This document shows, piece after piece, positions 1-64,000 of a stretch of DNA of 64,000 bases. The stretch spans positions 2,046,001 to 2,110,000 of the forward strand of contig NZ_LR594036.1 in NCBI RefSeq assembly GCF_901542335.1, read 5' to 3'. This stretch comes from Streptococcus porcinus (GTDB taxonomy: Bacteria; Bacillota; Bacilli; Lactobacillales; Streptococcaceae). Every line of letters begins with the position of its first letter. Within the stretch, counting starts at the first letter, position 1. The notes beneath the pieces are model-generated. The model was given only the letters and a program-made list of their open reading frames with translations, was not told the DNA's origin and searched no databases. The position numbers and the translations under genes were made by a program.

Positions 1-179
1 AAAATATAATAGGGACCGTATTCTTCTGTTGAATCAATAATTGCCTGATAATATTCTTCTAAAACAGCACCACTTTCAATCAAAGGTTCCACTGAAAGTT
101 CAACAGCTTCTTGCCAGCTTTCTGCTGACAGGCCTAGTCGAATAGAATTGTTCTCGATAAAAGCTTGTTTTAAGTTCAT
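1..179 (-). CDS. ulaC: PTS ascorbate EIIA component (UlaC), 5' part only
   Basis: The gene runs off the left edge, so only its first 59 codons are present (MNLKQAFIENNSIRLGL...). The start is ATG at 179, preceded by an AAAGGA ribosome binding site about seven bases away. The N-terminus resembles mannitol/ascorbate-type EIIA proteins, which carry phosphate from HPr to EIIB in the cytoplasm; the active-site histidine lies beyond the edge. It is the third gene of a ulaA-ulaB-ulaC run on the minus strand, 62 bp after ulaB. The assignment rests partly on those neighbours. Confidence 0.8.
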   Translation of the reverse strand, partial: MNLKQAFIENNSIRLGLSAESWQEAVELSVEPLIESGAVLEEYYQAIIDSTEEYGPYYI

Positions 180-241
180 GTCATATCCTTTCTTTACTGT
201 CAGTCAAAAAGCTTCTTTTTAACCAATAATTTATCAAAAGC

Positions 242-520
242 TTACAATACGTGACTAAGCTTCTCTTTAATCTCTTGGTCATCCATTAAATTATCAAGAC
301 CAACCAGATGCCCTTTAGTCCGGCCATCTAATTCATGAATTAAGTGATTAGAAGCAACTACAATGTCGTAACCTGCTGCTAAACTTTTTACTTCACCGAC
401 CGAACAAGACGCAGATTGAATATCCGTTACACCAAGTTGACGTAAAGCATTTTCAACTTTCATTTTGATAACCATAGATGATCCCATACCATTTCCACAT
501 GCTGTTAAAATTTTAACCAT
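242..520 (-). CDS. ulaB: PTS ascorbate-specific EIIB component
   Basis: This 92-residue soluble protein matches the small EIIB subunit of the L-ascorbate PTS. The N-terminal TACGNGMGSS motif holds the phosphorylated cysteine (Cys8) in the usual P-loop-like setting. It takes phosphate from UlaC and passes it to incoming ascorbate at UlaA. It lies between ulaA and ulaC on the minus strand. The gap to ulaA is unusually long for such an operon (205 bp), so the unit may be processed or partly terminated there. Confidence 0.92.
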   Translation of the reverse strand: MVKILTACGNGMGSSMVIKMKVENALRQLGVTDIQSASCSVGEVKSLAAGYDIVVASNHLIHELDGRTKGHLVGLDNLMDDQEIKEKLSHVL

Positions 521-725
521 AATCTTTTTCCTTTTTCTTTCATTTTGATATATCGCAGAGCTATTTAGTTATTAGTTCTTACGATTGGAGTTTATTTTTA
601 AATAGTGCAAGCTAATAAGCTTTGCTGACTATTGCTTAATAGAATAGCAACAAGTCTTATCTGTTATAAGTATCTTTTTTTCGCTTAGCCATACTAAGGC
701 AAATCAAGCAAAGGACAAATACCTT
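521..725. other. 205-bp gap inside the ula operon
   Basis: No open reading frame with a ribosome binding site is visible. The gap is AT-rich with short weak inverted repeats but no clear terminator. Such a long gap between the EIIC and EIIB genes is unusual and may carry an mRNA processing or attenuation signal; that is inference only. Confidence 0.4.
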
Positions 726-2165
726 TTATTTTGGTTGTGCTTCCCCTCGGTAGTAAGCTTCTTTGTCCTTAGCTTTCGCAAATTGTAATTGTGGAATAGC
801 TAAGAAGAAGAGACACACGACGATATAACCAAGGATGCCCAAATATTTGAAGATATAACCAAAAGCTAACCAAGGGAACTCGAAATCGATATTTCCGTGG
901 TAACCACCAGCCAAATCAAGTAAGCCAACTGCAATGGCACCTAAAGCCACCTGAATCACACCAGAAATAAAGGATAAGGCAACTGCTGCTTTCCAACCAC
1001 CGCGTTTATCTGCGAAAACGGCAATAGCCGCGTTATCAAAGAAGACCGGTACAAAACCTGTGATGATTAGAATTGGATTTTTAAAGACAACTAATAATGT
1101 AATGGTTATCAATTGGCCAATGAGACCAAAGGCAAATCCTGAAAGAACTGCATTTGATGACCCAAAACCATAAGAAGCTGCAACGTCAACAGCAGGGAAT
1201 GATCCTGGCAAGAGTTTGTTAGAAATACCTTGGAAGGCATTAGTTAACTCAGAAACAAACATCCGCACCCCTTGCATCAAGATAAAAAGATAAACTGAGA
1301 AAGTAAGTGATGTCTGTAGAATGTACATGAAGAAGGCTTGCTTAGCAGGTACAAAGGCTCCAGGTCCAATTAACTTAACATTAGACATGATGTCTGGACC
1401 AAGTACCGCTAGAATCCCACCGAAGAAGACTAACATTAAAGTAGCTGAAGCAACAACAGTATCATGGAAAATACTTAGAAAAGTTGGTAACTTCAAATTA
1501 TCAAGGTTTTCTTCTTTTTTACCAAAGAAGGGAGCCACTTTATCCACGAACCAAATCGCAAATTGTTGTTGGTGGCCAATAGCAAAACCTCCACCGCCAG
1601 TCAAGCGTTGAGTAGCTTCAACCGTCATATTAGAGCTTACTGCCCAATAAAGTCCACAAATAATACCTACTGCCCATGCTCCAAAAGCATTTTGAAATTG
1701 CGGGATTAAAAGAAGGACAAAAACAGAAATAGTTGCTGCTTGTTGGACCATAATGTGACCCGTAATAAAAAGAGTACGGATCTTAGTCACTTTACGAAGA
1801 GCTACCAATAAAATGTTAACCCCAAACCCAATCAGCAAGGCAGTAGTGGCAACGCTAATGAACCCCATACCTTCTAACTTGGCATTTGCTGCTGCCAAAC
1901 CAAAATAAGGGTCAATAACTGCCGCTTTCAATTCAAATTTCTTAGCTAAAGCCACTAAAATCGGTCTAAATGTAGTAACAAGACCACCCGCACCAACGTT
2001 CAAAATTAAATAGCCGACTGTTGCTTTAATAAAACCGGCAAAAACTTCATGCGGAGGTTTATTGAGTAGCATGTACCCAATCAGTACCAAAAGACCTACA
2101 AAAAAAGCTGGATTCTGCAAAATATTTTGCGAGAACCAATTTAGGGGAGCTAGGAACAATTCCAT
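726..2165 (-). CDS. ulaA: PTS ascorbate-specific EIIC permease
   Basis: This is a 479-residue, very hydrophobic protein with about ten or more membrane segments and the normal length for UlaA/SgaT permeases. It forms the membrane channel that moves L-ascorbate inward while it is phosphorylated via UlaC and UlaB. It opens the minus-strand ula operon with ATG at 2165 behind an AGAGGTAG ribosome binding site. A TATAAT box (2210-2215) and a catabolite-response-like element just upstream suggest CcpA repression. No catabolic ula genes lie within the window; they may follow beyond the left edge. Confidence 0.93.
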   Translation of the reverse strand: MELFLAPLNWFSQNILQNPAFFVGLLVLIGYMLLNKPPHEVFAGFIKATVGYLILNVGAGGLVTTFRPILVALAKKFELKAAVIDPYFGLAAANAKLEGMGFISVATTALLIGFGVNILLVALRKVTKIRTLFITGHIMVQQAATISVFVLLLIPQFQNAFGAWAVGIICGLYWAVSSNMTVEATQRLTGGGGFAIGHQQQFAIWFVDKVAPFFGKKEENLDNLKLPTFLSIFHDTVVASATLMLVFFGGILAVLGPDIMSNVKLIGPGAFVPAKQAFFMYILQTSLTFSVYLFILMQGVRMFVSELTNAFQGISNKLLPGSFPAVDVAASYGFGSSNAVLSGFAFGLIGQLITITLLVVFKNPILIITGFVPVFFDNAAIAVFADKRGGWKAAVALSFISGVIQVALGAIAVGLLDLAGGYHGNIDFEFPWLAFGYIFKYLGILGYIVVCLFFLAIPQLQFAKAKDKEAYYRGEAQPK

Positions 2166-2209
2166 GACGACTACCTCTTTTCAAAGTTATTAAGTATTTT
2201 TATATCTTT

Positions 2210-2234
2210 ATTATAAAAATTGAAAGCGTTTTAA
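2210..2234 (-). promoter_or_regulatory. ulaA promoter -10 and overlapping cre site
   Basis: A TATAAT hexamer (2210-2215, minus strand) lies 45 bp before the ulaA start. Directly upstream at 2221-2234 is TGAAAGCGTTTTAA, which matches the cre consensus TGWNANCGNTNWCA at 13 of 14 positions. This position in the core promoter fits carbon catabolite repression of ascorbate uptake by CcpA. No good -35 hexamer is evident. Confidence 0.6.
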
Positions 2235-2291
2235 AAAAGACCAAGTATCACACAGCCTTGTGTTCAAAAATGGACCAGAGTCTTAATCATC

Positions 2292-2326
2292 AAAAAAGTA
2301 TCTCCCTAAAATCAAGGAGATACTTT
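2292..2326 (-). terminator. leuS intrinsic terminator
   Basis: A ten-base stem (AAGTATCTCC with GGAGATACTT, loop about ten bases) is followed on the minus strand by a run of T. It lies 35 bp after the leuS stop and separates leuS from ulaA. Confidence 0.85.
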
Positions 2327-2360
2327 GTTTATTCTATTGTTCATAAAAGGAATAACTAGC

Positions 2361-4862
2361 TTATTTCACGACAATATTAACCAATTTATTAGGCACAACT
2401 ATGACCTTCAGCACTTCTTTACCTGCAATTTCAACTTGAACTTTTTCGTTAGCCAAAGCGATAGCTTCTAATTGAGCTTTTGGTAAATCTTTGGCTACTA
2501 AAAGCTTCGCTTTAACTTTGCCTTTGATTTGTACAACAATTTCAACTTCATTCTCGATGAGCTTACTCTCATCCCAAATCGGCCAAGCGACATGGGTTAC
2601 TGATTCTTCTATGCCAGTTACTTTCTGCCATAATTCTTCCCCTAAGTGAGGTGCAAATGGAGCAATTAATTGGATAAAGCCTTTGGCATAGTCAATAAAG
2701 AGGTTTTCTTCTTTATTAGCTGCATTAATGAAAATCATCAATTGAGCGATAGCTGTATTAAATTTCATGGCTTCAATTTGTTCAGTAACAGCTTTAACCG
2801 TTTCGTGATAAACCTTGTCCAAAGCTCCATTATTCTCAGCAATTATAGCTTTAGTCGTAATGAGTCGGTAAACACGATCCAAGAACTTACGACTTCCCTC
2901 AAGACCTTCCTCAGACCAAGCGATAGAAGCATCAAGGGGACCCATGAACATTTCATAAACACGCAGAGTATCCGCACCGTACTCTTCTACCACATCATCA
3001 GGATTAACAACATTCTTAAGAGACTTCGACATTTTAGCTGGTGCTTGTTCTAATTCTTCGCCAGTTTCCATGTGGAAATAAGAACCATCACGTTTTTCAA
3101 CCTTATCTGTTGCTACAAGTGCCCCGCGGTGATCACGATAGCTTGTTCCCAAAATCATTCCTTGGTTAAAGAGCTTTTGGAATGGTTCCTTAGTCGGTAC
3201 AATCCCTAAATCGTAGAGGACTTTATGCCAGAACCGTGCATAGAGCAAGTGAAGAACGGCATGTTCTGCACCACCCACGTAAATATCAACTGGCAACCAT
3301 TGTTTTAATAATTCGGGGTCTGCCAAAGCCTGATCATTATGAGGGTCAATATAACGTAAATAATACCAACTAGACCCGGCCCATTGTGGCATCGTATTAG
3401 TTTCGCGACGACCTTTAACACCATCTTCACGAACCACTTCTAACCAATCCGTAAGATTGGCCAAAGGCGACTCACCAGTGCCTGAAGGACGAATATCACC
3501 CGTTACAGGAAGAATCAACGGTAGTTGATCTTCTGGCACAGCTGTTGAAGTTCCATCCTCCCAATGTATAATCGGAATTGGTTCCCCCCAATAGCGTTGA
3601 CGAGAAAAGAGCCAATCACGTAAGCGATAAGTCACTTTCTCATTGCCAACTTGCTGTTCTTCCAACCAAGCAACCATTTTAGCGATGGCATCTTCTTTGT
3701 TGAGACCGTTTAGGAAGTCAGAATTAATATGAAGTCCATCTTCTGTGTAGGCTGCTTCCTCAACATTACCCCCTTCTAAAACAGGAATAATGTCAAGATC
3801 AAATTGCTTCGCAAATTCCCAATCACGTTCATCATGAGCAGGCACTGCCATAATAGCACCTGTTCCATAGCTTGCTAAAACATAGTCAGCAATCCAAATC
3901 GGCATTGCTTGTCCATTTACTGGGTTAATGGCATAGCTACCAGTCCAAACACCCGTTTTTTCTTTGGCTAAGTCTGTACGCGCTAAATCTGATTTAAGGC
4001 TTGCCTGACGTTTATATTCAGCCACCGCTTCAGCTTGTTCTGTACTCGTAATAGCATCAACAAGCGCATGCTCTGGAGCCAGGACTGCATAGGTAGCCCC
4101 AAACAAGGTGTCAGGACGAGTGGTGAAAACAGTGAAACTTTCGCTAGAATCCTTAACTGCAAATGTGACATTAGCCCCTACTGATTTGCCAATCCAATTC
4201 CTTTGCATGTCTTTGATGGACTCTGGCCAATCTACTTCTTCAAGGTCTTCGAGAAGTCGTTCCGCATAGGCTGTGATTTTAAGCATCCACTGACGCATTG
4301 GTTTACGGACAACTGGATAACCACCACGTTCTGAAGTTCCATCAGGCAGTACTTCCTCATTAGCAATTGCCGTTCCAAGCTCTTCAACCCAGTTGACAGG
4401 TACTTCGGCTTCATAAGCCAAGCCTTTTTCATAGAGTTTCGTAAAAATCCATTGTGTCCACTTATAATAGTTGGGATCTGTTGTATTAATTTCTCGGTCC
4501 CAGTCATAGGAGAAACCCAGAGCATTAATTTGGCGCTTGAAATTGGCAATGTTTTCTGCTGTAAATTCAGCTGGATCATTTCCAGTGTCCATAGCATATT
4601 GTTCAGCCGGTAATCCAAAAGCGTCCCATCCCATTGGATGAAGAACATTATAGCCTTGAGCGCGTTTAAAACGGCTTAAAATATCAGTAGCTGTATAGCC
4701 CTCAGGGTGACCAACATGTAAGCCCGCACCAGAAGGGTAAGGAAACATATCTAAAGCATAAAATTTAGGTTTTGAAGCATCCGTTCCCGTTTTAAAGGTA
4801 TGATTTTTAGCCCAGTAAGCCTGCCATTTAGGATCTATTTCTTTGTGATTATAAAATGTCAT
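2361..4862 (-). CDS. leuS: Leucyl-tRNA synthetase
   Basis: This 833-residue class I aminoacyl-tRNA synthetase charges tRNA-Leu in the cytoplasm. The HIGH-type signature appears as HVGHPEGYT near residue 50 and the KMSKS loop is present as KMSKSLKN. A connective-peptide editing domain lies between them. The length is normal for bacterial LeuRS. The start [10 protein letters not shown] has a GGGAG ribosome binding site. The 120-bp leader is too short for a T-box and shows none; an extended -10 (TGCTATAAT) lies about 45 bp upstream. Confidence 0.98.
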
Positions 4863-4985
4863 ATGGAATCTCCCGTGTCAAAAGTCTAGTTCTTCCTATT
4901 ATAGCATGAAATCAATGGTTAATAAATGGGGAATCACAAGCAATAGCTCTTTTTTCGCTTATAAGTGTTATAACTAGCAATGACC

Positions 4986-5012
4986 AAAAAAAGACGGGAA
5001 TCCCCATCTTTT
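4986..5012 (-). terminator. Terminator of the GA-module surface protein gene
   Basis: An AAAAGA-x-GGG stem pairs with CCC-x-TCTTTT around a four-base loop and ends in a seven-base T run on the minus strand, 15 bp after the stop of the LPXTG gene. Confidence 0.75.
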
Positions 5013-5027
5013 CAATAATCTAAATCA

Positions 5028-5891
5028 TTATTGTTTTTTACGTTTTGTACCGTATGCTACCATACCTGAAGCCGCTATAACAGACATAGCAATTGCTGTT
5101 AAGATTGGGCTGTTATCTTCACCAGTTACAGGTAAAGTTGTTGTGTAATGAGATGCTTTATCTGATCGTGGCATTGCTTGTGGTGCCGCACTTTCCGCAA
5201 TTCTCTTTGTTTCTTGTGGACGAGCTGTTTCTTGAGCTACCTCATTTTGTTTTGCTTTTTCTTGTTCTTTTTCGTTATCAACTGTTTCGGTTTTATCTTT
5301 TGTAAGTGATTCAACCATTTCTTCTGTATGTGGCTCAGTTGTTTCTCCTGAGTTTTCTGTATCTGAATTAGTTGACTCTACTTCTGTTTCTGGGTTTTCT
5401 GGTTGAACACTTTCACTTTCCGAATTCTCATCTTCCGTATTTTCAACCTTTCCTTCTTCCTCATTTTCAAGAATTTCAGGATGTTCTTCGGCTACTTCAC
5501 GTTTAAGTTCTTCTTCTAACTTATCTTTGTGGACTTCTTTTAACCCTGGTAGAGTTTGTTCCATAAACTCTTTCAAGCCCTCCACTGTTTTTGCAGAGCC
5601 TGCTATTTTTTTAATTAAACTACTAGCTCCTAATGCTTCTAACTCCTCTAAAGCGTCCTTTTTAGCAGTTTCTAATTGGGTCTTTTTATCTTCTTTTTTA
5701 TCTTTTTCCTTAGTTGTTACTCCCTCAGAAGGCACTTCAGGTTTCTCTTTCATTTCCGCCACTACTGGTGATGGCTCACTTACTTCATTCGCTGATACAA
5801 CGCTTCCCCCTGCTAAGACAGCCACAGAAACAGCTGCCAAACCGTAGGCAGATTTTCTGAGGTAGTATTTCATACGCTTATTTTCTTTCAT
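5028..5891 (-). CDS. LPXTG surface protein with a single GA (albumin-binding) module
   Basis: This is a 287-residue wall-anchored protein. Residues 1-35 form a YSIRK-like signal peptide (YLRKSAYGLAAVSVA). Residues about 72-118 resemble the three-helix GA module of protein G and PAB: an AKKDALEELEALG start, a Lys-rich middle and the hallmark AKTVEG. A long acidic, low-complexity Glu/Ser/Thr stalk follows, then LPVTG at 253, a hydrophobic stretch and a KRKKQ tail for sortase A. GA modules of this family bind serum albumin; binding here is inferred. The start has GGAGTTGAA in front of ATG. It lies between nusG and leuS. Confidence 0.82.
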   Translation of the reverse strand: MKENKRMKYYLRKSAYGLAAVSVAVLAGGSVVSANEVSEPSPVVAEMKEKPEVPSEGVTTKEKDKKEDKKTQLETAKKDALEELEALGASSLIKKIAGSAKTVEGLKEFMEQTLPGLKEVHKDKLEEELKREVAEEHPEILENEEEGKVENTEDENSESESVQPENPETEVESTNSDTENSGETTEPHTEEMVESLTKDKTETVDNEKEQEKAKQNEVAQETARPQETKRIAESAAPQAMPRSDKASHYTTTLPVTGEDNSPILTAIAMSVIAASGMVAYGTKRKKQ

Positions 5892-5957
5892 TTCAACTCC
5901 TTTTTTCTTATTTAAAATTAATTTTTATTAACCTTTTATAAATTCAAGGTTAATAAT

Positions 5958-5986
5958 ATTATAACTTTATATTTTAATTAAATCAA
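5958..5986 (-). promoter_or_regulatory. Promoter of the GA-module protein gene
   Basis: TTGATT (5981-5986) and TATAAT (5958-5963) are 17 bp apart on the minus strand. The predicted start near 5951 gives a leader of about 60 bases. The first bases of that leader hold an AACCTT/AAGGTT inverted repeat (5930-5951). Confidence 0.65.
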
Positions 5987-6040
5987 GATTGGTTTATTGT
6001 GTTTGTTTGTTAATTAGATTACAAAAAGATGTCAATTCCA

Positions 6041-6073
6041 AACAAAAAAGCACTAGACTAAACATCTAGCACT
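6041..6073 (-). terminator. nusG terminator
   Basis: A nine-base stem with two G-U pairs (AGTGCTAGA with TCTAGTGCT in the minus-strand RNA) is followed by six T, 29 bp past the nusG stop. Confidence 0.75.
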
Positions 6074-6101
6074 TGATTTTCCTAATCATTATCACATAAC
6101 A

Positions 6102-6644
6102 TTATTGCAACTCTGCAATCTGATACAGCTCAACTTCGGCAATGGTTTCAGAACCAAACATATTAAGCGTTAATTTAACCTTATTGTTCTCGATCTCAAC
6201 AACTCGACCCTCTTGTCCCATAAAGGCCCCATCAATGATTTGAACAACATCTCCTTCTTTTATATTAGTGTCAAAGACATCAATCGTTTGTCCCATCGAA
6301 AGCAGGATTGAACGAATCTCTTCTTCAAGTAATGGGGTCGGTTTTGAACGGTTCCCGTGAGAACCAACAAATCCTGTAACATTTGGCGTATTACGAACAA
6401 CAAACCAAGCTTCATCCGTCATAACCATTTCTACTAAAACGTATCCAGGGAAGCGATTTTCTTCAACTTCTTTGGTTTGACCATTTTTTTCAATATTTAC
6501 TGTTTGTGTAGGAATCTCAACACGTAAAATATTGTCTAACATATTGTAGGTTTGAGCACGCTGCAAGAGGTTTTCTTTCACTTTATTTTCATAACCAGAA
6601 TAAGTTTGAAGCACAAACCAACCTTTATCAAATGAGTCTAACAT
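6102..6644 (-). CDS. nusG: Transcription termination/antitermination factor NusG
   Basis: This is a 180-residue NusG: an N-terminal NGN domain (GWFVLQTYSGYENKV near the start, FPGYVLVEM) and a C-terminal KOW domain (EGDVVQIIDGAFMGQEGRVVEI). It binds RNA polymerase and modulates pausing and Rho or ribosome coupling. The start MLDSFDKGW at 6644 is preferred over an in-frame upstream ATG because it has AAAGGAAA just ahead and fits the family. It has its own strong promoter and a terminator-like hairpin in its leader, apart from secE. Confidence 0.97.
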   Translation of the reverse strand: MLDSFDKGWFVLQTYSGYENKVKENLLQRAQTYNMLDNILRVEIPTQTVNIEKNGQTKEVEENRFPGYVLVEMVMTDEAWFVVRNTPNVTGFVGSHGNRSKPTPLLEEEIRSILLSMGQTIDVFDTNIKEGDVVQIIDGAFMGQEGRVVEIENNKVKLTLNMFGSETIAEVELYQIAELQ

Positions 6645-6662
6645 ATATTTTCCTTTCATCAG

Positions 6663-6684
6663 AAAAAAGCCTAAGACGGCTTTT
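6663..6684 (-). terminator. Terminator-like hairpin inside the nusG leader (possible attenuator)
   Basis: On the minus strand AAAAGCC and GGCTTTT form a seven-base stem around a six-base loop, followed by a T run. It lies downstream of the nusG promoter and 19 bp before the nusG start, so every nusG transcript from that promoter must pass through it. Function as an attenuator is inferred. Confidence 0.65.
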
Positions 6685-6704
6685 GGAATGATTTCGTTAC
6701 CCTC

Positions 6705-6733
6705 ATTATAATCCAAGTCCTTAGCCCTGTCAA
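6705..6733 (-). promoter_or_regulatory. Consensus nusG promoter
   Basis: A perfect TTGACA (6728-6733) and TATAAT (6705-6710) are separated by exactly 17 bp on the minus strand. The predicted transcription start is near 6698, giving a nusG leader of about 54 bases. Confidence 0.85.
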
Positions 6734-6752
6734 TGATTTCCTGAATGCAAGC

Positions 6753-6777
6753 AAAAAAAGCCGAACCGTGTCGGCCT
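6753..6777 (-). terminator. secE terminator
   Basis: GCCGA and TCGGC pair around a six-base loop and are followed by seven T on the minus strand, just after the secE stop. It separates rpmG-secE from nusG. Confidence 0.85.
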
Positions 6778-6781
6778 TGTT

Positions 6782-6961
6782 TTAGTTAAAATAGGTAATT
6801 ATTGATAAGATACCTTTAGATAATAGGTGGTCAAAAATGAAAATAATAATAGTAAAGAATGCAGTGTATTCAAGTACTGCAATAAAATCTTTCCAACGTT
6901 GTTTTCTATTTGGCCAGGTTGTATCTTTCAATAATGTAAAAATACCACTGATAAATCCCAT
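6782..6961 (-). CDS. secE: Preprotein translocase subunit SecE
   Basis: This is a 59-residue protein starting MGFISGIFTLLKDTTWPNRKQ. It has the conserved TTWPNRKQ amphipathic segment and one C-terminal membrane helix (FTIIIFIFDHLL). SecE is an essential small subunit of the SecYEG channel in the cytoplasmic membrane. It lies nine bases after rpmG in the usual rpmG-secE order. The start at 6961 follows GGAGAG. Confidence 0.93.
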   Translation of the reverse strand: MGFISGIFTLLKDTTWPNRKQRWKDFIAVLEYTAFFTIIIFIFDHLLSKGILSIITYFN

Positions 6962-6970
6962 CAGACTCTC

Positions 6971-7123
6971 CTAACGTGTTTCTTTATGTAACGTATACTT
7001 TTTACAATGCTTGCAAAATTTATTTACTTCTAGTCGTGTCGCTTTAGGCGTGCTACTAACCCCAATTGAATAGTTTCGGCTTCCACATTCGACACAGGCT
7101 AGGCTTGCTTTTTTCTGTGCCAT
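6971..7123 (-). CDS. rpmG: 50S ribosomal protein L33
   Basis: This is a 50-residue basic protein ([19 protein letters not shown]...). It has two CxxC pairs, CVEC near the start and CKHC near residue 38, marking the zinc-binding form of L33. It is part of the large ribosomal subunit. It lies upstream of secE and 48 bp after the pbp2A start, in the gene order typical of Gram-positive bacteria. The start has GGAGGGCGCT ahead of ATG. Confidence 0.92.
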
Positions 7124-7171
7124 AGCGCCCTCCGTAGAGATATTCTAACACGAATTATGCAATTGCGCAAG

Positions 7172-9475
7172 CTATCTAAAATAGTCAATAATCCCATTCC
7201 AGATACTTTTGGCTTTCTCTTTTAAGCCGTAGTTATTGACTGCATCCGAAATTGATTTCGAAGCATCTTCAGCTGATTTTCTAAGATTATCGATAATATC
7301 ATGAGATCCTTGAGCAGTTTCAGTACTTGTTTCATTTATTCCATAGACCGCCGAAATACCATTGGCAGCATAGGCGTTATCCACTTTAAACTGGCTACCT
7401 TTAGTGTAAGGTAAAATATAAGAGGCTTGTGTACTAAAGATTGCTGAAGCTGTTCCGGCACTGGAATCCGATAAATAATGGTGCTCGTCTGTCTTATTAA
7501 AACCTAGCCACTGACTAATAACAACGTCTGGGGTATAACCAATAACCCATTGGTCACCTGATAAATCTGGGTTAAAATCTGTTTCTGTTGTTCCTGTCTT
7601 ACCAGCTAATGTATAACCATAAACATTAGCATTGACAGCAGAGCCATTTGAAAACGTTCCTAACATCATACTAGTCATCTTATCAGCAACAGATTGACTA
7701 ATGACACGTTTGGACTGATCAGAATGCTCTTTGACAACTTTTCCACTTGCGGTTTCAATCTTAGTAATAAAGTGAGCTTTGTGCATCACCCCATTATTAG
7801 CAAATGCCGAATAAGCCTGAGCCATTTCAAGTGGATTCGTCGTAACGCTCCCACCTAAAGCAATTCCTAATTCTTTACTAGAAGAAGGCATATCTAAGCC
7901 AAATTTTTTACCATAAGCAATGGCTTTATCAACCCCCAAATCCTTAACCGTTGCAACAGCTGGAATATTATAAGAATTAGCTAAGGCCTGATACATCGGC
8001 ACATCTTCCGATTCATAATTTCCATAGTTATGAGGTTTGTAGTCACCAAAATCACGAACTGTGTTTGGTAAGAGCTTATCAATAGACCAACCAGAAGCTA
8101 TGGCTGGAGCGTAGACAATCAACGGTTTGATGGAAGAAGCCGGGCTACGTTTTGCCTGTGTAGCATAGTTGAAACTACGAAACTCTTGCTTCCCATCAGC
8201 ATTAACCCTTCCTACAAGTCCACGAACACCGCCAGTTTTAGGGTCTAGCGCAACACTAGCACCTTGAGCACTTGTCCCATCGTAAGCAGAAACAGGAAAA
8301 AGACTAGCAGTATTGAAAGTCGTTTGCATCCCTGTTTGGTAATTCTGATCTAATTCAGTGTAAATCTTATAGCCATTATTAACCAAGTCTTTTTCCGAAA
8401 TACCATAAGTAGAGATAGCTTCATTAATGACTGCATCGAAATAGGATGGGTATTTATAATCATCTGATTTACCAACGTAAGTGTCTGCTAAACGATTACC
8501 AATACCAATAGACTTAGACTCTTGGGCCTGTTGTTTGGTAATCTTACCAGCATCAACCATGACAGATAAAACGGTATCTCGCCGATTGGTCGCATTCTTA
8601 ATAGAATAAAGAGGATTATAAATTTCTGGACCCTTTAGCATTCCCGCCAAAGTGGCCGCCTCATCTAGGGTCAAATTGGCTGCGCTTGTTCCAAAGTACT
8701 TTCGACTGGCGTCTTCGACACCCCAAATTCCATTTCCAAAGTAAGAATTATTGAGGTACATGGTTAAAATTTCTTTTTTGCTGTACTTTTTGGTTAATTC
8801 TAAAGCTAAGAAAAATTCACGCGCTTTACGCTTAATCGTTTGATCTTGAGATAGATAAGCATTCTTTGCTAATTGTTGCGTAATTGTTGAGCCACCACCA
8901 AAATGTCCCGCAGTGGCAACTGCCAGTAGGAAACGGCTAAGATTAATACCGTTATTTTCATAAAAGGTGCGGTCCTCAGTTGCAATAACAGCATTCTCAA
9001 GATTGTCAGAAATAGCATCCAACTCTACATAGGTTCCTTTTTGACCTGATAAACTTCCAGCATACTCTGCTTTATTGTCATAAATAACAGTTGTTGCCTT
9101 TAATGCATTCTGTAAATCTGAAACCTTGGCCGTCTTGGATAAGTAAAAAAGATATGATCCTATCGCTAAAACGAGCGTCCCAATAACAATCAAGAAAATT
9201 TTTCCAATATGATACCGACGCCAAAAACGCCTGATTGGATTCCGAGGAGAAGGTAAGATAGCTTCTAACTTCTGCTTCCAAGCAGGCTCTTGTTTTTGTG
9301 GGTTCTCTGAGGACTCCCTCCGCCGATGAAAAGACGCTTTTGCTAGTTCTTCTTGGCTAGCTGTCTGGGATTCTTTAGTCAAACCCTCAGACATTTTGGA
9401 GGTTTCTCGTTCTTTTCGTTTTTCCGCATATTTTTTGGGTAAAAACTTCTTTTCAAGTAATTCTAAAAATGTCAT
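7172..9475 (-). CDS. pbp2A: Class A penicillin-binding protein 2A
   Basis: This is a 767-residue bifunctional peptidoglycan synthase. A basic cytoplasmic tail is followed by one membrane anchor (about 93-112). A GT51 glycosyltransferase domain carries EDRTFYENNG and GGSTITQQLAKN. A transpeptidase domain carries SSIK (SxxK serine), SYN (SxN) and KTGTT (KTG). It polymerises glycan strands and cross-links them outside the membrane. A Ser/Thr-rich tail follows the KTG region. It lies directly upstream of rpmG-secE. Confidence 0.95.
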   Translation of the reverse strand: MTFLELLEKKFLPKKYAEKRKERETSKMSEGLTKESQTASQEELAKASFHRRRESSENPQKQEPAWKQKLEAILPSPRNPIRRFWRRYHIGKIFLIVIGTLVLAIGSYLFYLSKTAKVSDLQNALKATTVIYDNKAEYAGSLSGQKGTYVELDAISDNLENAVIATEDRTFYENNGINLSRFLLAVATAGHFGGGSTITQQLAKNAYLSQDQTIKRKAREFFLALELTKKYSKKEILTMYLNNSYFGNGIWGVEDASRKYFGTSAANLTLDEAATLAGMLKGPEIYNPLYSIKNATNRRDTVLSVMVDAGKITKQQAQESKSIGIGNRLADTYVGKSDDYKYPSYFDAVINEAISTYGISEKDLVNNGYKIYTELDQNYQTGMQTTFNTASLFPVSAYDGTSAQGASVALDPKTGGVRGLVGRVNADGKQEFRSFNYATQAKRSPASSIKPLIVYAPAIASGWSIDKLLPNTVRDFGDYKPHNYGNYESEDVPMYQALANSYNIPAVATVKDLGVDKAIAYGKKFGLDMPSSSKELGIALGGSVTTNPLEMAQAYSAFANNGVMHKAHFITKIETASGKVVKEHSDQSKRVISQSVADKMTSMMLGTFSNGSAVNANVYGYTLAGKTGTTETDFNPDLSGDQWVIGYTPDVVISQWLGFNKTDEHHYLSDSSAGTASAIFSTQASYILPYTKGSQFKVDNAYAANGISAVYGINETSTETAQGSHDIIDNLRKSAEDASKSISDAVNNYGLKEKAKSIWNGIIDYFR

Positions 9476-9507
9476 AGTGTCATTATACCACTATGAGTAA
9501 TCAAGTT

Positions 9508-9894
9508 CTAGTTTGAACCTATTTGAACAGGTTTGGAATAGGCAATCCCATCAACTTGAAAGAGCAACCCGTCAGGTCCTCCATCTTGAGCAAACTCTGT
9601 TTGAATAGATTTACGAGCTGGGTATTTGCCATTAAAACGTTCTTTTATCACTTTTTCTAAAATTGGAAGGTTCCAAACATCACGAAAAAGACAATCCATT
9701 TTAACAACTGCTTCTAAACTTAAACCAACCAATCCGAGACGTCGTTCCATTTCATCGAAAGCACCATTAATTTGGTCTTCAATTGGTTGACCGACATTTC
9801 CAGTGCAAAAATTCAAAAAATAAAAATCACCTGCCTCCACAAGTCCTGTGTGAGCAGATTCTTCATTTACATCGTAACGTCTAATACTTTTCAT
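9508..9894 (-). CDS. RidA/YjgF family protein
   Basis: This is a 128-residue protein with the RidA fold signatures: G-x-x-x-x-Q near the N-terminal third (GNVGQPIEDQ), the LGLSLEAVVK helix, and YPARKSIQTEF matching the PARxxxxV region with the substrate-binding arginine. RidA enzymes hydrolyse reactive enamine/imine intermediates; this member may act otherwise. It is 32 bp upstream of pbp2A on the same strand. The symbol is left blank because subfamily members differ in activity. Confidence 0.8.
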   Translation of the reverse strand: MKSIRRYDVNEESAHTGLVEAGDFYFLNFCTGNVGQPIEDQINGAFDEMERRLGLVGLSLEAVVKMDCLFRDVWNLPILEKVIKERFNGKYPARKSIQTEFAQDGGPDGLLFQVDGIAYSKPVQIGSN

Positions 9895-10109
9895 TAGGTA
9901 TCCTTTTTTTTACTAATCAGTTTTTACTTATTATACCAATTTATTAAGGAAATCCTATATCAAAAAAATTAAAAATACTTCTTTTTATCCTAAAAGGCAA
10001 AGACCGCCGTTAACCCAACTTTAAAGGTAGGTACATGGTTTTCAGTCATCCAAAACAAAGAAACATGGTATAATGGTACTATAACTTATAGTAAACATTT
10101 AGAAAGAAT
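9895..10109. other. Divergent intergenic region with promoter for the 10110 gene
   Basis: This 215-bp AT-rich stretch separates the minus-strand RidA-family gene from the plus-strand small gene. A TATAAT box is at 10069-10074. No gene or other element is seen. Confidence 0.55.
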
Positions 10110-10316
10110 ATGGTAACATTTATGAAAAGATTTGAGGCCTTTAAAGAAACTTTATCTGCTGATAGTTTAAAAGCTATTTACGAAGAAACAAAGATGGAAG
10201 TCGCAAATGATGAACGCGAGGGTACCGAAGCTTTCTCCGCTGCTTTAGCAACCCAAATGGCTGTAAACCTTATTGAGAAGTATCACGATTGGCTCAATGA
10301 AAATCCAAACAAATAG
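10110..10316 (+). CDS. Small conserved hypothetical protein (68 aa)
   Basis: I do not recognise this family. The 68-residue product is acidic and helical (RFEAFKETLSADSLKAIYEE) with no signal peptide or membrane segment. The start at 10110 is chosen because AGAAAG lies at a usable distance; an in-frame ATG at 10122 lacks a ribosome binding site. Its end overlaps the next gene by 20 bp, so the two are probably translated together. A TATAAT box about 35 bp upstream supports real expression. Confidence 0.7.
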   Translation: MVTFMKRFEAFKETLSADSLKAIYEETKMEVANDEREGTEAFSAALATQMAVNLIEKYHDWLNENPNK

Positions 10317-11187
10317 TCTCGGGGGTTTTAGAGTCACTTTCACCAACCCTTACTCACAAATGACTGTAAAAGAATTATTAGAAACTAAATTATTAATCCC
10401 TCGAAAAATCCGCCATTTTTTAAGAACAAAGAAGCATCTCTTGGTTAACCAGCAAGTGGTGACTTGGCAGGATTTGGTTACAAAAGGTGATGAGATCAGT
10501 TTAAGTTTTGATCCGGATGATTATCCTCAAAAAAAGATTCCTTTTGGCAACCCCCACTTAGTGGAGTGCCTTTATCAAGATTCTCACCTTATTGTGGTTA
10601 ATAAACCCGAAGGAATGAAGACACACGGAAACGAACCTAATGAGTTAGCACTTCTCAACCATGTCTCCGCTTTTGTAGGTCAAACCTGCTACATTATTCA
10701 TCGTTTAGATATGGAAACAAGTGGAGCTATTATCTTTGCCAAGAACCCATTTATTCTTCCCATTATGAATCGCTTACTTGAGAATCGTGAAATTGGCAGG
10801 AACTACTGGGCTTTGATTGATGGGGTAATTGAGAATAAGGATACAGTCCTACAGTTTCCTATCGGGCGCCATCGCCATGACCGAAGAAAAAGACTAGTTG
10901 ATTTAAAGCATGGTCAAAAAGCCATAACACATGTAAAACGGTTAAAAACGTATAGGCATCAGTTCAGTTTAGTTGATTGCTCCTTAAAGACCGGTCGAAC
11001 GCACCAGATTCGAGTCCACTTGTCATATATCGGCCACCCTATTGTCGGTGATCCTTTATATCAGCAGCAAACTGTCTCACAGCGCCTCATGTTACATGCC
11101 CATCAACTCTATTTCAAACACCCACTAACACTTGAATTAATTGTGGTTAAGGCCAAGTCAGAAACCTTTGAAAAAGGACTCCCTTAG
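10297..11187 (+). CDS. RluA-family rRNA/tRNA pseudouridine synthase
   Basis: This is a 296-residue enzyme of the RluA/RluD family, which converts uridine to pseudouridine in RNA. An S4-like N-terminal part (LIPRKIRHFLRTKKHLLVN) precedes the catalytic domain. That domain has HRLDMETSG with the catalytic Asp, and KTGRTHQIRVHL. The start MKIQTNSLGG at 10297 is chosen; the longer ORF from 10273 would overlap the upstream gene more. The RNA target cannot be told from sequence. Confidence 0.9.
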   Translation: MKIQTNSLGGFRVTFTNPYSQMTVKELLETKLLIPRKIRHFLRTKKHLLVNQQVVTWQDLVTKGDEISLSFDPDDYPQKKIPFGNPHLVECLYQDSHLIVVNKPEGMKTHGNEPNELALLNHVSAFVGQTCYIIHRLDMETSGAIIFAKNPFILPIMNRLLENREIGRNYWALIDGVIENKDTVLQFPIGRHRHDRRKRLVDLKHGQKAITHVKRLKTYRHQFSLVDCSLKTGRTHQIRVHLSYIGHPIVGDPLYQQQTVSQRLMLHAHQLYFKHPLTLELIVVKAKSETFEKGLP

Positions 11188-11200
11188 GAGTCCTTTTATT
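11172..11200. terminator. Bidirectional terminator between convergent genes
   Basis: A perfect eleven-base stem (AAAAGGACTCC with GGAGTCCTTTT) has a CTTA loop and A/T runs on both sides. It overlaps the end of the pseudouridine synthase gene and the end of the converging TcaA-like gene, serving both strands. Confidence 0.85.
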
Positions 11201-12830
11201 GACGTGTTAGCGTTAAACCAGGAGCTGATTTACTGTAATCAAACTCTTTATCCAAACCGGTTTGCCATATAATTGATGTTAAACGATCACCATCAAGATG
11301 GAAACCATATTCGTATTTTATGTTCATACCACCAATACCTCCTCCGATAATCACAACTTCACCAGTTCCAGAGGAGAAGCTTAAGCGATAGTCACCAGGA
11401 GATTTTTCTTCTACCTTGCTGATCTTAGCACTTAATGTTTCTTCTTTTCTTTTAGGATCTTTATAGGTGGTTTTACGCGTTATAGTACCATCCTCATCAA
11501 TAATCACGGTATAAGTAACATCATCCTTAGTACCTTTCCAAGTACCAGCCATACCTTCAGGTAAAGGCGACGGCGCCTTTACCTGATTTTTCTCACTAAC
11601 TACCGTAATATTTTTATCACCAGCTTCACTAACGAGATACTTATCCCCTGATTTTTTCAAGGTCATTTTACCTGTGATATCTTGAATAATATGGCCTGAG
11701 GAACCTTTCGTAGGGTCTGTATCCTTGTTATAGGTATAATCATAATTCGCAATAAAATCAATTAGATATGCCTCTTTGCCAACTTGAGTCAAACCACTTA
11801 AAACGACATTTGGAATAGCAAAACTAGAAGCCTTACGCTTGTCTGTTTCAAGCTTAGCTTTAACACTTTCTTTCAATCCCTTATAAAAGCTATTGTTAGC
11901 ACCATTTTCAAAAACATCATTCAGTTTTGTTGAGTCTTGACGAGTACTTGTATAGATCATTAATTGATCAAAGGCTGATAGTAAATATTGTCCAGCTTTA
12001 TCTTTAGCTAGTAAATTATCCACATCTAATGAGATACTTGAATCTTCTCGAATATCATCCAGCCCAACTTTTTTAGAGAGTAGTTCTCCATCCGGAAAAG
12101 TCTTTTTTACATAAGCTTGCGCTGAATGGGTTACCGGGTAATCTTTAACATCGTAAATGCCATCTTTCAAGCTACCAATCCGACTGTCGTCAAAATATAA
12201 ATCGCCATCAACTAAATTACTGCTAACGGTAAAATTCTTAAACGTTACCGATAAATCTAAAATTTGATTTGTCCCATCATATTTTTTACTAATAACAACT
12301 TTTCTTCCCTTATAGTTGCCATTGATACTAGCTTTATAATCGGCAATCGGCAATCGTTTTAGTTCTGTCGAAAAGTGGTCAGAGTCAGAATGTGCTACCA
12401 TTTTCTGGTTTAATAAAATATCTTCATTAGGAAGATTCGTTTTTATTGTCAAAGACATTGGCTTCATAGCGATATAATAGGCAGGGAAAATACCGAAATG
12501 GCGCCCTTTGGCCTTAAGATATATAGAATCAGATGCATCTGCCTCACTTAGCTTCTTTTTGATCTGGTTGATTTCTGACTTCTTCAGACGAGTAAAATGG
12601 GCAAAGTTTGCCTCGTCATTGGTAATCTTTTCATTGGTATCTGACCAAATTAGATACTCTTTAATATTTTCAAATACAGAACCTGTTGAGAGACTCCTTG
12701 CTTTCGTGTAACGATTAATGACATTAGCTTTTGAATAATAGAAACTACCAAAAGCAATAACACCTAAAAATAGCAAACCTAGGAAGCTAAAGCTGATTTT
12801 AATCCATTTCCTTTTAAAAAATTGTTTCAT
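11196..12830 (-). CDS. TcaA/YvbJ-like single-pass membrane protein
   Basis: This is a 544-residue protein with a short basic cytoplasmic tail, one membrane segment (about 12-32) and a large extracellular part. The order of small beta-rich repeats (YIAMKPMSLTIKTNLP..., then NGNYKGRKVVISKKYDG) and an NTF2-like middle recall TcaA/YvbJ proteins, linked to wall stress and glycopeptide response. The C-terminal third (AGTWKGTKDDVTYTVIIDEDG) looks like a separate lipocalin-like beta domain. The zinc ribbon common in TcaA is absent. Function is inferred from resemblance only. Confidence 0.55.
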   Translation of the reverse strand: MKQFFKRKWIKISFSFLGLLFLGVIAFGSFYYSKANVINRYTKARSLSTGSVFENIKEYLIWSDTNEKITNDEANFAHFTRLKKSEINQIKKKLSEADASDSIYLKAKGRHFGIFPAYYIAMKPMSLTIKTNLPNEDILLNQKMVAHSDSDHFSTELKRLPIADYKASINGNYKGRKVVISKKYDGTNQILDLSVTFKNFTVSSNLVDGDLYFDDSRIGSLKDGIYDVKDYPVTHSAQAYVKKTFPDGELLSKKVGLDDIREDSSISLDVDNLLAKDKAGQYLLSAFDQLMIYTSTRQDSTKLNDVFENGANNSFYKGLKESVKAKLETDKRKASSFAIPNVVLSGLTQVGKEAYLIDFIANYDYTYNKDTDPTKGSSGHIIQDITGKMTLKKSGDKYLVSEAGDKNITVVSEKNQVKAPSPLPEGMAGTWKGTKDDVTYTVIIDEDGTITRKTTYKDPKRKEETLSAKISKVEEKSPGDYRLSFSSGTGEVVIIGGGIGGMNIKYEYGFHLDGDRLTSIIWQTGLDKEFDYSKSAPGLTLTRQ

Positions 12831-13033
12831 ATTGGTATCCCTTTCACTGCGAACTAATCTTTATTATACCAAATTTATAAGTATTCTCCTAAAAAATCCA
12901 AAATATTAAAAACAACATACCTGTTAAACTTTTAGAAAGTTTATAAAGTCCTCCAATATCGATAAATGATTGAATTTATTTTTTTTGTAGTATATAATGT
13001 TATTGGAAGCGCACACATTTTCGGAGGATTATT

Positions 13034-14536
13034 ATGAACGCAAAAAAATTTACTCTCACAGCAGCAACATTTTTAGCTGCTTTTGGTTGTTATTCATCTG
13101 TTGATGCTTGTACAGGTTTCATCATTGGTAAAGATTTAACAACAGACGGATCAACTCTTTACGGACGAACAGAGGATTTAGAGCCAAACCATAACAAGAC
13201 ATTTATTGTTAGAGATGCAAAAGATCACAAAAAAGGAGAGATGTGGAAGGACAAAGCTAATGGATTTGAATATCCCCTACCAGGTCATTCCTTTAAGTAT
13301 ACAGCTGTCCCTGATGTTACTCCAGAACAAGGAGTCTTTGATGAAGCTGGTTTTAACGAACATGGTGTTTCTATATCTGCCACAGTCTCTGCTTCTGCAA
13401 ATGCAAAGATCTTAAAAAAAGATCCTTATGTTAAAAATGGTTTAGCAGAGTCTTCAATGGCTTCCGTCATTCTCCCAAGCGTAAAAACAGCTAAAGAAGG
13501 CGTCCAACTCATCGCAAAAATCGTTAAAGAAAAGGGAGCTGCTGAAGGTAATATCATTACTATTGCTGATAAGGATGGCGTTTGGTATATGGAAATTCTA
13601 TCAGGGCACCAATATGTAGCCATTAAATTTCCAAACGATAAATTTGCTGTCTTTCCAAATACTTTCTACTTAGGCCATGTCAACTTCGATGATAAAGAAA
13701 ACACTATTGCATCTGCTGATGTTAAAAAGATTGCAAAGGAAGCTGGATCCTATAAAGAAGTGGACGGACAGTTCCATATTGCACGATCCTACAATCCCAA
13801 AATGGATGATGCCAACCGATCTCGCTCGTACTCAGGTATTAAATCTCTAGACCCTGATTCTAAGGTCACTTATAAAGATGATAATTTTGAATTATTACAA
13901 AGTACTACTAAAAAATTCACCTTAGAAGATGCTATCAAATTACAACGTAATCGCTTTGAAGGCCTAGACTTAAAACCTCTGGATCAAATGGAGCTAGATG
14001 GTAAAGGAAAGCCTAAATCAAAAGAAGCAATAAAAGGTTACGCCTATCCTATTTCCAATCCAAATGTGATGGAAGCACATATTTTCCAACTTAAACATGA
14101 CATTCCTGCTGAAATGGGAGGTGGTGTTATGTGGCTATCTATTGGAAGTCCAAGAAACGCTCCATATTTACCTTATCTAGGTAACATCAGCCAAACTTAC
14201 AAAGCATATCATGAAAACAGTACTAAATATAACAAAGACTCTTGGTATTGGACTGTATCACATATTAACGATATGGTTGCCGCTAATCCTAAAAAATTTG
14301 GCACTGAAGTTATTGACGAGATGAAAAAGCTCGAAAAAAACTGGATGGCCGAGCAAGAAACAACAAATCAAGAAGTTTCTAAATTAATCTCAAGCGACCC
14401 TAAAGCTGCTCAAGAAAAAGCTAACCGAGACTCTATGAATCGCGCCGAAAAAACCTTTAAACGTCTTAAAGAAATTGAATCTAAGCTAGAAAAAGAAAGT
14501 CCTAAAAGTAGAGATAAAAAAGTAAAAAATAAGTAG
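13034..14536 (+). CDS. Secreted C69-family dipeptidase
   Basis: This is a 500-residue Ntn-hydrolase of peptidase family C69 (U34, PepD type). A signal peptide of about 25 residues ends at VDA, making Cys26 of CTGFIIGKDLT the N-terminal nucleophile after cleavage. The STLYGRTEDLEP segment and the NVMEAHIFQL/WLSIGSPRNAPYLP region are typical. The C-terminus is a charged coiled-coil-like tail rich in Lys and Glu. It probably cleaves dipeptides outside the cell. GGAGGATT precedes the start. Confidence 0.88.
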   Translation: MNAKKFTLTAATFLAAFGCYSSVDACTGFIIGKDLTTDGSTLYGRTEDLEPNHNKTFIVRDAKDHKKGEMWKDKANGFEYPLPGHSFKYTAVPDVTPEQGVFDEAGFNEHGVSISATVSASANAKILKKDPYVKNGLAESSMASVILPSVKTAKEGVQLIAKIVKEKGAAEGNIITIADKDGVWYMEILSGHQYVAIKFPNDKFAVFPNTFYLGHVNFDDKENTIASADVKKIAKEAGSYKEVDGQFHIARSYNPKMDDANRSRSYSGIKSLDPDSKVTYKDDNFELLQSTTKKFTLEDAIKLQRNRFEGLDLKPLDQMELDGKGKPKSKEAIKGYAYPISNPNVMEAHIFQLKHDIPAEMGGGVMWLSIGSPRNAPYLPYLGNISQTYKAYHENSTKYNKDSWYWTVSHINDMVAANPKKFGTEVIDEMKKLEKNWMAEQETTNQEVSKLISSDPKAAQEKANRDSMNRAEKTFKRLKEIESKLEKESPKSRDKKVKNK

Positions 14537-14612
14537 ACTTTGACTACCTTTAAGCTTTATTTAAGTTAAGATGTTTAATCTATGGGCATCCTAACCCTTT
14601 TTTCATAAGTTT

Positions 14613-14646
14613 AATAGCGCCCCTGATTTTCAGGAGCGCTATTTTT
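14613..14646. terminator. Bidirectional terminator after the dipeptidase gene
   Basis: AATAGCGC-x-CCTG and CAGG-x-GCGCTATT form a stem of about 12 bp with one mismatch around a short loop. It ends in T on the plus strand and serves both the dipeptidase gene and the converging surface protein gene. Confidence 0.75.
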
Positions 14647-14648
14647 GT

Positions 14649-17507
14649 TTAGATAATATCTTTTTTCTTGAGTTTTAATCCTAATCCAAATAACAAAATG
14701 CTAGAAAACACTGTCATAAAGAAATTGCCATCATCACCAGTAGTTGGTAAACTTGATTTTAACGACTCTGGATTCATCTTTTTAAGGACTGAAGTATTTG
14801 TTGCTCCAATCTGAACCAATGGCTTTTGAGCTTCTTTACTAACGATTCCCATCTCAGAAATCTCTGACTTTGGAGCCGCTACAGTAAGTTTTGAACCAAC
14901 CGCAATCACTCGATCTTGAGCAGCATCAACTACTGGGCTACTATAAACAATGGACTCAAATCGACTATTAGGCCCATCTTGCACAAAATGGTATGAGACC
15001 ACACTCACTGTGGAAGAACCTTCTCGTCCCAAATTAAGAATTACCTGATCTCCAAGCGGAAGATGAGGATCATTAACATACTGAACCTGATAAGCAATCG
15101 GACTCGACTGCGACCTACCTACTTGATATTGTATTACCATTGGACGCATTTCTGCAACAAGGATTTCCTTAGTAGATGGTGTGATAACACCTGTCACTGG
15201 ATCAAGATTATAAGTTGTTGTCAACCTCACAAGACCATCTTGTCCAGCATCAACTACCTTAACTTGCCAATCACCAAGTGAACGGTCCTTCACTTCTTGG
15301 TAAACAACAGCCATAGCCACCTGTTTCTCACTGACTATCGGTTTAATCCCCTTAATAATGACTTGATCCTTAGCTATGCTAGAAGAAACAACTGACTCAG
15401 TTGCCACTAATCGATTATCACTGCCAAGTGTATAGGTCGTTCTAGTCGTTTCTGACCCATTTACACCTGCTTTTATGATATCACTTTGACCCGTAGGGTC
15501 ATAAGCTAACGTCATATCGCCTGCATAAACCGTTTTATAAGGTATTGACACTGTCGTCTCAACCGGCATTGCACCATAAATAACTCGACCATTAACTGGG
15601 GCAGTCACCGTGTTTGTGACTAAGTAAGGTACAACTCGAGCAGTCCTTGGATAGTCAAACAATTTATGATAAAGGTTAGCAAAATAATACTCTGACGCAG
15701 CAAATGGACTATACCCACTTCCATTTCTAGGCATATATGCATCCCCTGTAAGCGGGTTGGCAACAAATGTATCATAAGGAGTACCATATAAACGATGCAT
15801 GATGTATTGGCTTAGCCCTTCAGCAAATGCTTCCTCACTATTATCTCTGTAGTATGACCACACATCTGGGCGATCAAAATAAGTATGGTAAACATCTAAG
15901 AATTCTGTTGTGTCCGAAAGAGCCATGACCGTGTCAAGCGTGTTATCAGTATTGCGATCAGAGGTTTCCATATAAAGACCACTTTTGAAGTCAATAATAT
16001 GAGTCATTTCATGCAAAACAGTCGCTAACAATTCAGTATTATTAGACACATACTTCAAAGAAATCGATTGATCTGCAGAACTAGCTAAACCAAGTGTAGT
16101 TGCTCCCATACCAGGAATTTCCCCATCATAGATAACCAAATTAGCAATAACGCGCTGAATTTCTAAAGGGAGAGACTGTAGCCTTGCTTCAAAATCCTGC
16201 TTTTGATCATCAGGCATAGCTGTATGGCTATAATCGACATCAATCCTGACACTATCTCGGTAGTTATTATAGCGATGTGTTAAGGAATCAAATTGTCTGG
16301 TCATCAAATCCATATCAGCTTGTTGCTCAGCAGTTAAGGTGCCTAGTGCTGTTAATTGATTATAAGCCAGCTGTGCTCGTTGATAATCAGCTTTAATATC
16401 TGCATATAAAGCATCATTAATAATGTTACTATTGTTATATCTTAAGAAATCATCACTAGAGCTTGTCAAATTTTCTGGTACCAACTCTAGTCCGTAATCT
16501 TGAGCCGAAGTGTTCCACAAATCATCTTTACTCGCTTGCAGCAGTCGAGCATAAAATGTACTATCATCTGATAAGCCAAGTGTGGCTCTAAGTTGGGAGT
16601 TAGTTGGATCTAGCATTTCACTTGTTACAGGTCGAACCACTCGTGTTCGAGTAGTTGAACCATCAGCATTCGTAACAGTGATGTAGTCGTACATGTAGTT
16701 TTCAGCATACTGAGCATACTCCCTAACAGTGCTTTCACTTCTATTAAAGTCAGTAGGTAAAGCTGGCATAGGCACAAAAAGACTATCTACAGCAATCCTA
16801 TCACTAGGTAATACCTGTGTAGAATCAACATGGTAAAAAGGCTGATCAATCCATTTATAAGCTTCAGAATAAACAGCTGGACTTGTGGGAGCTGTGGTTT
16901 CTGTCTCTATCTTATATGTAGTAGTTGTACTGGTACTGCCATCAACCGCAGGACTGACAAGATCTGTCCCCACAGGTTTTGTAACATCAACACTGTATAC
17001 AGTAGTAGCTGGTGTCGTCGAGGTTACCATAGTCGTCGGCTTAGTTCCTAAGACAATGACTGTTTCGGTTGGCTCAATCCGCTGAACAGTAATTACTGGG
17101 TTACCATTAGCGTCTAAAGCTCCTGTCTGAGTGGTAATTAATTTACCATCAACACCTTGAGTCTGGATTTGTCGGTAACCTACAGCTTGGCTAGGATCTG
17201 AAACATATCGAATAGGACTAGAAATAACTGTTTCCGTAACAGTTGGAGTCGTCGGCACTGCTAAAGTCGTTGTTGCAGATGATGGAACTCCTCCACTAGT
17301 AGCTAAAGGTATTGTTGCAGTGGTACTAGTTGAGTTTGTAACAGCAGGTGTTGTCGTTACTAAACTAGTTGGTGATGTTGACGTTACTAGTCCAGTAGTC
17401 TCCTCTGCACCGACAACCTGAGTTGTTAGCATCACCCCTAATAAGATACTACCAACTCCCAGCACCGTTTTGCGGATGCTAAAAACTTCTTTTTTATCCC
17501 TAAACAT
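14649..17507 (-). CDS. LPXTG-anchored M34 (lethal-factor-like) metalloprotease with G5-like repeats
   Basis: This is a 952-residue wall protein. Residues 1-34 are a YSIRK-like signal (FSIRKTVLGVGSILLG). A Ser/Thr-rich linker and G5-like segments (about 95-200) follow. A middle domain carries HEMTH (His499, Glu500, His503). Near 552-563, YYRDNSEEAFAEGL resembles the Tyr and third-ligand Glu (Glu559) of anthrax lethal factor and Pro-Pro endopeptidases. Residues about 640-890 hold about three more G5-like units. LPTTG at 920, a hydrophobic stretch and KLKKKDII end it. A secreted zinc protease is likely; its substrate is unknown. Confidence 0.75.
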   Translation of the reverse strand: MFRDKKEVFSIRKTVLGVGSILLGVMLTTQVVGAEETTGLVTSTSPTSLVTTTPAVTNSTSTTATIPLATSGGVPSSATTTLAVPTTPTVTETVISSPIRYVSDPSQAVGYRQIQTQGVDGKLITTQTGALDANGNPVITVQRIEPTETVIVLGTKPTTMVTSTTPATTVYSVDVTKPVGTDLVSPAVDGSTSTTTTYKIETETTAPTSPAVYSEAYKWIDQPFYHVDSTQVLPSDRIAVDSLFVPMPALPTDFNRSESTVREYAQYAENYMYDYITVTNADGSTTRTRVVRPVTSEMLDPTNSQLRATLGLSDDSTFYARLLQASKDDLWNTSAQDYGLELVPENLTSSSDDFLRYNNSNIINDALYADIKADYQRAQLAYNQLTALGTLTAEQQADMDLMTRQFDSLTHRYNNYRDSVRIDVDYSHTAMPDDQKQDFEARLQSLPLEIQRVIANLVIYDGEIPGMGATTLGLASSADQSISLKYVSNNTELLATVLHEMTHIIDFKSGLYMETSDRNTDNTLDTVMALSDTTEFLDVYHTYFDRPDVWSYYRDNSEEAFAEGLSQYIMHRLYGTPYDTFVANPLTGDAYMPRNGSGYSPFAASEYYFANLYHKLFDYPRTARVVPYLVTNTVTAPVNGRVIYGAMPVETTVSIPYKTVYAGDMTLAYDPTGQSDIIKAGVNGSETTRTTYTLGSDNRLVATESVVSSSIAKDQVIIKGIKPIVSEKQVAMAVVYQEVKDRSLGDWQVKVVDAGQDGLVRLTTTYNLDPVTGVITPSTKEILVAEMRPMVIQYQVGRSQSSPIAYQVQYVNDPHLPLGDQVILNLGREGSSTVSVVSYHFVQDGPNSRFESIVYSSPVVDAAQDRVIAVGSKLTVAAPKSEISEMGIVSKEAQKPLVQIGATNTSVLKKMNPESLKSSLPTTGDDGNFFMTVFSSILLFGLGLKLKKKDII

Positions 17508-17612
17508 TCTCCTAATCCTCCCTTTTGTAACCTCTTTTTAATATTCCCTAACCTGATTGTAGCATATATGTATTAATTCACAAAAGGTTTTGCTATAATT
17601 TTTTAACAAATT

Positions 17613-17649
17613 AAAAAAGGTAGCAAAGATCAAGGCTCTTGCTACCTTT
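17613..17649 (-). terminator. groESL terminator
   Basis: AAAGGTAGCAA pairs with TTGCTACCTTT around a twelve-base loop, with a T run on the minus strand, just after the groEL stop. Confidence 0.85.
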
Positions 17650-17667
17650 CTAATGTCTCTTCTAACT

Positions 17668-19317
<1,650 letters not shown>

Positions 19318-19338
19318 CTATTGTAATGAGGTGACTAC

Positions 19339-19629
19339 TTATTCAGTAATAATTGCAATAATATCTGACTCTCTAATGATAGAAACTTTTTCTTCATTAA
19401 TGGTTACTTCTAAATCATGTCCGCTTTCAACTAAAACTTCTTGACCAACCTTAACAGAAGGTGATACAAGCTCACCAGTGATAGTTCGCATACCAGTTTC
19501 GCTAACGGCTACAACCTTAGCTTTTCTTGTTGACTCTTTTTGTGCTCCAGCAAGAACAAAGCCTCCGACTGTTTTTTCTTGCTCTTCATTAAATTTAACG
19601 ACCACGCGGTCACCTAATGGTTTTAACAT
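19339..19629 (-). CDS. groES: Co-chaperonin GroES
   Basis: This is a 96-residue 10-kDa lid of the GroEL chamber ([20 protein letters not shown]...). The start at 19629 has an AGGTAAT ribosome binding site. A longer in-frame ORF starting at 19671 is rejected because it begins inside the CIRCE operator and has no ribosome binding site. It is first in the groESL operon and under both HrcA and CtsR sites. Confidence 0.98.
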
Positions 19630-19664
19630 GAGTATTACCTCCAATAAATTGAATTTTATTATTT

Positions 19665-19691
19665 TTAGCACTTTTTTATATAGAGTGCTAG
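19665..19691 (-). promoter_or_regulatory. CIRCE element (HrcA operator) of groESL
   Basis: TTAGCACTT and GAGTGCTAG lie nine bases apart, matching the CIRCE consensus TTAGCACTC-N9-GAGTGCTAA at 16 of 18 arm positions. It is in the groES leader, 36 bp before the start. HrcA represses chaperonin genes through this operator. Confidence 0.93.
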
Positions 19692-19714
19692 TTCTGTTTA
19701 CTATTTTATCACTT

Positions 19715-19731
19715 GGTCAAAAATAGTCAAG
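19715..19731 (+). promoter_or_regulatory. CtsR box of groESL
   Basis: GGTCAAA-AAT-AGTCAAG matches the CtsR consensus RGTCAAANANRGTCAAA except for the last base. Read on the minus strand it overlaps a TTGACT -35 element of the groES promoter. With the CIRCE it gives dual HrcA and CtsR repression. Confidence 0.85.
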
Positions 19732-19732
19732 A

Positions 19733-19763
19733 AAAAAGAGCCTAGTTTTTTACTAAACTCTCT
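19733..19763 (-). terminator. Probable clpC terminator
   Basis: A hairpin with paired TTTAGT/ACTA and flanking GAG/CTC segments ends in six T on the minus strand shortly after the clpC stop. The stem is imperfect. Confidence 0.6.
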
Positions 19764-19770
19764 CTTTATC

Positions 19771-22212
19771 TTATTCTATGTCACATTTTATTTTGCCTTT
19801 GGTTAAACCAACTTTTAATTTATTTCCAGAAGATAACTGTCCCGAAAGGAGTAGCTCTGACAATTTATCCTCAACTTCTGTTTGAATCGTTCTTCGAAGA
19901 GGACGAGCCCCCATTTCAACATCATAACCTTTTTCAGATAGGTATTTAAGTGCAGACGGTTGGAATTTTAGAGTAATTCCCTTTTCTTTTAGGGTAGCAA
20001 TTAATGGTTTCACCATAATCCTAACTACTTGTTGCATATCTTCTTGACTTAAACTGTGGAAAACAACCTTTTCATCAATTCGATTAATAAATTCAGGACG
20101 ATAAGTTTTCTTTAGTTCTTCTAAAATCCGTTTTTCCATAGCTTGGTGATCGTGACTAATATCTCTAACACCAAAACCTACAGTCTTATCATCTCGAAGT
20201 GCTGTCGCACCTAAATTGCTGGTCATGATAATAATAGTATTCGTGAAGTCAACTTTGCGACCACGGGAATCTGTCAGCACACCGTCATCCAAAACTTGAA
20301 GAAGAACGTTGAAAATATCTGGGTGAGCTTTTTCAACTTCATCAAAGAGCAAAACGGAGTAAGGCCTATTCCTTACTTTTTCTGTCAATTCTCCACCCTC
20401 GTCATAGCCCACATATCCTGGAGGAGCACCATTAAGACGACTGGCTGAAAATTTTTCCATGTACTCTGACATATCGAAACGAATCAATGCTGATTCATCA
20501 TCAAATAAAACTTCAGCCAAGGCTTTCGCCAGCTCTGTTTTCCCAACACCTGTGGGACCTAGAAACATAAATGAACCAATTGGCCGTTTGCCAGTGCGAA
20601 TACCAGATTGGTTACGACGTATAGCCCTTGAAATAGCTGAAATAGCCTCGTCTTGACCAATAACGCGTTTGTGTAATTCTTCCTCTAAACGAAGGTATTT
20701 TTGGCTATCAGCTTGGCTAATTTTCTCAAGCGGTATGCCTGATAGTCTACTCAAAGTTGCCATAATATCATCTTCTGTAACTGGGGTTGGGTTGGGCTTT
20801 GTTTTCTGACCAGCCTTTAACAGACTAGCCACCTTTTTAAAATCCTTATCTAGGATAGCTTGATCAATAGGACTTAAAAGGGAGGGAGCCTCTTTTTTGA
20901 TTAGTCCCTGAACTGTTGCACTTGCCTCATCTAAGAGGTCTATAGCAGAATCTGGCAGGTTTTTGCTAGTTAAATAACGATGTGCAACTTTAACAGCCAC
21001 TTTGACAGCCTGATCAGAAATACCAACATTATGATACATCTCATAAGAAGATTTTAGACCAAGAAGAATTTGGTAAGCATCTTCAAGGCTTGGTTCTTCA
21101 ATTAAAATTTTAGCAAAACGACGAGATAGAGCTGCATCTTTTTCAATATGTTTTTGATATTCTTCCTGAGTTGTTGCACCTACCATATGTAGCGTTCCAC
21201 GAGACAAGGCTGGTTTCAAGATATTAGCTGCATCTAAGGTACTATCGATACCACTTCCAGACCCCATAATCGTATGTAATTCATCAACAAAAAGAATGAT
21301 TTTCCCATCAGCTTCGATATCATCTATTATTTGGTTCATCCGCTCTTCAAAATCACCACGAAAACGGGTTCCTGCAACCACACTCATCATGTCCAATTCC
21401 AAAACTCGCATCTCCTGCAATTCGTAGGGAATAGCCCCCTCGACAATTCGTTGAGCTAGTCCATACGCCAAAGCCGTTTTCCCAACACCCGCATCTCCGA
21501 CTAAGACCGGATTATTCTTGGTCTTGCGGCTCAATACCTGGACCATCCGAGTAATTTCTTTATCTCGACCAATCACCGGTTCTAAAAGTCCTTGACTGGC
21601 CATCTGCGTTAAGTCACGTGTGAAATCAGAAAGTTCACCTGCTGAACTTGCCGGTTTCATCATATCTGAGAAGGTCCCACCTGCTTTTGATTTTTTAGGT
21701 TTGCGTAATTCATAAATAGCTTTAATAGTCTCTTTACTATAGGCAGCCTGTCTTTCAATTGCTTTACGTAAATCAGAGATTTTCAACTCCCCTTGACCCT
21801 CATCTCGTAGTTTAAAACCAGCCATTTCAAGTAAACGTGCTGCCATCACATCAGGGTTCAATAATATTGCAAAAAGCACGTGTTCCGATCCCACTTCCTG
21901 GGCACCTGTTACTTGACGGATAGCATCTGAAAACTGGAGAATTTTTGTTAAAGTTCTAGACTGACCTTTTAAAGTCCATTCTTTCACATCATCATTTGGT
22001 GTTTGTCCCATAGCCAAAATAGCTGCCGCTTCATATTCTTCTATGGCAACTTTATCATCAAATTCATTGAAAACAAGTCCCGCGAGTGAATTGTTAACCA
22101 CAACCATTGCTAAAAGAAGATGCCAGGTTTCTAAATATTGGCTATCAAAGCGTGCAGCTTGATATTGAGCCTGCTTGAAAATTTCTTGCATTTTAAGTGA
22201 GTAATCTATCAT
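19771..22212 (-). CDS. clpC: ATP-dependent chaperone ClpC
   Basis: This is an 813-residue Hsp100 protein. It has an N-terminal Clp repeat domain ([19 protein letters not shown]) and two AAA+ domains with Walker A motifs [10 protein letters not shown] and [10 protein letters not shown]. The middle part is shortened compared with Bacillus ClpC. It unfolds proteins for ClpP. Its start overlaps the ctsR stop by one base. mcsA and mcsB, found in Bacillus between these genes, are absent, as is usual in streptococci. Confidence 0.97.
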
Positions 22213-22676
22213 TAATTGCTTCCCTTCCTGTCAATACGCTGTAGCAAACGATATAGCATACGCGCACGAATAGCAGATGCGTCTGCCCCTAGAACTTCAT
22301 CAGAGGCCATTGCTAAGATAACGTTCCCCTCGCGTTCAGTAATTAAATGTTCATCAAATAATAATTGAATAGAATCAGTAAAAACAACTTCACTCACCTG
22401 CTGACCAATATTTGCAGTTAAATTGCCAATGAGATGGTGTTTGTCTGAAAAGTGCACTTTAGCAATTCGAATATAGCCACCGCCACCCCGCTTACTCTCA
22501 ACTTCATATCCCCGACTTTCAGTGAAACGGGTTTTAATAACATAATTAATCTGACTTGGTACCACTTGAAAAGAATCTGCTAATAGGGAACGTTTAATTT
22601 CGGCAATCCCCGATTGAGCTAATAACTCTTTGATATATTCCTCAATGCTATCCGATGTGTTTTTTGTCGGCATCAA
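22212..22676 (-). CDS. ctsR: Transcriptional repressor CtsR
   Basis: This is a 154-residue repressor of class III heat-shock genes. The DNA-binding winged helix includes SQINYVIKTRFTESRGYEVESKR and the GGGGYIRI wing, whose glycine-rich loop senses heat. It precedes clpC with a one-base overlap. A CtsR box in its own promoter indicates autoregulation. The start could be either of two adjacent ATG codons; the first is used. Confidence 0.96.
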   Translation of the reverse strand: MMPTKNTSDSIEEYIKELLAQSGIAEIKRSLLADSFQVVPSQINYVIKTRFTESRGYEVESKRGGGGYIRIAKVHFSDKHHLIGNLTANIGQQVSEVVFTDSIQLLFDEHLITEREGNVILAMASDEVLGADASAIRARMLYRLLQRIDRKGSN

Positions 22677-22701
22677 CTCACCCCTTCATTTCTACTCAAT
22701 T

Positions 22702-22751
22702 TTTGACTAAAACTGACTTTTATTATAACAAATTGCAGATGTGAAAAGCAA
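22702..22751 (-). promoter_or_regulatory. ctsR-clpC promoter with CtsR box
   Basis: On the minus strand TTGCTT (22746-22751) and TATAAT (22722-22727) are 18 bp apart. Just downstream, 22702-22718 reads AGTCAGT-TTT-AGTCAAA, a CtsR box with one good and one weaker heptad. This fits CtsR autorepression. Confidence 0.7.
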
Positions 22752-22793
22752 ATCTTTGTTTGCTAAAACAATCTCTTTGGTTCATATAGACAC

Positions 22794-22820
22794 AAAAAAG
22801 GCAGAAACTAGTCCGCCTTT
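22794..22820 (-). terminator. csp terminator
   Basis: AAAGGC pairs with GCCTTT around an imperfect middle, followed by six T on the minus strand after the cold-shock gene. Confidence 0.75.
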
Positions 22821-22844
22821 TCTTTATCTATTGTTCATTACTGA

Positions 22845-23048
22845 TTAAGATAATTTAGTGATATTCACTGCTTGAGGGCCACGTTGACCTTCTTCAACAT
22901 CAAATTCAACTTTTTGACCTTCATCTAAAGTTTTGAAACCATCAGACTGAATTGCTGAAAAATGTGCGAAGACATCTTGACCTTCCTCAGTTGAGATAAA
23001 ACCGAAACCTTTTTCAGCGTTAAACCATTTAACTGTACCTTGTGCCAT
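22845..23048 (-). CDS. Cold-shock protein
   Basis: This 67-residue cold-shock domain protein has the RNP motifs KGFGFIS and VFAHF and binds single-stranded nucleic acid as an RNA chaperone. The start [10 protein letters not shown] at 23048 fits the family; a second ATG two codons upstream is also usable. The gene has its own TTGACA-N17-TAAACT promoter and a leader of about 93 bases, as usual for cold-regulated csp messages. Confidence 0.95.
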
Positions 23049-23147
23049 ATACATCCACTTCCTTTCTAATAAAGCTATTGTGTAAAACTAGAGAGAAATG
23101 AAGATGTTAAAACACAAATATTTACTCAAAAACTAATTTACAATCCC

Positions 23148-23176
23148 AGTTTAACAGAGAATAAGGGTATTGTCAA
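23148..23176 (-). promoter_or_regulatory. csp promoter
   Basis: TTGACA (23171-23176) and TAAACT (23148-23153) lie 17 bp apart on the minus strand, predicting a leader of about 93 bases. Confidence 0.75.
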
Positions 23177-23395
23177 GGCAAAACATTAAAACTCCTTTAA
23201 AACTTTAAAAAATAAATTAAATAGAAAGCGTTTAACTAGATCAAGGTAGTTTTTAGTTGAGTTTCTCCTCTCTCTAGGCTAAAATGTGTTGTATAAAGAA
23301 GTCACTATTTTTAACAGCTCAAAGTCATTAATTTCTTTGAGATAATTAATGAAAAATTAAGCGAATTGCTAAAATAGGCGATTATAGGAGAGAAC
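23177..23395. other. Intergenic region between csp and the 23396 gene
   Basis: About 220 bp of AT-rich DNA with divergent genes on either side. It contains a weak palindrome (CATTAATTTC...AATTAATG near 23329-23351) and an AAAGCGTTT sequence that falls short of a cre consensus. No gene is seen. Confidence 0.45.
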
Positions 23396-23665
23396 ATGTC
23401 CAACACCAACTTAGTAGACCGCATTCAAACTATGCGTCAAAAATATATTAACAATTACCCTACAGAGAAACTAAAGGCAGATTACACCTGTTCAGATATC
23501 AGAAAAGCTAAAAAATTAAAAAAGAAGCTTATTGCTCTTGAAAAAGAACGTTGCCACAAATTAATTGAACATATTGATGTCACTGAGATTGACCAAAAAA
23601 TTGCTATTTTAAAAAATAACTACATTAATGAAAGTCAGTCATCTCATAAACAGGAAAAATCTTAA
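23396..23665 (+). CDS. Small lysine-rich hypothetical protein upstream of the antiporter
   Basis: I do not recognise this 89-residue protein. It is highly basic and predicted helical, with Lys-rich stretches (IRKAKKLKKKLIALEKERCHK) but no signal peptide or membrane segment. AGGAGAGAAC precedes the start. It ends two bases before the antiporter gene, so the two form an operon and it may act with it. A chorismate-mutase-like or coiled-coil fold is possible but not shown. Confidence 0.7.
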   Translation: MSNTNLVDRIQTMRQKYINNYPTEKLKADYTCSDIRKAKKLKKKLIALEKERCHKLIEHIDVTEIDQKIAILKNNYINESQSSHKQEKS

Positions 23666-23667
23666 TC

Positions 23668-25737
23668 ATGCCAATAGCTATAATTGTCATCACCTTTTTA
23701 CTTTCCCTCATCTTATCCAACGTTATTAATCGTATTATTCCTCAGATACCTTTACCCGCTATACAACTCTTTTTTGGTATTCTATTTGGAATTTTTAGCA
23801 AAGATCAAGCTTTAATTCTAAACCCTGAGCTTTTTCTAGCTTTTGTTATCGCACCTTTAAACTTTCGTGAAGGTCAAGAAAGTGATGTTAAAAGTTTTCT
23901 AAAGTCACGCAATCTGGTTTTATTCCTTATCTTGCCTACTGTTTTTTTAACCACTATTCTTATGGGGCTCAGTATTAAGGCCTTACTTCCTGTAGAATTA
24001 CCCCTTGCTCTATGTTTTGCTATGGGGGCTTCTTTAGCCCCAACTGACGCCGTAGCCTTCTTATCCCTTGCTAAGCGTTTTAAGTTTCCTAATCAAATCA
24101 AAAATATTCTTACTTCCGAAGGGCTTTTAAATGACGCTAGTGGTCTAGTTGCTTTTCAGTTTGCCCTCATTGCTCTTACTACAGGCTATTTTTCTCTGAC
24201 AAAAGCAGGGCTCCAATTATTAATTTCCATTGTCGGAGGGTTAGCTGTTGGTATCATCTTTGCATTATTAAATAGAATCTTTTTGTCTATCCTAGAAAAA
24301 TATGACGCTGCCGATGTTACAGGAGCTCTATTACTTGAGTTAACTCTTCCTTTCGTTGTTTACTTTATTGCTCATGTGTTAAATGTTTCAGGTATTATTG
24401 CAGTTGTTATTGCTGGGGTTATGCAAGCCAACCGACTTAAAAAAGTTACCTTATTCGATGCACAAGTTGATCGTGTGACAACAATTATCTGGGAGACTAT
24501 AAATTTTATGTTAAATGGTCTTGTCTTTATGATATTTGGCATGGAATTAGCTCAATTTACTAGTCCCGCAATCGCTAATCCAAACTATAGCAATGTTTCC
24601 CTCTTTCTACTGGTTTTTGCCCTCACTGCGATTCTATTCCTCATTCGTTACGTGTTAATCTTCAGTTATTTTTGGATAAGGAGTCTAAAGACTCGTAAAA
24701 GTATTCAAAAATACTGGAAACATATCAACCTTCTAACAGTTTCTGGTGTTAAAGGAAGTGTCTCTATCGCTATCATTTTATTGCTCCCAAAATTGACTGG
24801 AGTTCAAAATAGCATCGCTTTATTTATTGTCGGTTCAGTGACCTTGTTGAGTTTTTTGAGTGGCTTGCTTATTCTTCCTAAACTAGCACCTTTAGTGACC
24901 ACATCTCAAAATCTTGTAACTAAAATCGCACTCTTGACAGATGTTTTACAGAACCTAGCGATGGAGAGTAGAACAGCACCAGCTAACCAAGCAGCACTCT
25001 ACTACGTCATGGACAGTTATAATAATAGAATTGAAAACCTAATTTTGGAGCAAGAGCCCAATAATGTCAAAGAAGAATTAGCGGAATTACAGTTGCTCAC
25101 CCTAACAATTGAAAGCGAAGGCTTAGAGCATGCTTACAAACAAAAGAAAATCAATATCATCGAGTACCGTGTCTACCAGAATTACATAAAATTACTTGAA
25201 AGACAGGTTAATCGTAGCTTTATCTCAAGTTTCAGCTACACAATTACTATTCTTTTACGCGTTTTACGTCATCTTTTACGAGAACTCCTTTCCTTTGGAG
25301 GGCGAAATGATAGAGTATCAACCACTTTCAGACAAGGAACACATCTTTCGCAGGAGAACCGAGATCATCTAACGGAATTGTATTTAGACAATACCGAGCT
25401 TATTATGGAAACTTTAGAAGATTTAGAAGGATTCTACACAACATCACTGGTTGATTTTCTGCAAAATCAACGCCTCCAAAAAGCAGAACTAATTAAATCT
25501 GGTTTATTTGTGGAACGCGTTATTGCCAATTTTATTCCCGATATTAGCGGGGAAAGATTGCATGGGTATTATCTAGAAAGACAGTTTATTTCTAATTATG
25601 AACAGCGAGGTGAACTAACAGCTAAAGAAGCTCAAGCCTTACGTGATGAAGTTAATGAACTAGAAAGTTATTCCTTACGCGAGAGCTCCCCCAACTTTGC
25701 CTACGACCTTATTAAATATCGACACACAACGAAGTGA
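23668..25737 (+). CDS. CPA1-type Na+/H+ antiporter
   Basis: This is a 689-residue protein. The first 420 residues have about 12 membrane segments with CPA1 features: FREGQES in the early loop, GASLAPTDAVAF with the ion-binding Asp, and EGLLNDASGLV. The last 270 residues form a cytoplasmic, mostly helical regulatory tail. It likely exchanges Na+ or K+ for H+ across the membrane for pH or salt balance. Ion specificity cannot be read. It is coupled to the small gene upstream. Confidence 0.88.
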   Translation: MPIAIIVITFLLSLILSNVINRIIPQIPLPAIQLFFGILFGIFSKDQALILNPELFLAFVIAPLNFREGQESDVKSFLKSRNLVLFLILPTVFLTTILMGLSIKALLPVELPLALCFAMGASLAPTDAVAFLSLAKRFKFPNQIKNILTSEGLLNDASGLVAFQFALIALTTGYFSLTKAGLQLLISIVGGLAVGIIFALLNRIFLSILEKYDAADVTGALLLELTLPFVVYFIAHVLNVSGIIAVVIAGVMQANRLKKVTLFDAQVDRVTTIIWETINFMLNGLVFMIFGMELAQFTSPAIANPNYSNVSLFLLVFALTAILFLIRYVLIFSYFWIRSLKTRKSIQKYWKHINLLTVSGVKGSVSIAIILLLPKLTGVQNSIALFIVGSVTLLSFLSGLLILPKLAPLVTTSQNLVTKIALLTDVLQNLAMESRTAPANQAALYYVMDSYNNRIENLILEQEPNNVKEELAELQLLTLTIESEGLEHAYKQKKINIIEYRVYQNYIKLLERQVNRSFISSFSYTITILLRVLRHLLRELLSFGGRNDRVSTTFRQGTHLSQENRDHLTELYLDNTELIMETLEDLEGFYTTSLVDFLQNQRLQKAELIKSGLFVERVIANFIPDISGERLHGYYLERQFISNYEQRGELTAKEAQALRDEVNELESYSLRESSPNFAYDLIKYRHTTK

Positions 25738-25757
25738 CCTCCTCACTTCGTTTTTTT
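25729..25757 (+). terminator. Antiporter gene terminator
   Basis: ACGAAGTGA and TCACTTCGT form a perfect nine-base stem around a five-base loop, followed by seven T. It overlaps the stop codon. Confidence 0.9.
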
Positions 25758-25901
25758 GAGCAAATCAACTGAAGTACCACTAGTTAGTTGTAAAATAGAA
25801 TTACGATAACTACTACTAGTACATGTATCAGAAAAGAGCTTCTAAGCAGGACAAATTCAAATCTATTTTTGATACTAAACGACAATATTAAGGAGGTTAT
25901 T

Positions 25902-26187
25902 ATGAAAACGATTAGACACTTTCACCATATTAGCGTCAATGTTTAAGATGCTCGAAAAAATTTAGACTTTTACAGAGATATCTTACAATCAAGTTTCGTT
26001 AAAAAATTTAACTTCAATGACCCAAGTGATTATCATCACTATTTTGCTAACCAAGAAGCAGAGCCTGTACAGCTTCCTTAACCACACTAACTTGAATGTT
26101 ATAACAATCCGTAATCGTAAGTATTTCAAATCCATCTATTTTCGTGAGCTCGGCAAAGTTATTTTTGAATTGGCAACTCAAGAAGCA
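25902..26187 (+). pseudogene. Broken ring-cleaving dioxygenase/glyoxalase-family gene
   Basis: A strong ribosome binding site (AAGGAGG) precedes ATG at 25902. The frame reads MKTIRHFHHISVNV, a TAA stop, then DARKNLDFYRDILQS and DPSDYHHYF, all typical of VOC-fold ring-cleaving dioxygenases. Another frame later gives RKYFKSIYFRELGKVIFELA, the family's metal-site segment. A stop codon, a frameshift and an internal deletion of roughly 150 codons make it a remnant. Intact members bind a metal through His and Glu residues. Confidence 0.75.
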
Positions 26188-26303
26188 GTTCTAACAATTG
26201 TTAAAAAAACAATTGAATTACTTAAACTATACCGAGCTAAATATTTTAAAGAAAATGCATTGAATCGACTTGTAATAAATTAATTAAGTAGCTTGTTGGG
26301 CAT

Positions 26304-26471
26304 CTAGTTCACAATCACTCACTAAGACATATATATGCTTCCTTTCTTATTCTGAAAGGCATTGACTTGATATCCATCTCACAACTACTTGGTCATGAGA
26401 ACTTAAATATTACCTTAAAAGTGTATGCCCACCAACTAGATAAACTCAAACAAAAGAATAATCAAGCGTGA
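26304..26471 (+). pseudogene. C-terminal remnant of a tyrosine integrase
   Basis: Translation in one frame gives SLRHIYASFLILKGIDLI, then SISQLLGHENLNITLKVYAH, ending KQKNNQA and a TGA at 26469. This is the C-terminal catalytic part of a phage/ICE-type tyrosine recombinase: the RxxH box, the LGH box and the nucleophile Tyr in VYAH. The N-terminal domains are missing. The fragment reads toward the 3' end of tRNA-Cys 130 bp away, which suggests a lost element once integrated there. Confidence 0.8.
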
Positions 26472-26542
26472 AAAGATATCTTTGGAAATTTGACCGACTT
26501 TTGACCGATTTAATTTCCTTTTTATACCCTTAGCAAAAATTA

Positions 26543-26566
26543 AAAACCTTGATTTATCAAGGTTTT
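26543..26566 (+). terminator. Hairpin between the integrase remnant and tRNA-Cys
   Basis: A perfect ten-base stem (AAAACCTTGA with TCAAGGTTTT) has a four-base loop. The stem is identical to the outer stem of the tsf terminator at 31241-31323. The T run is short, so efficiency is uncertain. Confidence 0.65.
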
Positions 26567-26601
26567 AGAGAGTTTTAAAAATGTCTTAAGATATTAAAAA
26601 A

Positions 26602-26672
26602 AGGCGGTAGACGGATTTGAACCGACGATCAAGCTTTTGCAGAGCCGTGCCTTACCACTTGGCTATACCGCC
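26602..26672 (-). tRNA. tRNA-Cys (GCA)
   Basis: The minus strand folds as a 71-base cloverleaf. The acceptor stem pairs GGCGGTA with TACCGCC. The anticodon loop reads CTGCAAA with anticodon GCA (Cys), and the TTCAAAT T-loop is present. CCA is not encoded. It stands alone between the integrase remnant and ahpC. Confidence 0.95.
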
Positions 26673-26817
26673 ACGACAATAGCTATTTTACCTCAATTGT
26701 AGGGAAAGGTCAAGATAAAATTTCCCTATCACTTTTTTAAAAATTTTTTCTAATCATATTTAAAACTTTTAGAATTCATTAGTCCAAAAAAGCTTAATTC
26801 TACACCGTTTGGAAGCA

Positions 26818-26916
26818 TTATAATTAAAATAAACTTATTAACTGGTTAATTTTCTGATAATTCACCAAAAATGCAAGGGCTTTCTTTTAGACTTTTGGGA
26901 AATCTTTTCCTATAAT
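26818..26916 (+). promoter_or_regulatory. ahpCF promoter and PerR-like box
   Basis: TAGACT (26888-26893) and TATAAT (26911-26916) are 17 bp apart, predicting a 33-base leader. Upstream at 26818-26832, TTATAATTAAAATAA matches the PerR box TTATAATNATTATAA at 13 of 15 positions, but AT-richness makes chance matches likely. Confidence 0.5.
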
Positions 26917-26955
26917 ACATGTATAAAATAAAATAATAATATGGAGGTTCTTTAT

Positions 26956-27519
26956 ATGTCTTTAATCGGAAAAGAAATGGTTGAATTTTCAGCCGACGCT
27001 TATGTAAATGGTGAATTTGTTAAGGTGAGCACCGAGGATATCAAAGGAAAATGGGCAGTCTTCTGCTTCTATCCTGCTGATTTCTCTTTTGTCTGCCCAA
27101 CTGAGTTAGGTGATCTTCAAGAACAGTATGAAACATTAAAATCTTTAGATGTGGAAGTTTATTCTGTGTCTACAGACACTCACTTTGTCCATAAAGCATG
27201 GCATGACGATTCTGATGTTGTCGGCACAATTACGTATACAATGATTGGTGACCCTTCTCATAACATCTCACGTGCTTTTGAGGTATTAGATGAAGAAAAT
27301 GGTCTTGCCCAACGCGGAACCTTTATCATTGATCCTGATGGCATTATTCAAATGGTAGAAATTAACGCTGATGGCATTGGCCGTGATGCAAGTACACTAA
27401 TTGATAAAATTCGTGCCGCTCAATATGTTCGCCAACACCCAGGTGAAGTTTGTCCAGCCAAATGGAAAGAAGGGGCTGAAACCTTAACACCTAGCCTTGA
27501 CCTCGTTGGTAAAATTTAA
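26956..27519 (+). CDS. ahpC: Alkyl hydroperoxide reductase peroxiredoxin subunit
   Basis: This is a 187-residue typical 2-Cys peroxiredoxin. The peroxidatic cysteine is Cys47 in FSFVCPTE and the resolving cysteine is Cys166 in GEVCPAKW. It reduces hydrogen peroxide and organic peroxides and is recycled by AhpF. The start [10 protein letters not shown] at 26956 is chosen; an ORF start at 26941 would consume the GGAGG ribosome binding site. ahpF follows 33 bp downstream. Confidence 0.97.
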
Positions 27520-27552
27520 TAACTAACTTCAAATTTTCAAAGGAGGTAACAA

Positions 27553-29085
27553 ATGGCATTAAGCCCAGATATAAAAACACAACTCAATCAATACTTAGCT
27601 ATGTTGGAATCTGATATTCAGTTGCAAGCTCACCTAGGTGATGATGAGCAGTCAAAAAAAATGCAAGAATTTTTAGAAGAGATTGTTGCTATGTCAGACC
27701 ATATTTCACTTGAATCCTCAGACCTAGATCGCATCCCTAGTTTCAGCATTGCTAAAAAAGGAGAGCAAGCCCGCGTTACTTTTGCAGGCATCCCATTAGG
27801 TCATGAATTTACATCATTTATTTTAGCTCTTTTGCAAGTATCTGGTAGACCTCCCAAAGTGGATCAAGAAATCATCGACCGTATCAAATCCATTGATAAA
27901 CCGATGCATTTTGAAACCTACGCTAGCCTTAGCTGCCACAACTGCCCGGATGTCGTTCAAGCCTTTAATATCATGGCTGTTCTTAACCCAAATATCACAC
28001 ACACTATGATTGAAGGGGGGATGTTCCAAGATGAAGTCAAGGAAAAAGGCATTATGTCTGTTCCTGCTGTCTTCTTTGAAAATGAACTCTTCCATTCTGG
28101 CCGTGCAACCATTGATCAACTCTTAGAGAAAATTGCTGGTCCTCTGTCAGAAGAAGTTTTCTCTAATAAAGAAACCTACGATGTCTTAGTTATTGGTGGA
28201 GGTCCAGCGGGCAATAGCGCAGCAATTTATGCAGCACGTAAAGGCCTTAAAACAGGACTTCTTGCTGAAACTTTTGGTGGCCAAGTGATGGAAACTGTCG
28301 GCATTGAAAATATGATTGGCACCCTCTATACCGAAGGACCTCAATTAATGGCTCAAATTGAAGAGCACACAAAATCTTACAAAGTTGATATTATTAAATC
28401 ACAGCTGGCGACTAAGATTGAGAAAAAAGAGCTTGTCGAAGTCTCATTAGCCAACGGCGCTGTCTTAACAGCTAAAACGGCTATTCTGGCTCTGGGTGCT
28501 AAATGGCGGAATGTGAATGTTCCCGGTGAAGAAGAATTTCGAACCAAAGGTGTTACCAATTGTCCGCATTGTGATGGCCCACTATTCGAAGGAAAAGATG
28601 TGGCTGTCATCGGGGGAGGTAACTCCGGCCTAGAGGCAGCTCTCGATTTGGCGGGCATATGTAAGCACGTTACAGTTCTTGAGTTCTTACCTGAACTTAA
28701 GGCTGATCAAGTTCTTCAGGATCGCGCAGCAAAAACAAACAACCTTACTATCATTAAAAACGCTGCTACCAAAGAAATCCTCGGCCAAAATCATGTTACT
28801 GGTATTGATTACACTGACCGTGAAACTGGTAAAGATGCTCATGTTGACGTGGAAGGCATCTTCGTGCAGATTGGTCTCTTACCAAATACTGAATGGCTTA
28901 AAGATAGTGGCATTGAGCTAACAGATCGAGGCGAAATTATTGTTGATGGACATGGTGCAACTAATATCCCTGGTATCTTTGCTGCTGGTGATTGTACCAA
29001 CTCAGCATATAAACAAATCATTATTTCAATGGGATCTGGAGCTACAGCTGCTATTGGAGCTTTTGATTATCTCATTCGTCAATAA
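27553..29085 (+). CDS. ahpF: Alkyl hydroperoxide reductase flavoprotein subunit
   Basis: This is a 510-residue NADH-dependent flavoprotein. The N-terminal double-thioredoxin domain has Cys128/Cys131 (SCHNC). The FAD-binding motif is VIGGGPAGNSAA. The redox pair Cys337/Cys340 (CPHC) and an NAD-binding GGGNSGLEAA follow. It passes electrons from NADH to AhpC. AGGAGG precedes the start. A terminator follows. Confidence 0.97.
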   Translation: MALSPDIKTQLNQYLAMLESDIQLQAHLGDDEQSKKMQEFLEEIVAMSDHISLESSDLDRIPSFSIAKKGEQARVTFAGIPLGHEFTSFILALLQVSGRPPKVDQEIIDRIKSIDKPMHFETYASLSCHNCPDVVQAFNIMAVLNPNITHTMIEGGMFQDEVKEKGIMSVPAVFFENELFHSGRATIDQLLEKIAGPLSEEVFSNKETYDVLVIGGGPAGNSAAIYAARKGLKTGLLAETFGGQVMETVGIENMIGTLYTEGPQLMAQIEEHTKSYKVDIIKSQLATKIEKKELVEVSLANGAVLTAKTAILALGAKWRNVNVPGEEEFRTKGVTNCPHCDGPLFEGKDVAVIGGGNSGLEAALDLAGICKHVTVLEFLPELKADQVLQDRAAKTNNLTIIKNAATKEILGQNHVTGIDYTDRETGKDAHVDVEGIFVQIGLLPNTEWLKDSGIELTDRGEIIVDGHGATNIPGIFAAGDCTNSAYKQIIISMGSGATAAIGAFDYLIRQ

Positions 29086-29091
29086 TATTAA

Positions 29092-29128
29092 AAATCAGTC
29101 CTGAACTAAGCTGAGGGCTGGTTTTTTT
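29092..29128 (+). terminator. ahpCF terminator
   Basis: ATCAGTCCT pairs with AGGGCTGGT (with G-U pairs) around an eleven-base loop, followed by seven T, right after the ahpF stop. Confidence 0.8.
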
Positions 29129-29147
29129 GTCATAAAGTAGAATCCCC

Positions 29148-29176
29148 TTGCTTTTCCCTGCCTTTTTTGTTAGAAT
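29148..29176 (+). promoter_or_regulatory. rpsB promoter
   Basis: TTGCTT (29148-29153) and TAGAAT (29171-29176) are 17 bp apart. The predicted start near 29183 leaves a leader of about 112 bases. Confidence 0.7.
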
Positions 29177-29182
29177 AGGTTT

Positions 29183-29294
29183 GTCGTTTGTCGACAAATA
29201 CTCATCTCTTATCGATTGTGGGCTTGTTGCCTTCGGGTTAGTCTGCAAGTCAACGTAAGGGAGAGGAAAAAACATTATAAAGGAGAAACTACTC
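29183..29294 (+). promoter_or_regulatory. Structured rpsB leader, possible S2 autoregulatory element
   Basis: The leader holds short inverted repeats (TTGTCG with CGACAA near 29178-29197) and a C/T-rich to G/A-rich pairing region ending in GTAAGGGAGAGG. Many bacteria control rpsB by S2 binding to a leader structure. Whether this leader belongs to that class is inference. Confidence 0.4.
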
Positions 29295-30062
29295 ATGGCA
29301 GTAATTTCAATGAAACAACTTCTTGAGGCTGGTGTTCACTTTGGTCACCAAACTCGTCGCTGGAACCCTAAGATGGCAAAATACATCTTTACAGAACGTA
29401 ACGGCATCCACGTTATTGACCTACAACAAACTGTTAAATTAGCTGATCAAGCTTACGAATTCGTTCGTGATGCTGCTGCTAACGACGCTGTTATCTTGTT
29501 CGTTGGTACTAAAAAACAAGCTGCTGAAGCAGTTGCTGACGAAGCAACTCGTGCAGGTCAATACTTTATCAACCACCGTTGGTTGGGTGGAACTCTTACT
29601 AACTGGGGAACAATCCAAAAACGTATCGCTCGTTTGAAAGAAATCAAACGTATGGAAGAAGAAGGAACTTTCGAAGTTCTTCCTAAAAAAGAAGTTGCAC
29701 TTCTTAACAAACAACGCGCTCGTCTTGAAAAATTCTTAGGCGGTATCGAAGATATGCCTCGTATTCCTGACGTTATGTACGTTGTTGACCCACATAAAGA
29801 ACAAATCGCAGTTAAAGAAGCTAAAAAACTTGGTATCCCAGTTGTAGCTATGGTTGATACAAACGCTGATCCAGATGATATCGATGTTATCATCCCAGCT
29901 AACGACGACGCTATCCGCGCTGTTAAATTAATCACTTCTAAATTAGCTGATGCTGTTATCGAAGGCCGTCAAGGTGAAGATGCAGAAGTTTCTTTCGAAG
30001 CAGAAGCAAAAGCAGATTCAATCGAAGAAATTGTTGAAGTTGTAGAAGGCGACAACAACTAA
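29295..30062 (+). CDS. rpsB: 30S ribosomal protein S2
   Basis: This is a 255-residue S2 ([27 protein letters not shown]) with the family signatures [10 protein letters not shown] and [12 protein letters not shown], and an acidic C-terminal tail. It is a late-binding 30S subunit protein that helps bind S1. AAAGGAG precedes the start. It forms the rpsB-tsf unit, with a terminator-like hairpin between the two genes. Confidence 0.99.
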
Positions 30063-30119
30063 GTTTAATACCAGTTCTTAAACTCAAATTTAAGAAAACT
30101 TGATATTCAAAATACCTAA

Positions 30120-30157
30120 ACGGGGCAGAAAGCAAACCGCTCTGTCTCGTTTTTTTA
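30120..30157 (+). terminator. Hairpin terminator between rpsB and tsf
   Basis: ACGGGGCAGA pairs with TCTGTCTCGT (ten bases with two G-U pairs), followed by seven T. A second inverted repeat (AGTTCTTAAA/TTTAAGAAAACT) lies at 30073-30100. Partial termination would set the rpsB to tsf ratio. Confidence 0.75.
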
Positions 30158-30193
30158 ACTAAATTGATATAAAAATTTTGGAGGATTCTACTA

Positions 30194-31234
30194 ATGGCAG
30201 AAATTACAGCTAAACTTGTAAAAGAATTGCGTGAAAAATCTGGTGCTGGCGTTATGGACGCTAAAAAAGCACTTGTTGAAACTGATGGTGACATGGATAA
30301 AGCCGTTGAACTTTTACGTGAAAAAGGTATGGCAAAAGCAGCTAAAAAAGCTGACCGTGTTGCTGCAGAAGGACTTACAGGCGTTTATGTAAGTGGTAAT
30401 CATGCTGCTGTTGTTGAAGTTAACGCTGAAACTGACTTCGTAGCGAAAAATGCTCAATTCGTTGAATTGGTTAACGAAACTGCAAAAGTTATTGCTGAAG
30501 GTAAACCTGCAAACAACGAAGAAGCATTAGCTTTAGTAATGCCTTCAGGTGAAACACTTGCTTCAGCATACGTTAACGCAACTGCTACAATCGGTGAAAA
30601 AATTTCATTCCGTCGTTTTGCGCTTCTAGAAAAAACAGATGCACAACATTTCGGAGCATACCAACATAACGGTGGACGTATCGGTGTTATTTCAGTTGTT
30701 GAAGGTGGCGATGATGCTCTTGCTAAACAAATCTCAATGCATATCGCAGCAATGAAACCAACTGTTCTTTCTTACACTGAACTTGACCCACAATTTGTTA
30801 AAGATGAACTTGCTAAACTTAACCATGACATCGAATTAGACAACGAATCTCGTGCAATGGTTGACAAAGCTCCACTTCCATTCTTACAATATGGTTCAAA
30901 AGCTCAATTGTCAGATCAAGTTATCACTAAAGCTGAAGAAGATATTAAAGCTGAATTAGCTGCTGAAGGCAAACCAGAAAAAATCTGGGACAAAATCATC
31001 CCAGGTAAAATGGACCGCTTTATGCTTGACAACACTAAAGTTGACCAAGCCTACACTCTTCTTGCTCAAGTTTACATCATGGATGATAGTAAAACAGTCG
31101 AAGCTTACCTTAACTCAGTAAACGCAAAAGCAATTGCCTTTGCTCGTTTCGAAGTTGGTGAGGGTATCGAGAAAAAAGCTAACGATTTCGAATCAGAAGT
31201 TGCTGCTACAATGGCTGCCGCTCTTAACAACTAA
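30194..31234 (+). CDS. tsf: Translation elongation factor Ts
   Basis: This is a 346-residue EF-Ts that exchanges GDP for GTP on EF-Tu. The N-terminal UBA-like helix ([20 protein letters not shown]) and the TDFVAKN signature are present. The protein is longer than E. coli EF-Ts, as in other streptococci. GGAGG precedes the start. Its terminator carries an inserted palindromic element. Confidence 0.98.
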
Positions 31235-31240
31235 TTATTA

Positions 31241-31328
31241 AAAACCTTGATTATGTACTGCACCCCAAAAGTTAGATTTTTTGTCTAACTTTTGGGGTGC
31301 AGTGCAATTAAAGTCAAGGTTTTTTTGT
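31241..31328 (+). terminator. tsf terminator split by an inserted element
   Basis: AAAACCTTGA (31241-31250) pairs with TCAAGGTTTT (31314-31323), followed by more T. Without the 53-bp insert and one copy of its 4-bp duplication, the two arms would be separated by only six bases, giving a standard terminator. Confidence 0.8.
31254..31306. mobile_element. 53-bp palindromic miniature element made of IS3/IS150-like ends
   Basis: The unit begins TGTACTGCACCCC and ends GGGGTGCAGTGCA. Twenty-base arms at 31257-31276 and 31284-31303 are perfectly complementary around a seven-base loop. ATTA flanks it on both sides (31250-31253 and 31307-31310), a 4-bp target-site duplication. The ends resemble terminal repeats of IS150-group elements; the family label is from memory. 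A similar single end lies at 50209-50233. Confidence 0.75.
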
Positions 31329-31362
31329 TCACTTTTTTTGAATAAAGCCACACTTAACGCCA

Positions 31363-31389
31363 AATGACTGAGCTAAAAGCCCAGTCATT
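31363..31389. other. Hairpin after pepO
   Basis: AATGACTG and CAGTCATT form an eight-base stem just beyond the pepO stop. No strong T run follows on the minus strand, so it is only a weak candidate terminator. Confidence 0.45.
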
Positions 31390-31398
31390 CTTTGTTTA

Positions 31399-33294
31399 TT
31401 ACCAAATAATAACACGCTCTTCTGGCTTACGCCACATAAAGTCACCCTCTTGAATTTGGAACACTTCATGGAAGTCATCAAAATTAGTTAAGGTTACATT
31501 TGTGCGCCACTCACCTGGAGCATGAACATCTACGCTGGCCATCATTTGCATAAATTCCGGACGAGCCTTCATTCGCCAAATTCGAGCAAAATTGATGAAG
31601 AAATCACGCGCTGAGAAGTCAATTTCTTTCTTAGCTGCCTCTAAGGCACAAGCTACACCACCTAAGTCAGCTACATTCTCTGATACTGTCAATTTCCCAT
31701 TCACCTTAGCACCATAAGAGTCTAAGCCATCAAATTGGTCAACAATCTTATCTGTTCTCTCTTTAAAAGCACTATAGTCTGCCTCGGTCCACCAGTTTTT
31801 CAAAGAGCCATGCTCATCGAAGGATGCACCATTAGTATCAAAAGCATGTGAAATCTCATGGGCAATAACAGCTCCAATACCACCATAGTTAGCAGAAGAA
31901 CTTTGTTCTAATGAATAGAAAGGTGCTTGTAAAATAGCTGCCGGAAAAACAATTTGATTCTGTTGTGGATCATAGTAAGCATTGACCATGTGTGCTGGCA
32001 TATGCCATTCGCTACGATCAACCGGCTTATTCCATTTACTCCAATTATGAGCGATTGAAATTTGAGCCAGTTTTTGGGCATTTTCTACTAAAGATACATT
32101 TTCATCAATAATTTTCTTTTCATAAGTTTCTGGCAACTTCTCAGGATAACCAATATGAGGTGTAATCACATTTAATTTCACAATAGCTTTCTGACGTGTT
32201 GATTCTGCCAGCCAATTGGCCTTTTCCAAACGAGCTTTATAGACATCAATCATGGTTGCAACTTTTGCTTCCACATCAGCTTTAGCTTCTGCCGAGAAAT
32301 AACGATTTGCATACCATAAACCTAAGGCTTGACTATATGGACCTTGTGCCAAATAGTAGGCTGCTTTCTTTTTGTCCATCGCCTGTGGTGTTCCTGAAAG
32401 AGCTCGACCATAACTACCAGACTCCACTCGGATAGCATCTGTCAGATAAGCATTATAGGCATTGGCCGCATTCACAATCAGATCTGCTTTTAAAAGTTCC
32501 CAGTTTTCTTCTGAATAATATTGAGCAGCAAAATCTGTCCAAAAACGTTTTTCGGGTACAATCACTTTATCAGGGCTTTGACCTAAGATTTGATTAAAAA
32601 TCTTATCAAGTGGTAATTCCGGCGCTAACTTAACGAAATCTTCCCAAAGGTATGGATGATAGAGTTTAACATACTCAGAGGATTCTTCGCTTGAAAGAAC
32701 GTATTGAGCTAATTTTTTATCCAACTCTAATGTTTTATCTAATAGGTCAGCAATTTCTTCTTCAGTAAATTCAAAGTTACCGAGTAATTTCTGCTGAGAC
32801 GCACGCCATACTGACCGCAGTTCGTCGGCCTTTTCGTGTCCTTCTTCATAATAGGTTGTATCCGGTAGTAAGATTGATGGCGCTTCTGCCCAGAGGACAT
32901 TAAGTTGAGCATTCATAAAATCAGGAGCAACACTAAAAGGAAAAAGGTTTGGCTTGCCAGTCATTTCAAAATCCGCCACTTTCTCAGCAAAATCTTTAAA
33001 ACTTTCTAGCTCTTGATACTCTTTGATAAGAGGAAGAACTGGTGCTACACCTACTTCTTCACGATTAGCATAGTCAGATGTCATCTTATGCCATTTCACA
33101 AAGTTAGCTAAAATAGGTCCCTCTGGTAAATTTTTACCTTCTAACCATTGATCTGTTGTTTCCAACATCAGTTTTTCAATCTCGTCAGCTAAATCTGAAA
33201 AACCACCTGTTCTTGGTTTATCATCGGGAATAACAGCAGTCTTTGCCCATTCTCCATTAACAGCCTCATAAAAGTTTTCTTTATAATCAACCAT
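31399..33294 (-). CDS. pepO: M13-family endopeptidase PepO
   Basis: This is a 631-residue neprilysin-like zinc metallopeptidase. The zinc site is HEISH (His479, Glu480, His483) with Glu539 in ENVADLGG as third ligand. The substrate-binding VNAYYDP segment is present upstream. There is no signal peptide, so export would need a non-classical route. PepO cleaves oligopeptides and in streptococci degrades signalling peptides. It forms a single-gene unit between tsf and treC. Confidence 0.96.
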   Translation of the reverse strand: MVDYKENFYEAVNGEWAKTAVIPDDKPRTGGFSDLADEIEKLMLETTDQWLEGKNLPEGPILANFVKWHKMTSDYANREEVGVAPVLPLIKEYQELESFKDFAEKVADFEMTGKPNLFPFSVAPDFMNAQLNVLWAEAPSILLPDTTYYEEGHEKADELRSVWRASQQKLLGNFEFTEEEIADLLDKTLELDKKLAQYVLSSEESSEYVKLYHPYLWEDFVKLAPELPLDKIFNQILGQSPDKVIVPEKRFWTDFAAQYYSEENWELLKADLIVNAANAYNAYLTDAIRVESGSYGRALSGTPQAMDKKKAAYYLAQGPYSQALGLWYANRYFSAEAKADVEAKVATMIDVYKARLEKANWLAESTRQKAIVKLNVITPHIGYPEKLPETYEKKIIDENVSLVENAQKLAQISIAHNWSKWNKPVDRSEWHMPAHMVNAYYDPQQNQIVFPAAILQAPFYSLEQSSSANYGGIGAVIAHEISHAFDTNGASFDEHGSLKNWWTEADYSAFKERTDKIVDQFDGLDSYGAKVNGKLTVSENVADLGGVACALEAAKKEIDFSARDFFINFARIWRMKARPEFMQMMASVDVHAPGEWRTNVTLTNFDDFHEVFQIQEGDFMWRKPEERVIIW

Positions 33295-33352
33295 TCTGTC
33301 TCCTTTTCTATTTTTCCTAAAATCTTAAGATTATAATCTCCTTCATTGTACC

Positions 33353-33388
33353 AAAAAAGCTTAGAGAATGCACTGTCTCTAAGCTTTT
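33353..33388 (-). terminator. treC terminator
   Basis: AAAAGCTTAGAG and CTCTAAGCTTTT form a perfect twelve-base stem around a ten-base loop, ending in six T on the minus strand. Confidence 0.88.
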
Positions 33389-33407
33389 ATAAAGAGATTA
33401 TTTACTT

Positions 33408-35036
33408 CTAATAACGACCTAAAATAGCAATGGTTTGATATGCTTTAAGACGAATACTCTTATCGAGTAACTCATCATCATAATTACTAATCAGAATCTG
33501 ACCATTTTGATAAGATTCAGGTAACTCTACAGATACTTCTTTTGCAAAAAAATTATTCAACACTAGAAGGCTTTGACTGCCCAGCTCACGTTCAAAGGCA
33601 TAGATCTGCTCACTATCCCGCAGTACAGTTTTATAGGTACCCTCAGCGATTATTGGTAGCTCTTTACGTAGCTTAATCAATTTTTGATAGAAAGGAAAAA
33701 TTTTACCCTTTTTCTCCTTTTCGACATTGATTTCCTGATAAGAATGACCAACTTTTAACCATGGTGTTCCAGTCGTGAAACCTGCATGTTCACTGGCATC
33801 CCATTGCATAGGTGTTCGTGAATTATCGCGGGATTTAGCTCGGATAATAGCAAAAGCTTGCTCAGGTGTTTTACCCTCATCAAGCATTGTCCGATAGGCA
33901 TTTTTACTTTCAATGTCGACATAATCTGACATGGAACGATAATCCGGATCAACCATTCCAATCTCCTCACCCATATAAATGTAAGGTGTACCACGAGAAA
34001 GGTGGATCGATGCTGCTAGCATAGTAGCCCCTTCATCTCGAAAATTGTCAATATCAACAAAGCGATTTAGAGCTCTTGGTTGGTCATGATTATTGTAGAA
34101 CAAGGCATTCCATCCGTCTCCTTCACTCATCCCTTCACCCCATGAATGAAAGAGATTGCGTAACGCGACAAAATCAAAGTCCATGATTGTCCACTTTTGA
34201 CCATCAGCATAATCTACTTTTAAATGATGGAAGTTAAAAGCCATTGACAACTCCTCGCGTCCTGGAGCTGTGTAAAGAATACAGTTTTCAATAGTTGTCG
34301 CTGACATCTCACCAACGGTCATAAAGGAATCATCTTCACCAAAGCTAGCATTATTCAGCATTTTCAGATAATCATGCGTAATAGGTCGATCTGTATAAGC
34401 TGGCTTCCCATCATTAATAGGACAATCGACAATTTCGTCATCTTTACCGATTAAATTAATGACATCAAAACGGAAACCTTTAACCCCTTTATCGCGCCAA
34501 AAGTTAACAACTTTAAATAATTCTTCCCGAACATTTGGGTTACGCCAATTTAAATCAGCCTGCGTGATATCAAACAAGTGAAGGTAGTATTTACCAGTAT
34601 CACCAAATGGCGCCCATGCATTTCCACCAAATTTAGAAACCCAATCTGTAGGTTTATCACGAAGAATAAAGAAATTCTGATAATACTTATCACCAGCTAA
34701 AGCTTTTTGAAACCAGTCATGCTCTGTAGAACAATGATTTAAGACCATATCAAGCATAAACTCGATACCAAGTGATTGCCCCACAGCAATCATCTCTTCA
34801 AAATCAGCCATAGTTCCAAAATCTGGATTAACAGCAGTATAGTCAGCTACATCATAACCATTATCACGTTGTGGACTTGGATAGAAGGGGTTTAACCATA
34901 CCATATCAATGCCCAACTCTTTTAAATAAGGTAGTTTTTCTATAATTCCTCTGAGGTCCCCAACTCCATTTCCAGTTGTGTCTTTATATGATTTAGGGTA
35001 AATTTGATAGACAACTTTACGTTTATCAATAGTCAT
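33408..35036 (-). CDS. treC: Trehalose-6-phosphate hydrolase (GH13)
   Basis: This is a 542-residue cytoplasmic alpha-amylase-family enzyme. Catalytic residues fit Asp191 in GFRFDVINL, Glu243 in VGEMSATT and Asp318 in NNHDQP. It splits trehalose 6-phosphate into glucose and glucose 6-phosphate. The sequence alone could also suit an oligo-1,6-glucosidase or dextran glucosidase. The neighbouring PTS transporter and TreR-type regulator favour TreC. It follows treP by 64 bp. Confidence 0.88.
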   Translation of the reverse strand: MTIDKRKVVYQIYPKSYKDTTGNGVGDLRGIIEKLPYLKELGIDMVWLNPFYPSPQRDNGYDVADYTAVNPDFGTMADFEEMIAVGQSLGIEFMLDMVLNHCSTEHDWFQKALAGDKYYQNFFILRDKPTDWVSKFGGNAWAPFGDTGKYYLHLFDITQADLNWRNPNVREELFKVVNFWRDKGVKGFRFDVINLIGKDDEIVDCPINDGKPAYTDRPITHDYLKMLNNASFGEDDSFMTVGEMSATTIENCILYTAPGREELSMAFNFHHLKVDYADGQKWTIMDFDFVALRNLFHSWGEGMSEGDGWNALFYNNHDQPRALNRFVDIDNFRDEGATMLAASIHLSRGTPYIYMGEEIGMVDPDYRSMSDYVDIESKNAYRTMLDEGKTPEQAFAIIRAKSRDNSRTPMQWDASEHAGFTTGTPWLKVGHSYQEINVEKEKKGKIFPFYQKLIKLRKELPIIAEGTYKTVLRDSEQIYAFERELGSQSLLVLNNFFAKEVSVELPESYQNGQILISNYDDELLDKSIRLKAYQTIAILGRY

Positions 35037-35100
35037 AGTTTTCCTTTCATAGAAATAGCGTCAGGAACTGTTACCAGTTCCTGATGTCGCTTATCAGTAG

Positions 35101-37095
35101 CTAATTTTTTCGAGCAATCATTAAATCTTCACTACGCCTAATATGACGCGGTAAACTACCTTCAATAGCCACATCATAAGCATCTTGATTGGTTACGATA
35201 ACAGGTGTTTCAGTTGGATATCCCGCTTCCTTGATAAGATCCATATCAAAGGAGATCAATTTATCCCCAACTTTAACATGATCACCTTGACTAACATGAG
35301 TTGTAAAACCTTTTCCTTCAAGGTTTACAGTATCCATACCAATATGCATCAAGATTTCAACACCTTCAACCGAGAGCAAACCGATGGCATGTTTGGTTGG
35401 GAATAATACTGAAACTTGAGCATCAACCGGAGATACCAGTTCACCTTCGGTGGGTTGAATAAGCACCCCTTGACCCATAACTCCTTGCGCAAACACTGGA
35501 TCAACAGCTTCACTTAAGGGTTTTACTTCACCAGTAAGCGGGCTGGTAAGTGTGACAGTAGCACTTAATTCAGCTACTGCTGAATGTCCAACTGTTTGTA
35601 CTGTTGTAGCTGAACCGGCAAGTGATTCATCTGCCAAACGATCGGCAATAACTTCATCCTCGGTTTTGGTCATAATATTTGATTTACGGAAGAAGACAGT
35701 CAATGCCATTGGTAGTGCAATGGCTACAGCCATACAGATAAAGAATTGGCCCATATATTTCACATTGATTGCCATAAATCCTGGTAATCCGCCGACTCCA
35801 ATTGAGTTAGCCTGAACATTCATTGTTGTACACAGCAGACCCGCGGCACTGGAACCAATCATACCAGCTACAAATGGATAGATATATTTAAGGTTAACCC
35901 CAAATAAAGCTGGCTCAGTAACACCAAGATAAGCTGAAATGGCAGCTGGAAGGGATATTTCTGCTTCACGTTCATTTTTACGGTTCATCAAGTAATAGGC
36001 AAAGACAGCTGAACCTTGAGCGATGTTTGAAAGAGCAATCATCGGCCATAATCCAGTCGTACGAGTTGCAGTATCTGCAATCAACTGAGTATCAATGGCA
36101 TTTGACATATGGTGTAAACCAGTGATAACAAGTGGCGCGTACAAAGCTCCAAAGATAGCACCAAACAACCATTTCACAGGACCAGTTAAACCAGCTAGGA
36201 CAACGAAGGAGATGCCTTTACCAATCGTCCATCCTAAAGGGCCTAAAACTGTGTGAGCTAAAATAATAGCTGGCACTAATGAAAGGAAGGGTACGAAAAT
36301 CATCGAAACAACTTCCGGAATACGCTTACGCCAGAAGATTTCCAAATAGGCAAGTGATAAGCCAGCTAGGAGGGCTGGGATAACCTGTGCCTGGTAACCA
36401 ATTTTGTTAATCGTAAAGAAACCAAAGTCCCAAACCCAATTTTTAGCAATTTCTGAAGCTGGCGTGGTCGCTACCGCATAAGCATTAAGCAATTGTGGTG
36501 ACACTAAACAGATACCCAAGACAATACCAAGGATTTGTGTAGTTCCCATCTTACGGCTAACAGACCAAGTAATACCTACTGGCAAGAAGTGGAAAATCGC
36601 TTCTCCTGGTAACCATAGGAAACCATCAACCCCAGCCCAGAATTTAGAAACTTCTACAACCGTTTTCCCATCAAGGAATCCCCACGGAACACTATCAATT
36701 AAGTTGCGGAAACCTAAAATAAGACCACCAACGATGATAGCTGGAATGATTGGTGTAAAGATTTCAGCTAACATTGTCATCACACGTTGGAAAACATTTT
36801 GGTTACTTTTGGCAGCTGATTTTGCCGCTTCTTTTGAAACACCTTCTACACCTGAAACAGCAGTAAATTCATTGTAAAAAATTGGAACATCATTACCAAT
36901 AATAACTTGGAATTGCCCAGCATTAGTAAATGTTCCTTTAACTGCTGGAATTTTTTCGATTTCTTTAATATTGGCCTTACTGTTATCATTCAAAACAAAA
37001 CGCATACGTGTTGCACAGTGCGTAACTGCCTTGATGTTTTCCTTACCACCAATAGCAGAAAGGAGCGTCTTAGCTTCATTTTCAAATTTTCCCAT
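35101..37095 (-). CDS. treP: PTS trehalose transporter EIIBCA
   Basis: This is a 664-residue fusion. An EIIB domain has phospho-Cys27 in THCATRMRF. An EIIC domain follows (about 105-475, roughly ten membrane segments, GLHHMSNAIDTQL). A C-terminal EIIA domain has phospho-His584 in LMHIGMDTVNL. It takes up and phosphorylates trehalose. Some trehalose EIIs lack EIIA, so this one is self-sufficient. A cre site about 100 bp upstream indicates CcpA control, and treR is divergent. Confidence 0.9.
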   Translation of the reverse strand: MGKFENEAKTLLSAIGGKENIKAVTHCATRMRFVLNDNSKANIKEIEKIPAVKGTFTNAGQFQVIIGNDVPIFYNEFTAVSGVEGVSKEAAKSAAKSNQNVFQRVMTMLAEIFTPIIPAIIVGGLILGFRNLIDSVPWGFLDGKTVVEVSKFWAGVDGFLWLPGEAIFHFLPVGITWSVSRKMGTTQILGIVLGICLVSPQLLNAYAVATTPASEIAKNWVWDFGFFTINKIGYQAQVIPALLAGLSLAYLEIFWRKRIPEVVSMIFVPFLSLVPAIILAHTVLGPLGWTIGKGISFVVLAGLTGPVKWLFGAIFGALYAPLVITGLHHMSNAIDTQLIADTATRTTGLWPMIALSNIAQGSAVFAYYLMNRKNEREAEISLPAAISAYLGVTEPALFGVNLKYIYPFVAGMIGSSAAGLLCTTMNVQANSIGVGGLPGFMAINVKYMGQFFICMAVAIALPMALTVFFRKSNIMTKTEDEVIADRLADESLAGSATTVQTVGHSAVAELSATVTLTSPLTGEVKPLSEAVDPVFAQGVMGQGVLIQPTEGELVSPVDAQVSVLFPTKHAIGLLSVEGVEILMHIGMDTVNLEGKGFTTHVSQGDHVKVGDKLISFDMDLIKEAGYPTETPVIVTNQDAYDVAIEGSLPRHIRRSEDLMIARKN

Positions 37096-37196
37096 TTGAT
37101 TTCCCCTAGGTCTATTTCCCTTGATTTTCTCTATTTCAAAAAAACCAAAAATTAATTTTTGTAAATTCTTATAAAGAATTTAATCTACGCTTTAAT

Positions 37197-37210
37197 TGTA
37201 ATCGATTCCA
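37197..37210 (-). promoter_or_regulatory. cre site upstream of treP
   Basis: The minus strand reads TGGAATCGATTACA, matching the cre consensus TGWNANCGNTNWCA at 13 of 14 positions. It lies in the treP-treR divergent region, so CcpA could repress trehalose uptake on glucose. Confidence 0.7.
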
Positions 37211-37312
37211 TATTTGTATGCAACTTGTTTGATGAAAAAGTTAGCTAAAATAGTAAAATTATGGTATCTTGTATGTTGAAAAATAGACAAGTTAGAAAGT
37301 TACCCTCTTATT

Positions 37313-38026
37313 ATGAAGAAGTATGAATATATATTTAAAGATTTAGAATCAAAAATATCCAAAGGAATTTATGCTATTGATGATTTTTTACCACCTGAAA
37401 ACGAATTAAGTAAAAAATATAAGGCTAGCCGAGACACTATTCGCAAGGCCCTCGCTCTCTTAGTTAAAGATGGCTTGGTTAAGAAGCAACAAGGTCGAGG
37501 AACTCAAGTTATCAAACACCATCAAATCCTTTTTCCTATTTCAGAGTTAACAAGCTACCAAGAATTGGTTACCTATTTTAATATGGACTCTAAAACCAAT
37601 GTTATTGCTATTGACAAGCTAATTGTGGATAATGATATGTCAAAATTGACAGGTTTCCCTCCTCGTTCCATTATTTGGCGAATTACCCGTCAAAGAGTAG
37701 TTGATGGTATTGCCTCTGTCCTAGATGTTGATTACCTCAGCAAGGATATTGTACCAACTATCAGTCGTGAAGTTGCTGAAAAGTCTCTTTACCAATACTT
37801 AGAGAATGATTTAAACTTAGCTATTGATTTTGCCTTAAAAGAAGTTACCATCGATCAAGTCAATGACAAAGATAAAATTTTACTAGATCTAGGATCAGAC
37901 CGCCACCTTGTTTCTGTTAAATCAAAAGTTTACCTCTCATCTAATGAACAATTTCAATTTACTGAGAGCCGCCATAAGTTAGAAAAATTTAAATTTGTTG
38001 ATTTTGCGAGACGCAAACCAAAATAA
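37313..38026 (+). CDS. treR: GntR/HutC-family regulator of the trehalose genes
   Basis: This is a 237-residue repressor. The N-terminal winged helix (PPENELSKKYKASRDTIRKALALL, then GRGTQV) is GntR type. The C-terminal UTRA ligand domain includes IIWRITRQRVVDG. It probably binds trehalose 6-phosphate. It is transcribed away from treP-treC with a 217-bp shared region. That region holds two TTGTAT-containing half-palindromes (near 37213 and 37269) that could be operators, though this is weak. Confidence 0.88.
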   Translation: MKKYEYIFKDLESKISKGIYAIDDFLPPENELSKKYKASRDTIRKALALLVKDGLVKKQQGRGTQVIKHHQILFPISELTSYQELVTYFNMDSKTNVIAIDKLIVDNDMSKLTGFPPRSIIWRITRQRVVDGIASVLDVDYLSKDIVPTISREVAEKSLYQYLENDLNLAIDFALKEVTIDQVNDKDKILLDLGSDRHLVSVKSKVYLSSNEQFQFTESRHKLEKFKFVDFARRKPK

Positions 38027-38188
38027 TAAACACTGTATGAGGCTAAGCTAGCTGACAAATCAGTTTTCTTGGCCTCATACTCCCTATATATTAATGCCTT
38101 AGTCAGAAAAGCCACCTTTTATGTTGATATAATTGGTTTTTCCCTTTTAAAATAGGAGACAGATGAGTCCCAATTAAAAGTTTTTGGT
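38027..38188. other. Region downstream of treR with a hairpin
   Basis: GTATGAGGC and GCCTCATAC form a nine-base stem enclosing about 28 bases near 38036-38081. It lacks a T run. A GGAGACAG site and ATG near 38162 open only a four-codon frame, probably the relic start of the broken gene that follows. Confidence 0.45.
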
Positions 38189-38451
38189 ATGACTGATAAA
38201 ATGACTATCCCAACAGCATCATGGATTACACTAGGAGATTATCATCATCACTTGGCTTTCAACCACTGGAGAGAGTCTAAGCCTAGAGTCCAAGAATCTA
38301 CCAGTCCTGGGTTGAACTTCTTAACAATTACGTTTGAAGCCCAACTCACCTTCGAAGACAGCTATCAAAAAGCGCAACTCCAAGGTATGTGAAAGCAGCC
38401 TCAAAAACCAAGAACTCCTTTACTTCCATGGGGATTCCTACGGTAACATTA
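38162..38451 (+). pseudogene. Broken VOC-family (CatE-like) dioxygenase gene
   Basis: From 38189 one frame reads TIPTASWITLGDYHHHLAFNHW and PGLNFLTITFE, the C-terminal domain of CatE-like VOC proteins, up to a stop at 38390. Shifting frame gives LYFHGDSYGNISNGIL, the family's final metal-ligand segment. The N-terminal two thirds are missing. It is the second broken VOC-superfamily gene in the window. No function is expected. Confidence 0.7.
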
Positions 38452-38490
38452 GCAACGGAATACTTAAGCTATAAAAGTTTTGACCTTTTC

Positions 38491-38520
38491 TTGACAGAAA
38501 GGCTTTTTCTTTACTACAAT
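38491..38520 (+). promoter_or_regulatory. yaaA promoter predicting a leaderless message
   Basis: TTGACA (38491-38496) and TACAAT (38515-38520) are 18 bp apart. The expected start, seven bases past the -10, is 38527, exactly the A of the yaaA ATG. Confidence 0.7.
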
Positions 38521-38526
38521 AACTAT

Positions 38527-39258
38527 ATGTTAACTTTTCTAATCCCAACAGCTAAAGAAATGAAAATTCCCAAGCAGAGTTTTCCTCCTAATATTCCAGA
38601 AAATAGCCAAGCTATCATAGATCAATTAGCCTCCTTATCATTCAAAGAACTGGCTTTGGCTTATAAATTAAAGGAAACTGCATGCCAAAAAGAGTTTGAT
38701 AGAATTCAGTCCATCAAAAAAGGACAAGCTCCAACTTATCCTGCATATCAGCTCTTTAATGGCCTCATGTATCGTCACCTGGACCGGGAACATTTATCTC
38801 AACAAGAGACAAACTATCTCCTCACGCATACTTTTATAACATCATCTCTATATGGTGTTATTCCAATGGATTTTCCCATCGCCGAACATCGCCTAGATTT
38901 TCAAACAAAACTTAAAATCAATGGAAAATCCTTAAAGCATTACTGGCGTGATGATTATGACTATTTCGTGAATGACAGGGAAATCATTATTTCACTTTTA
39001 TCTAGTGAATTTGAAGAAGTTTTCAGCAAAGATAATAACAACTTGTGGATAAGTCTCTTGTTTTTAGAAGAAAAAGCCGGGAGCCTAAGAAGTCATTCAA
39101 CCATCTCTAAAAAGGGTCGCGGAGACTTTCTTAAAGCTTGTGCTCAGTACAATTGTCAAGACATTCAAGATCTTAGAAACCTTGATTTTAAAGGATTCAC
39201 CTTCAGTGAAGAGCAATCAAATTGCCATAAACTTGTCTATATCAAAAAAGAGGCCTAG
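38527..39258 (+). CDS. yaaA: Peroxide stress protein YaaA (UPF0246)
   Basis: This is a 243-residue protein of the YaaA/DUF328 family (MLTFLIPTAKEMK, then AYQLFNGLMYRHLD). In E. coli YaaA limits free iron during peroxide stress. The start at 38527 matches the family N-terminus; an ORF from 38389 runs into the broken VOC gene. No ribosome binding site lies ahead of this ATG, and the promoter suggests a leaderless mRNA. The C-terminal part contains a perfect DnaA box (39044-39052). Confidence 0.9.
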   Translation: MLTFLIPTAKEMKIPKQSFPPNIPENSQAIIDQLASLSFKELALAYKLKETACQKEFDRIQSIKKGQAPTYPAYQLFNGLMYRHLDREHLSQQETNYLLTHTFITSSLYGVIPMDFPIAEHRLDFQTKLKINGKSLKHYWRDDYDYFVNDREIIISLLSSEFEEVFSKDNNNLWISLLFLEEKAGSLRSHSTISKKGRGDFLKACAQYNCQDIQDLRNLDFKGFTFSEEQSNCHKLVYIKKEA

Positions 39259-39269
39259 GCCTCTTTTTG
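39244..39269 (+). terminator. yaaA terminator
   Basis: AAAAAGAGGCC and GGCCTCTTTTT form a perfect stem around a two-base centre at the yaaA stop codon, with a T run. Confidence 0.85.
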
Positions 39270-39273
39270 ATGT

Positions 39274-39325
39274 TTATCCCCATGCCTGGATTTTATTCAC
39301 AGGTTGTGGATAAGTGTGAGGATAA
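39274..39325. promoter_or_regulatory. Cluster of four DnaA boxes between yaaA and nrdG
   Basis: TTATCCCCA (39274-39282), TTATTCACA (39293-39301), TGTGGATAA (39305-39313, a perfect box in reverse) and TGAGGATAA (39317-39325, reverse) match TTATCCACA at 8, 8, 9 and 8 of 9 positions. Start-to-start spacings are 19, 12 and 12 bp. It lies between convergent genes, so promoter control is unlikely. Confidence 0.7.
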
Positions 39326-39344
39326 ATCCTACTTATTTAGACTT

Positions 39345-39377
39345 AGAGCTATTTTTAATTATCTTAAAAATAGCTCT
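39345..39377 (-). terminator. Hairpin after nrdG
   Basis: AGAGCTATTTTTAA and TTAAAAATAGCTCT form a 14-base perfect stem around a five-base loop just past the nrdG stop. The T tract is inside the stem rather than after it, so strength is unclear. Confidence 0.6.
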
Positions 39378-39379
39378 TC

Positions 39380-39994
39380 TTAGATAAGTTTATCTCGACT
39401 GACCTGCTCGAAGGTTTGGGCACCATCATTTAGTTTTGACCAAATCACCACACAATTACGTTTCAAAGATTCTTGGACATCTATGATTCTTTGATTTGAG
39501 GATCCTCGAAACTGCAACATGAGATTTTTTTTAGTGATGTCGAAGCGACCATCCACCAAAATATCAATTAAGGACAGTAGCTCTAACTTATCGGGTGTTT
39601 CTTCCATCATTTCCTCCCAAGTATAACCAGTCCATGACCAAATATCTTTTTTGGGCAGTTCTTTTCGAATCCGTTTAATGAGTGGCAACAGTATGCCAGT
39701 GTTTAAAAAGGGTTCCCCACCTAAAAGTGTCAAACCTTGTACATAGGGTTGAGCTAAATCAGTCATAATTTGCTCTTCTAGCTCCTTGGTATATGGCATT
39801 CCAGCATTAAACGACCAAGTTGCAGCATTATAACAGCCTTTACAGTGAAACATACAACCTGATACATAGAGAGAATTACGCACGCCCTCTCCATCAACAA
39901 AATTGAATGCTTTATAATCGATAATGCGCCCCTTACTGAGTTCGTGTGATTGCCACTCCTTTGGTTTTGGATTATTCCAGCATTTCTCTGACAT
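39380..39994 (-). CDS. nrdG: Anaerobic ribonucleotide reductase activase
   Basis: This is a 204-residue radical SAM enzyme. The cluster-binding Cys47, Cys51 and Cys54 are in SGCMFHCKGCYN, and TLLGGEPF is the SAM-binding glycine motif. It uses S-adenosylmethionine to make the glycyl radical on NrdD under anaerobic conditions. It is the last gene of the minus-strand nrdD operon, six bases after the acetyltransferase gene. Confidence 0.96.
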   Translation of the reverse strand: MSEKCWNNPKPKEWQSHELSKGRIIDYKAFNFVDGEGVRNSLYVSGCMFHCKGCYNAATWSFNAGMPYTKELEEQIMTDLAQPYVQGLTLLGGEPFLNTGILLPLIKRIRKELPKKDIWSWTGYTWEEMMEETPDKLELLSLIDILVDGRFDITKKNLMLQFRGSSNQRIIDVQESLKRNCVVIWSKLNDGAQTFEQVSRDKLI

Positions 39995-40000
39995 CTGCTT

Positions 40001-40507
40001 TTACCTCTGTTTTATCCAATAACGTTCTGTCTCCCCCTGAACATCTTCTAAAAGACCACCATTTGCCAAAATTACCGACCTACTAGCGCTATTATTAACC
40101 TTGCAAGTAACAAGGATAGCGTCTATATTCTTCCCATGTGCAATGGTAATGGCTTTACGCAACATCTCCTTAGCAAAACCTTTGTTTCTCTGACTAGGTC
40201 GAACAGAATAGCCAATATGTCCTCCTGAGGCTCGCAAAGCATCTGTCAATCTTAGTCGTAAACTCAAGAAGCCAATAGCTTTCTTTGTTACTTGGTCAAA
40301 GGCTACAAATTGGATGGATGGGGCAAAGTGACTTGGAATCCCAATTCCTTGCTCAATTCTTTCATTATTTTCAAGCCAATTGTCATAGTTAAACTCTTGA
40401 GGGTTCCAAAAACCTCCATCATGCGGTGAGTCGAAATCATCGAATTCTCGCATCATCTCTACTATCGTTTCCTTATCTTCATAAGTTGGACGTCGTAATT
40501 CCATCAA
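40001..40507 (-). CDS. GNAT-family N-acetyltransferase
   Basis: This is a 168-residue protein with the GNAT acetyl-CoA motif region (HIGYSVRPSQRNKGFAKEML) and the later VNNSASRSVILANGG segment. The substrate cannot be read from sequence. It lies between the oxidoreductase gene and nrdG with gaps of only seven and six bases, so it is co-transcribed with the anaerobic ribonucleotide reductase genes, though a functional link is unknown. Confidence 0.88.
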   Translation of the reverse strand: MMELRRPTYEDKETIVEMMREFDDFDSPHDGGFWNPQEFNYDNWLENNERIEQGIGIPSHFAPSIQFVAFDQVTKKAIGFLSLRLRLTDALRASGGHIGYSVRPSQRNKGFAKEMLRKAITIAHGKNIDAILVTCKVNNSASRSVILANGGLLEDVQGETERYWIKQR

Positions 40508-40514
40508 ACTCCTC

Positions 40515-41447
40515 CTAATGTGGCAGGTTTAGGTCTAAAATACCACTTGTCTCCTCTGAACTTACAATTTGCTGGCAAATCCAATGGCTCATCAAAGTCA
40601 GTTCATTGTTGACAGGGTTGACACCATTTTTAATTGCATCTATGAAAGCATTAATAATCGACTCGAAGCCGCGTTTGTATAAGGTAGTATCCCAAGCTGA
40701 AAAACTAATTTGTTCCTGATGATTTCCCTTGAAAACTGTTAATTGATCTAGGTTTTCAAGATGCATTGTCTTCTCAGGTCCCTGAACTTCCATCACTTCT
40801 CGACGACACCCCGACTGAAGGTTCATCGTAGCTATAATCACTGTGTTCTTAGTCTCTATATTTACAACTACTTGACAAACTTTTTCTCCCTCTAACTGAT
40901 AAGAAAAAGAGCCAGTTTCAGGCTTTTCCTCTGTTAAAAACAAGGCTGTATCAAGAGGGTGGATAAAAAAATCAAACACTTTAAAAATTAATTCTCCAGG
41001 TTTGTTGCTATCATCTTTCTCGACTAAAACTTTACGCTTAGTTGACATAGTTGACAACTCCTTTACACCAGGAGCGAAACGCCGGTTAAATCCTGCCATT
41101 AGAAAGGTTCGGTTAGCCTCTGCCAGAGCATAAAGCTCCGCTACTTCCTGATATGATTCAGATAAGGGTTTGTCCATATAGACAGCGATTCCTTTTTCTA
41201 AGAATAATGCGGCTATTTGGAAATGTACTTTTGTCGCAACGTGAATAAAAACACCGTCTAGAGCTACATTAACCAAGTCTTTATAGTCATTGTAAACTAC
41301 TGAATGTGGAAAAAGAGCATCCACATCTCTTAGAGTAGCCTGCTGGCGTGTTGATATATGCCACTCAATACCACCTAGCTGGCGCATATAAGGGAGATAA
41401 GCCTTTTGGGCAATCTTCCCTAAACCAATAATGCCAAGTTTTAACAT
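40515..41447 (-). CDS. Gfo/Idh/MocA-family oxidoreductase
   Basis: This is a 310-residue protein with an N-terminal Rossmann motif (LGIIGLGKIAQKAYLP) and the DKPLSESYQEV segment with the Lys-Pro pair of this family. The C-terminal domain is the usual beta-sheet dimer part. It probably oxidises or reduces a sugar or related compound with NAD(P). Substrate unknown. It lies within the nrdD-nrdG operon. Confidence 0.85.
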   Translation of the reverse strand: MLKLGIIGLGKIAQKAYLPYMRQLGGIEWHISTRQQATLRDVDALFPHSVVYNDYKDLVNVALDGVFIHVATKVHFQIAALFLEKGIAVYMDKPLSESYQEVAELYALAEANRTFLMAGFNRRFAPGVKELSTMSTKRKVLVEKDDSNKPGELIFKVFDFFIHPLDTALFLTEEKPETGSFSYQLEGEKVCQVVVNIETKNTVIIATMNLQSGCRREVMEVQGPEKTMHLENLDQLTVFKGNHQEQISFSAWDTTLYKRGFESIINAFIDAIKNGVNPVNNELTLMSHWICQQIVSSEETSGILDLNLPH

Positions 41448-41468
41448 TAACTCCTACTTTCTAGCCGC

Positions 41469-41618
41469 TTATTTTTGAGATTGCTTTTTAGCTTTCTCTA
41501 GAAATTGAGCTTTTAAATCTTTGACCTTATCTTTTTTGCGTCCATTCTGTTGTAACTGTTTTTCGTGGAATCTTTCTACTTGCTGCATTCCTTTATAATC
41601 TAATTGATACTTTCCCAT
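41469..41618 (-). CDS. Small basic protein in the nrdD operon (49 aa)
   Basis: The 49-codon frame begins MGKYQLDYKGMQQVERFHEK and ends KKQSQK. AAAGTGAG precedes its ATG at 41618. It is rich in Lys, Gln and Glu and predicted helical, with no cysteines or membrane segment. It lies 108 bp after nrdD and 21 bp before the oxidoreductase gene. I do not know its function; position and ribosome binding site support a real gene. Confidence 0.72.
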   Translation of the reverse strand: MGKYQLDYKGMQQVERFHEKQLQQNGRKKDKVKDLKAQFLEKAKKQSQK

Positions 41619-41726
41619 TGTCTACTCACTTTCTTTGCTGATACTATTAGTTAAATAAAAGATTGCCTACCCTAAGCAACCTTTTAAGCATAACATCATT
41701 TTTTTAAATTGCTAGTCTCATTATTT

Positions 41727-43922
41727 TTATACACCTGGATACTTAATAGTTGATCCATTCATATGCTTCACCCGTGCTGATATTTCTTTATGACGACCCT
41801 TAACCATTGGGCGAGCTTGAGGGTTGCCTAAATAACCACAAGTACGTTTGACAACATCGACTGTCTTAGGATCATTATTGCCACAATTAGGACAAGCAAA
41901 GCCACGTTCAGTTGGTGTAAAGTCTCCTTCAAACTGACATTGATAACATTTATCAATAGGGGTATTGGTCCCTAGATAACCAACACGATCATACGCATAA
42001 TCCCAAACAGCTTCTAAAGCTTTAGGATTTTGTTGCAATACTGGGTACTCACAGTAATGAATGAACCCCCCAGATGCTCCGGCTTCTGGATAGACCTTCT
42101 CAAAGTCTAACTTTTCAAAAGGTGTTGGATTTTTACGCACATCATAGTGGAATGAATTCGTATAATATTCTTTATCTGTAATATTTTCAAGTATTCCAAA
42201 TTTTTCAATATCTAAGCGGCAAAAGCGATCTGTCAGGCTTTCTGATGGTGTAGAATAAACAGAGAAATGGTAGCCATAGCTATTTGACCACTCTTCACAA
42301 GCTGATTTCATAACTTTAATGATAGCTACAGTAAAATCTTTTGCTTCTGAATTATCTTCCCAGTCCCCACCATAGAAAACAGATGCTACTTCATAAAGAC
42401 CAATATAGCCTAAGGATACCGTTGCGCGACGGTTTTTGAAAAGTTCATCAACACTATCAGTCTTATTTAGACGTTTGCCAAAAGCACCATATTGATAAAG
42501 GATTGGTGCATTTGCAGGGGTTGCTTCCTTAACTCGCTCAACACGATAGACCAAGGCATCTTTACCAATAGTGAGCCTTTCTTTAAAAAGTTCCCAGAAT
42601 TTTTCCATATCACCATTTGATTCTAGGGCAATCCGTGGTAAATTCAAAGTCACAACACCCAAATTCATACGTCCAGATGTAACATCTTGTCCCTGCTCAT
42701 CTTTCCATCCTTGAAGGAAGGAACGACAACCCATAGGTGCTTTAAATGATCCTGTCAAGTCAATAATTTTGTCATAAGATAGCATATCAGGATACATGCG
42801 TTTTGTAGCACATTCTAAGGCTAGTTGCTTGATATCGTAATTAGGAGAATCTTCTTCTAGATTTAAGCCACGTTTTAAGGTGAAAATTAGTTTTGGGAAA
42901 ATCGCTGTTCGATGCTCACTCCCTAAACCTTTAATACGTATCTCTAGAATGGCTTTCTGAATCTCTCGCTCAAACCAAGATTCTCCTAAACCAAAACCTA
43001 ACGATGTAAATGGTGTTTGACCATTAGAAGTAAAGAGAGTGTTAATCTCATATTCCAAAGACTGCATTGCATCATAGATATCTTTTTTAGTTTTTTCAAA
43101 CGCATATTCTTCACGCTTTTCCGCAACTACCCATTTTTCAGCATCAGCCATGTGTTTCTTGTAATTCAACTCAGCATATGGAGCTAAAAACTCATCAATA
43201 CGATCTGCTGTACATCCCCCGTACTGACTTGAAGCAACGTTAGCAATGATTTGAGAGATTTGAGCCGTTGCAGTTTGGATAGATTTTGGACTCTCCACTT
43301 CGGCATTACCGATTTTGAATCCTTTAGCTAACATCCCTTGAAAATCAATTAAACAGCAATTTGTCATCGGAGTGTAAGGACTATAGTCCAAATCATGATA
43401 ATGAATGTCTCCTTTTTGATGAGCGTTTGCAACATGGGGAGGTAACATTTTAAGACCAATAGACTTACCCACTATACCAGCTGTTAAATCTCTTTGCGTA
43501 TTAAAAACATCACTATCTTTGTTAGCATTTTCGTTAACCACCGATTGGTCTTTTTGTAACAGTTTATCAATGGTAAAATTAATATCAGTTGCTTGAGAAC
43601 GAGCAAAATCACGCTGTGTTCTATAATTAATGTATTCTTTTGCTATAGCATATTCATTTGCTGATAATAATTCATGCTCCACAATATTTTGAATTTCATA
43701 AATTTTAACATTCTTAGGGAAACGATCTCTAATTTCAGCTACAACACGTTCTGAAATAGCCTCTAACTTTGCTTCAACCAAGGGGGACATTGGGGTTACT
43801 TCCATACTAGCCTTTAACAAAGCACTATAGATTTTAGTTGTGTCAAAAGACACTAAACGACCATCACGTTTTATCACTTTTATATCCGGTTGAACAACTA
43901 ATGTTTCTTTTTCATGTGTCAT
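41727..43922 (-). CDS. nrdD: Anaerobic ribonucleoside-triphosphate reductase
   Basis: This is a 731-residue class III reductase making deoxyribonucleotides without oxygen. An N-terminal ATP-cone (VIKRDGRLVSFDTTKIYSAL) gives allosteric control. The catalytic glycyl radical is probably Gly696 in RTCGYLGN. A zinc site is formed by the CYQC and CPNC pairs just before it. It starts a minus-strand operon leading to nrdG. Two NrdR-like boxes sit ahead of its -10 (TATAAT, 43948-43953). Confidence 0.98.
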   Translation of the reverse strand: MTHEKETLVVQPDIKVIKRDGRLVSFDTTKIYSALLKASMEVTPMSPLVEAKLEAISERVVAEIRDRFPKNVKIYEIQNIVEHELLSANEYAIAKEYINYRTQRDFARSQATDINFTIDKLLQKDQSVVNENANKDSDVFNTQRDLTAGIVGKSIGLKMLPPHVANAHQKGDIHYHDLDYSPYTPMTNCCLIDFQGMLAKGFKIGNAEVESPKSIQTATAQISQIIANVASSQYGGCTADRIDEFLAPYAELNYKKHMADAEKWVVAEKREEYAFEKTKKDIYDAMQSLEYEINTLFTSNGQTPFTSLGFGLGESWFEREIQKAILEIRIKGLGSEHRTAIFPKLIFTLKRGLNLEEDSPNYDIKQLALECATKRMYPDMLSYDKIIDLTGSFKAPMGCRSFLQGWKDEQGQDVTSGRMNLGVVTLNLPRIALESNGDMEKFWELFKERLTIGKDALVYRVERVKEATPANAPILYQYGAFGKRLNKTDSVDELFKNRRATVSLGYIGLYEVASVFYGGDWEDNSEAKDFTVAIIKVMKSACEEWSNSYGYHFSVYSTPSESLTDRFCRLDIEKFGILENITDKEYYTNSFHYDVRKNPTPFEKLDFEKVYPEAGASGGFIHYCEYPVLQQNPKALEAVWDYAYDRVGYLGTNTPIDKCYQCQFEGDFTPTERGFACPNCGNNDPKTVDVVKRTCGYLGNPQARPMVKGRHKEISARVKHMNGSTIKYPGV

Positions 43923-43947
43923 CTTGTCATTTCTCCTTACTTGGACT

Positions 43948-43953
43948 ATTATA
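43948..43953 (-). promoter_or_regulatory. nrdD -10 element
   Basis: TATAAT on the minus strand, with TTGATT at 43970-43975 sixteen bases upstream as -35. The -35 overlaps the proximal NrdR-like box, a position that would allow direct repression. Confidence 0.65.
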
Positions 43954-43964
43954 TCACTCCATTC

Positions 43965-44019
43965 AAAAAAATCAATATGTTGTGTTAATAAATTTTTAAT
44001 AACACAACATATTGATTTT
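43965..44019 (-). terminator. Hairpin combining a terminator with two NrdR-like boxes
   Basis: Perfect 20-base arms (43968-43987 and 44000-44019) flank a 12-base loop and end in seven T on the minus strand, a good terminator for the membrane protein gene ending at 44024. Each arm also contains a 16-base NrdR-box-like sequence (43970-43985 and 44002-44017), 13 of 16 matches to ACACWATATATWGTGT. Their centres are 32 bp apart, as in known NrdR operator pairs. Confidence 0.7.
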
Positions 44020-44023
44020 CAAC

Positions 44024-45586
44024 TTATTTTTGCTGATAAATGTGAAAGCTTGTTATATCAGTTTTAGTGATTAATCGATAGTCTCGCTTAAGCTGTTTCT
44101 TTAGCGTTTTTGGTAATGGACAATTCTTATTCACAATAATATATTGAGCTCTATTTTGAAGTAGTTCATCAATCAAGATACGTTTATGCGCCGCCTTCTT
44201 AACATTAACAGAGGGAGAGGCAAATTGTGAAGCGGCTTTCCGCTGACTTTCTAAATAGATTTGCGAACTGCTATCCCATACGTAAATTTTATCTGACTTT
44301 GCTATGTGTCCCTTGATATAGCTAACAACCTCTTGTCTTCCTTGATTGAGATGATTTTGATAACGATATTGTTGTATCGCCAAAGCAAGAGACAAAGTAA
44401 TGACAATAAGAGGTAGATAATAGGTTTTTTTGAAATAAAGATTGATAATAGCCAGCAGACCATTTGGCTGTCTTCTTACTCGGCGATGACTACGTATTTT
44501 CTGAGACGCATGATAAAGTTGACCAAATGGTGCGGTAATCAAAAATAAGCTAAAAGGTAATAATGGTAAAAGATGATATGGGTAATAATCACCACTTAAA
44601 CCAGCAATAATAAGATAAATCATAATTGTAGCGAGAAGAGGATACTTAATATAAGCATCTATTTGTTCTTCTTTTCCTTTTATAGAGGAAGCCAAACTAT
44701 AAAAGAAGCCGATACCCCCTAAAAAACCAAAATAAACCAAAAAAGAAAGAAAAATCGGCAAAGTCCCAACTCTAAAATAAGAAAATTGATACAAAACGGC
44801 TTGAGACAAGTACGGGCTTAAAATTTGTAAATTTAAAATAAAATAGCCAACAACATAGAAGACCAAGAGGAGTCCTAATATAATGGCTAATAATTGGTAG
44901 AAACCTCTTGCGAAATGTCTTAATCTAGAATTATAGCTTATGATAGCTAAGGTAACTATAAACCAAAAAACTAGTGTCCTAGGTTCTAAGAGCATAGATA
45001 GTGCAGCTGCAATTCCAAATAAAATAAAGGCCTCATCCTTGGTTAATCCAGCAAAATATTTTGTCAAAAACCAAAGCGTTACCAAGACAAATGGCATTGC
45101 GAATTGAATAGGATAGATACCCCCAAAACCTAGGCTAGCAAGCAAAATAAAATAGAGTATCGTAAAAGCCAATGAAATTTTACGATTTGCTGTTACAAAC
45201 TGAACCAATTTATAAAAATAAATTCCGGCCATATAGAATGCCACTACTTCCATGAAAACCAACCACCAAGTTGAGCATAAATAATAGCTTAAAGCTATTA
45301 AGACAAAGTAAAGCATTCCTCCGGTTGTAAAAATATCACTGTAGGGAATTTGTCCTTTGGTTAACATCATCCCAATGTAAAGGTTTTGGTTTTGTAATGG
45401 GTTTGCCCAATGCGTCAATAAAGGATTGGCCACACTAAAAAAAGCTACTAAAAAACTGATTATTAGAATATAAATTTTATGTAAACCTGGAACCTTTGTT
45501 TCGTACTTTGTTGTATGAATAGTTGGACCATCATCAACCTGAAAATCCTTTGTAGTTGCAGTAGTATTATCAGTCATTTGACTCAC
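44024..45586 (-). CDS. Polytopic membrane protein, possible GT-C-type glycosyltransferase
   Basis: This is a 520-residue protein with about eleven membrane segments from residue 35 to 410, then a soluble C-terminal domain of about 110 residues with a Rossmann-like pattern (SDKIYVWDSSSQIYLESQR). NQNLYIGMMLTKGQIPYSDIF in the first outer loop resembles GT-C glycosyltransferases of the PMT/ArnT type, which use lipid-linked sugars. The exact family is not recognised, so the role in wall or surface glycan work is a guess. Confidence 0.55.
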   Translation of the reverse strand: MSQMTDNTTATTKDFQVDDGPTIHTTKYETKVPGLHKIYILIISFLVAFFSVANPLLTHWANPLQNQNLYIGMMLTKGQIPYSDIFTTGGMLYFVLIALSYYLCSTWWLVFMEVVAFYMAGIYFYKLVQFVTANRKISLAFTILYFILLASLGFGGIYPIQFAMPFVLVTLWFLTKYFAGLTKDEAFILFGIAAALSMLLEPRTLVFWFIVTLAIISYNSRLRHFARGFYQLLAIILGLLLVFYVVGYFILNLQILSPYLSQAVLYQFSYFRVGTLPIFLSFLVYFGFLGGIGFFYSLASSIKGKEEQIDAYIKYPLLATIMIYLIIAGLSGDYYPYHLLPLLPFSLFLITAPFGQLYHASQKIRSHRRVRRQPNGLLAIINLYFKKTYYLPLIVITLSLALAIQQYRYQNHLNQGRQEVVSYIKGHIAKSDKIYVWDSSSQIYLESQRKAASQFASPSVNVKKAAHKRILIDELLQNRAQYIIVNKNCPLPKTLKKQLKRDYRLITKTDITSFHIYQQK

Positions 45587-45683
45587 TTATTTTCTCCTTG
45601 AAATGTCATACAACAAGTATATCAGATTATAACATTTAGTCAATTTGAAGTTCTAAAGCCATAGCTACCAAGCTATTTTTAGG

Positions 45684-45710
45684 AAAAATAAAAGACCCAA
45701 AGGGCCTATT
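45684..45710 (-). terminator. Terminator after the DUF1292 gene
   Basis: A short GC-rich stem (AGGCCC with GGGTCT, one G-U pair) is followed by TTTTATTTTT on the minus strand. Confidence 0.65.
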
Positions 45711-45711
45711 A

Positions 45712-46017
45712 TCATTCTTCGTCTAAAAAGCTGTTAAAGACTTCTTCAATCATGTCCCATTCAGCGTCAGAATCTTCAGGGATTGGTTGTAAGTCACCTT
45801 CAGTTCCATCTTCGTTTTCAGTGAATGAGTAGGCTTGAATTTCAATCTCTCCAGATTCATCCTCTTCAGAACCAGCAGGTACGAGTAGAACATAATTCTT
45901 TCCAAATTCTTCTTTTCCATCAATGGTTAATAAAATTTCGAACAATGATTCATTTCCTTGTTCATCAACAAGTGTAATAACTTCATGTTCATGGTCATGA
46001 TCGTGATTGTGTCCCAT
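45712..46017 (-). CDS. DUF1292 (YrzB-like) protein
   Basis: This is a 101-residue, very acidic protein. A His/Asp-rich N-terminus ([12 protein letters not shown]) may bind metal. The DUF1292 core ([20 protein letters not shown], then YVLLVPA) follows. Function is unknown in the family. It lies 14 bp after yqgF in the conserved order ireB-yqgF-DUF1292 found across Firmicutes. Confidence 0.9.
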
Positions 46018-46031
46018 TTTTTTCTCCTTAA

Positions 46032-46451
46032 TTAATAGGTTCTATCTAAATAATTTTGCAAAATAAGTTGTGCAGCAAGTTTGTCAATAACTTTTTTGCG
46101 CTTGCCCCGACTAATATCTGCTTGTTCAATTAGCATTCGTTCAGCTTCAACAGTTGTCAATCGCTCATCTTGGTAGACAACTGGAATCTTGAATAGTTCT
46201 TGTATTTTTTGACCATAGGCTTGGCTTGCTTCCACCCGAGGACCACTGGTATTATTCATATTCTTTGGTAAGCCAACAACAAATTGTGAGACATCATACT
46301 GCGCTACCAACTCACTGAGCCGATCAAAGCCAAAAGCTTGGTTGTCTTCATCAATCTTTATAATTTCGAGACCTTGAGCAGTAAACCCAAGTGGGTCACT
46401 GATGGCAACACCTACGGTTTTTGAACCAACATCCAAACCCATTATTCTCAT
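46032..46451 (-). CDS. yqgF: Pre-16S rRNA nuclease YqgF/RuvX
   Basis: This is a 139-residue RNase H-fold nuclease ([19 protein letters not shown]) with the [10 protein letters not shown] and [10 protein letters not shown] motifs. It trims the 5' end of 16S rRNA precursors, though it was first called a Holliday junction resolvase. Its start overlaps the end of ireB by four bases, and DUF1292 follows, in the usual operon. Confidence 0.95.
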
Positions 46452-46717
46452 TTAACGTCAATCCCATTTCCTTGTAAATAATAGCGGACAAGTTCTTCTA
46501 CAATTTCATCACGTTCATATTTACGGATTTGATTTCTGGCATCATTATATCTCGGAACATAAGCAGGGTCTCCACTTAACACGTAACCAACGATTTGATT
46601 AATTGGATTATAACCTTTTTCCTCTAAAGAATGGTAAACAGCAGTAAGTGTTTCACTAATTTCCTTTTTATCCCCATCGTCTAATTTAAAGCGGACTGTT
46701 TCATCTGTAAATCCCAT
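46448..46717 (-). CDS. IreB-family regulatory phosphoprotein (DUF965)
   Basis: This is an 89-residue protein ([24 protein letters not shown]). In Enterococcus the homologue IreB is phosphorylated by a PASTA-domain Ser/Thr kinase near its N-terminal threonines and tunes cephalosporin resistance; Thr5 here is in the matching place. It overlaps yqgF by four bases. Confidence 0.9.
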
Positions 46718-46803
46718 ACTTACACCTTCTTTCTAAACTAAGTGCTATGATATATTATAGCTTATTTTTTGATAATTAACAAGAAATCTAGTTATTAGAG
46801 CAT

Positions 46804-46831
46804 AAAAAAAGCTCCTAAACAGAGCTTTTTA
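46804..46831 (-). terminator. spxA terminator
   Basis: AAAAAGCTC pairs with GAGCTTTTT around a seven-base loop and ends in T on the minus strand. It overlaps the spxA stop. Confidence 0.85.
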
Positions 46832-47227
46832 CAGGGCAGCACGCAAACGTGCTTCTGTATTTTCAATATTACGAATAGAGCGTGGCAAGAAAGCCCTAAT
46901 ATCATCTTCTTTATAGCCAACTTGAAGGCGTTTATCATCAATCAAAATAGGACTTTTGAGAATACGAGGATTGTCCTGAATCAAATCAATAACTTCACTA
47001 ACACTTAATTCTTCAATATCACAGTTTAGTGCCTTTGCATAACGGTTTTTAGATGAGACAATGCTCTCAACACCATTTTCTGTTTTTGAAAGAATTTCCA
47101 AAATTTCTTCTTTTGTTAAAGGTTCTTTTCCTAAATTCTGTTCTTTATATGGGAGCTTGTGACCATTTAACCAAGTTTTGGCCTTTTTACAGCTCGTACA
47201 ACTTGAAATCGTATAAATTTTTATCAT
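46829..47227 (-). CDS. spxA: Spx-family transcriptional regulator
   Basis: This is a 132-residue ArsC-like regulator that binds the RNA polymerase alpha C-terminal domain under thiol stress. The redox pair Cys10/Cys13 is in SSCTSCKK. The start MIKIYTISSC at 47227 is used; an upstream ATG at 47269 would overlap the -10 (TACAAT, 47260-47265) and is not credible. Streptococci have two Spx proteins; the recA-side position fits spxA1, which I cannot verify. Confidence 0.95.
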   Translation of the reverse strand: MIKIYTISSCTSCKKAKTWLNGHKLPYKEQNLGKEPLTKEEILEILSKTENGVESIVSSKNRYAKALNCDIEELSVSEVIDLIQDNPRILKSPILIDDKRLQVGYKEDDIRAFLPRSIRNIENTEARLRAAL

Positions 47228-47628
47228 GTTGTTCTCACTTTCTATCTCGTGATACGATAATTGTAACATAGATCAAAAACTTGAACATAGGTCTCCGGAC
47301 CTATTTTTTGTCATTTTTGGCCTTTTCTCCCCTATTTTTTTGTGAATCTTTTCCCATTACTAAGATGTTGTAAGCGCTTTTTTGTTTTTAAACTCTCCTA
47401 TCTACTAACAGGTTTACCCTTAACTACTCTAAATGTTTTGTTAATTCTATATTCCCTTTACTCTTATCGTGTCTAGAACTTCTCCCCTTCATTCCAGCTT
47501 ATTGAGAGGACCTTAATCAAGAAGAAGATTCTATTTTCAACAAGTCCATAGCTTCCATATTTTAGAGTTTGTTTTTTAATTACCCCCCTGAGTTGGTCTT
47601 GGTAACCTATTTTTATCTAATATTAAGC
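47228..47628. other. spxA-recA intergenic region
   Basis: About 400 bp with no gene. It holds the spxA -10 (47260-47265), a plus-strand terminator-like hairpin (47287-47309), and TGTAAGCGCTTTTT at 47369-47382, a partial cre match of 12 of 14. The rest is AT-rich and shows no coding frame with a ribosome binding site. Confidence 0.6.
47287..47309 (+). terminator. Orphan plus-strand terminator in the spxA promoter region
   Basis: ATAGGTC and GACCTAT form a perfect seven-base stem with a TCCG loop, followed by six T on the plus strand. No plus-strand gene is upstream, so it would end only antisense transcription across spxA. Confidence 0.6.
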
Positions 47629-47650
47629 AAAAAAGACCCTAGGGCCTTTT
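47629..47650 (-). terminator. recA terminator
   Basis: AAAAGGCCCT and AGGGTCTTTT on the minus strand form a ten-base stem with one G-U pair, followed by T, just after the recA stop. Confidence 0.8.
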
Positions 47651-47652
47651 CC

Positions 47653-48795
47653 TTAATCTTCAATTTCAATAGCATCATCTAACTCAAGAACGAGCTCATC
47701 AGTACTTTGATTCGATGTCGTCTCCATAATGTCTTCTTGCTCTAAGTCATCTTCTAAGAGACCTACTTTCACACGTACCTTATGATCAATTTCTTCAAAG
47801 ATATCAGGGTGATCGGCCAAGAATTTTTTAGCATTCTCAGAACCTTGTCCGATTTTTTCGCCATTATAAGAGAACCAAGCACCCGCTTTTTGAATAACAT
47901 CTAAATCTGAAGCAATTTTAATCAACTCACCTGTGCGTGAAATACCTTCTCCATACATAATTTCCACTTCGGCTACCTTAAATGGCGGAGCAACTTTATT
48001 TTTAACAACTTTGATTTTAGTTTCTTTCCCTATGTTACTATCTTTTTGTTCACCAGTACCTTTAATTTGTGTATTTCCACGAACATCCAATCGAACAGAA
48101 GAGTAGAATTTCAGCGCTCGACCACCAGGCGTTGTTTCTGGATTACCAAACATAACTCCAACTTTTTCACGTAACTGGTTAATAAAAATGGCAATCGTTT
48201 TAGTTTTATTGATAGAGGCCGAAAGTTTACGCATGGCTTGACTCATCATCCGAGCCTGCAAACCAACGTGGCTATCCCCAATATCACCATCAATTTCTGC
48301 ACGTGGCACTAAGGCTGCAACCGAATCCACTACTACCAAATCAACAGCACCAGAGTCAATTAATTTACCTGCAATTTCAAGCCCTTGCTCTCCAGAGTCT
48401 GGCTGCGACAGCAGCAACTCATCAATGTTAACACCTAAAGAAGCGGCATACGCAGGATCCAAGGCATGTTCAGCATCAATAAAAGCAGCAATTCCACCTT
48501 CTTTTTGAGCCTGAGCAACTGCATGGAGAGCAACAGTTGTTTTACCTGATGATTCTGGCCCATAAATTTCGATAATACGGCCCTTAGGATAGCCACCCGC
48601 TCCTAAAGCAATGTCCAAAGCAAGGCTTCCAGAGCTCATAACTTGTACCTTTTGCTCTGCCCTTTCTCCGAGACGCATAACTGCACCTTTTCCGAAGTCT
48701 TTCTCAATATTTTTTAAAGCATCATCTAAAGCTTTACGACGATCATCGCCAAATTTTTTGGTAATTTCTTCTGTTTTCTTCACTTTTTTTGCCAA
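47653..48795 (-). CDS. recA: Recombinase RecA
   Basis: This is a 380-residue RecA for homologous recombination and DNA repair. Walker A is GPESSGKTT; the acidic tail ([10 protein letters not shown]) is typical. The start is TTG at 48795 (giving [16 protein letters not shown] read as Met), with AGGAG eight bases ahead and agreement with known streptococcal RecA. The longer ATG-started frame to 48837 would swallow that site. It follows cinA by 89 bp, the cinA-recA pairing of streptococci. Confidence 0.97.
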
Positions 48796-48884
48796 TTCAT
48801 TCTCCTCTTCACGGGAAAACCTTAAAAACGACTCCACAAACGGTCATTTTTATTATTTCCACACTTAATATATTGTATCAAATT

Positions 48885-50144
48885 TCAACTTTTTAATAAA
48901 GTTTTTCGGACCAAATTAAAAGCATGTAGCGTTGCTATATAACGAATATCAGAACGGCTTCGTTCACCAACTATTATTTGAATAGAATCTGTTTTCTCCT
49001 CTGTCGAAATACCAATAAAAACAGTCCCCGCCGGATGGCCCTCTAAGGAATCTGGTCCTGCAACACCGGTCAAACTAATTCCTATATCCGACTCAGTTAA
49101 CAAGCGTGCTTTCTCGGCCATTGCTTGGGCTGTATAGTGGCTAACCACTCCATTAGCTTGTAAGTCAGATAGGGGAATATTCAACATCCTCGACTTTTCT
49201 AACATACTGTATGTCACAAAACCACCTGAGAAAAATTCAGATATCCCAGCAAAATTAGCCAAGGTCGCCTGAAAAAGTCCAGCTGTTAAACTCTCAGCTG
49301 CAGTAAGTTTTTTCTTTTTTTTCTTGAGTAACTCGACAACTTCCTTTGATAAACTATTGTCTTCACCATAGCCATAAAAAAACTGACTTAAAGGAATACC
49401 TTCCATCGATAGTGTGGCTAAGATAGCTTTCTCAAGTGCGTCAAGCTTTTGATCAGCCTCTATCGTTCCGGAAGCCTTAGTTGATAGACGGAGAGTTACT
49501 TCACCTATCTTGGCATATGGCGCAATTGTGGGATCCGTCTGCTCAGAGATGATATTCCCTAGAACAGTGACTAGTTGACTTTCGCCAATACCAAAAAAAC
49601 GTAATACGCGCGAATAAAGTTTTGTCTGAGTCACAGTCAGTATAGGCAACAACTGTTGATTTACCATTGGTATTAATTCAGAAGGTGGTCCGGGTAGAAC
49701 AACATAAGAAACACCGTTACTTTCCACTAATCCTCCGACTGCTAGCCCCGTAATATTTTGAATAGGAATTGAACCCTCAATCAACTGTGCCTGCCTCTCA
49801 TTATTAGCAGTTCGTGAACTTTGTGATCGGGAAGCAAAAAAGCTATCCAATTTATCTCTAGCTTCTTCGTCAAAAATCAAATCACGGTCCAAGAAACTTG
49901 CTAAGGTTTGCTTCGTTAAATCATCGTCAGTTGGTCCAAGTCCACCACACAAAATAACAAGATCGCTACGTTTACTAGCAAGGGAAAGAACTTCTAGCAA
50001 TCGTGCTTTGTTATCACCAACAGCTGTTTGAAAAAAAACATCAACTCCTATCTCTGCCATTTTTTCTGATAAAAACTGAGCATTGGTATTGAGAATTTGA
50101 CCAGTTAAGATTTCTGTACCTACTGTAACAATCTCCGCCTTCAT
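48885..50144 (-). CDS. cinA: Competence/damage-inducible protein CinA
   Basis: This is a 419-residue protein with an N-terminal MoCF-like domain ([19 protein letters not shown], then GGLGPTDDD) and a C-terminal nicotinamide-nucleotide amidase domain ([20 protein letters not shown]). It is linked to NAD-mononucleotide recycling, and in competent streptococci it is induced with recA. A degenerate CIN-box-like sequence lies just upstream. Confidence 0.95.
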
Positions 50145-50161
50145 TTAGTCACCTACTTATC

Positions 50162-50170
50162 TATTCGATA
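50162..50170 (-). promoter_or_regulatory. Degenerate CIN-box-like sequence upstream of cinA
   Basis: On the minus strand TATCGAATA differs from the competence sigma-X box TACGAATA by one extra T. It lies 18 bp before the cinA start, with a T-rich tract about 25 bp further up. The match is imperfect and function is doubtful. Confidence 0.35.
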
Positions 50171-50208
50171 TTTTCCTTCATTTTATCAAAAAAACTCCTA
50201 GCATTCTA

Positions 50209-50233
50209 TGTACTGACCCCCAAAAGTTAGACA
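50209..50233. mobile_element. Solitary IS150-like terminal repeat
   Basis: TGTACTGACCCCCAAAAG followed by TTAGACA matches 21 of 23 bases of the end of the 53-bp palindromic element at 31254-31306. No second end or transposase is found nearby, so it is a remnant between cinA and tag. Confidence 0.6.
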
Positions 50234-50270
50234 TTATATTTTAAGTAAAGGATTTAGTGCTGTATTGTAA

Positions 50271-50296
50271 AAGAAAAACCGTTAATCATAACGGTT
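50271..50296 (-). terminator. tag terminator
   Basis: AACCGTTA and TAACGGTT form a perfect eight-base stem around a four-base loop, followed by TTTCTTTT on the minus strand. Confidence 0.85.
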
Positions 50297-50851
50297 CTAC
50301 TTATAAGCGCAATTCTCCTCATGATCATTAACCATTCCTGAAGCCTGCATAAAAGAATAGACGGTTGTCGGCCCAAGAAATTTAAAACCATGTTTTTTCA
50401 AAGTCTTAGCTAAGCTGATTGATAAACTTGTCTGAGCAGGAGCAGGATGGTCTTTATTGACAAGGTTGTCAACGGGTTTATGATTAACAAATTCCCACAG
50501 AAAATTAGAAAACGAACCATAGTCTTCTTGAATTTTCTGAACTGCTTTTGCGTTGTTGACAGTAGCTTCCAGCTTTAACCTATGGCGGATAATGGACGGA
50601 TTCTGCAAAGCGTCAGCCATCTCTTTTGAGCTGAAGAGAGCCACTTTTTTAATATCATAGTTGTAAAAAACCTTGTTAAAAGCAGAGCGTTTCCTTAAAA
50701 CCGTCAACCAAGATAGACCTGACTGATAACTTTCCAAACACAGCAACTCGAATAATTTTTGATCATCATAAATCGGCCTCCCCCATTCTTTATCATGATA
50801 ATCGCAATATAGTGTGTTAGCTACAGGAACCCAGTGGCATCGTTGAACCAT
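50297..50851 (-). CDS. tag: DNA-3-methyladenine glycosylase I
   Basis: This is a 184-residue glycosylase that removes 3-methyladenine from DNA in base-excision repair. The N-terminus RCHWV...LYCDYHDKEWGRP and ESYQSGLSWLTVLRKR match the Tag family, and the zinc ligands (Cys near 5, His near 18, and a C-terminal Cys) seem present. It lies three bases after ruvA in a repair gene run with mutL. Confidence 0.95.
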   Translation of the reverse strand: MVQRCHWVPVANTLYCDYHDKEWGRPIYDDQKLFELLCLESYQSGLSWLTVLRKRSAFNKVFYNYDIKKVALFSSKEMADALQNPSIIRHRLKLEATVNNAKAVQKIQEDYGSFSNFLWEFVNHKPVDNLVNKDHPAPAQTSLSISLAKTLKKHGFKFLGPTTVYSFMQASGMVNDHEENCAYK

Positions 50852-50854
50852 AAA

Positions 50855-51448
50855 CTACCCCTTCATTAACATCTTCAAAGCTGACTTGATATATTGCTCA
50901 GCCGTTTCATCTGTACCTTCAAAGAAAGCCTTAATCTTCTTCAATTCTGTTGCTTTATAGCCTAGCGCCAAGAGGGCCTCGATAGCCTCATCAAGCTGTT
51001 GATTACTATTTCGTTTAGCTTGGCTCTGCTGCTGACTAGGCTCTGAACTATCCACAAATTTACCAGCAAGATCAAGAATCATTTGCTGTGCCGTCTTTTT
51101 ACCAATTTTAGGAAACTTCATTAAATACTTAATATCGCTATTATCAATGGCTGTAACCAAGCCTTGGTTATCATCTACAGCAACAATGGCTAAAGCAGTC
51201 ATCGGACCAATACCTGAAACAGAAATAAGTTTTAAAAAAATATCCTTTTCATCATCCGTATGAAAGCCAAACAAAACATGAGCGTCTTCTCTAATCACTT
51301 GGTGTAGATAAATAGTTACATTTTGGTTGACACTATCTGTAAAGCTATAAGGATTAGCCACATAAATAATATAACCTAAACCATTTGCCTCTACAACAAT
51401 ATATTTAGCAGTAATTTTTTTCAATTTTCCTTTAATATAGTCAAACAT
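50855..51448 (-). CDS. ruvA: Holliday junction branch migration protein RuvA
   Basis: This is a 197-residue RuvA with the OB-fold N-terminus ([20 protein letters not shown]) and helix-hairpin-helix motifs ([28 protein letters not shown]). It binds four-way junctions and loads RuvB. ruvB is not in the window, as is common in streptococci. It is flanked by tag and a transporter gene on the same strand with almost no gaps. Confidence 0.96.
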
Positions 51449-51449
51449 A

Positions 51450-52673
51450 TTAAACCTTTTCCTTCTGTTTCGCAGCTAAAATGATGAGGTACAGACCCAC
51501 TATCGCAATAAGTAAAAAAGAGACTTGAACACCAATGAGCCCAGTGAAATGGCTGAGTGATACTATTAGACCTGCTAATACTGCTCCCAAAGGTTGCGTC
51601 ATAGAAATAAATCCTGTGTAGGATCCAATTTTTGATTGATCCATCATTTCTGCTCTTAGCACCTGATTCGCCGGAACATTTATCATTTCACCTATAGTAA
51701 AGATAATAACTGCAATGATAATACCTGTAAAGTGATTAAATGAAAAAGCCAAAAACATTCCAACCGTAAAAATACCTGAACCTAAAATCAACTGCTGCAA
51801 TAACGGCCACCTTTCAGTCAATTTATTCGATAATGTCATCAGAGTTACAATCAAAATCGTGTTAGTGAAAACCATGATAGACAACATCTTAGCGCCCGTA
51901 ATCTGAAACCCAAAAACTCTTGTTTCCTGAAAGGCAAGCTTTAAATGAACAGGTACAAAATTATCCATTTGTAACCAAATACTTGAAAAGAGAATCGATC
52001 CTAAAGTGAAAATAAGAAAGGGCTTGTCTTTGAAGACTTCTTTGTAGTTTCGGAAGGTCCCACCAAGGCCTCGATTATGGACAAAGGAATGATCCTCTGG
52101 CTTGGTTTCATCGAAATAGAAATAAGCAATTAGGAAACAAAGAATGTTAACGAGAAAAAGGGCGATCAATAAGTCAAGAAAATAATGATCGTAGAATAAG
52201 CCTGACAAACCTGCACCAAGCATAACAGCAATATTAATAAACCAATAATTAATAGTATAAACAAATTTCCGATTATTCAAATCAGTTAAATCAATCAGCA
52301 TAGCTTCATACGCTGGAGCATAAAAACTAGACGCAAGTTCTACTAGTAGGATGCCGAGGAACATCAAATCTGGCATAACATGGTTGGGCACGTTCGCTAC
52401 AATCGTTAAAAGCCAACCAATGGTCGTTCCAATAGAACCATAAATAACTACCTTTTTGCGTCCAATTGCATCAGACAAATGGCCTCCATATAAACTTCCT
52501 AGAAGACCAGCAAAACTAGTCACGATCATCAAAAATCCCGTCCACAGTGTGCCAAAATAAGTAGTGTAGTACATGGCCATAAATGGAAAGATACTACTTC
52601 CAAGAGTAATCGTTACAAACCGAACCAGTTGCCTAATTTGGATTTGTCTAGATAAATTAAAAAATTCCTTCAT
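51450..52673 (-). CDS. MFS transporter, LmrP-like
   Basis: This is a 407-residue protein with about 12 membrane segments and the MFS loop motif [14 protein letters not shown] between segments 2 and 3. It resembles proton-drug antiporters such as LmrP of Lactococcus. The substrate cannot be told. It sits between mutL and ruvA, a position conserved in related streptococci. Confidence 0.85.
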
Positions 52674-52683
52674 AAATTTCTTC

Positions 52684-54651
52684 CTAATATTTTCCTAAAT
52701 CTCTCAAACTAGTATGATTTTCTTGAATACGACGGAACATTTTTTCCATATCTGATTTACTAAAGTGAATCAAAACTGGACGCCCATGTGGACAGTTATA
52801 AGGATTCTTACACTGTGCCAATTGTAATAACAACTGTCTCGCAGAATAATCATCCAAAGTATGATTAGCTTTGATCGATTTTTTACAGCTCATCATAATA
52901 GCCAGTTCAGCACGATAGTTCTTAATGGAGACCTCCTGAGTCAAAAGTAACATATCACACATCTCATAAATCCCAGCTTCGATCTCACTTTCTTTCATCC
53001 AAATAGGGTGCTCCCGCAAAATAAAGGTATTCTGACCGTATGGCTCTAGGTAGATCCCCACATCATTTAAAAGAGACATCTTTTCTTGCAAAGTCAAAAA
53101 ATCAGAGCCAGAAAATTCAAACAAATAGGGTACAAGCAGTTGCTGTAAACTACTGTCAACTTGTCCAATTTTCTCACGATAATATTCATACTTAACCCGT
53201 TCTTGAGCTGCATGTTGATCAATAATGAAAAGCCCATCTACTCCTTGAGCAAAGAGATAAGTACCGTGCATTTGTCCAAAATAGTCTAATTCTGGAAATA
53301 CTGACGCTTCCTCATTTTCCAAACGTTCCACAACTTGTTCCAACTTGTGCTTATTTTTAAAAGTCAAATCAGAATGGTCTCCGGTTAGCTCTTCTATCTC
53401 TGGGCGACTAGCATGCTTAACAGCAGGCGATGATGCTTCAACTGGCGCCTCTTTCGCTAAGTTGACAGATTTGTCAAGCTCAGATCGGTCAGAATAAAGC
53501 GGAGTCTTAGCTTCGCTAACGTCATTCTTTTCGACAAAAAAATCATTTTCATACGGATCATAGTAAAGTTTACGACTCTGTAAAGGCAGGCGTGTCTGCT
53601 CTATTTTTGGCAAAGATCGGGTGCTTGATTTTGCCAGGTTTTCCAAGGCATCAGGAATTAAATCTTGGGATTTTAAACTTTCTGCAATAGCAGTACTAAT
53701 CAAAGCCATTAATTCTCTTTCCTTAGAGATACGGACTTCTTGTTTTGTCGGGTGGACATTGACATCGGCAAGATAAGGGTCAATTTGAATATCAATAACC
53801 ACAATCGGAAAACGCCCCACCATTAATTTGGAACCATAGCCATCTAAAATCGCGCGGTTAAGCAAAAAATTTTTGATATAGCGACCATTAATTAAAATGG
53901 TAATATAATTTCGATTTGCCCGAGTCAGCTCTGGTAAACTAACATACCCGCTGACGTCAAAGTCTAAATCCGCATTTGCTATTTCTATCATTTTTTTAGC
54001 GGTTTTTAGGCCGTAAATACCTGCAATAGCTTGTTTCAATTGACCACTTCCAGAGGTTCTAGTCATTTCTCGCCCGTCAGATATGAGAGTAAAGGCTATT
54101 TCAGGATGTCCTAAACTTAAACGATTAATAACATCAACAATATGAGCCAATTCTGATTGGAGGCTCTTCATGTATTTTAGACGCGCTGGTGTATTATAAA
54201 AAAGGTTTTCAACTCTTATTCGAGTTCCTACAGGCATCGAAATAGTTTCTTGCCCTTCAATCTTACCACCACGCATGAAAAGTTGGCTGCCATACTCAGA
54301 TTCTTCTGTGGCTGAGGCAATGGTCAGTTCACTAATAGAAGCAATTGAGGGTAATGCCTCTCCTCTAAAACCAAGTGTTCTAATGCGAAAAAGATCACCT
54401 TGATTTTTTATTTTACTGGTGGCATGACGAAGGATACTCATCGGTAAGTCTTGCTCTGACATGCCTTCACCATTATCAGTGATTGTTATCGATTTTAAGC
54501 CTGATTCTTCAATATCAATGGTAATCTGACTACTTTTCGCATCAATGGCATTCTCTACCAATTCTTTAACGACACTTGCTGGACGCTCAATAACTTCCCC
54601 AGCTGCAATCTGATTGGCGAGAATTTCTGGTAATTCAATAATTTTAGTCAT
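52684..54651 (-). CDS. mutL: DNA mismatch repair protein MutL
   Basis: This is a 655-residue MutL. The GHKL ATPase motifs are NAIDA, DNGEGM and [10 protein letters not shown]. The C-terminal dimerisation/endonuclease part includes [13 protein letters not shown]. It couples MutS mismatch recognition to strand repair. The gene is complete here; in some S. pyogenes the SpyCI element inserts near its start. mutS lies 5 kb away across an accessory island. Confidence 0.97.
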
Positions 54652-54690
54652 TCATTTGTCCTCGCATTCTTATGGACTATTATAACATAA

Positions 54691-54713
54691 AAGAAAAAGC
54701 ACATTTGTGCTTT
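54691..54713 (-). terminator. Terminator of the DUF3267 gene
   Basis: AAAGCAC and GTGCTTT form a stem around a short loop, followed by TTCTTTT on the minus strand, just after the gene and before mutL. Confidence 0.7.
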
Positions 54714-54715
54714 CT

Positions 54716-55273
54716 TTACTTATGGTAAATGATGAGTCCAGCCTCCGTATCCTCTGCCATAATAGGTAGTTTAAGATATTTGATTCCCAATAGATAACAA
54801 TAATAAAAATCCCCAACACAACCTCCAGCATGTAGTGCAGCAAGCATAATGTATAAAAATGGCGATAATATTTCTAAGTAATATAGAAGAGTTAATCCAG
54901 AAGTAATAAAAATAAACGGAGCCATACTAATCCAAATCATCTGCATTCGCGAATAACAACTATTTGGAGAGATGCAATAAACCACCATATTTTTAGGGTT
55001 AACACCGAATTTTATTTTTCCTTCTGGCTGAAAAAACTTAAAGAAAATTCCATGTATTCCTTCATGTACTACTAGGAGGAAAATGATTAAACCAGTCGTT
55101 AAGAGAAGAGACGCAAAATTAAAGTCAATACTACCACTTCGAAAAGATTTGATTACATCTGCTATACGGGTAAAAAAGTATAGAAAGCACAAGAATAGCA
55201 AAATGGAAAAGAGATTTAAAACTATAAGCAGTCTCTTATTACTAGTCACGTTTACTTCTTCTAAGATTTTCAT
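54716..55273 (-). CDS. DUF3267 putative membrane zinc metalloprotease
   Basis: This is a 185-residue membrane protein with about four segments. A zincin HEGIH motif (near residue 70) lies within a membrane stretch, and GDFYYCYLL near 153 gives a possible third ligand Asp. Both are hallmarks of the DUF3267 family, whose substrates are unknown. It is the first gene of the island separating mutL from mutS and has its own terminator. ATAAATG with GGAGAGG precedes it. Confidence 0.75.
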   Translation of the reverse strand: MKILEEVNVTSNKRLLIVLNLFSILLFLCFLYFFTRIADVIKSFRSGSIDFNFASLLLTTGLIIFLLVVHEGIHGIFFKFFQPEGKIKFGVNPKNMVVYCISPNSCYSRMQMIWISMAPFIFITSGLTLLYYLEILSPFLYIMLAALHAGGCVGDFYYCYLLGIKYLKLPIMAEDTEAGLIIYHK

Positions 55274-56308
55274 TTATCCTCTCCGTTTAGGGAAACTATC
55301 CTTCTTTTCTCTATCTTAGCATATCTTTCTTAGATTGGAAAATAGTCTTTGAACAAAATGTTGTTGATGCGTTTACTAATACTGTTAACAGCTTTATCTT
55401 ACCTTGCTTTACCTTAGTAGCTGACAAAATTGACAGTCTATATTTCCAAAATTTTATCACAGAACAATAACTAGAAATACCTTTTTAAAGAGTATGGAAC
55501 GCTCCTTATTCACACTATACATTTTGTTTAAAATATGTATCACAACCATATCAACTACAAGAATGCAACAACATGGTTCCAGTGTATTAGTGATAGTATC
55601 CAAGTCCAGCTATGTAACGTTATAGAATGGTTATATAGCTTGCCTCCTCTATTTTTTATAAAGGAGGTTCTCATACTAAGTTAACCTGCTTTTCTTAATC
55701 AAATCATTTAAACCATTCGTTTCCTTTATTTTTACCTTTAAATTAACCCATTATCAGTTTTCAGACGTCATAGAGAGTTAAGAGAGTATCTTATAACTTA
55801 CCAATATCCTAATCCAGCTGAACTATTTAGAAATTAAAAAAGTAGTGTTTGTTAAGGTCAAATGGTTAAATCAATGAGTTTCAAAATAAGATTACGACAT
55901 GCCATTTTTCTAAAAGGCTATGTCACAGCAAGTTAATTTTACCTAAAAATTAATATTAATATTATCAAAAAGTCATTTTTAACACATATAATAATTTTTT
56001 AATTAATAAAAAATCAAGGATTTTACTTAATTTAAAATTTTTGAACTTTTTTTGTAGGTGTTTATATGCTGTTTTTTATTAAAATAATTATTTTAAAATT
56101 AGATTATAATTATTTTTTATCATGGTAGATCCTTTTGTTAAGGAGTTTACGAAATTAATTATATTATAATATTTCTATCTATTTATTTGATTGGTTACCA
56201 AAAAATAAATTTACTAAATTCTTCATTTTCAAAAATAATGGTTTTCAAAAAATATTAGAATTAGAGTATACTACTTAAGTTGGAAAAAAATGGAAAATGG
56301 GAGAATAA
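55274..56308. other. 1-kb AT-rich non-coding region upstream of the VWA protein
   Basis: No credible gene is found. Short open stretches exist, such as a 49-codon frame at 55535-55684 (MYHNHINYKNATTWFQ...) and a fragment ending PNPAELFRN near 55830, but none has a ribosome binding site and I recognise none. The last 350 bp is extremely AT-rich and ends with a TATACT box near 56268, a likely promoter for the VWA gene. Confidence 0.5.
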
Positions 56309-59300
56309 ATGAAAATGATAAATCGTAAGTATAAACTAAGGAAACTGTCGATTGGACTCGTTTCAGTAGGAACTGTATTTATGACAACAGCAGTAGCAGC
56401 GCAAGAGAGTGTTAATAGTAACAGTACTGACTCAGCTCAAATAACTGCGAGCAACACTATTGATACGCCTAACAACTCTTTAAATAACGATTCTGCAGAA
56501 GTAAGTAAGACAGAAAATAACGTGACCTCATCTTCTTTAGAAACTACGGAAAAAGCAAAAGAAAATTTAGACGAGCCTCAACCCCTCACCTCTACTCAAT
56601 CCAACTCGAACAACACTGTAACTTCAAATACAGAATCATCAGAAACAACGTCACCCCAAGGCGCTACGAACGATGTGGAAAAGGTAGACGTGACATCTGA
56701 AACCATTGAGGTTGCTACCTATAAGGTAGATAATGAGCAATCAGATCTTACAGTTACCGATGGTGAGGGCACTGATAAACTTATCAAAAACCGCGACGGT
56801 AAAAATCGTGACATTTTTAATATTCATCGCGAAGTAATCGACAATCAAGATGGTACTCTTAACGTTACATTAAGCCTTAATCCCAAAGAAATCGATAAAG
56901 GGGCAGAAGTGATTGTTCTTTTAGATACTTCACAAAAGATGACCCAGGAAGATTTTAAAACTGCTAAAGAAAATATCACAAAATTGGTTAATACTTTGAC
57001 CGATAAATCCCACCCCCACAATGCTCGCAACTCAATACGTCTAATTAATTTTTACCGTAAAGTTAATGATCCGATTGAACTAACAACAGAAAATGTCAAT
57101 AATACCCTTGACCAAGTTTGGAAAAACGCCAAAGAGGATTATGACTGGGGAGTTGATCTACAAGGAGCTATTCATAAAGCCAGAGAAATATTTAACAAAG
57201 AAAAACAATCTGGTAAACGTCAACATATTGTCCTATTTTCTCAAGGAGAAGCGACTTTTAGCTATGATATCAAGAATAAAAGCGATGATAAGCATGTGAA
57301 GCAAAACAGAGTAAATGAAAAAATTACAACTTCTAACCCTCTTTTTCCTTGGCTTCCTGTCTTTAACCATACTAATCAAAATGCAGATATGATTAAGGAC
57401 CTTAAACAATTTGCAACATTGGCTAAGGAATTAGGTGTAAACGGACTATCTGACATTGATACCTTACTTAATACTGCTGGCATTGGAAGCGTTCTGTTAG
57501 GAAACGTACTGGGAGGAGGCAGTTTAACAGAATACCTTACACTTAAAGAATATGATTCTAAAGCATTAAATGAGAATCAATTTGATTATAAAACACGCAT
57601 CGGTGAAGGCTACTATCATCATAGCTTTTCTGAGAGAAAAACTAAAGATATGCCCTACAAAAACAGCCTTCCAGGCCATCTCGATAAATTTTTCAAAAAA
57701 GATAATGAAAGTGCAAAAACTTGGTTTGAAAGCATTTTGGATGCAGTTTCATTAACCGATTATTATAATCAAGCCAAAAAAGATGCCCTCTTGAAGGTTT
57801 TAGAATATCTCTTCTACAAGCGTGAGTATATCTATTATAATCATAACCTTTCTGCTCAAGCTGAAGCTAAACTGGCAAGAGATGAAGGTATCACTTTCTA
57901 TTCCTTTGATGTCACCGATCCTAACCGTGTTACCAACCAACATGAAACCGATAACCATAGTGAAGCATATGCTAAATATTTAAATACAAAAGCAAAAGAA
58001 GCAAAGGAGACTTCGGAAAAACGTAACAAGAAATTTGATAGTTACTTGAAGTCAATGTCTGAAAACAAAGATTTTTTGAAAGATGTTAATAATCCAGATA
58101 AATTCAAAGATATACTGAAAAACATTACAATCAAAGACGAATTTACAGATAAGGTTAATGTTGAAAAAGAGTCTTGGCAATTCCATTCGCTCACTGGCAA
58201 TAGTAAACCCAAAAACACTGTTGAACACAAGTCTGCTAATCCTGGTGGTTGGTTCTCTAGCTCAACAAAAGAAAGCCTCACTTGGACCATTTCTAGAGAT
58301 GAGCTGAAGAAAGCTTTTGAGGAAAATCAACCATTAATGCTGACTTATAAGTTGAAAATTGATAAAGAAAAATTTAAAGGCAATATTCGGAAAAAACGTG
58401 ACCTCTCTTTACTGAATAGTAAAGAAGCTCGTAGTGAAAAAATTATATCCAACACTATTTCTTATACCATCAATGATCAAAAAGCTAACAAGCAAAAACT
58501 TGATGATGTTACTCTGACCTATTCTAAAGAAAAGCTTGTTAAGAAAATTGTTAATGAAACCAAACATGAAATCTTGACATTTAAGACTCAAGAGTTCCTT
58601 GACAATACGCTTCCACAGGGGCAAAAGGTCCTTGTTACAAAAGGTGAAAATGGTTCAATCACATCAGAATTTCAAAATACGTACCTTGGTGACAAATTGA
58701 TAGATAGCAAGCTTCTGCTAAAAATCACTAAGAACCCTCGTCACGAAGTCATTAAAATTGGAACTAAGGTTGAAACACCAGCAAGTGAAGACCTAAATAA
58801 TCAAAGTGTTCCTATTGTCATTACAGATCATACGCAACCAGATACAATTGAACAGCCTAGTTATACAACAACTACTGAAGATTTGGCCACTGAACGTGAT
58901 CATTTAATTGTCGGTAGCCAAAGTGACCTTTTAGATAGTATAGAAGATACTCAAGTGGGTATGTCTGGATCAAATGAAGAGACAGTTATCGAAGAAGATA
59001 CACATCCTAACCTTATCCTTCACTTCGATAATGAAGATCCTAATAGTGAGGCCGAGCTTCCACAGGATTCTACCGGTGAAAAAGATAATAATGAAGATTC
59101 CCAAATATCTATGTTAGAAGAAAATGAAAAAGTTAACCATCTTCTTCAGATCACAGATAAAACAACTGACCAGGTTCCTCCAATACTTACTGCTACAAGT
59201 GACAACCAACTTCCTCAAACTGGAGATAAGGAAAATAGCTGTGAAGCCTTCTTTACTATGACAGCATTAGCAATCATTGGAGCAGCAGGTCTTCTAAACA

Positions 59301-59329
59301 AAAAACGTCACGACAAATACCTTGACTAA
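56309..59329 (+). CDS. LPXTG surface protein with a VWA-like domain and degenerate metal site
   Basis: This is a 1006-residue wall-anchored protein. A YSIRK-like signal (YKLRKLSIGLVSVG) ends near residue 32. A Ser/Thr/Asn-rich stalk runs to about 150. A VWA-like fold runs from about 180 (VIVLLDTSQKM, then FSQGEATF). A beta-rich part follows (about 610-800), then an acidic repeat-free stalk, and LPQTG at 968 with a membrane stretch and basic tail. In the metal motif DxSxS the last Ser is Lys210, and the usual Asp-Gly is Gln-Gly. An adhesin role is inferred. GGGAGA precedes the start. Confidence 0.75.
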   Translation: MKMINRKYKLRKLSIGLVSVGTVFMTTAVAAQESVNSNSTDSAQITASNTIDTPNNSLNNDSAEVSKTENNVTSSSLETTEKAKENLDEPQPLTSTQSNSNNTVTSNTESSETTSPQGATNDVEKVDVTSETIEVATYKVDNEQSDLTVTDGEGTDKLIKNRDGKNRDIFNIHREVIDNQDGTLNVTLSLNPKEIDKGAEVIVLLDTSQKMTQEDFKTAKENITKLVNTLTDKSHPHNARNSIRLINFYRKVNDPIELTTENVNNTLDQVWKNAKEDYDWGVDLQGAIHKAREIFNKEKQSGKRQHIVLFSQGEATFSYDIKNKSDDKHVKQNRVNEKITTSNPLFPWLPVFNHTNQNADMIKDLKQFATLAKELGVNGLSDIDTLLNTAGIGSVLLGNVLGGGSLTEYLTLKEYDSKALNENQFDYKTRIGEGYYHHSFSERKTKDMPYKNSLPGHLDKFFKKDNESAKTWFESILDAVSLTDYYNQAKKDALLKVLEYLFYKREYIYYNHNLSAQAEAKLARDEGITFYSFDVTDPNRVTNQHETDNHSEAYAKYLNTKAKEAKETSEKRNKKFDSYLKSMSENKDFLKDVNNPDKFKDILKNITIKDEFTDKVNVEKESWQFHSLTGNSKPKNTVEHKSANPGGWFSSSTKESLTWTISRDELKKAFEENQPLMLTYKLKIDKEKFKGNIRKKRDLSLLNSKEARSEKIISNTISYTINDQKANKQKLDDVTLTYSKEKLVKKIVNETKHEILTFKTQEFLDNTLPQGQKVLVTKGENGSITSEFQNTYLGDKLIDSKLLLKITKNPRHEVIKIGTKVETPASEDLNNQSVPIVITDHTQPDTIEQPSYTTTTEDLATERDHLIVGSQSDLLDSIEDTQVGMSGSNEETVIEEDTHPNLILHFDNEDPNSEAELPQDSTGEKDNNEDSQISMLEENEKVNHLLQITDKTTDQVPPILTATSDNQLPQTGDKENSCEAFFTMTALAIIGAAGLLNKKRHDKYLD

Positions 59330-59484
59330 AAGATAATAATGTAAGGAAAATTGCAGATATCTAACCGTCAAGTCATCCTGAATAGTCACTATCGTATACA
59401 GTAGATAATAAAAGATTCATGAGGAAATATGGTATTTACACTCTCTGAAGTCCTACCTGGCAGGGCTAAGTCCTTATAATCTTT

Positions 59485-59514
59485 ACCCTCCCGTCAATAC
59501 AGGAGGGTTTTCTT
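59485..59514 (+). terminator. Terminator downstream of the VWA gene
   Basis: ACCCTCC and GGAGGGT form a stem around a ten-base loop, followed by TTTTCTT. It lies about 155 bp after the stop. Confidence 0.7.
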
Positions 59515-59639
59515 ATCGTCGAAAAAGTAACCGTCAATCACTATTAGTCTCATCTTTTCAGCTTAACTTATGCATTATCAAAAAATTATATAAGCCTTTG
59601 ATTAAAATCCTCACTTTACAGGGTTGTCAAGCTCCCAAA

Positions 59640-59662
59640 AAACCAATCCTCTGGATTGGTTT
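59640..59662. repeat. Hairpin copy 1 (near-identical to the mutS terminator)
   Basis: AAACCAATCC and GGATTGGTTT form a perfect ten-base stem with a TCT loop. The 23-base unit differs from the copy at 59834-59856 by one base. Confidence 0.75.
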
Positions 59663-59664
59663 CA

Positions 59665-59703
59665 GATTGAAGAAAAAGTTCATTTTGGACAATTTCTTCA
59701 ATC
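59665..59703. repeat. 11-bp inverted repeat
   Basis: GATTGAAGAAA and TTTCTTCAATC are perfectly complementary, 17 bases apart, directly after hairpin copy 1. A third inverted repeat (AAACTCT/AGAGTTT with inner AGAAA/TTTCT) follows at 59728-59769. Confidence 0.6.
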
Positions 59704-59832
59704 ATTTTTCTTTATTATGAAAATCAAAAACTCTCAGAAACATTGGGAAATCAACATTTCTAAGAGTTTAATATTTTGTCATTTTACGCAAGTCTATTCA
59801 ATTTTTTATTTTTAGGAATTTGTCTACGTTCT

Positions 59833-59859
59833 AAAACCAATCCTCTGAATTGGTTTTTT
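59833..59859 (-). terminator. mutS terminator (hairpin copy 2)
   Basis: AAAACCAAT and ATTGGTTTT form a nine-base stem around a seven-base loop at the mutS stop, with T on the minus strand. Confidence 0.7.
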
Positions 59860-62407
59860 ATAATTCTTTCTTTAACTCATAAAGAACAGTCATTGCTTCC
59901 ATAGGAGTAAGATTCATGATATCAGTGGCTCTAAGTCTGTCAATAATAGCATCTTTAGAATCATTTGCAAAGAGGTCAAGTTGTTGACTATCACTGAACT
60001 CCTGAGCCACTTTTGTTGAAGTAGGGGCTAAGCTCCCTCCTTTTGAATTACCTTCTAGTTTTTCTAAAATGTGACTTGCTCTTGAAAGTAATCCCGCTGG
60101 GAGACCTGCAATTTTAGCAACATGAATTCCGTAAGACTTGTCCGCAGGACCTTCAGAAATTTTATGTAAGAAGGTTACTTCTCCTCCTTTTTCCAAAGTA
60201 GACACGTGGACATTTTGTAAACCTTGTAACTGACTTGACAGGGTTGTCAACTCATGGTAATGAGTAGCAAAGAGTGTTTTAGCCCCCACATGATTATGGA
60301 TATGCTCAATGATTGATTGGGCTAAAGCCATCCCATCATAGGTGGCTGTTCCTCGTCCCAGCTCATCAAATAGAATAAGTGAGTCTTGACTAGCACGCTG
60401 AATAGCTTGATTAGCTTCCATCATTTCCACCATAAAAGTAGACTGACCTGAAATCAAGTCATCCGCAGCCCCTATCCGAGTAAAGATAGCATCAAATAAT
60501 GGAAGATTAGCCTGCTCCGCAGATACATAGGATCCCATTTGAGCCATAATAATGGTCAAAGCTAGCTGACGCATATAGGTCGACTTCCCACTCATATTTG
60601 GCCCGGTGATTAATTGAATAGAAACTTGTTCTGTTAAACGAATACTGTTTGGAATATACTCCCGCACGCCCATTACCTTTTCAACGACCGCGTGACGCCC
60701 ATCTATGATACTAACCTCTTTATCTTGATTAAAGCGAGGGCAAACGTAGTGATTCTGCTCTGCAACTTGAGCTAAACTTTGCAAGACATCTACGGTTGCA
60801 ATGGCCTTGGCTAAGGCTTGTAATCGTGCAATATAAGTTTCCACCTGTGCTCGGACCCTCATGAAAATGTCATACTCCAACTGGGCTGATTCTTCACGCG
60901 CCTCTAGCATCTGCCCTTCAATTTTAGCCAGTTCTGCTGTGCCATATCGTTCTGAATTTTTCAGCGTCGCTTTTCTAAAGAAATGATCAGGAACTAGTGA
61001 TAGATTAGAATTCGTCACATGGAAATAGTAGCCATCTTTTTTGTTGTAATCAATTTTTAGATTATTAATCCCACTGGCTTGGCGTTCCTTACCTTCAATA
61101 TCAGCAATCCAACCGGTTCCTTCTTTCATCACCTTCCGATAGTGATCCAAACGCTCATCAAAGCCGGTCCTTATAATATTACCTTCACTAATGGTGGCTT
61201 GAGCATCTGGGTCAATAGCTGAGCGGATAAGGTTTTCTAGTTCTGGAATGGCATCAATTTGACCAACCAACTCTTCTAAGTCTGCGCTGGTCATAGACTC
61301 TAAAACAGCCTTAATATAAGGAACTTGAGCTAATGTCTGCCCTAATTGAAGGAGGTCCTTGGGGTTGACCTTCCCAAAAGAAACTCGACTGGACAAACGT
61401 TCAATATCATAGACCCCTTTTAAACTATCACTTAAATCTGCCCGCTCGATAAAATTATCAAGAAAGGTTTGAATAATCCTTTGTCTTTTTTCAATGGCCG
61501 CCTGATGAATGAGTGGACGATCTATCCAAGTTCGTAACAGACGCATCCCCATAGCAGTCTTCGTCTCATCCAATAGCCAGTAAAGACTCCCATGTTTCTT
61601 ACCTGTACGAGCATTTTCTAGCAAATCTAAGCTCGCTTTTGTGGCATAAGTCATCTGCAGATAATCTTTAATCTCGTAATGGCTAACTTTTTGCAGGTGC
61701 GAGAGTTCGCGCATTTGAGTTTGATTAACATAAGCTAATAATTTTCCCGCCACTCTCAGTTCAATCGGAGCTAGTTGCGAATTTAGCAGAGCCGAATCTT
61801 CATAGCTCTCATCACTATAGGACAAGAGCAAATTACTGTCTTGTTTTAACTGTTTTTCTTGATCGTCATTCAATTCAAAACCAAGGATAACCTCTTTAGT
61901 TTTTAAATTTAATATTTCACTGTTAAGGCTTGTAAAATCAGCCAAACTTGTTACAAAAAATTCTCCTGTTGCCAAATCCATATAGGACAAACCATAAGTC
62001 TGGCCATCATAGTCAATAGCAACTAAAAAGTTGTTAGCTGTGCTTGGTTTAGCAGAATCAACTACTGTTCCTGGTGTAATCACTTGAACAACTTCACGTT
62101 TGACCACCCCAACTGCTTTTTTGGGGTCTTCCATCTGTTCAGCGATGGCAACCTTATATCCCATTTCAATAAGAACATCAATATACTGTTGAGCTGAGTG
62201 ATGGGGCACTCCTGCCATGGGAATAGGGTTTTCAGCATTTTTATTGCGACTAGTTAAACCAATTTCTAGTATCTGAGCTGCTTTTACTGCATCTTCATAA
62301 AATAATTCGTAAAAATCTCCCATCCTAAAAAGCAAAAAAGCATCTGGATAATTGGATTTGATGTCCAGATACTGTTGCATTCCAGGAGAAATCTTAGGAT
62401 TGGTCAT
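59858..62407 (-). CDS. mutS: DNA mismatch repair protein MutS
   Basis: This is an 849-residue MutS that recognises mismatches. The N-terminal clamp has [11 protein letters not shown], the Phe-x-Glu mismatch-probing motif. The ATPase domain has Walker [10 protein letters not shown] and the DELGRGT motif. It starts 14 bases inside the end of the ylbF-family gene and closes the argR-ylbF-mutS operon. Confidence 0.98.
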
Positions 62408-62747
62408 TCCTAACCTCCTTATTTATTTTCTCTTCGATTGTTTTTGTAATGTATTGTAATAAGTCACTAGCATCTTGCATTTTCTCTCGGTATTCTGTTA
62501 CCAAGGGCTGATCTATAATATTTTCTTCTAAGTTTTCAGCTAAGGTCAGCGACTGTTCGGCTGCCTGCTTCTTCTCTATTTTATCAAAAAGAATAGCTTT
62601 TTGCTGATTCTTTTTCATTTCAAAGGCCAAGGCAGTCAATTCAGGATTTTCCTTCATCTGATTATCAATCTGCTTGTATGCTTGTACGCTAGGATGTTTT
62701 TCAATGGTATCTAATAACTGCTTTAGGGAAGTATCATATGGGGTCAT
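62394..62747 (-). CDS. YlbF/YmcA-family protein
   Basis: This is a 117-residue all-helical protein ([20 protein letters not shown]) of the Com_YlbF family. In Bacillus the YlbF-YmcA-YaaT complex affects RNA processing and competence. This member has no clear Fe-S cysteines. It overlaps argR by four bases and mutS by 14 bases. Its role in streptococci is not known. Confidence 0.85.
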
Positions 62748-63181
62748 ATACTTAGAGCCAAATCTTTTTCAAAACGCTCAGCAATATCTTCATTGCGACA
62801 AATAACTAGCAGCGTGTCCGCTCCTGCAACCGTACCTATGATTTCATCAATATCACCATTGTCAATCAGATTTGCTAAGACATCTGCTTCGCCTAGGTTG
62901 GTGTGGAGAACTAGCATAAAACCAGCACGATCAACTTTTAAAACGTAGTAACGAACATCTGGACTAAAGGGAGAAACAACTGGTTCTGACAAACTATAAT
63001 AGAGTTTTCCTTTTTCATTACGTAGTTTTAAGAGACCTATTTCTCTCAAGTCACGAGATAGGGTTGCCTGAGTAACACTAATTCCTTCTTTACTGAGAAA
63101 ATTTTTGATTTCTTCTTGCGTACCAATATGTTCTGATTGAATAATTCGCTTGATCTGATTTTGACGCTCAATTTTATTCAT
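62744..63181 (-). CDS. argR: Arginine repressor ArgR
   Basis: This is a 145-residue ArgR/AhrC regulator. The N-terminal winged helix ([16 protein letters not shown], then [13 protein letters not shown]) binds ARG boxes. The C-terminal oligomer domain contains [14 protein letters not shown], the arginine-binding region. It is divergent from argS with a 287-bp gap. An ARG-box-like sequence in its leader suggests autoregulation. Confidence 0.96.
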
Positions 63182-63194
63182 ATGATTCCACCCT

Positions 63195-63210
63195 AATTGT
63201 ATAATTATCC
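63195..63210. promoter_or_regulatory. ARG-box-like sequence upstream of argR
   Basis: AATTGTATAATTATCC is a near-palindrome resembling the AT-rich Firmicute ARG box, 14 bp before the argR start. AT-richness lowers confidence. Confidence 0.4.
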
Positions 63211-63468
63211 TTTCAAATTATAACAAAAAAAACTTAATAATTCATTATCTTACCCTATATTTTTATTGACTATCATATTTTTCTTGTTCCAAAAACCTTT
63301 TAAAATCTACTTAACCCTTTTATTTTAAACTTTCACAATAAAAGCAAGTGTTAGATTCATCACATTTTTATATAAAATATAATGACAGTATAATTTATCA
63401 AATCATTTCTCGTTTATTTTAAGAAATTGTGTTAAAATGGATTGACAAACTATTTTAGGAGAAACAAG

Positions 63469-64000
63469 ATGGATACTAAATCATTGATTGCAAGTGAGAT
63501 TGCAAAAGTGGTTCCTGAATTGAACCAAGAGACTATCTATAATTTGCTTGAAACGCCAAAAAATTCTGACATGGGGGATATTGCTTTTCCTACCTTTAGT
63601 CTTGCTAAAGTGCTACGCAAAGCCCCTCAAATGATTGCTGCAGAGCTTGCCGAAAAAATCGACTCAAGTCAATTTGAAAAAGTTATGGCAGTTGGACCTT
63701 ACATCAACTTTTTCCTTGATAAAACCGCGATTTCAAAAAATGTGCTCCACGCCGTTATTGAAGAAAAAGCTGATTATGGTCAACAACATATTGGTGATGG
63801 CCAAAATATCACATTAGACATGTCTAGCCCTAACATTGCTAAGCCATTCTCAGTTGGGCATTTACGTTCTACTGTCATTGCTGACGCTATTGGTCACATT
63901 TACTCTAAACTTGGTTACAACTCAATCCGTATTAACCATCTTGGTGACTGGGGTAAACAGTTTGGAATGCTGATTGTTGCCTACAAACTTTGGGGGGATC
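63469..64000 (+). CDS. argS: Arginyl-tRNA synthetase, 5' part only
   Basis: The gene starts at ATG 63469 behind AGGAGAAAC and runs off the right edge; 177 codons are present. It begins [18 protein letters not shown]. The class I signature appears as [16 protein letters not shown] (HIGH-like GHL), followed by [12 protein letters not shown], typical of ArgRS. It charges tRNA-Arg. It is divergent from argR, as in other streptococci. Confidence 0.96.

Follow-up and report, generated by a model that had tools for sequence, protein, structure and literature searches.

In Bacillus, the removal of six DnaA-box clusters is reported to cause early initiation of replication, strongly only when all six are gone, and elsewhere the same review states that no Bacillus clusters with a significant part in initiation control have been identified (PMC5295017). 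In Streptomyces coelicolor, a DnaA-box cluster near oriC is mentioned as a repressor of untimely initiation (PMC4585315). Across 59 Escherichia coli genomes, the relative distance of datA and DARS from oriC is conserved, and datA activity requires boxes 2 and 3 plus an IHF site (PMC4585315). DARS1 and DARS2 of E. coli are positioned between oriC and terC, DARS2 requires IHF and Fis, and the direction of box I is the reverse of that of boxes II and III, with the head-to-head contact as a prominent feature (PMC5742627). The number, orientation, and spacing of boxes affect both the binding and the nucleotide preference of Bacillus DnaA in vitro (PMC4447404). Pneumococcal initiation is described in terms of DnaA, YabA, and CcrZ (PMC8387234, PMC12014288). 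A term search for "DnaA box" and "titrat" gave no match in the CcrZ paper (PMC8387234) and the HU paper (PMC12014288). Judged by titles and the start of abstracts, the literature within the scope of our search, which left out most subscription papers and all preprints, contained nothing on Streptococcus DnaA-box clusters outside oriC.

A DnaA-box array between yaaA and nrdG

The window, i.e., the whole 64,000-nucleotide stretch analysed here, covers bases 2046001-2110000 of the 2,160,767-base chromosome of Streptococcus porcinus, whose base 1 is the start of dnaA (1-1353). The DnaA-box cluster (2085274-2085325 on the chromosome) is located 75.5 kb left of dnaA, and its distance from oriC of approximately 75 kb corresponds to 3.5% of the chromosome. 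Direct reading bore out the sequence-only reading of four boxes, one perfect and three with one mismatch, whose starts at 39274, 39293, 39305, and 39317 are spaced by 19, 12, and 12 bp, with the first two on the plus strand and the last two on the minus strand; the fifth, perfect box that it placed inside yaaA is likewise present and lies on the minus strand (Table 1). Three of the boxes form a unit in which box III, box II, and the inverted box I follow one another at 12-bp steps. The host DnaA contains GGRDHSTVLH, which we take to be the DnaA box-binding signature.

Table 1. Features of the DnaA-box array and its surroundings, numbered from the first base of the window.
Feature	Position	Strand	Remarks
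DnaA box IV, TTATCCCCA	39274..39282	+	Outer box; one mismatch; at most one mismatch at equal offset in 11/15 related loci
DnaA box I, TTATTCACA	39293..39301	+	One mismatch; inverted partner of box II
DnaA box II, TTATCCACA	39305..39313	-	Perfect; centre of unit; perfect in 15/15 related loci (alignment anchored on box II)
DnaA box III, TTATCCTCA	39317..39325	-	One mismatch; 12 bp from box II, direction shared
Distal DnaA box V	39044..39052	-	Perfect; inside yaaA; 261 bp from box II
yaaA (peroxide stress protein YaaA)	38389..39258	+	NCBIfam YaaA, curated model
nrdG (anaerobic ribonucleotide reductase activating protein)	39380..39994	-	TIGR02491, curated model
Terminator-like hairpin of yaaA	39245..39268	+	Adjoins cluster
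Stable hairpin stretch just after nrdG	39336..39384	-	Other side of cluster; -16.6 kcal/mol, z -4.65

The flanking genes are convergent, and their 3' ends face the gap holding the cluster. No promoter-like sites were found across 39150-39450. The terminator listing contained no terminator in the hairpin stretch past nrdG. By NrdG, S. pseudoporcinus is the closest named relative (97%). The start of yaaA as listed (38389-38526) lies about 46 codons ahead of the first residue matched by the YaaA model (residue 48), and the true start is probably later. DnaA also acts as a transcription factor, as the title of PMC4447404 likewise says, and nrdD-nrdG make DNA precursors, both of which would fit DnaA-driven transcriptional control of nrdG or yaaA from this site. 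Such control is nevertheless very improbable, considering that both neighbouring genes end towards the cluster, that a terminator-like site and a hairpin flank it, that no promoter-like sites were found there, and that the box pair is found beside or inside unrelated genes elsewhere.

Single boxes are only mildly above background in the window, with 32 at up to one mismatch versus 20.5 in shuffles (32 was reached by 2 of 100 shuffles), but the cluster is not a product of chance. The whole genome contains 24 perfect boxes, and 777 at up to one mismatch compared with 667 for the reversed motif. A density of three or more boxes per 60 bp was reached only at this locus and at oriC in the 454,767 bp scanned around oriC (of 2.16 Mb), and in none of 20 Markov simulations that preserved the dinucleotide composition. 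The sequence-only reading had named many equal clusters elsewhere as evidence against itself, and such counting in 60-bp windows gave only oriC within the 455 kb around it. A chance cluster in AT-rich DNA, for which the mild excess of single boxes (32 versus 20.5) could be adduced, thus has a negligible probability; the 0/20 simulations speak against it, and it is already contradicted by the conservation of spacing, orientation, and codons described below. A further perfect box inside treR (the trehalose repressor gene; 37624-37632, minus strand), 1681 bp from box II, was dropped as a part of the element; it is absent from all nine named related loci (2.5 kb scanned on each side).

As in the DnaA-box clusters (DBCs) of Bacillus subtilis (Okumura et al. 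2012, as given in the review PMC5295017), several boxes lie outside but near oriC in a low-GC Gram-positive bacterium; here they form a cluster beyond chance at -75.5 kb of 2.16 Mb. Bacillus has six such clusters, whereas Streptococcus has a fixed three-box unit recurring across the genus, a difference that concerns layout in outline and not letter by letter.

Conservation beside nrdG and in yaaA

The boxes are conserved in the orthologous gaps of related streptococci, as the sequence-only reading would lead one to expect, but not in all streptococci. An inverted box pair (at most two mismatches in both halves together) is present within 700 bp downstream of nrdG at 17 of 57 named nrdG loci. 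The III-II-I unit is found at nine named loci, from S. penaeicida, S. bovimastitidis, S. didelphis, S. catagoni, S. ictaluri, S. halichoeri, S. uberis, S. phocae, and S. pseudoporcinus. Eight nrdG loci (L030, L031, L032, L033, L036, L072, L078, and L083; S. caballi, S. alactolyticus, S. equinus, S. vicugnae, S. agalactiae, and S. henryi) have the pair in other surroundings. The 40 of 57 loci without a pair in these 700 bp, of which three (L052, L071, and L077) have less than 400 bp of DNA downstream, include all those of S. parasanguinis, S. cristatus, and S. australis and both of Enterococcus.

We aligned 15 related loci (the nine named ones, five from further genomes, and the S. porcinus locus) without gaps, anchored on box II. 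In the core, 24 of 35 columns are invariant, nine of them by construction because a perfect box II served as the anchor, and the flanks have no invariant column (0/48 left and 0/70 right, 0/118 together); the columns between the core and the right flank, which hold box IV, belong to neither count. The core consensus of the 15 loci is TTATCCtCA-n-AC-TTATCCACA-nnn-TGTg-n-ATAA-gt, in which TGT and ATAA of the complement of box I are invariant in 15/15 loci. A third box (at most two mismatches) stands 12 bp out in all 15 loci of this nrdG-yaaA group.

The distance from box V to box II is 259-264 bp in 13 of the 15 loci and 407 bp in L035, and box V is absent in L038. Among 25 YaaA orthologues, the 14 most similar have the codons (T/C)TG TGG ATA AGT at box V and the other 11 do not, a split that is free of selection, while the 14 sequences in the codon alignment were chosen for holding box V. 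In six genes of the window, ATA accounts for 11% of isoleucine codons and AGT for 19% of serine codons. Only 7 of 74 invariant residues (Met and Trp excluded) keep one codon throughout the 14 sequences; the isoleucine and serine of box V are two of these seven, and the longest invariant run in the codon alignment is TGTGGATAAGT. Because the rare ATA codon and the AGT codon of box V are fixed in these 14, box V seems to be kept at the DNA level, and the YaaA protein sequence would follow the DNA site.

Recurrence of the box pair at a kept distance from oriC

The core pattern TTATCCACANNNTGTGNATAA occurs exactly in at least 99 of 147 Streptococcus genomes and, with up to one mismatch, in all 46 single-contig Streptococcus genomes, many of the genomes in these counts being close relatives and not independent. 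The reversed control pattern had no match in any genome of the two sets. We defined matches more than 10 kb from dnaA as off-origin and merged matches within 1 kb, which yielded 41 off-origin loci in 33 of the 46 single-contig genomes. The range 35-110 kb left of dnaA, picked after seeing these data, holds 29 of the 41 loci, compared with 3.6% expected. Within 250 kb of dnaA, 36 of the 41 loci are on the left and two on the right (+60 and +129 kb); the three further out are at -292, +292, and +906 kb. The sites outside the -110 to -35 kb range are thus found at -141 to -292, +60, +129, +292, and +906 kb. The sites at +60 and +129 kb share neighbours with left-hand sites of relatives, the pattern expected from an inversion around oriC. 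Some genomes have two pairs 159-225 bp apart, an arrangement recalling the cluster and box V at 261 bp.

Thirteen of the 46 single-contig genomes (including G145, G062, G104, G048, and G046) have the pair at oriC only, and their off-origin site seems to have been lost, changed, or never gained. Scanning 120 kb to the left in G145, G126, and G129, which lack an off-origin pair, revealed no cluster except oriC. Among the matches listed for draft genomes with an exact pair on the dnaA contig (n = 40), 19 genomes have it at oriC only and 21 have an off-origin pair; 20 of the 22 off-origin loci among these matches lie at -110 to -35 kb and all 22 are left of dnaA. Linkage on one contig biases such counts towards short distances and towards neither side, and the positions in G138 and G140 assume that the contig end adjoins base 1.

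On the G000 chromosome, five parS-like sites (at most two mismatches to the parS consensus) are located at -3 to -44 kb from dnaA; all five sites in the 455 kb scanned are left of oriC, on the side of the DnaA cluster, and this flank may be a special domain. The element could organise the origin domain for segregation or folding by way of DnaA and ParB/SMC and not set the timing of initiation. We consider this improbable, since no parS-like site is present at the cluster and its sequence is that of a DnaA-box array.

The box pair occurs in at least six named gene contexts, assigned by family searches and by comparing one representative with the other loci by tblastn. These are nrdG (L085, L090, L092, L118, L120, L122-L124, and L137), alpha-L-fucosidase (18 loci, of which L112 also has an AdcA-like zinc protein), the interval separating a GH92 glycosidase from an amino acid permease (five loci), the inside of a 5-FTHF cyclo-ligase gene (six loci), a neighbourhood of glycosyltransferase, phosphoesterase, and GHKL kinase (six loci), and a RecD-like helicase gene (four loci). 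Further loci (L099, L105, L179, L084, and L087) match none of the six. The yaaA-nrdG gap, which the sequence-only reading gave as the context, is therefore too narrow a frame, and gene context was rejected as a conserved trait, the pair standing beside or inside unrelated genes in other streptococci.

Median distances from dnaA in the single-contig genomes are -81 kb for nrdG, -80 kb for fucosidase, -43 kb for GH92, -41 kb for the kinase, -49 kb for the glycosyltransferase, -46 kb for the G023 site outside the six, -158 kb for cyclo-ligase, and -234 kb for RecD. Counting the kinase and glycosyltransferase sites as one context because they are neighbours, five of seven contexts fall in the range, for which hand arithmetic gives a chance of about 1e-6 with the range chosen post hoc. 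Before this merging, the binomial chance for six of eight contexts was 6e-8, again for a range chosen post hoc. Since the gene contexts differ, it is the position and not the neighbour that is kept.

Four loci in the GH92 glycosidase/permease gap (L093, L131, L143, and L145) have paired inverted dyads approximately 220 bp apart at -42 to -47 kb (+60 kb in G002). In L084 and L087 (1501-1521), the box pair is within a coding sequence that, from its appearance, presumably encodes a pullulanase, at -47 and -64 kb from dnaA. The idea that these two pairs are coding coincidences was dropped because of these positions; neither has a third box at 12 bp.

Of 96 off-origin pairs, 54 (54 of 94 without L084 and L087) have a same-direction third box, with up to two mismatches, at an outward offset of exactly 12 bp. 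The next commonest offsets among the 94 pairs are 23 bp (18 pairs), 19 bp (13), and 10 and 21 bp (12 each), and opposite-direction extra boxes are almost absent (five in all). At oriC, none of 23 pairs has a same-direction third box at 12 bp, and one has an opposite-direction box there. The third box at 12 bp therefore marks off-origin pairs and not oriC pairs. Beyond the nrdG-yaaA group, it is present in 24/36 fucosidase, 6/6 cyclo-ligase, and 4/6 RecD-like pairs and in L105. It is rare in the other nrdG-type group (2/13; this includes L099, from whose 3 kb NrdG is absent), the GH92 group (1/10), and the glycosyltransferase/kinase group (1/6), and G023 has none.

The streptococcal oriC shares the inverted pair type and the 12-bp spacing with the cluster, as might be expected if the latter were a spare or former replication origin. 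The oriC pairs, however, flank dnaA and lack the third box (0/23), whereas the cluster has no adjoining dnaA or dnaN, which leaves such an origin very improbable.

In a draw of 198 Lactobacillales genomes, 19 of the 171 non-Streptococcus genomes have the exact pair, each with one dnaA match. The pair is on the dnaA contig in 10 of the 19, two of these at oriC and eight at -438, -312, -79, +76, +99, +111, +189, and +518 kb (contig ends unjoined). Among 18 Lactobacillales loci read (L153-L170), L157 alone shows the full three-box unit, its third box lying 12 bp ahead of box II; in L170, a box is also 12 bp out but on the opposite side of the pair. Several of these loci are within larger arrays of up to 12 boxes.

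Comparison with datA and DARS and a possible role in initiation

The locus is a conserved, recurring, origin-proximal DnaA-box array with fixed spacing and direction. Its pair type also occurs in E. coli datA, where an inverted pair (TTATTCACA-3-TGTGGATGA) is spaced by 12 bp, though without the adjoining third box (at up to two mismatches) of the streptococcal unit. datA has a conserved relative position near oriC, and the streptococcal sites are likewise one-armed and keep their distance; they stand, however, in several gene contexts and are not one orthologous site. To our knowledge, IHF is absent from streptococci.

The order of the boxes points to another system. In MG1655, read directly, DARS1 and DARS2 both consist of a box, 14 bp, an inverted box, 12 bp, and an inverted box. 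Boxes I, II, and III are thus ordered and directed as in the streptococcal unit, with box I opposed to the other two, and the II-III spacing is 12 bp in both; box II is perfect in DARS1, as in the streptococcal unit, and has one mismatch in DARS2. On a DARS-like site, ADP-DnaA would assemble on boxes I-III, lose its ADP, and be recharged, and initiation would be promoted. The shared order and the head-to-head contact that is prominent in DARS (PMC5742627) would therefore suggest activation and count against titration. On the other hand, the I-II spacing is 12 bp and not the 14 bp of DARS1 and DARS2, the cluster is near oriC and not between oriC and terC, and the papers listed in the search for DARS in Streptococcus, reviews by their titles, did not concern a streptococcal site in title or abstract. 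We regard a DARS-like function as possible but doubtful. The comparison of the sequence-only reading with Bacillus clusters holds for the origin-proximal position, while the three-box order resembles a DARS core as well.

The reading we prefer, to which we give a probability of roughly 60%, is that the locus serves as a dedicated origin-proximal DnaA-binding element that would help set the time of replication initiation. By analogy with the Bacillus clusters, its effect is most likely sink-like, and its sign would be negative. DnaA would bind the three-box unit, with a short row of DnaA on boxes III and II running head on into box I. Box IV would join this assembly, and box V, approximately 260 bp away, may join it as well, perhaps by a loop; binding, assembly, and looping are predicted here from the sequence. 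Because only 75 kb (3.5% of the chromosome) lies between oriC and the site, the latter would be duplicated soon after initiation and could take up DnaA just when re-initiation must be prevented.

A more far-reaching proposal is a genus-wide Gram-positive control element resembling a DARS core, which changes the nucleotide state or assembly of DnaA beyond a passive sink, is mobile in gene context, and is kept or re-created by selection 35-110 kb left of oriC. We think this rather unlikely.

If the locus is a dedicated DnaA-binding element, such a cis-acting site would add a layer of control beyond DnaA, YabA, and CcrZ in pneumococcus and could help explain how streptococci avoid re-initiation. 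Retention of this distance from oriC despite changing neighbours amounts to a natural experiment and suggests selection on gene dosage soon after initiation.
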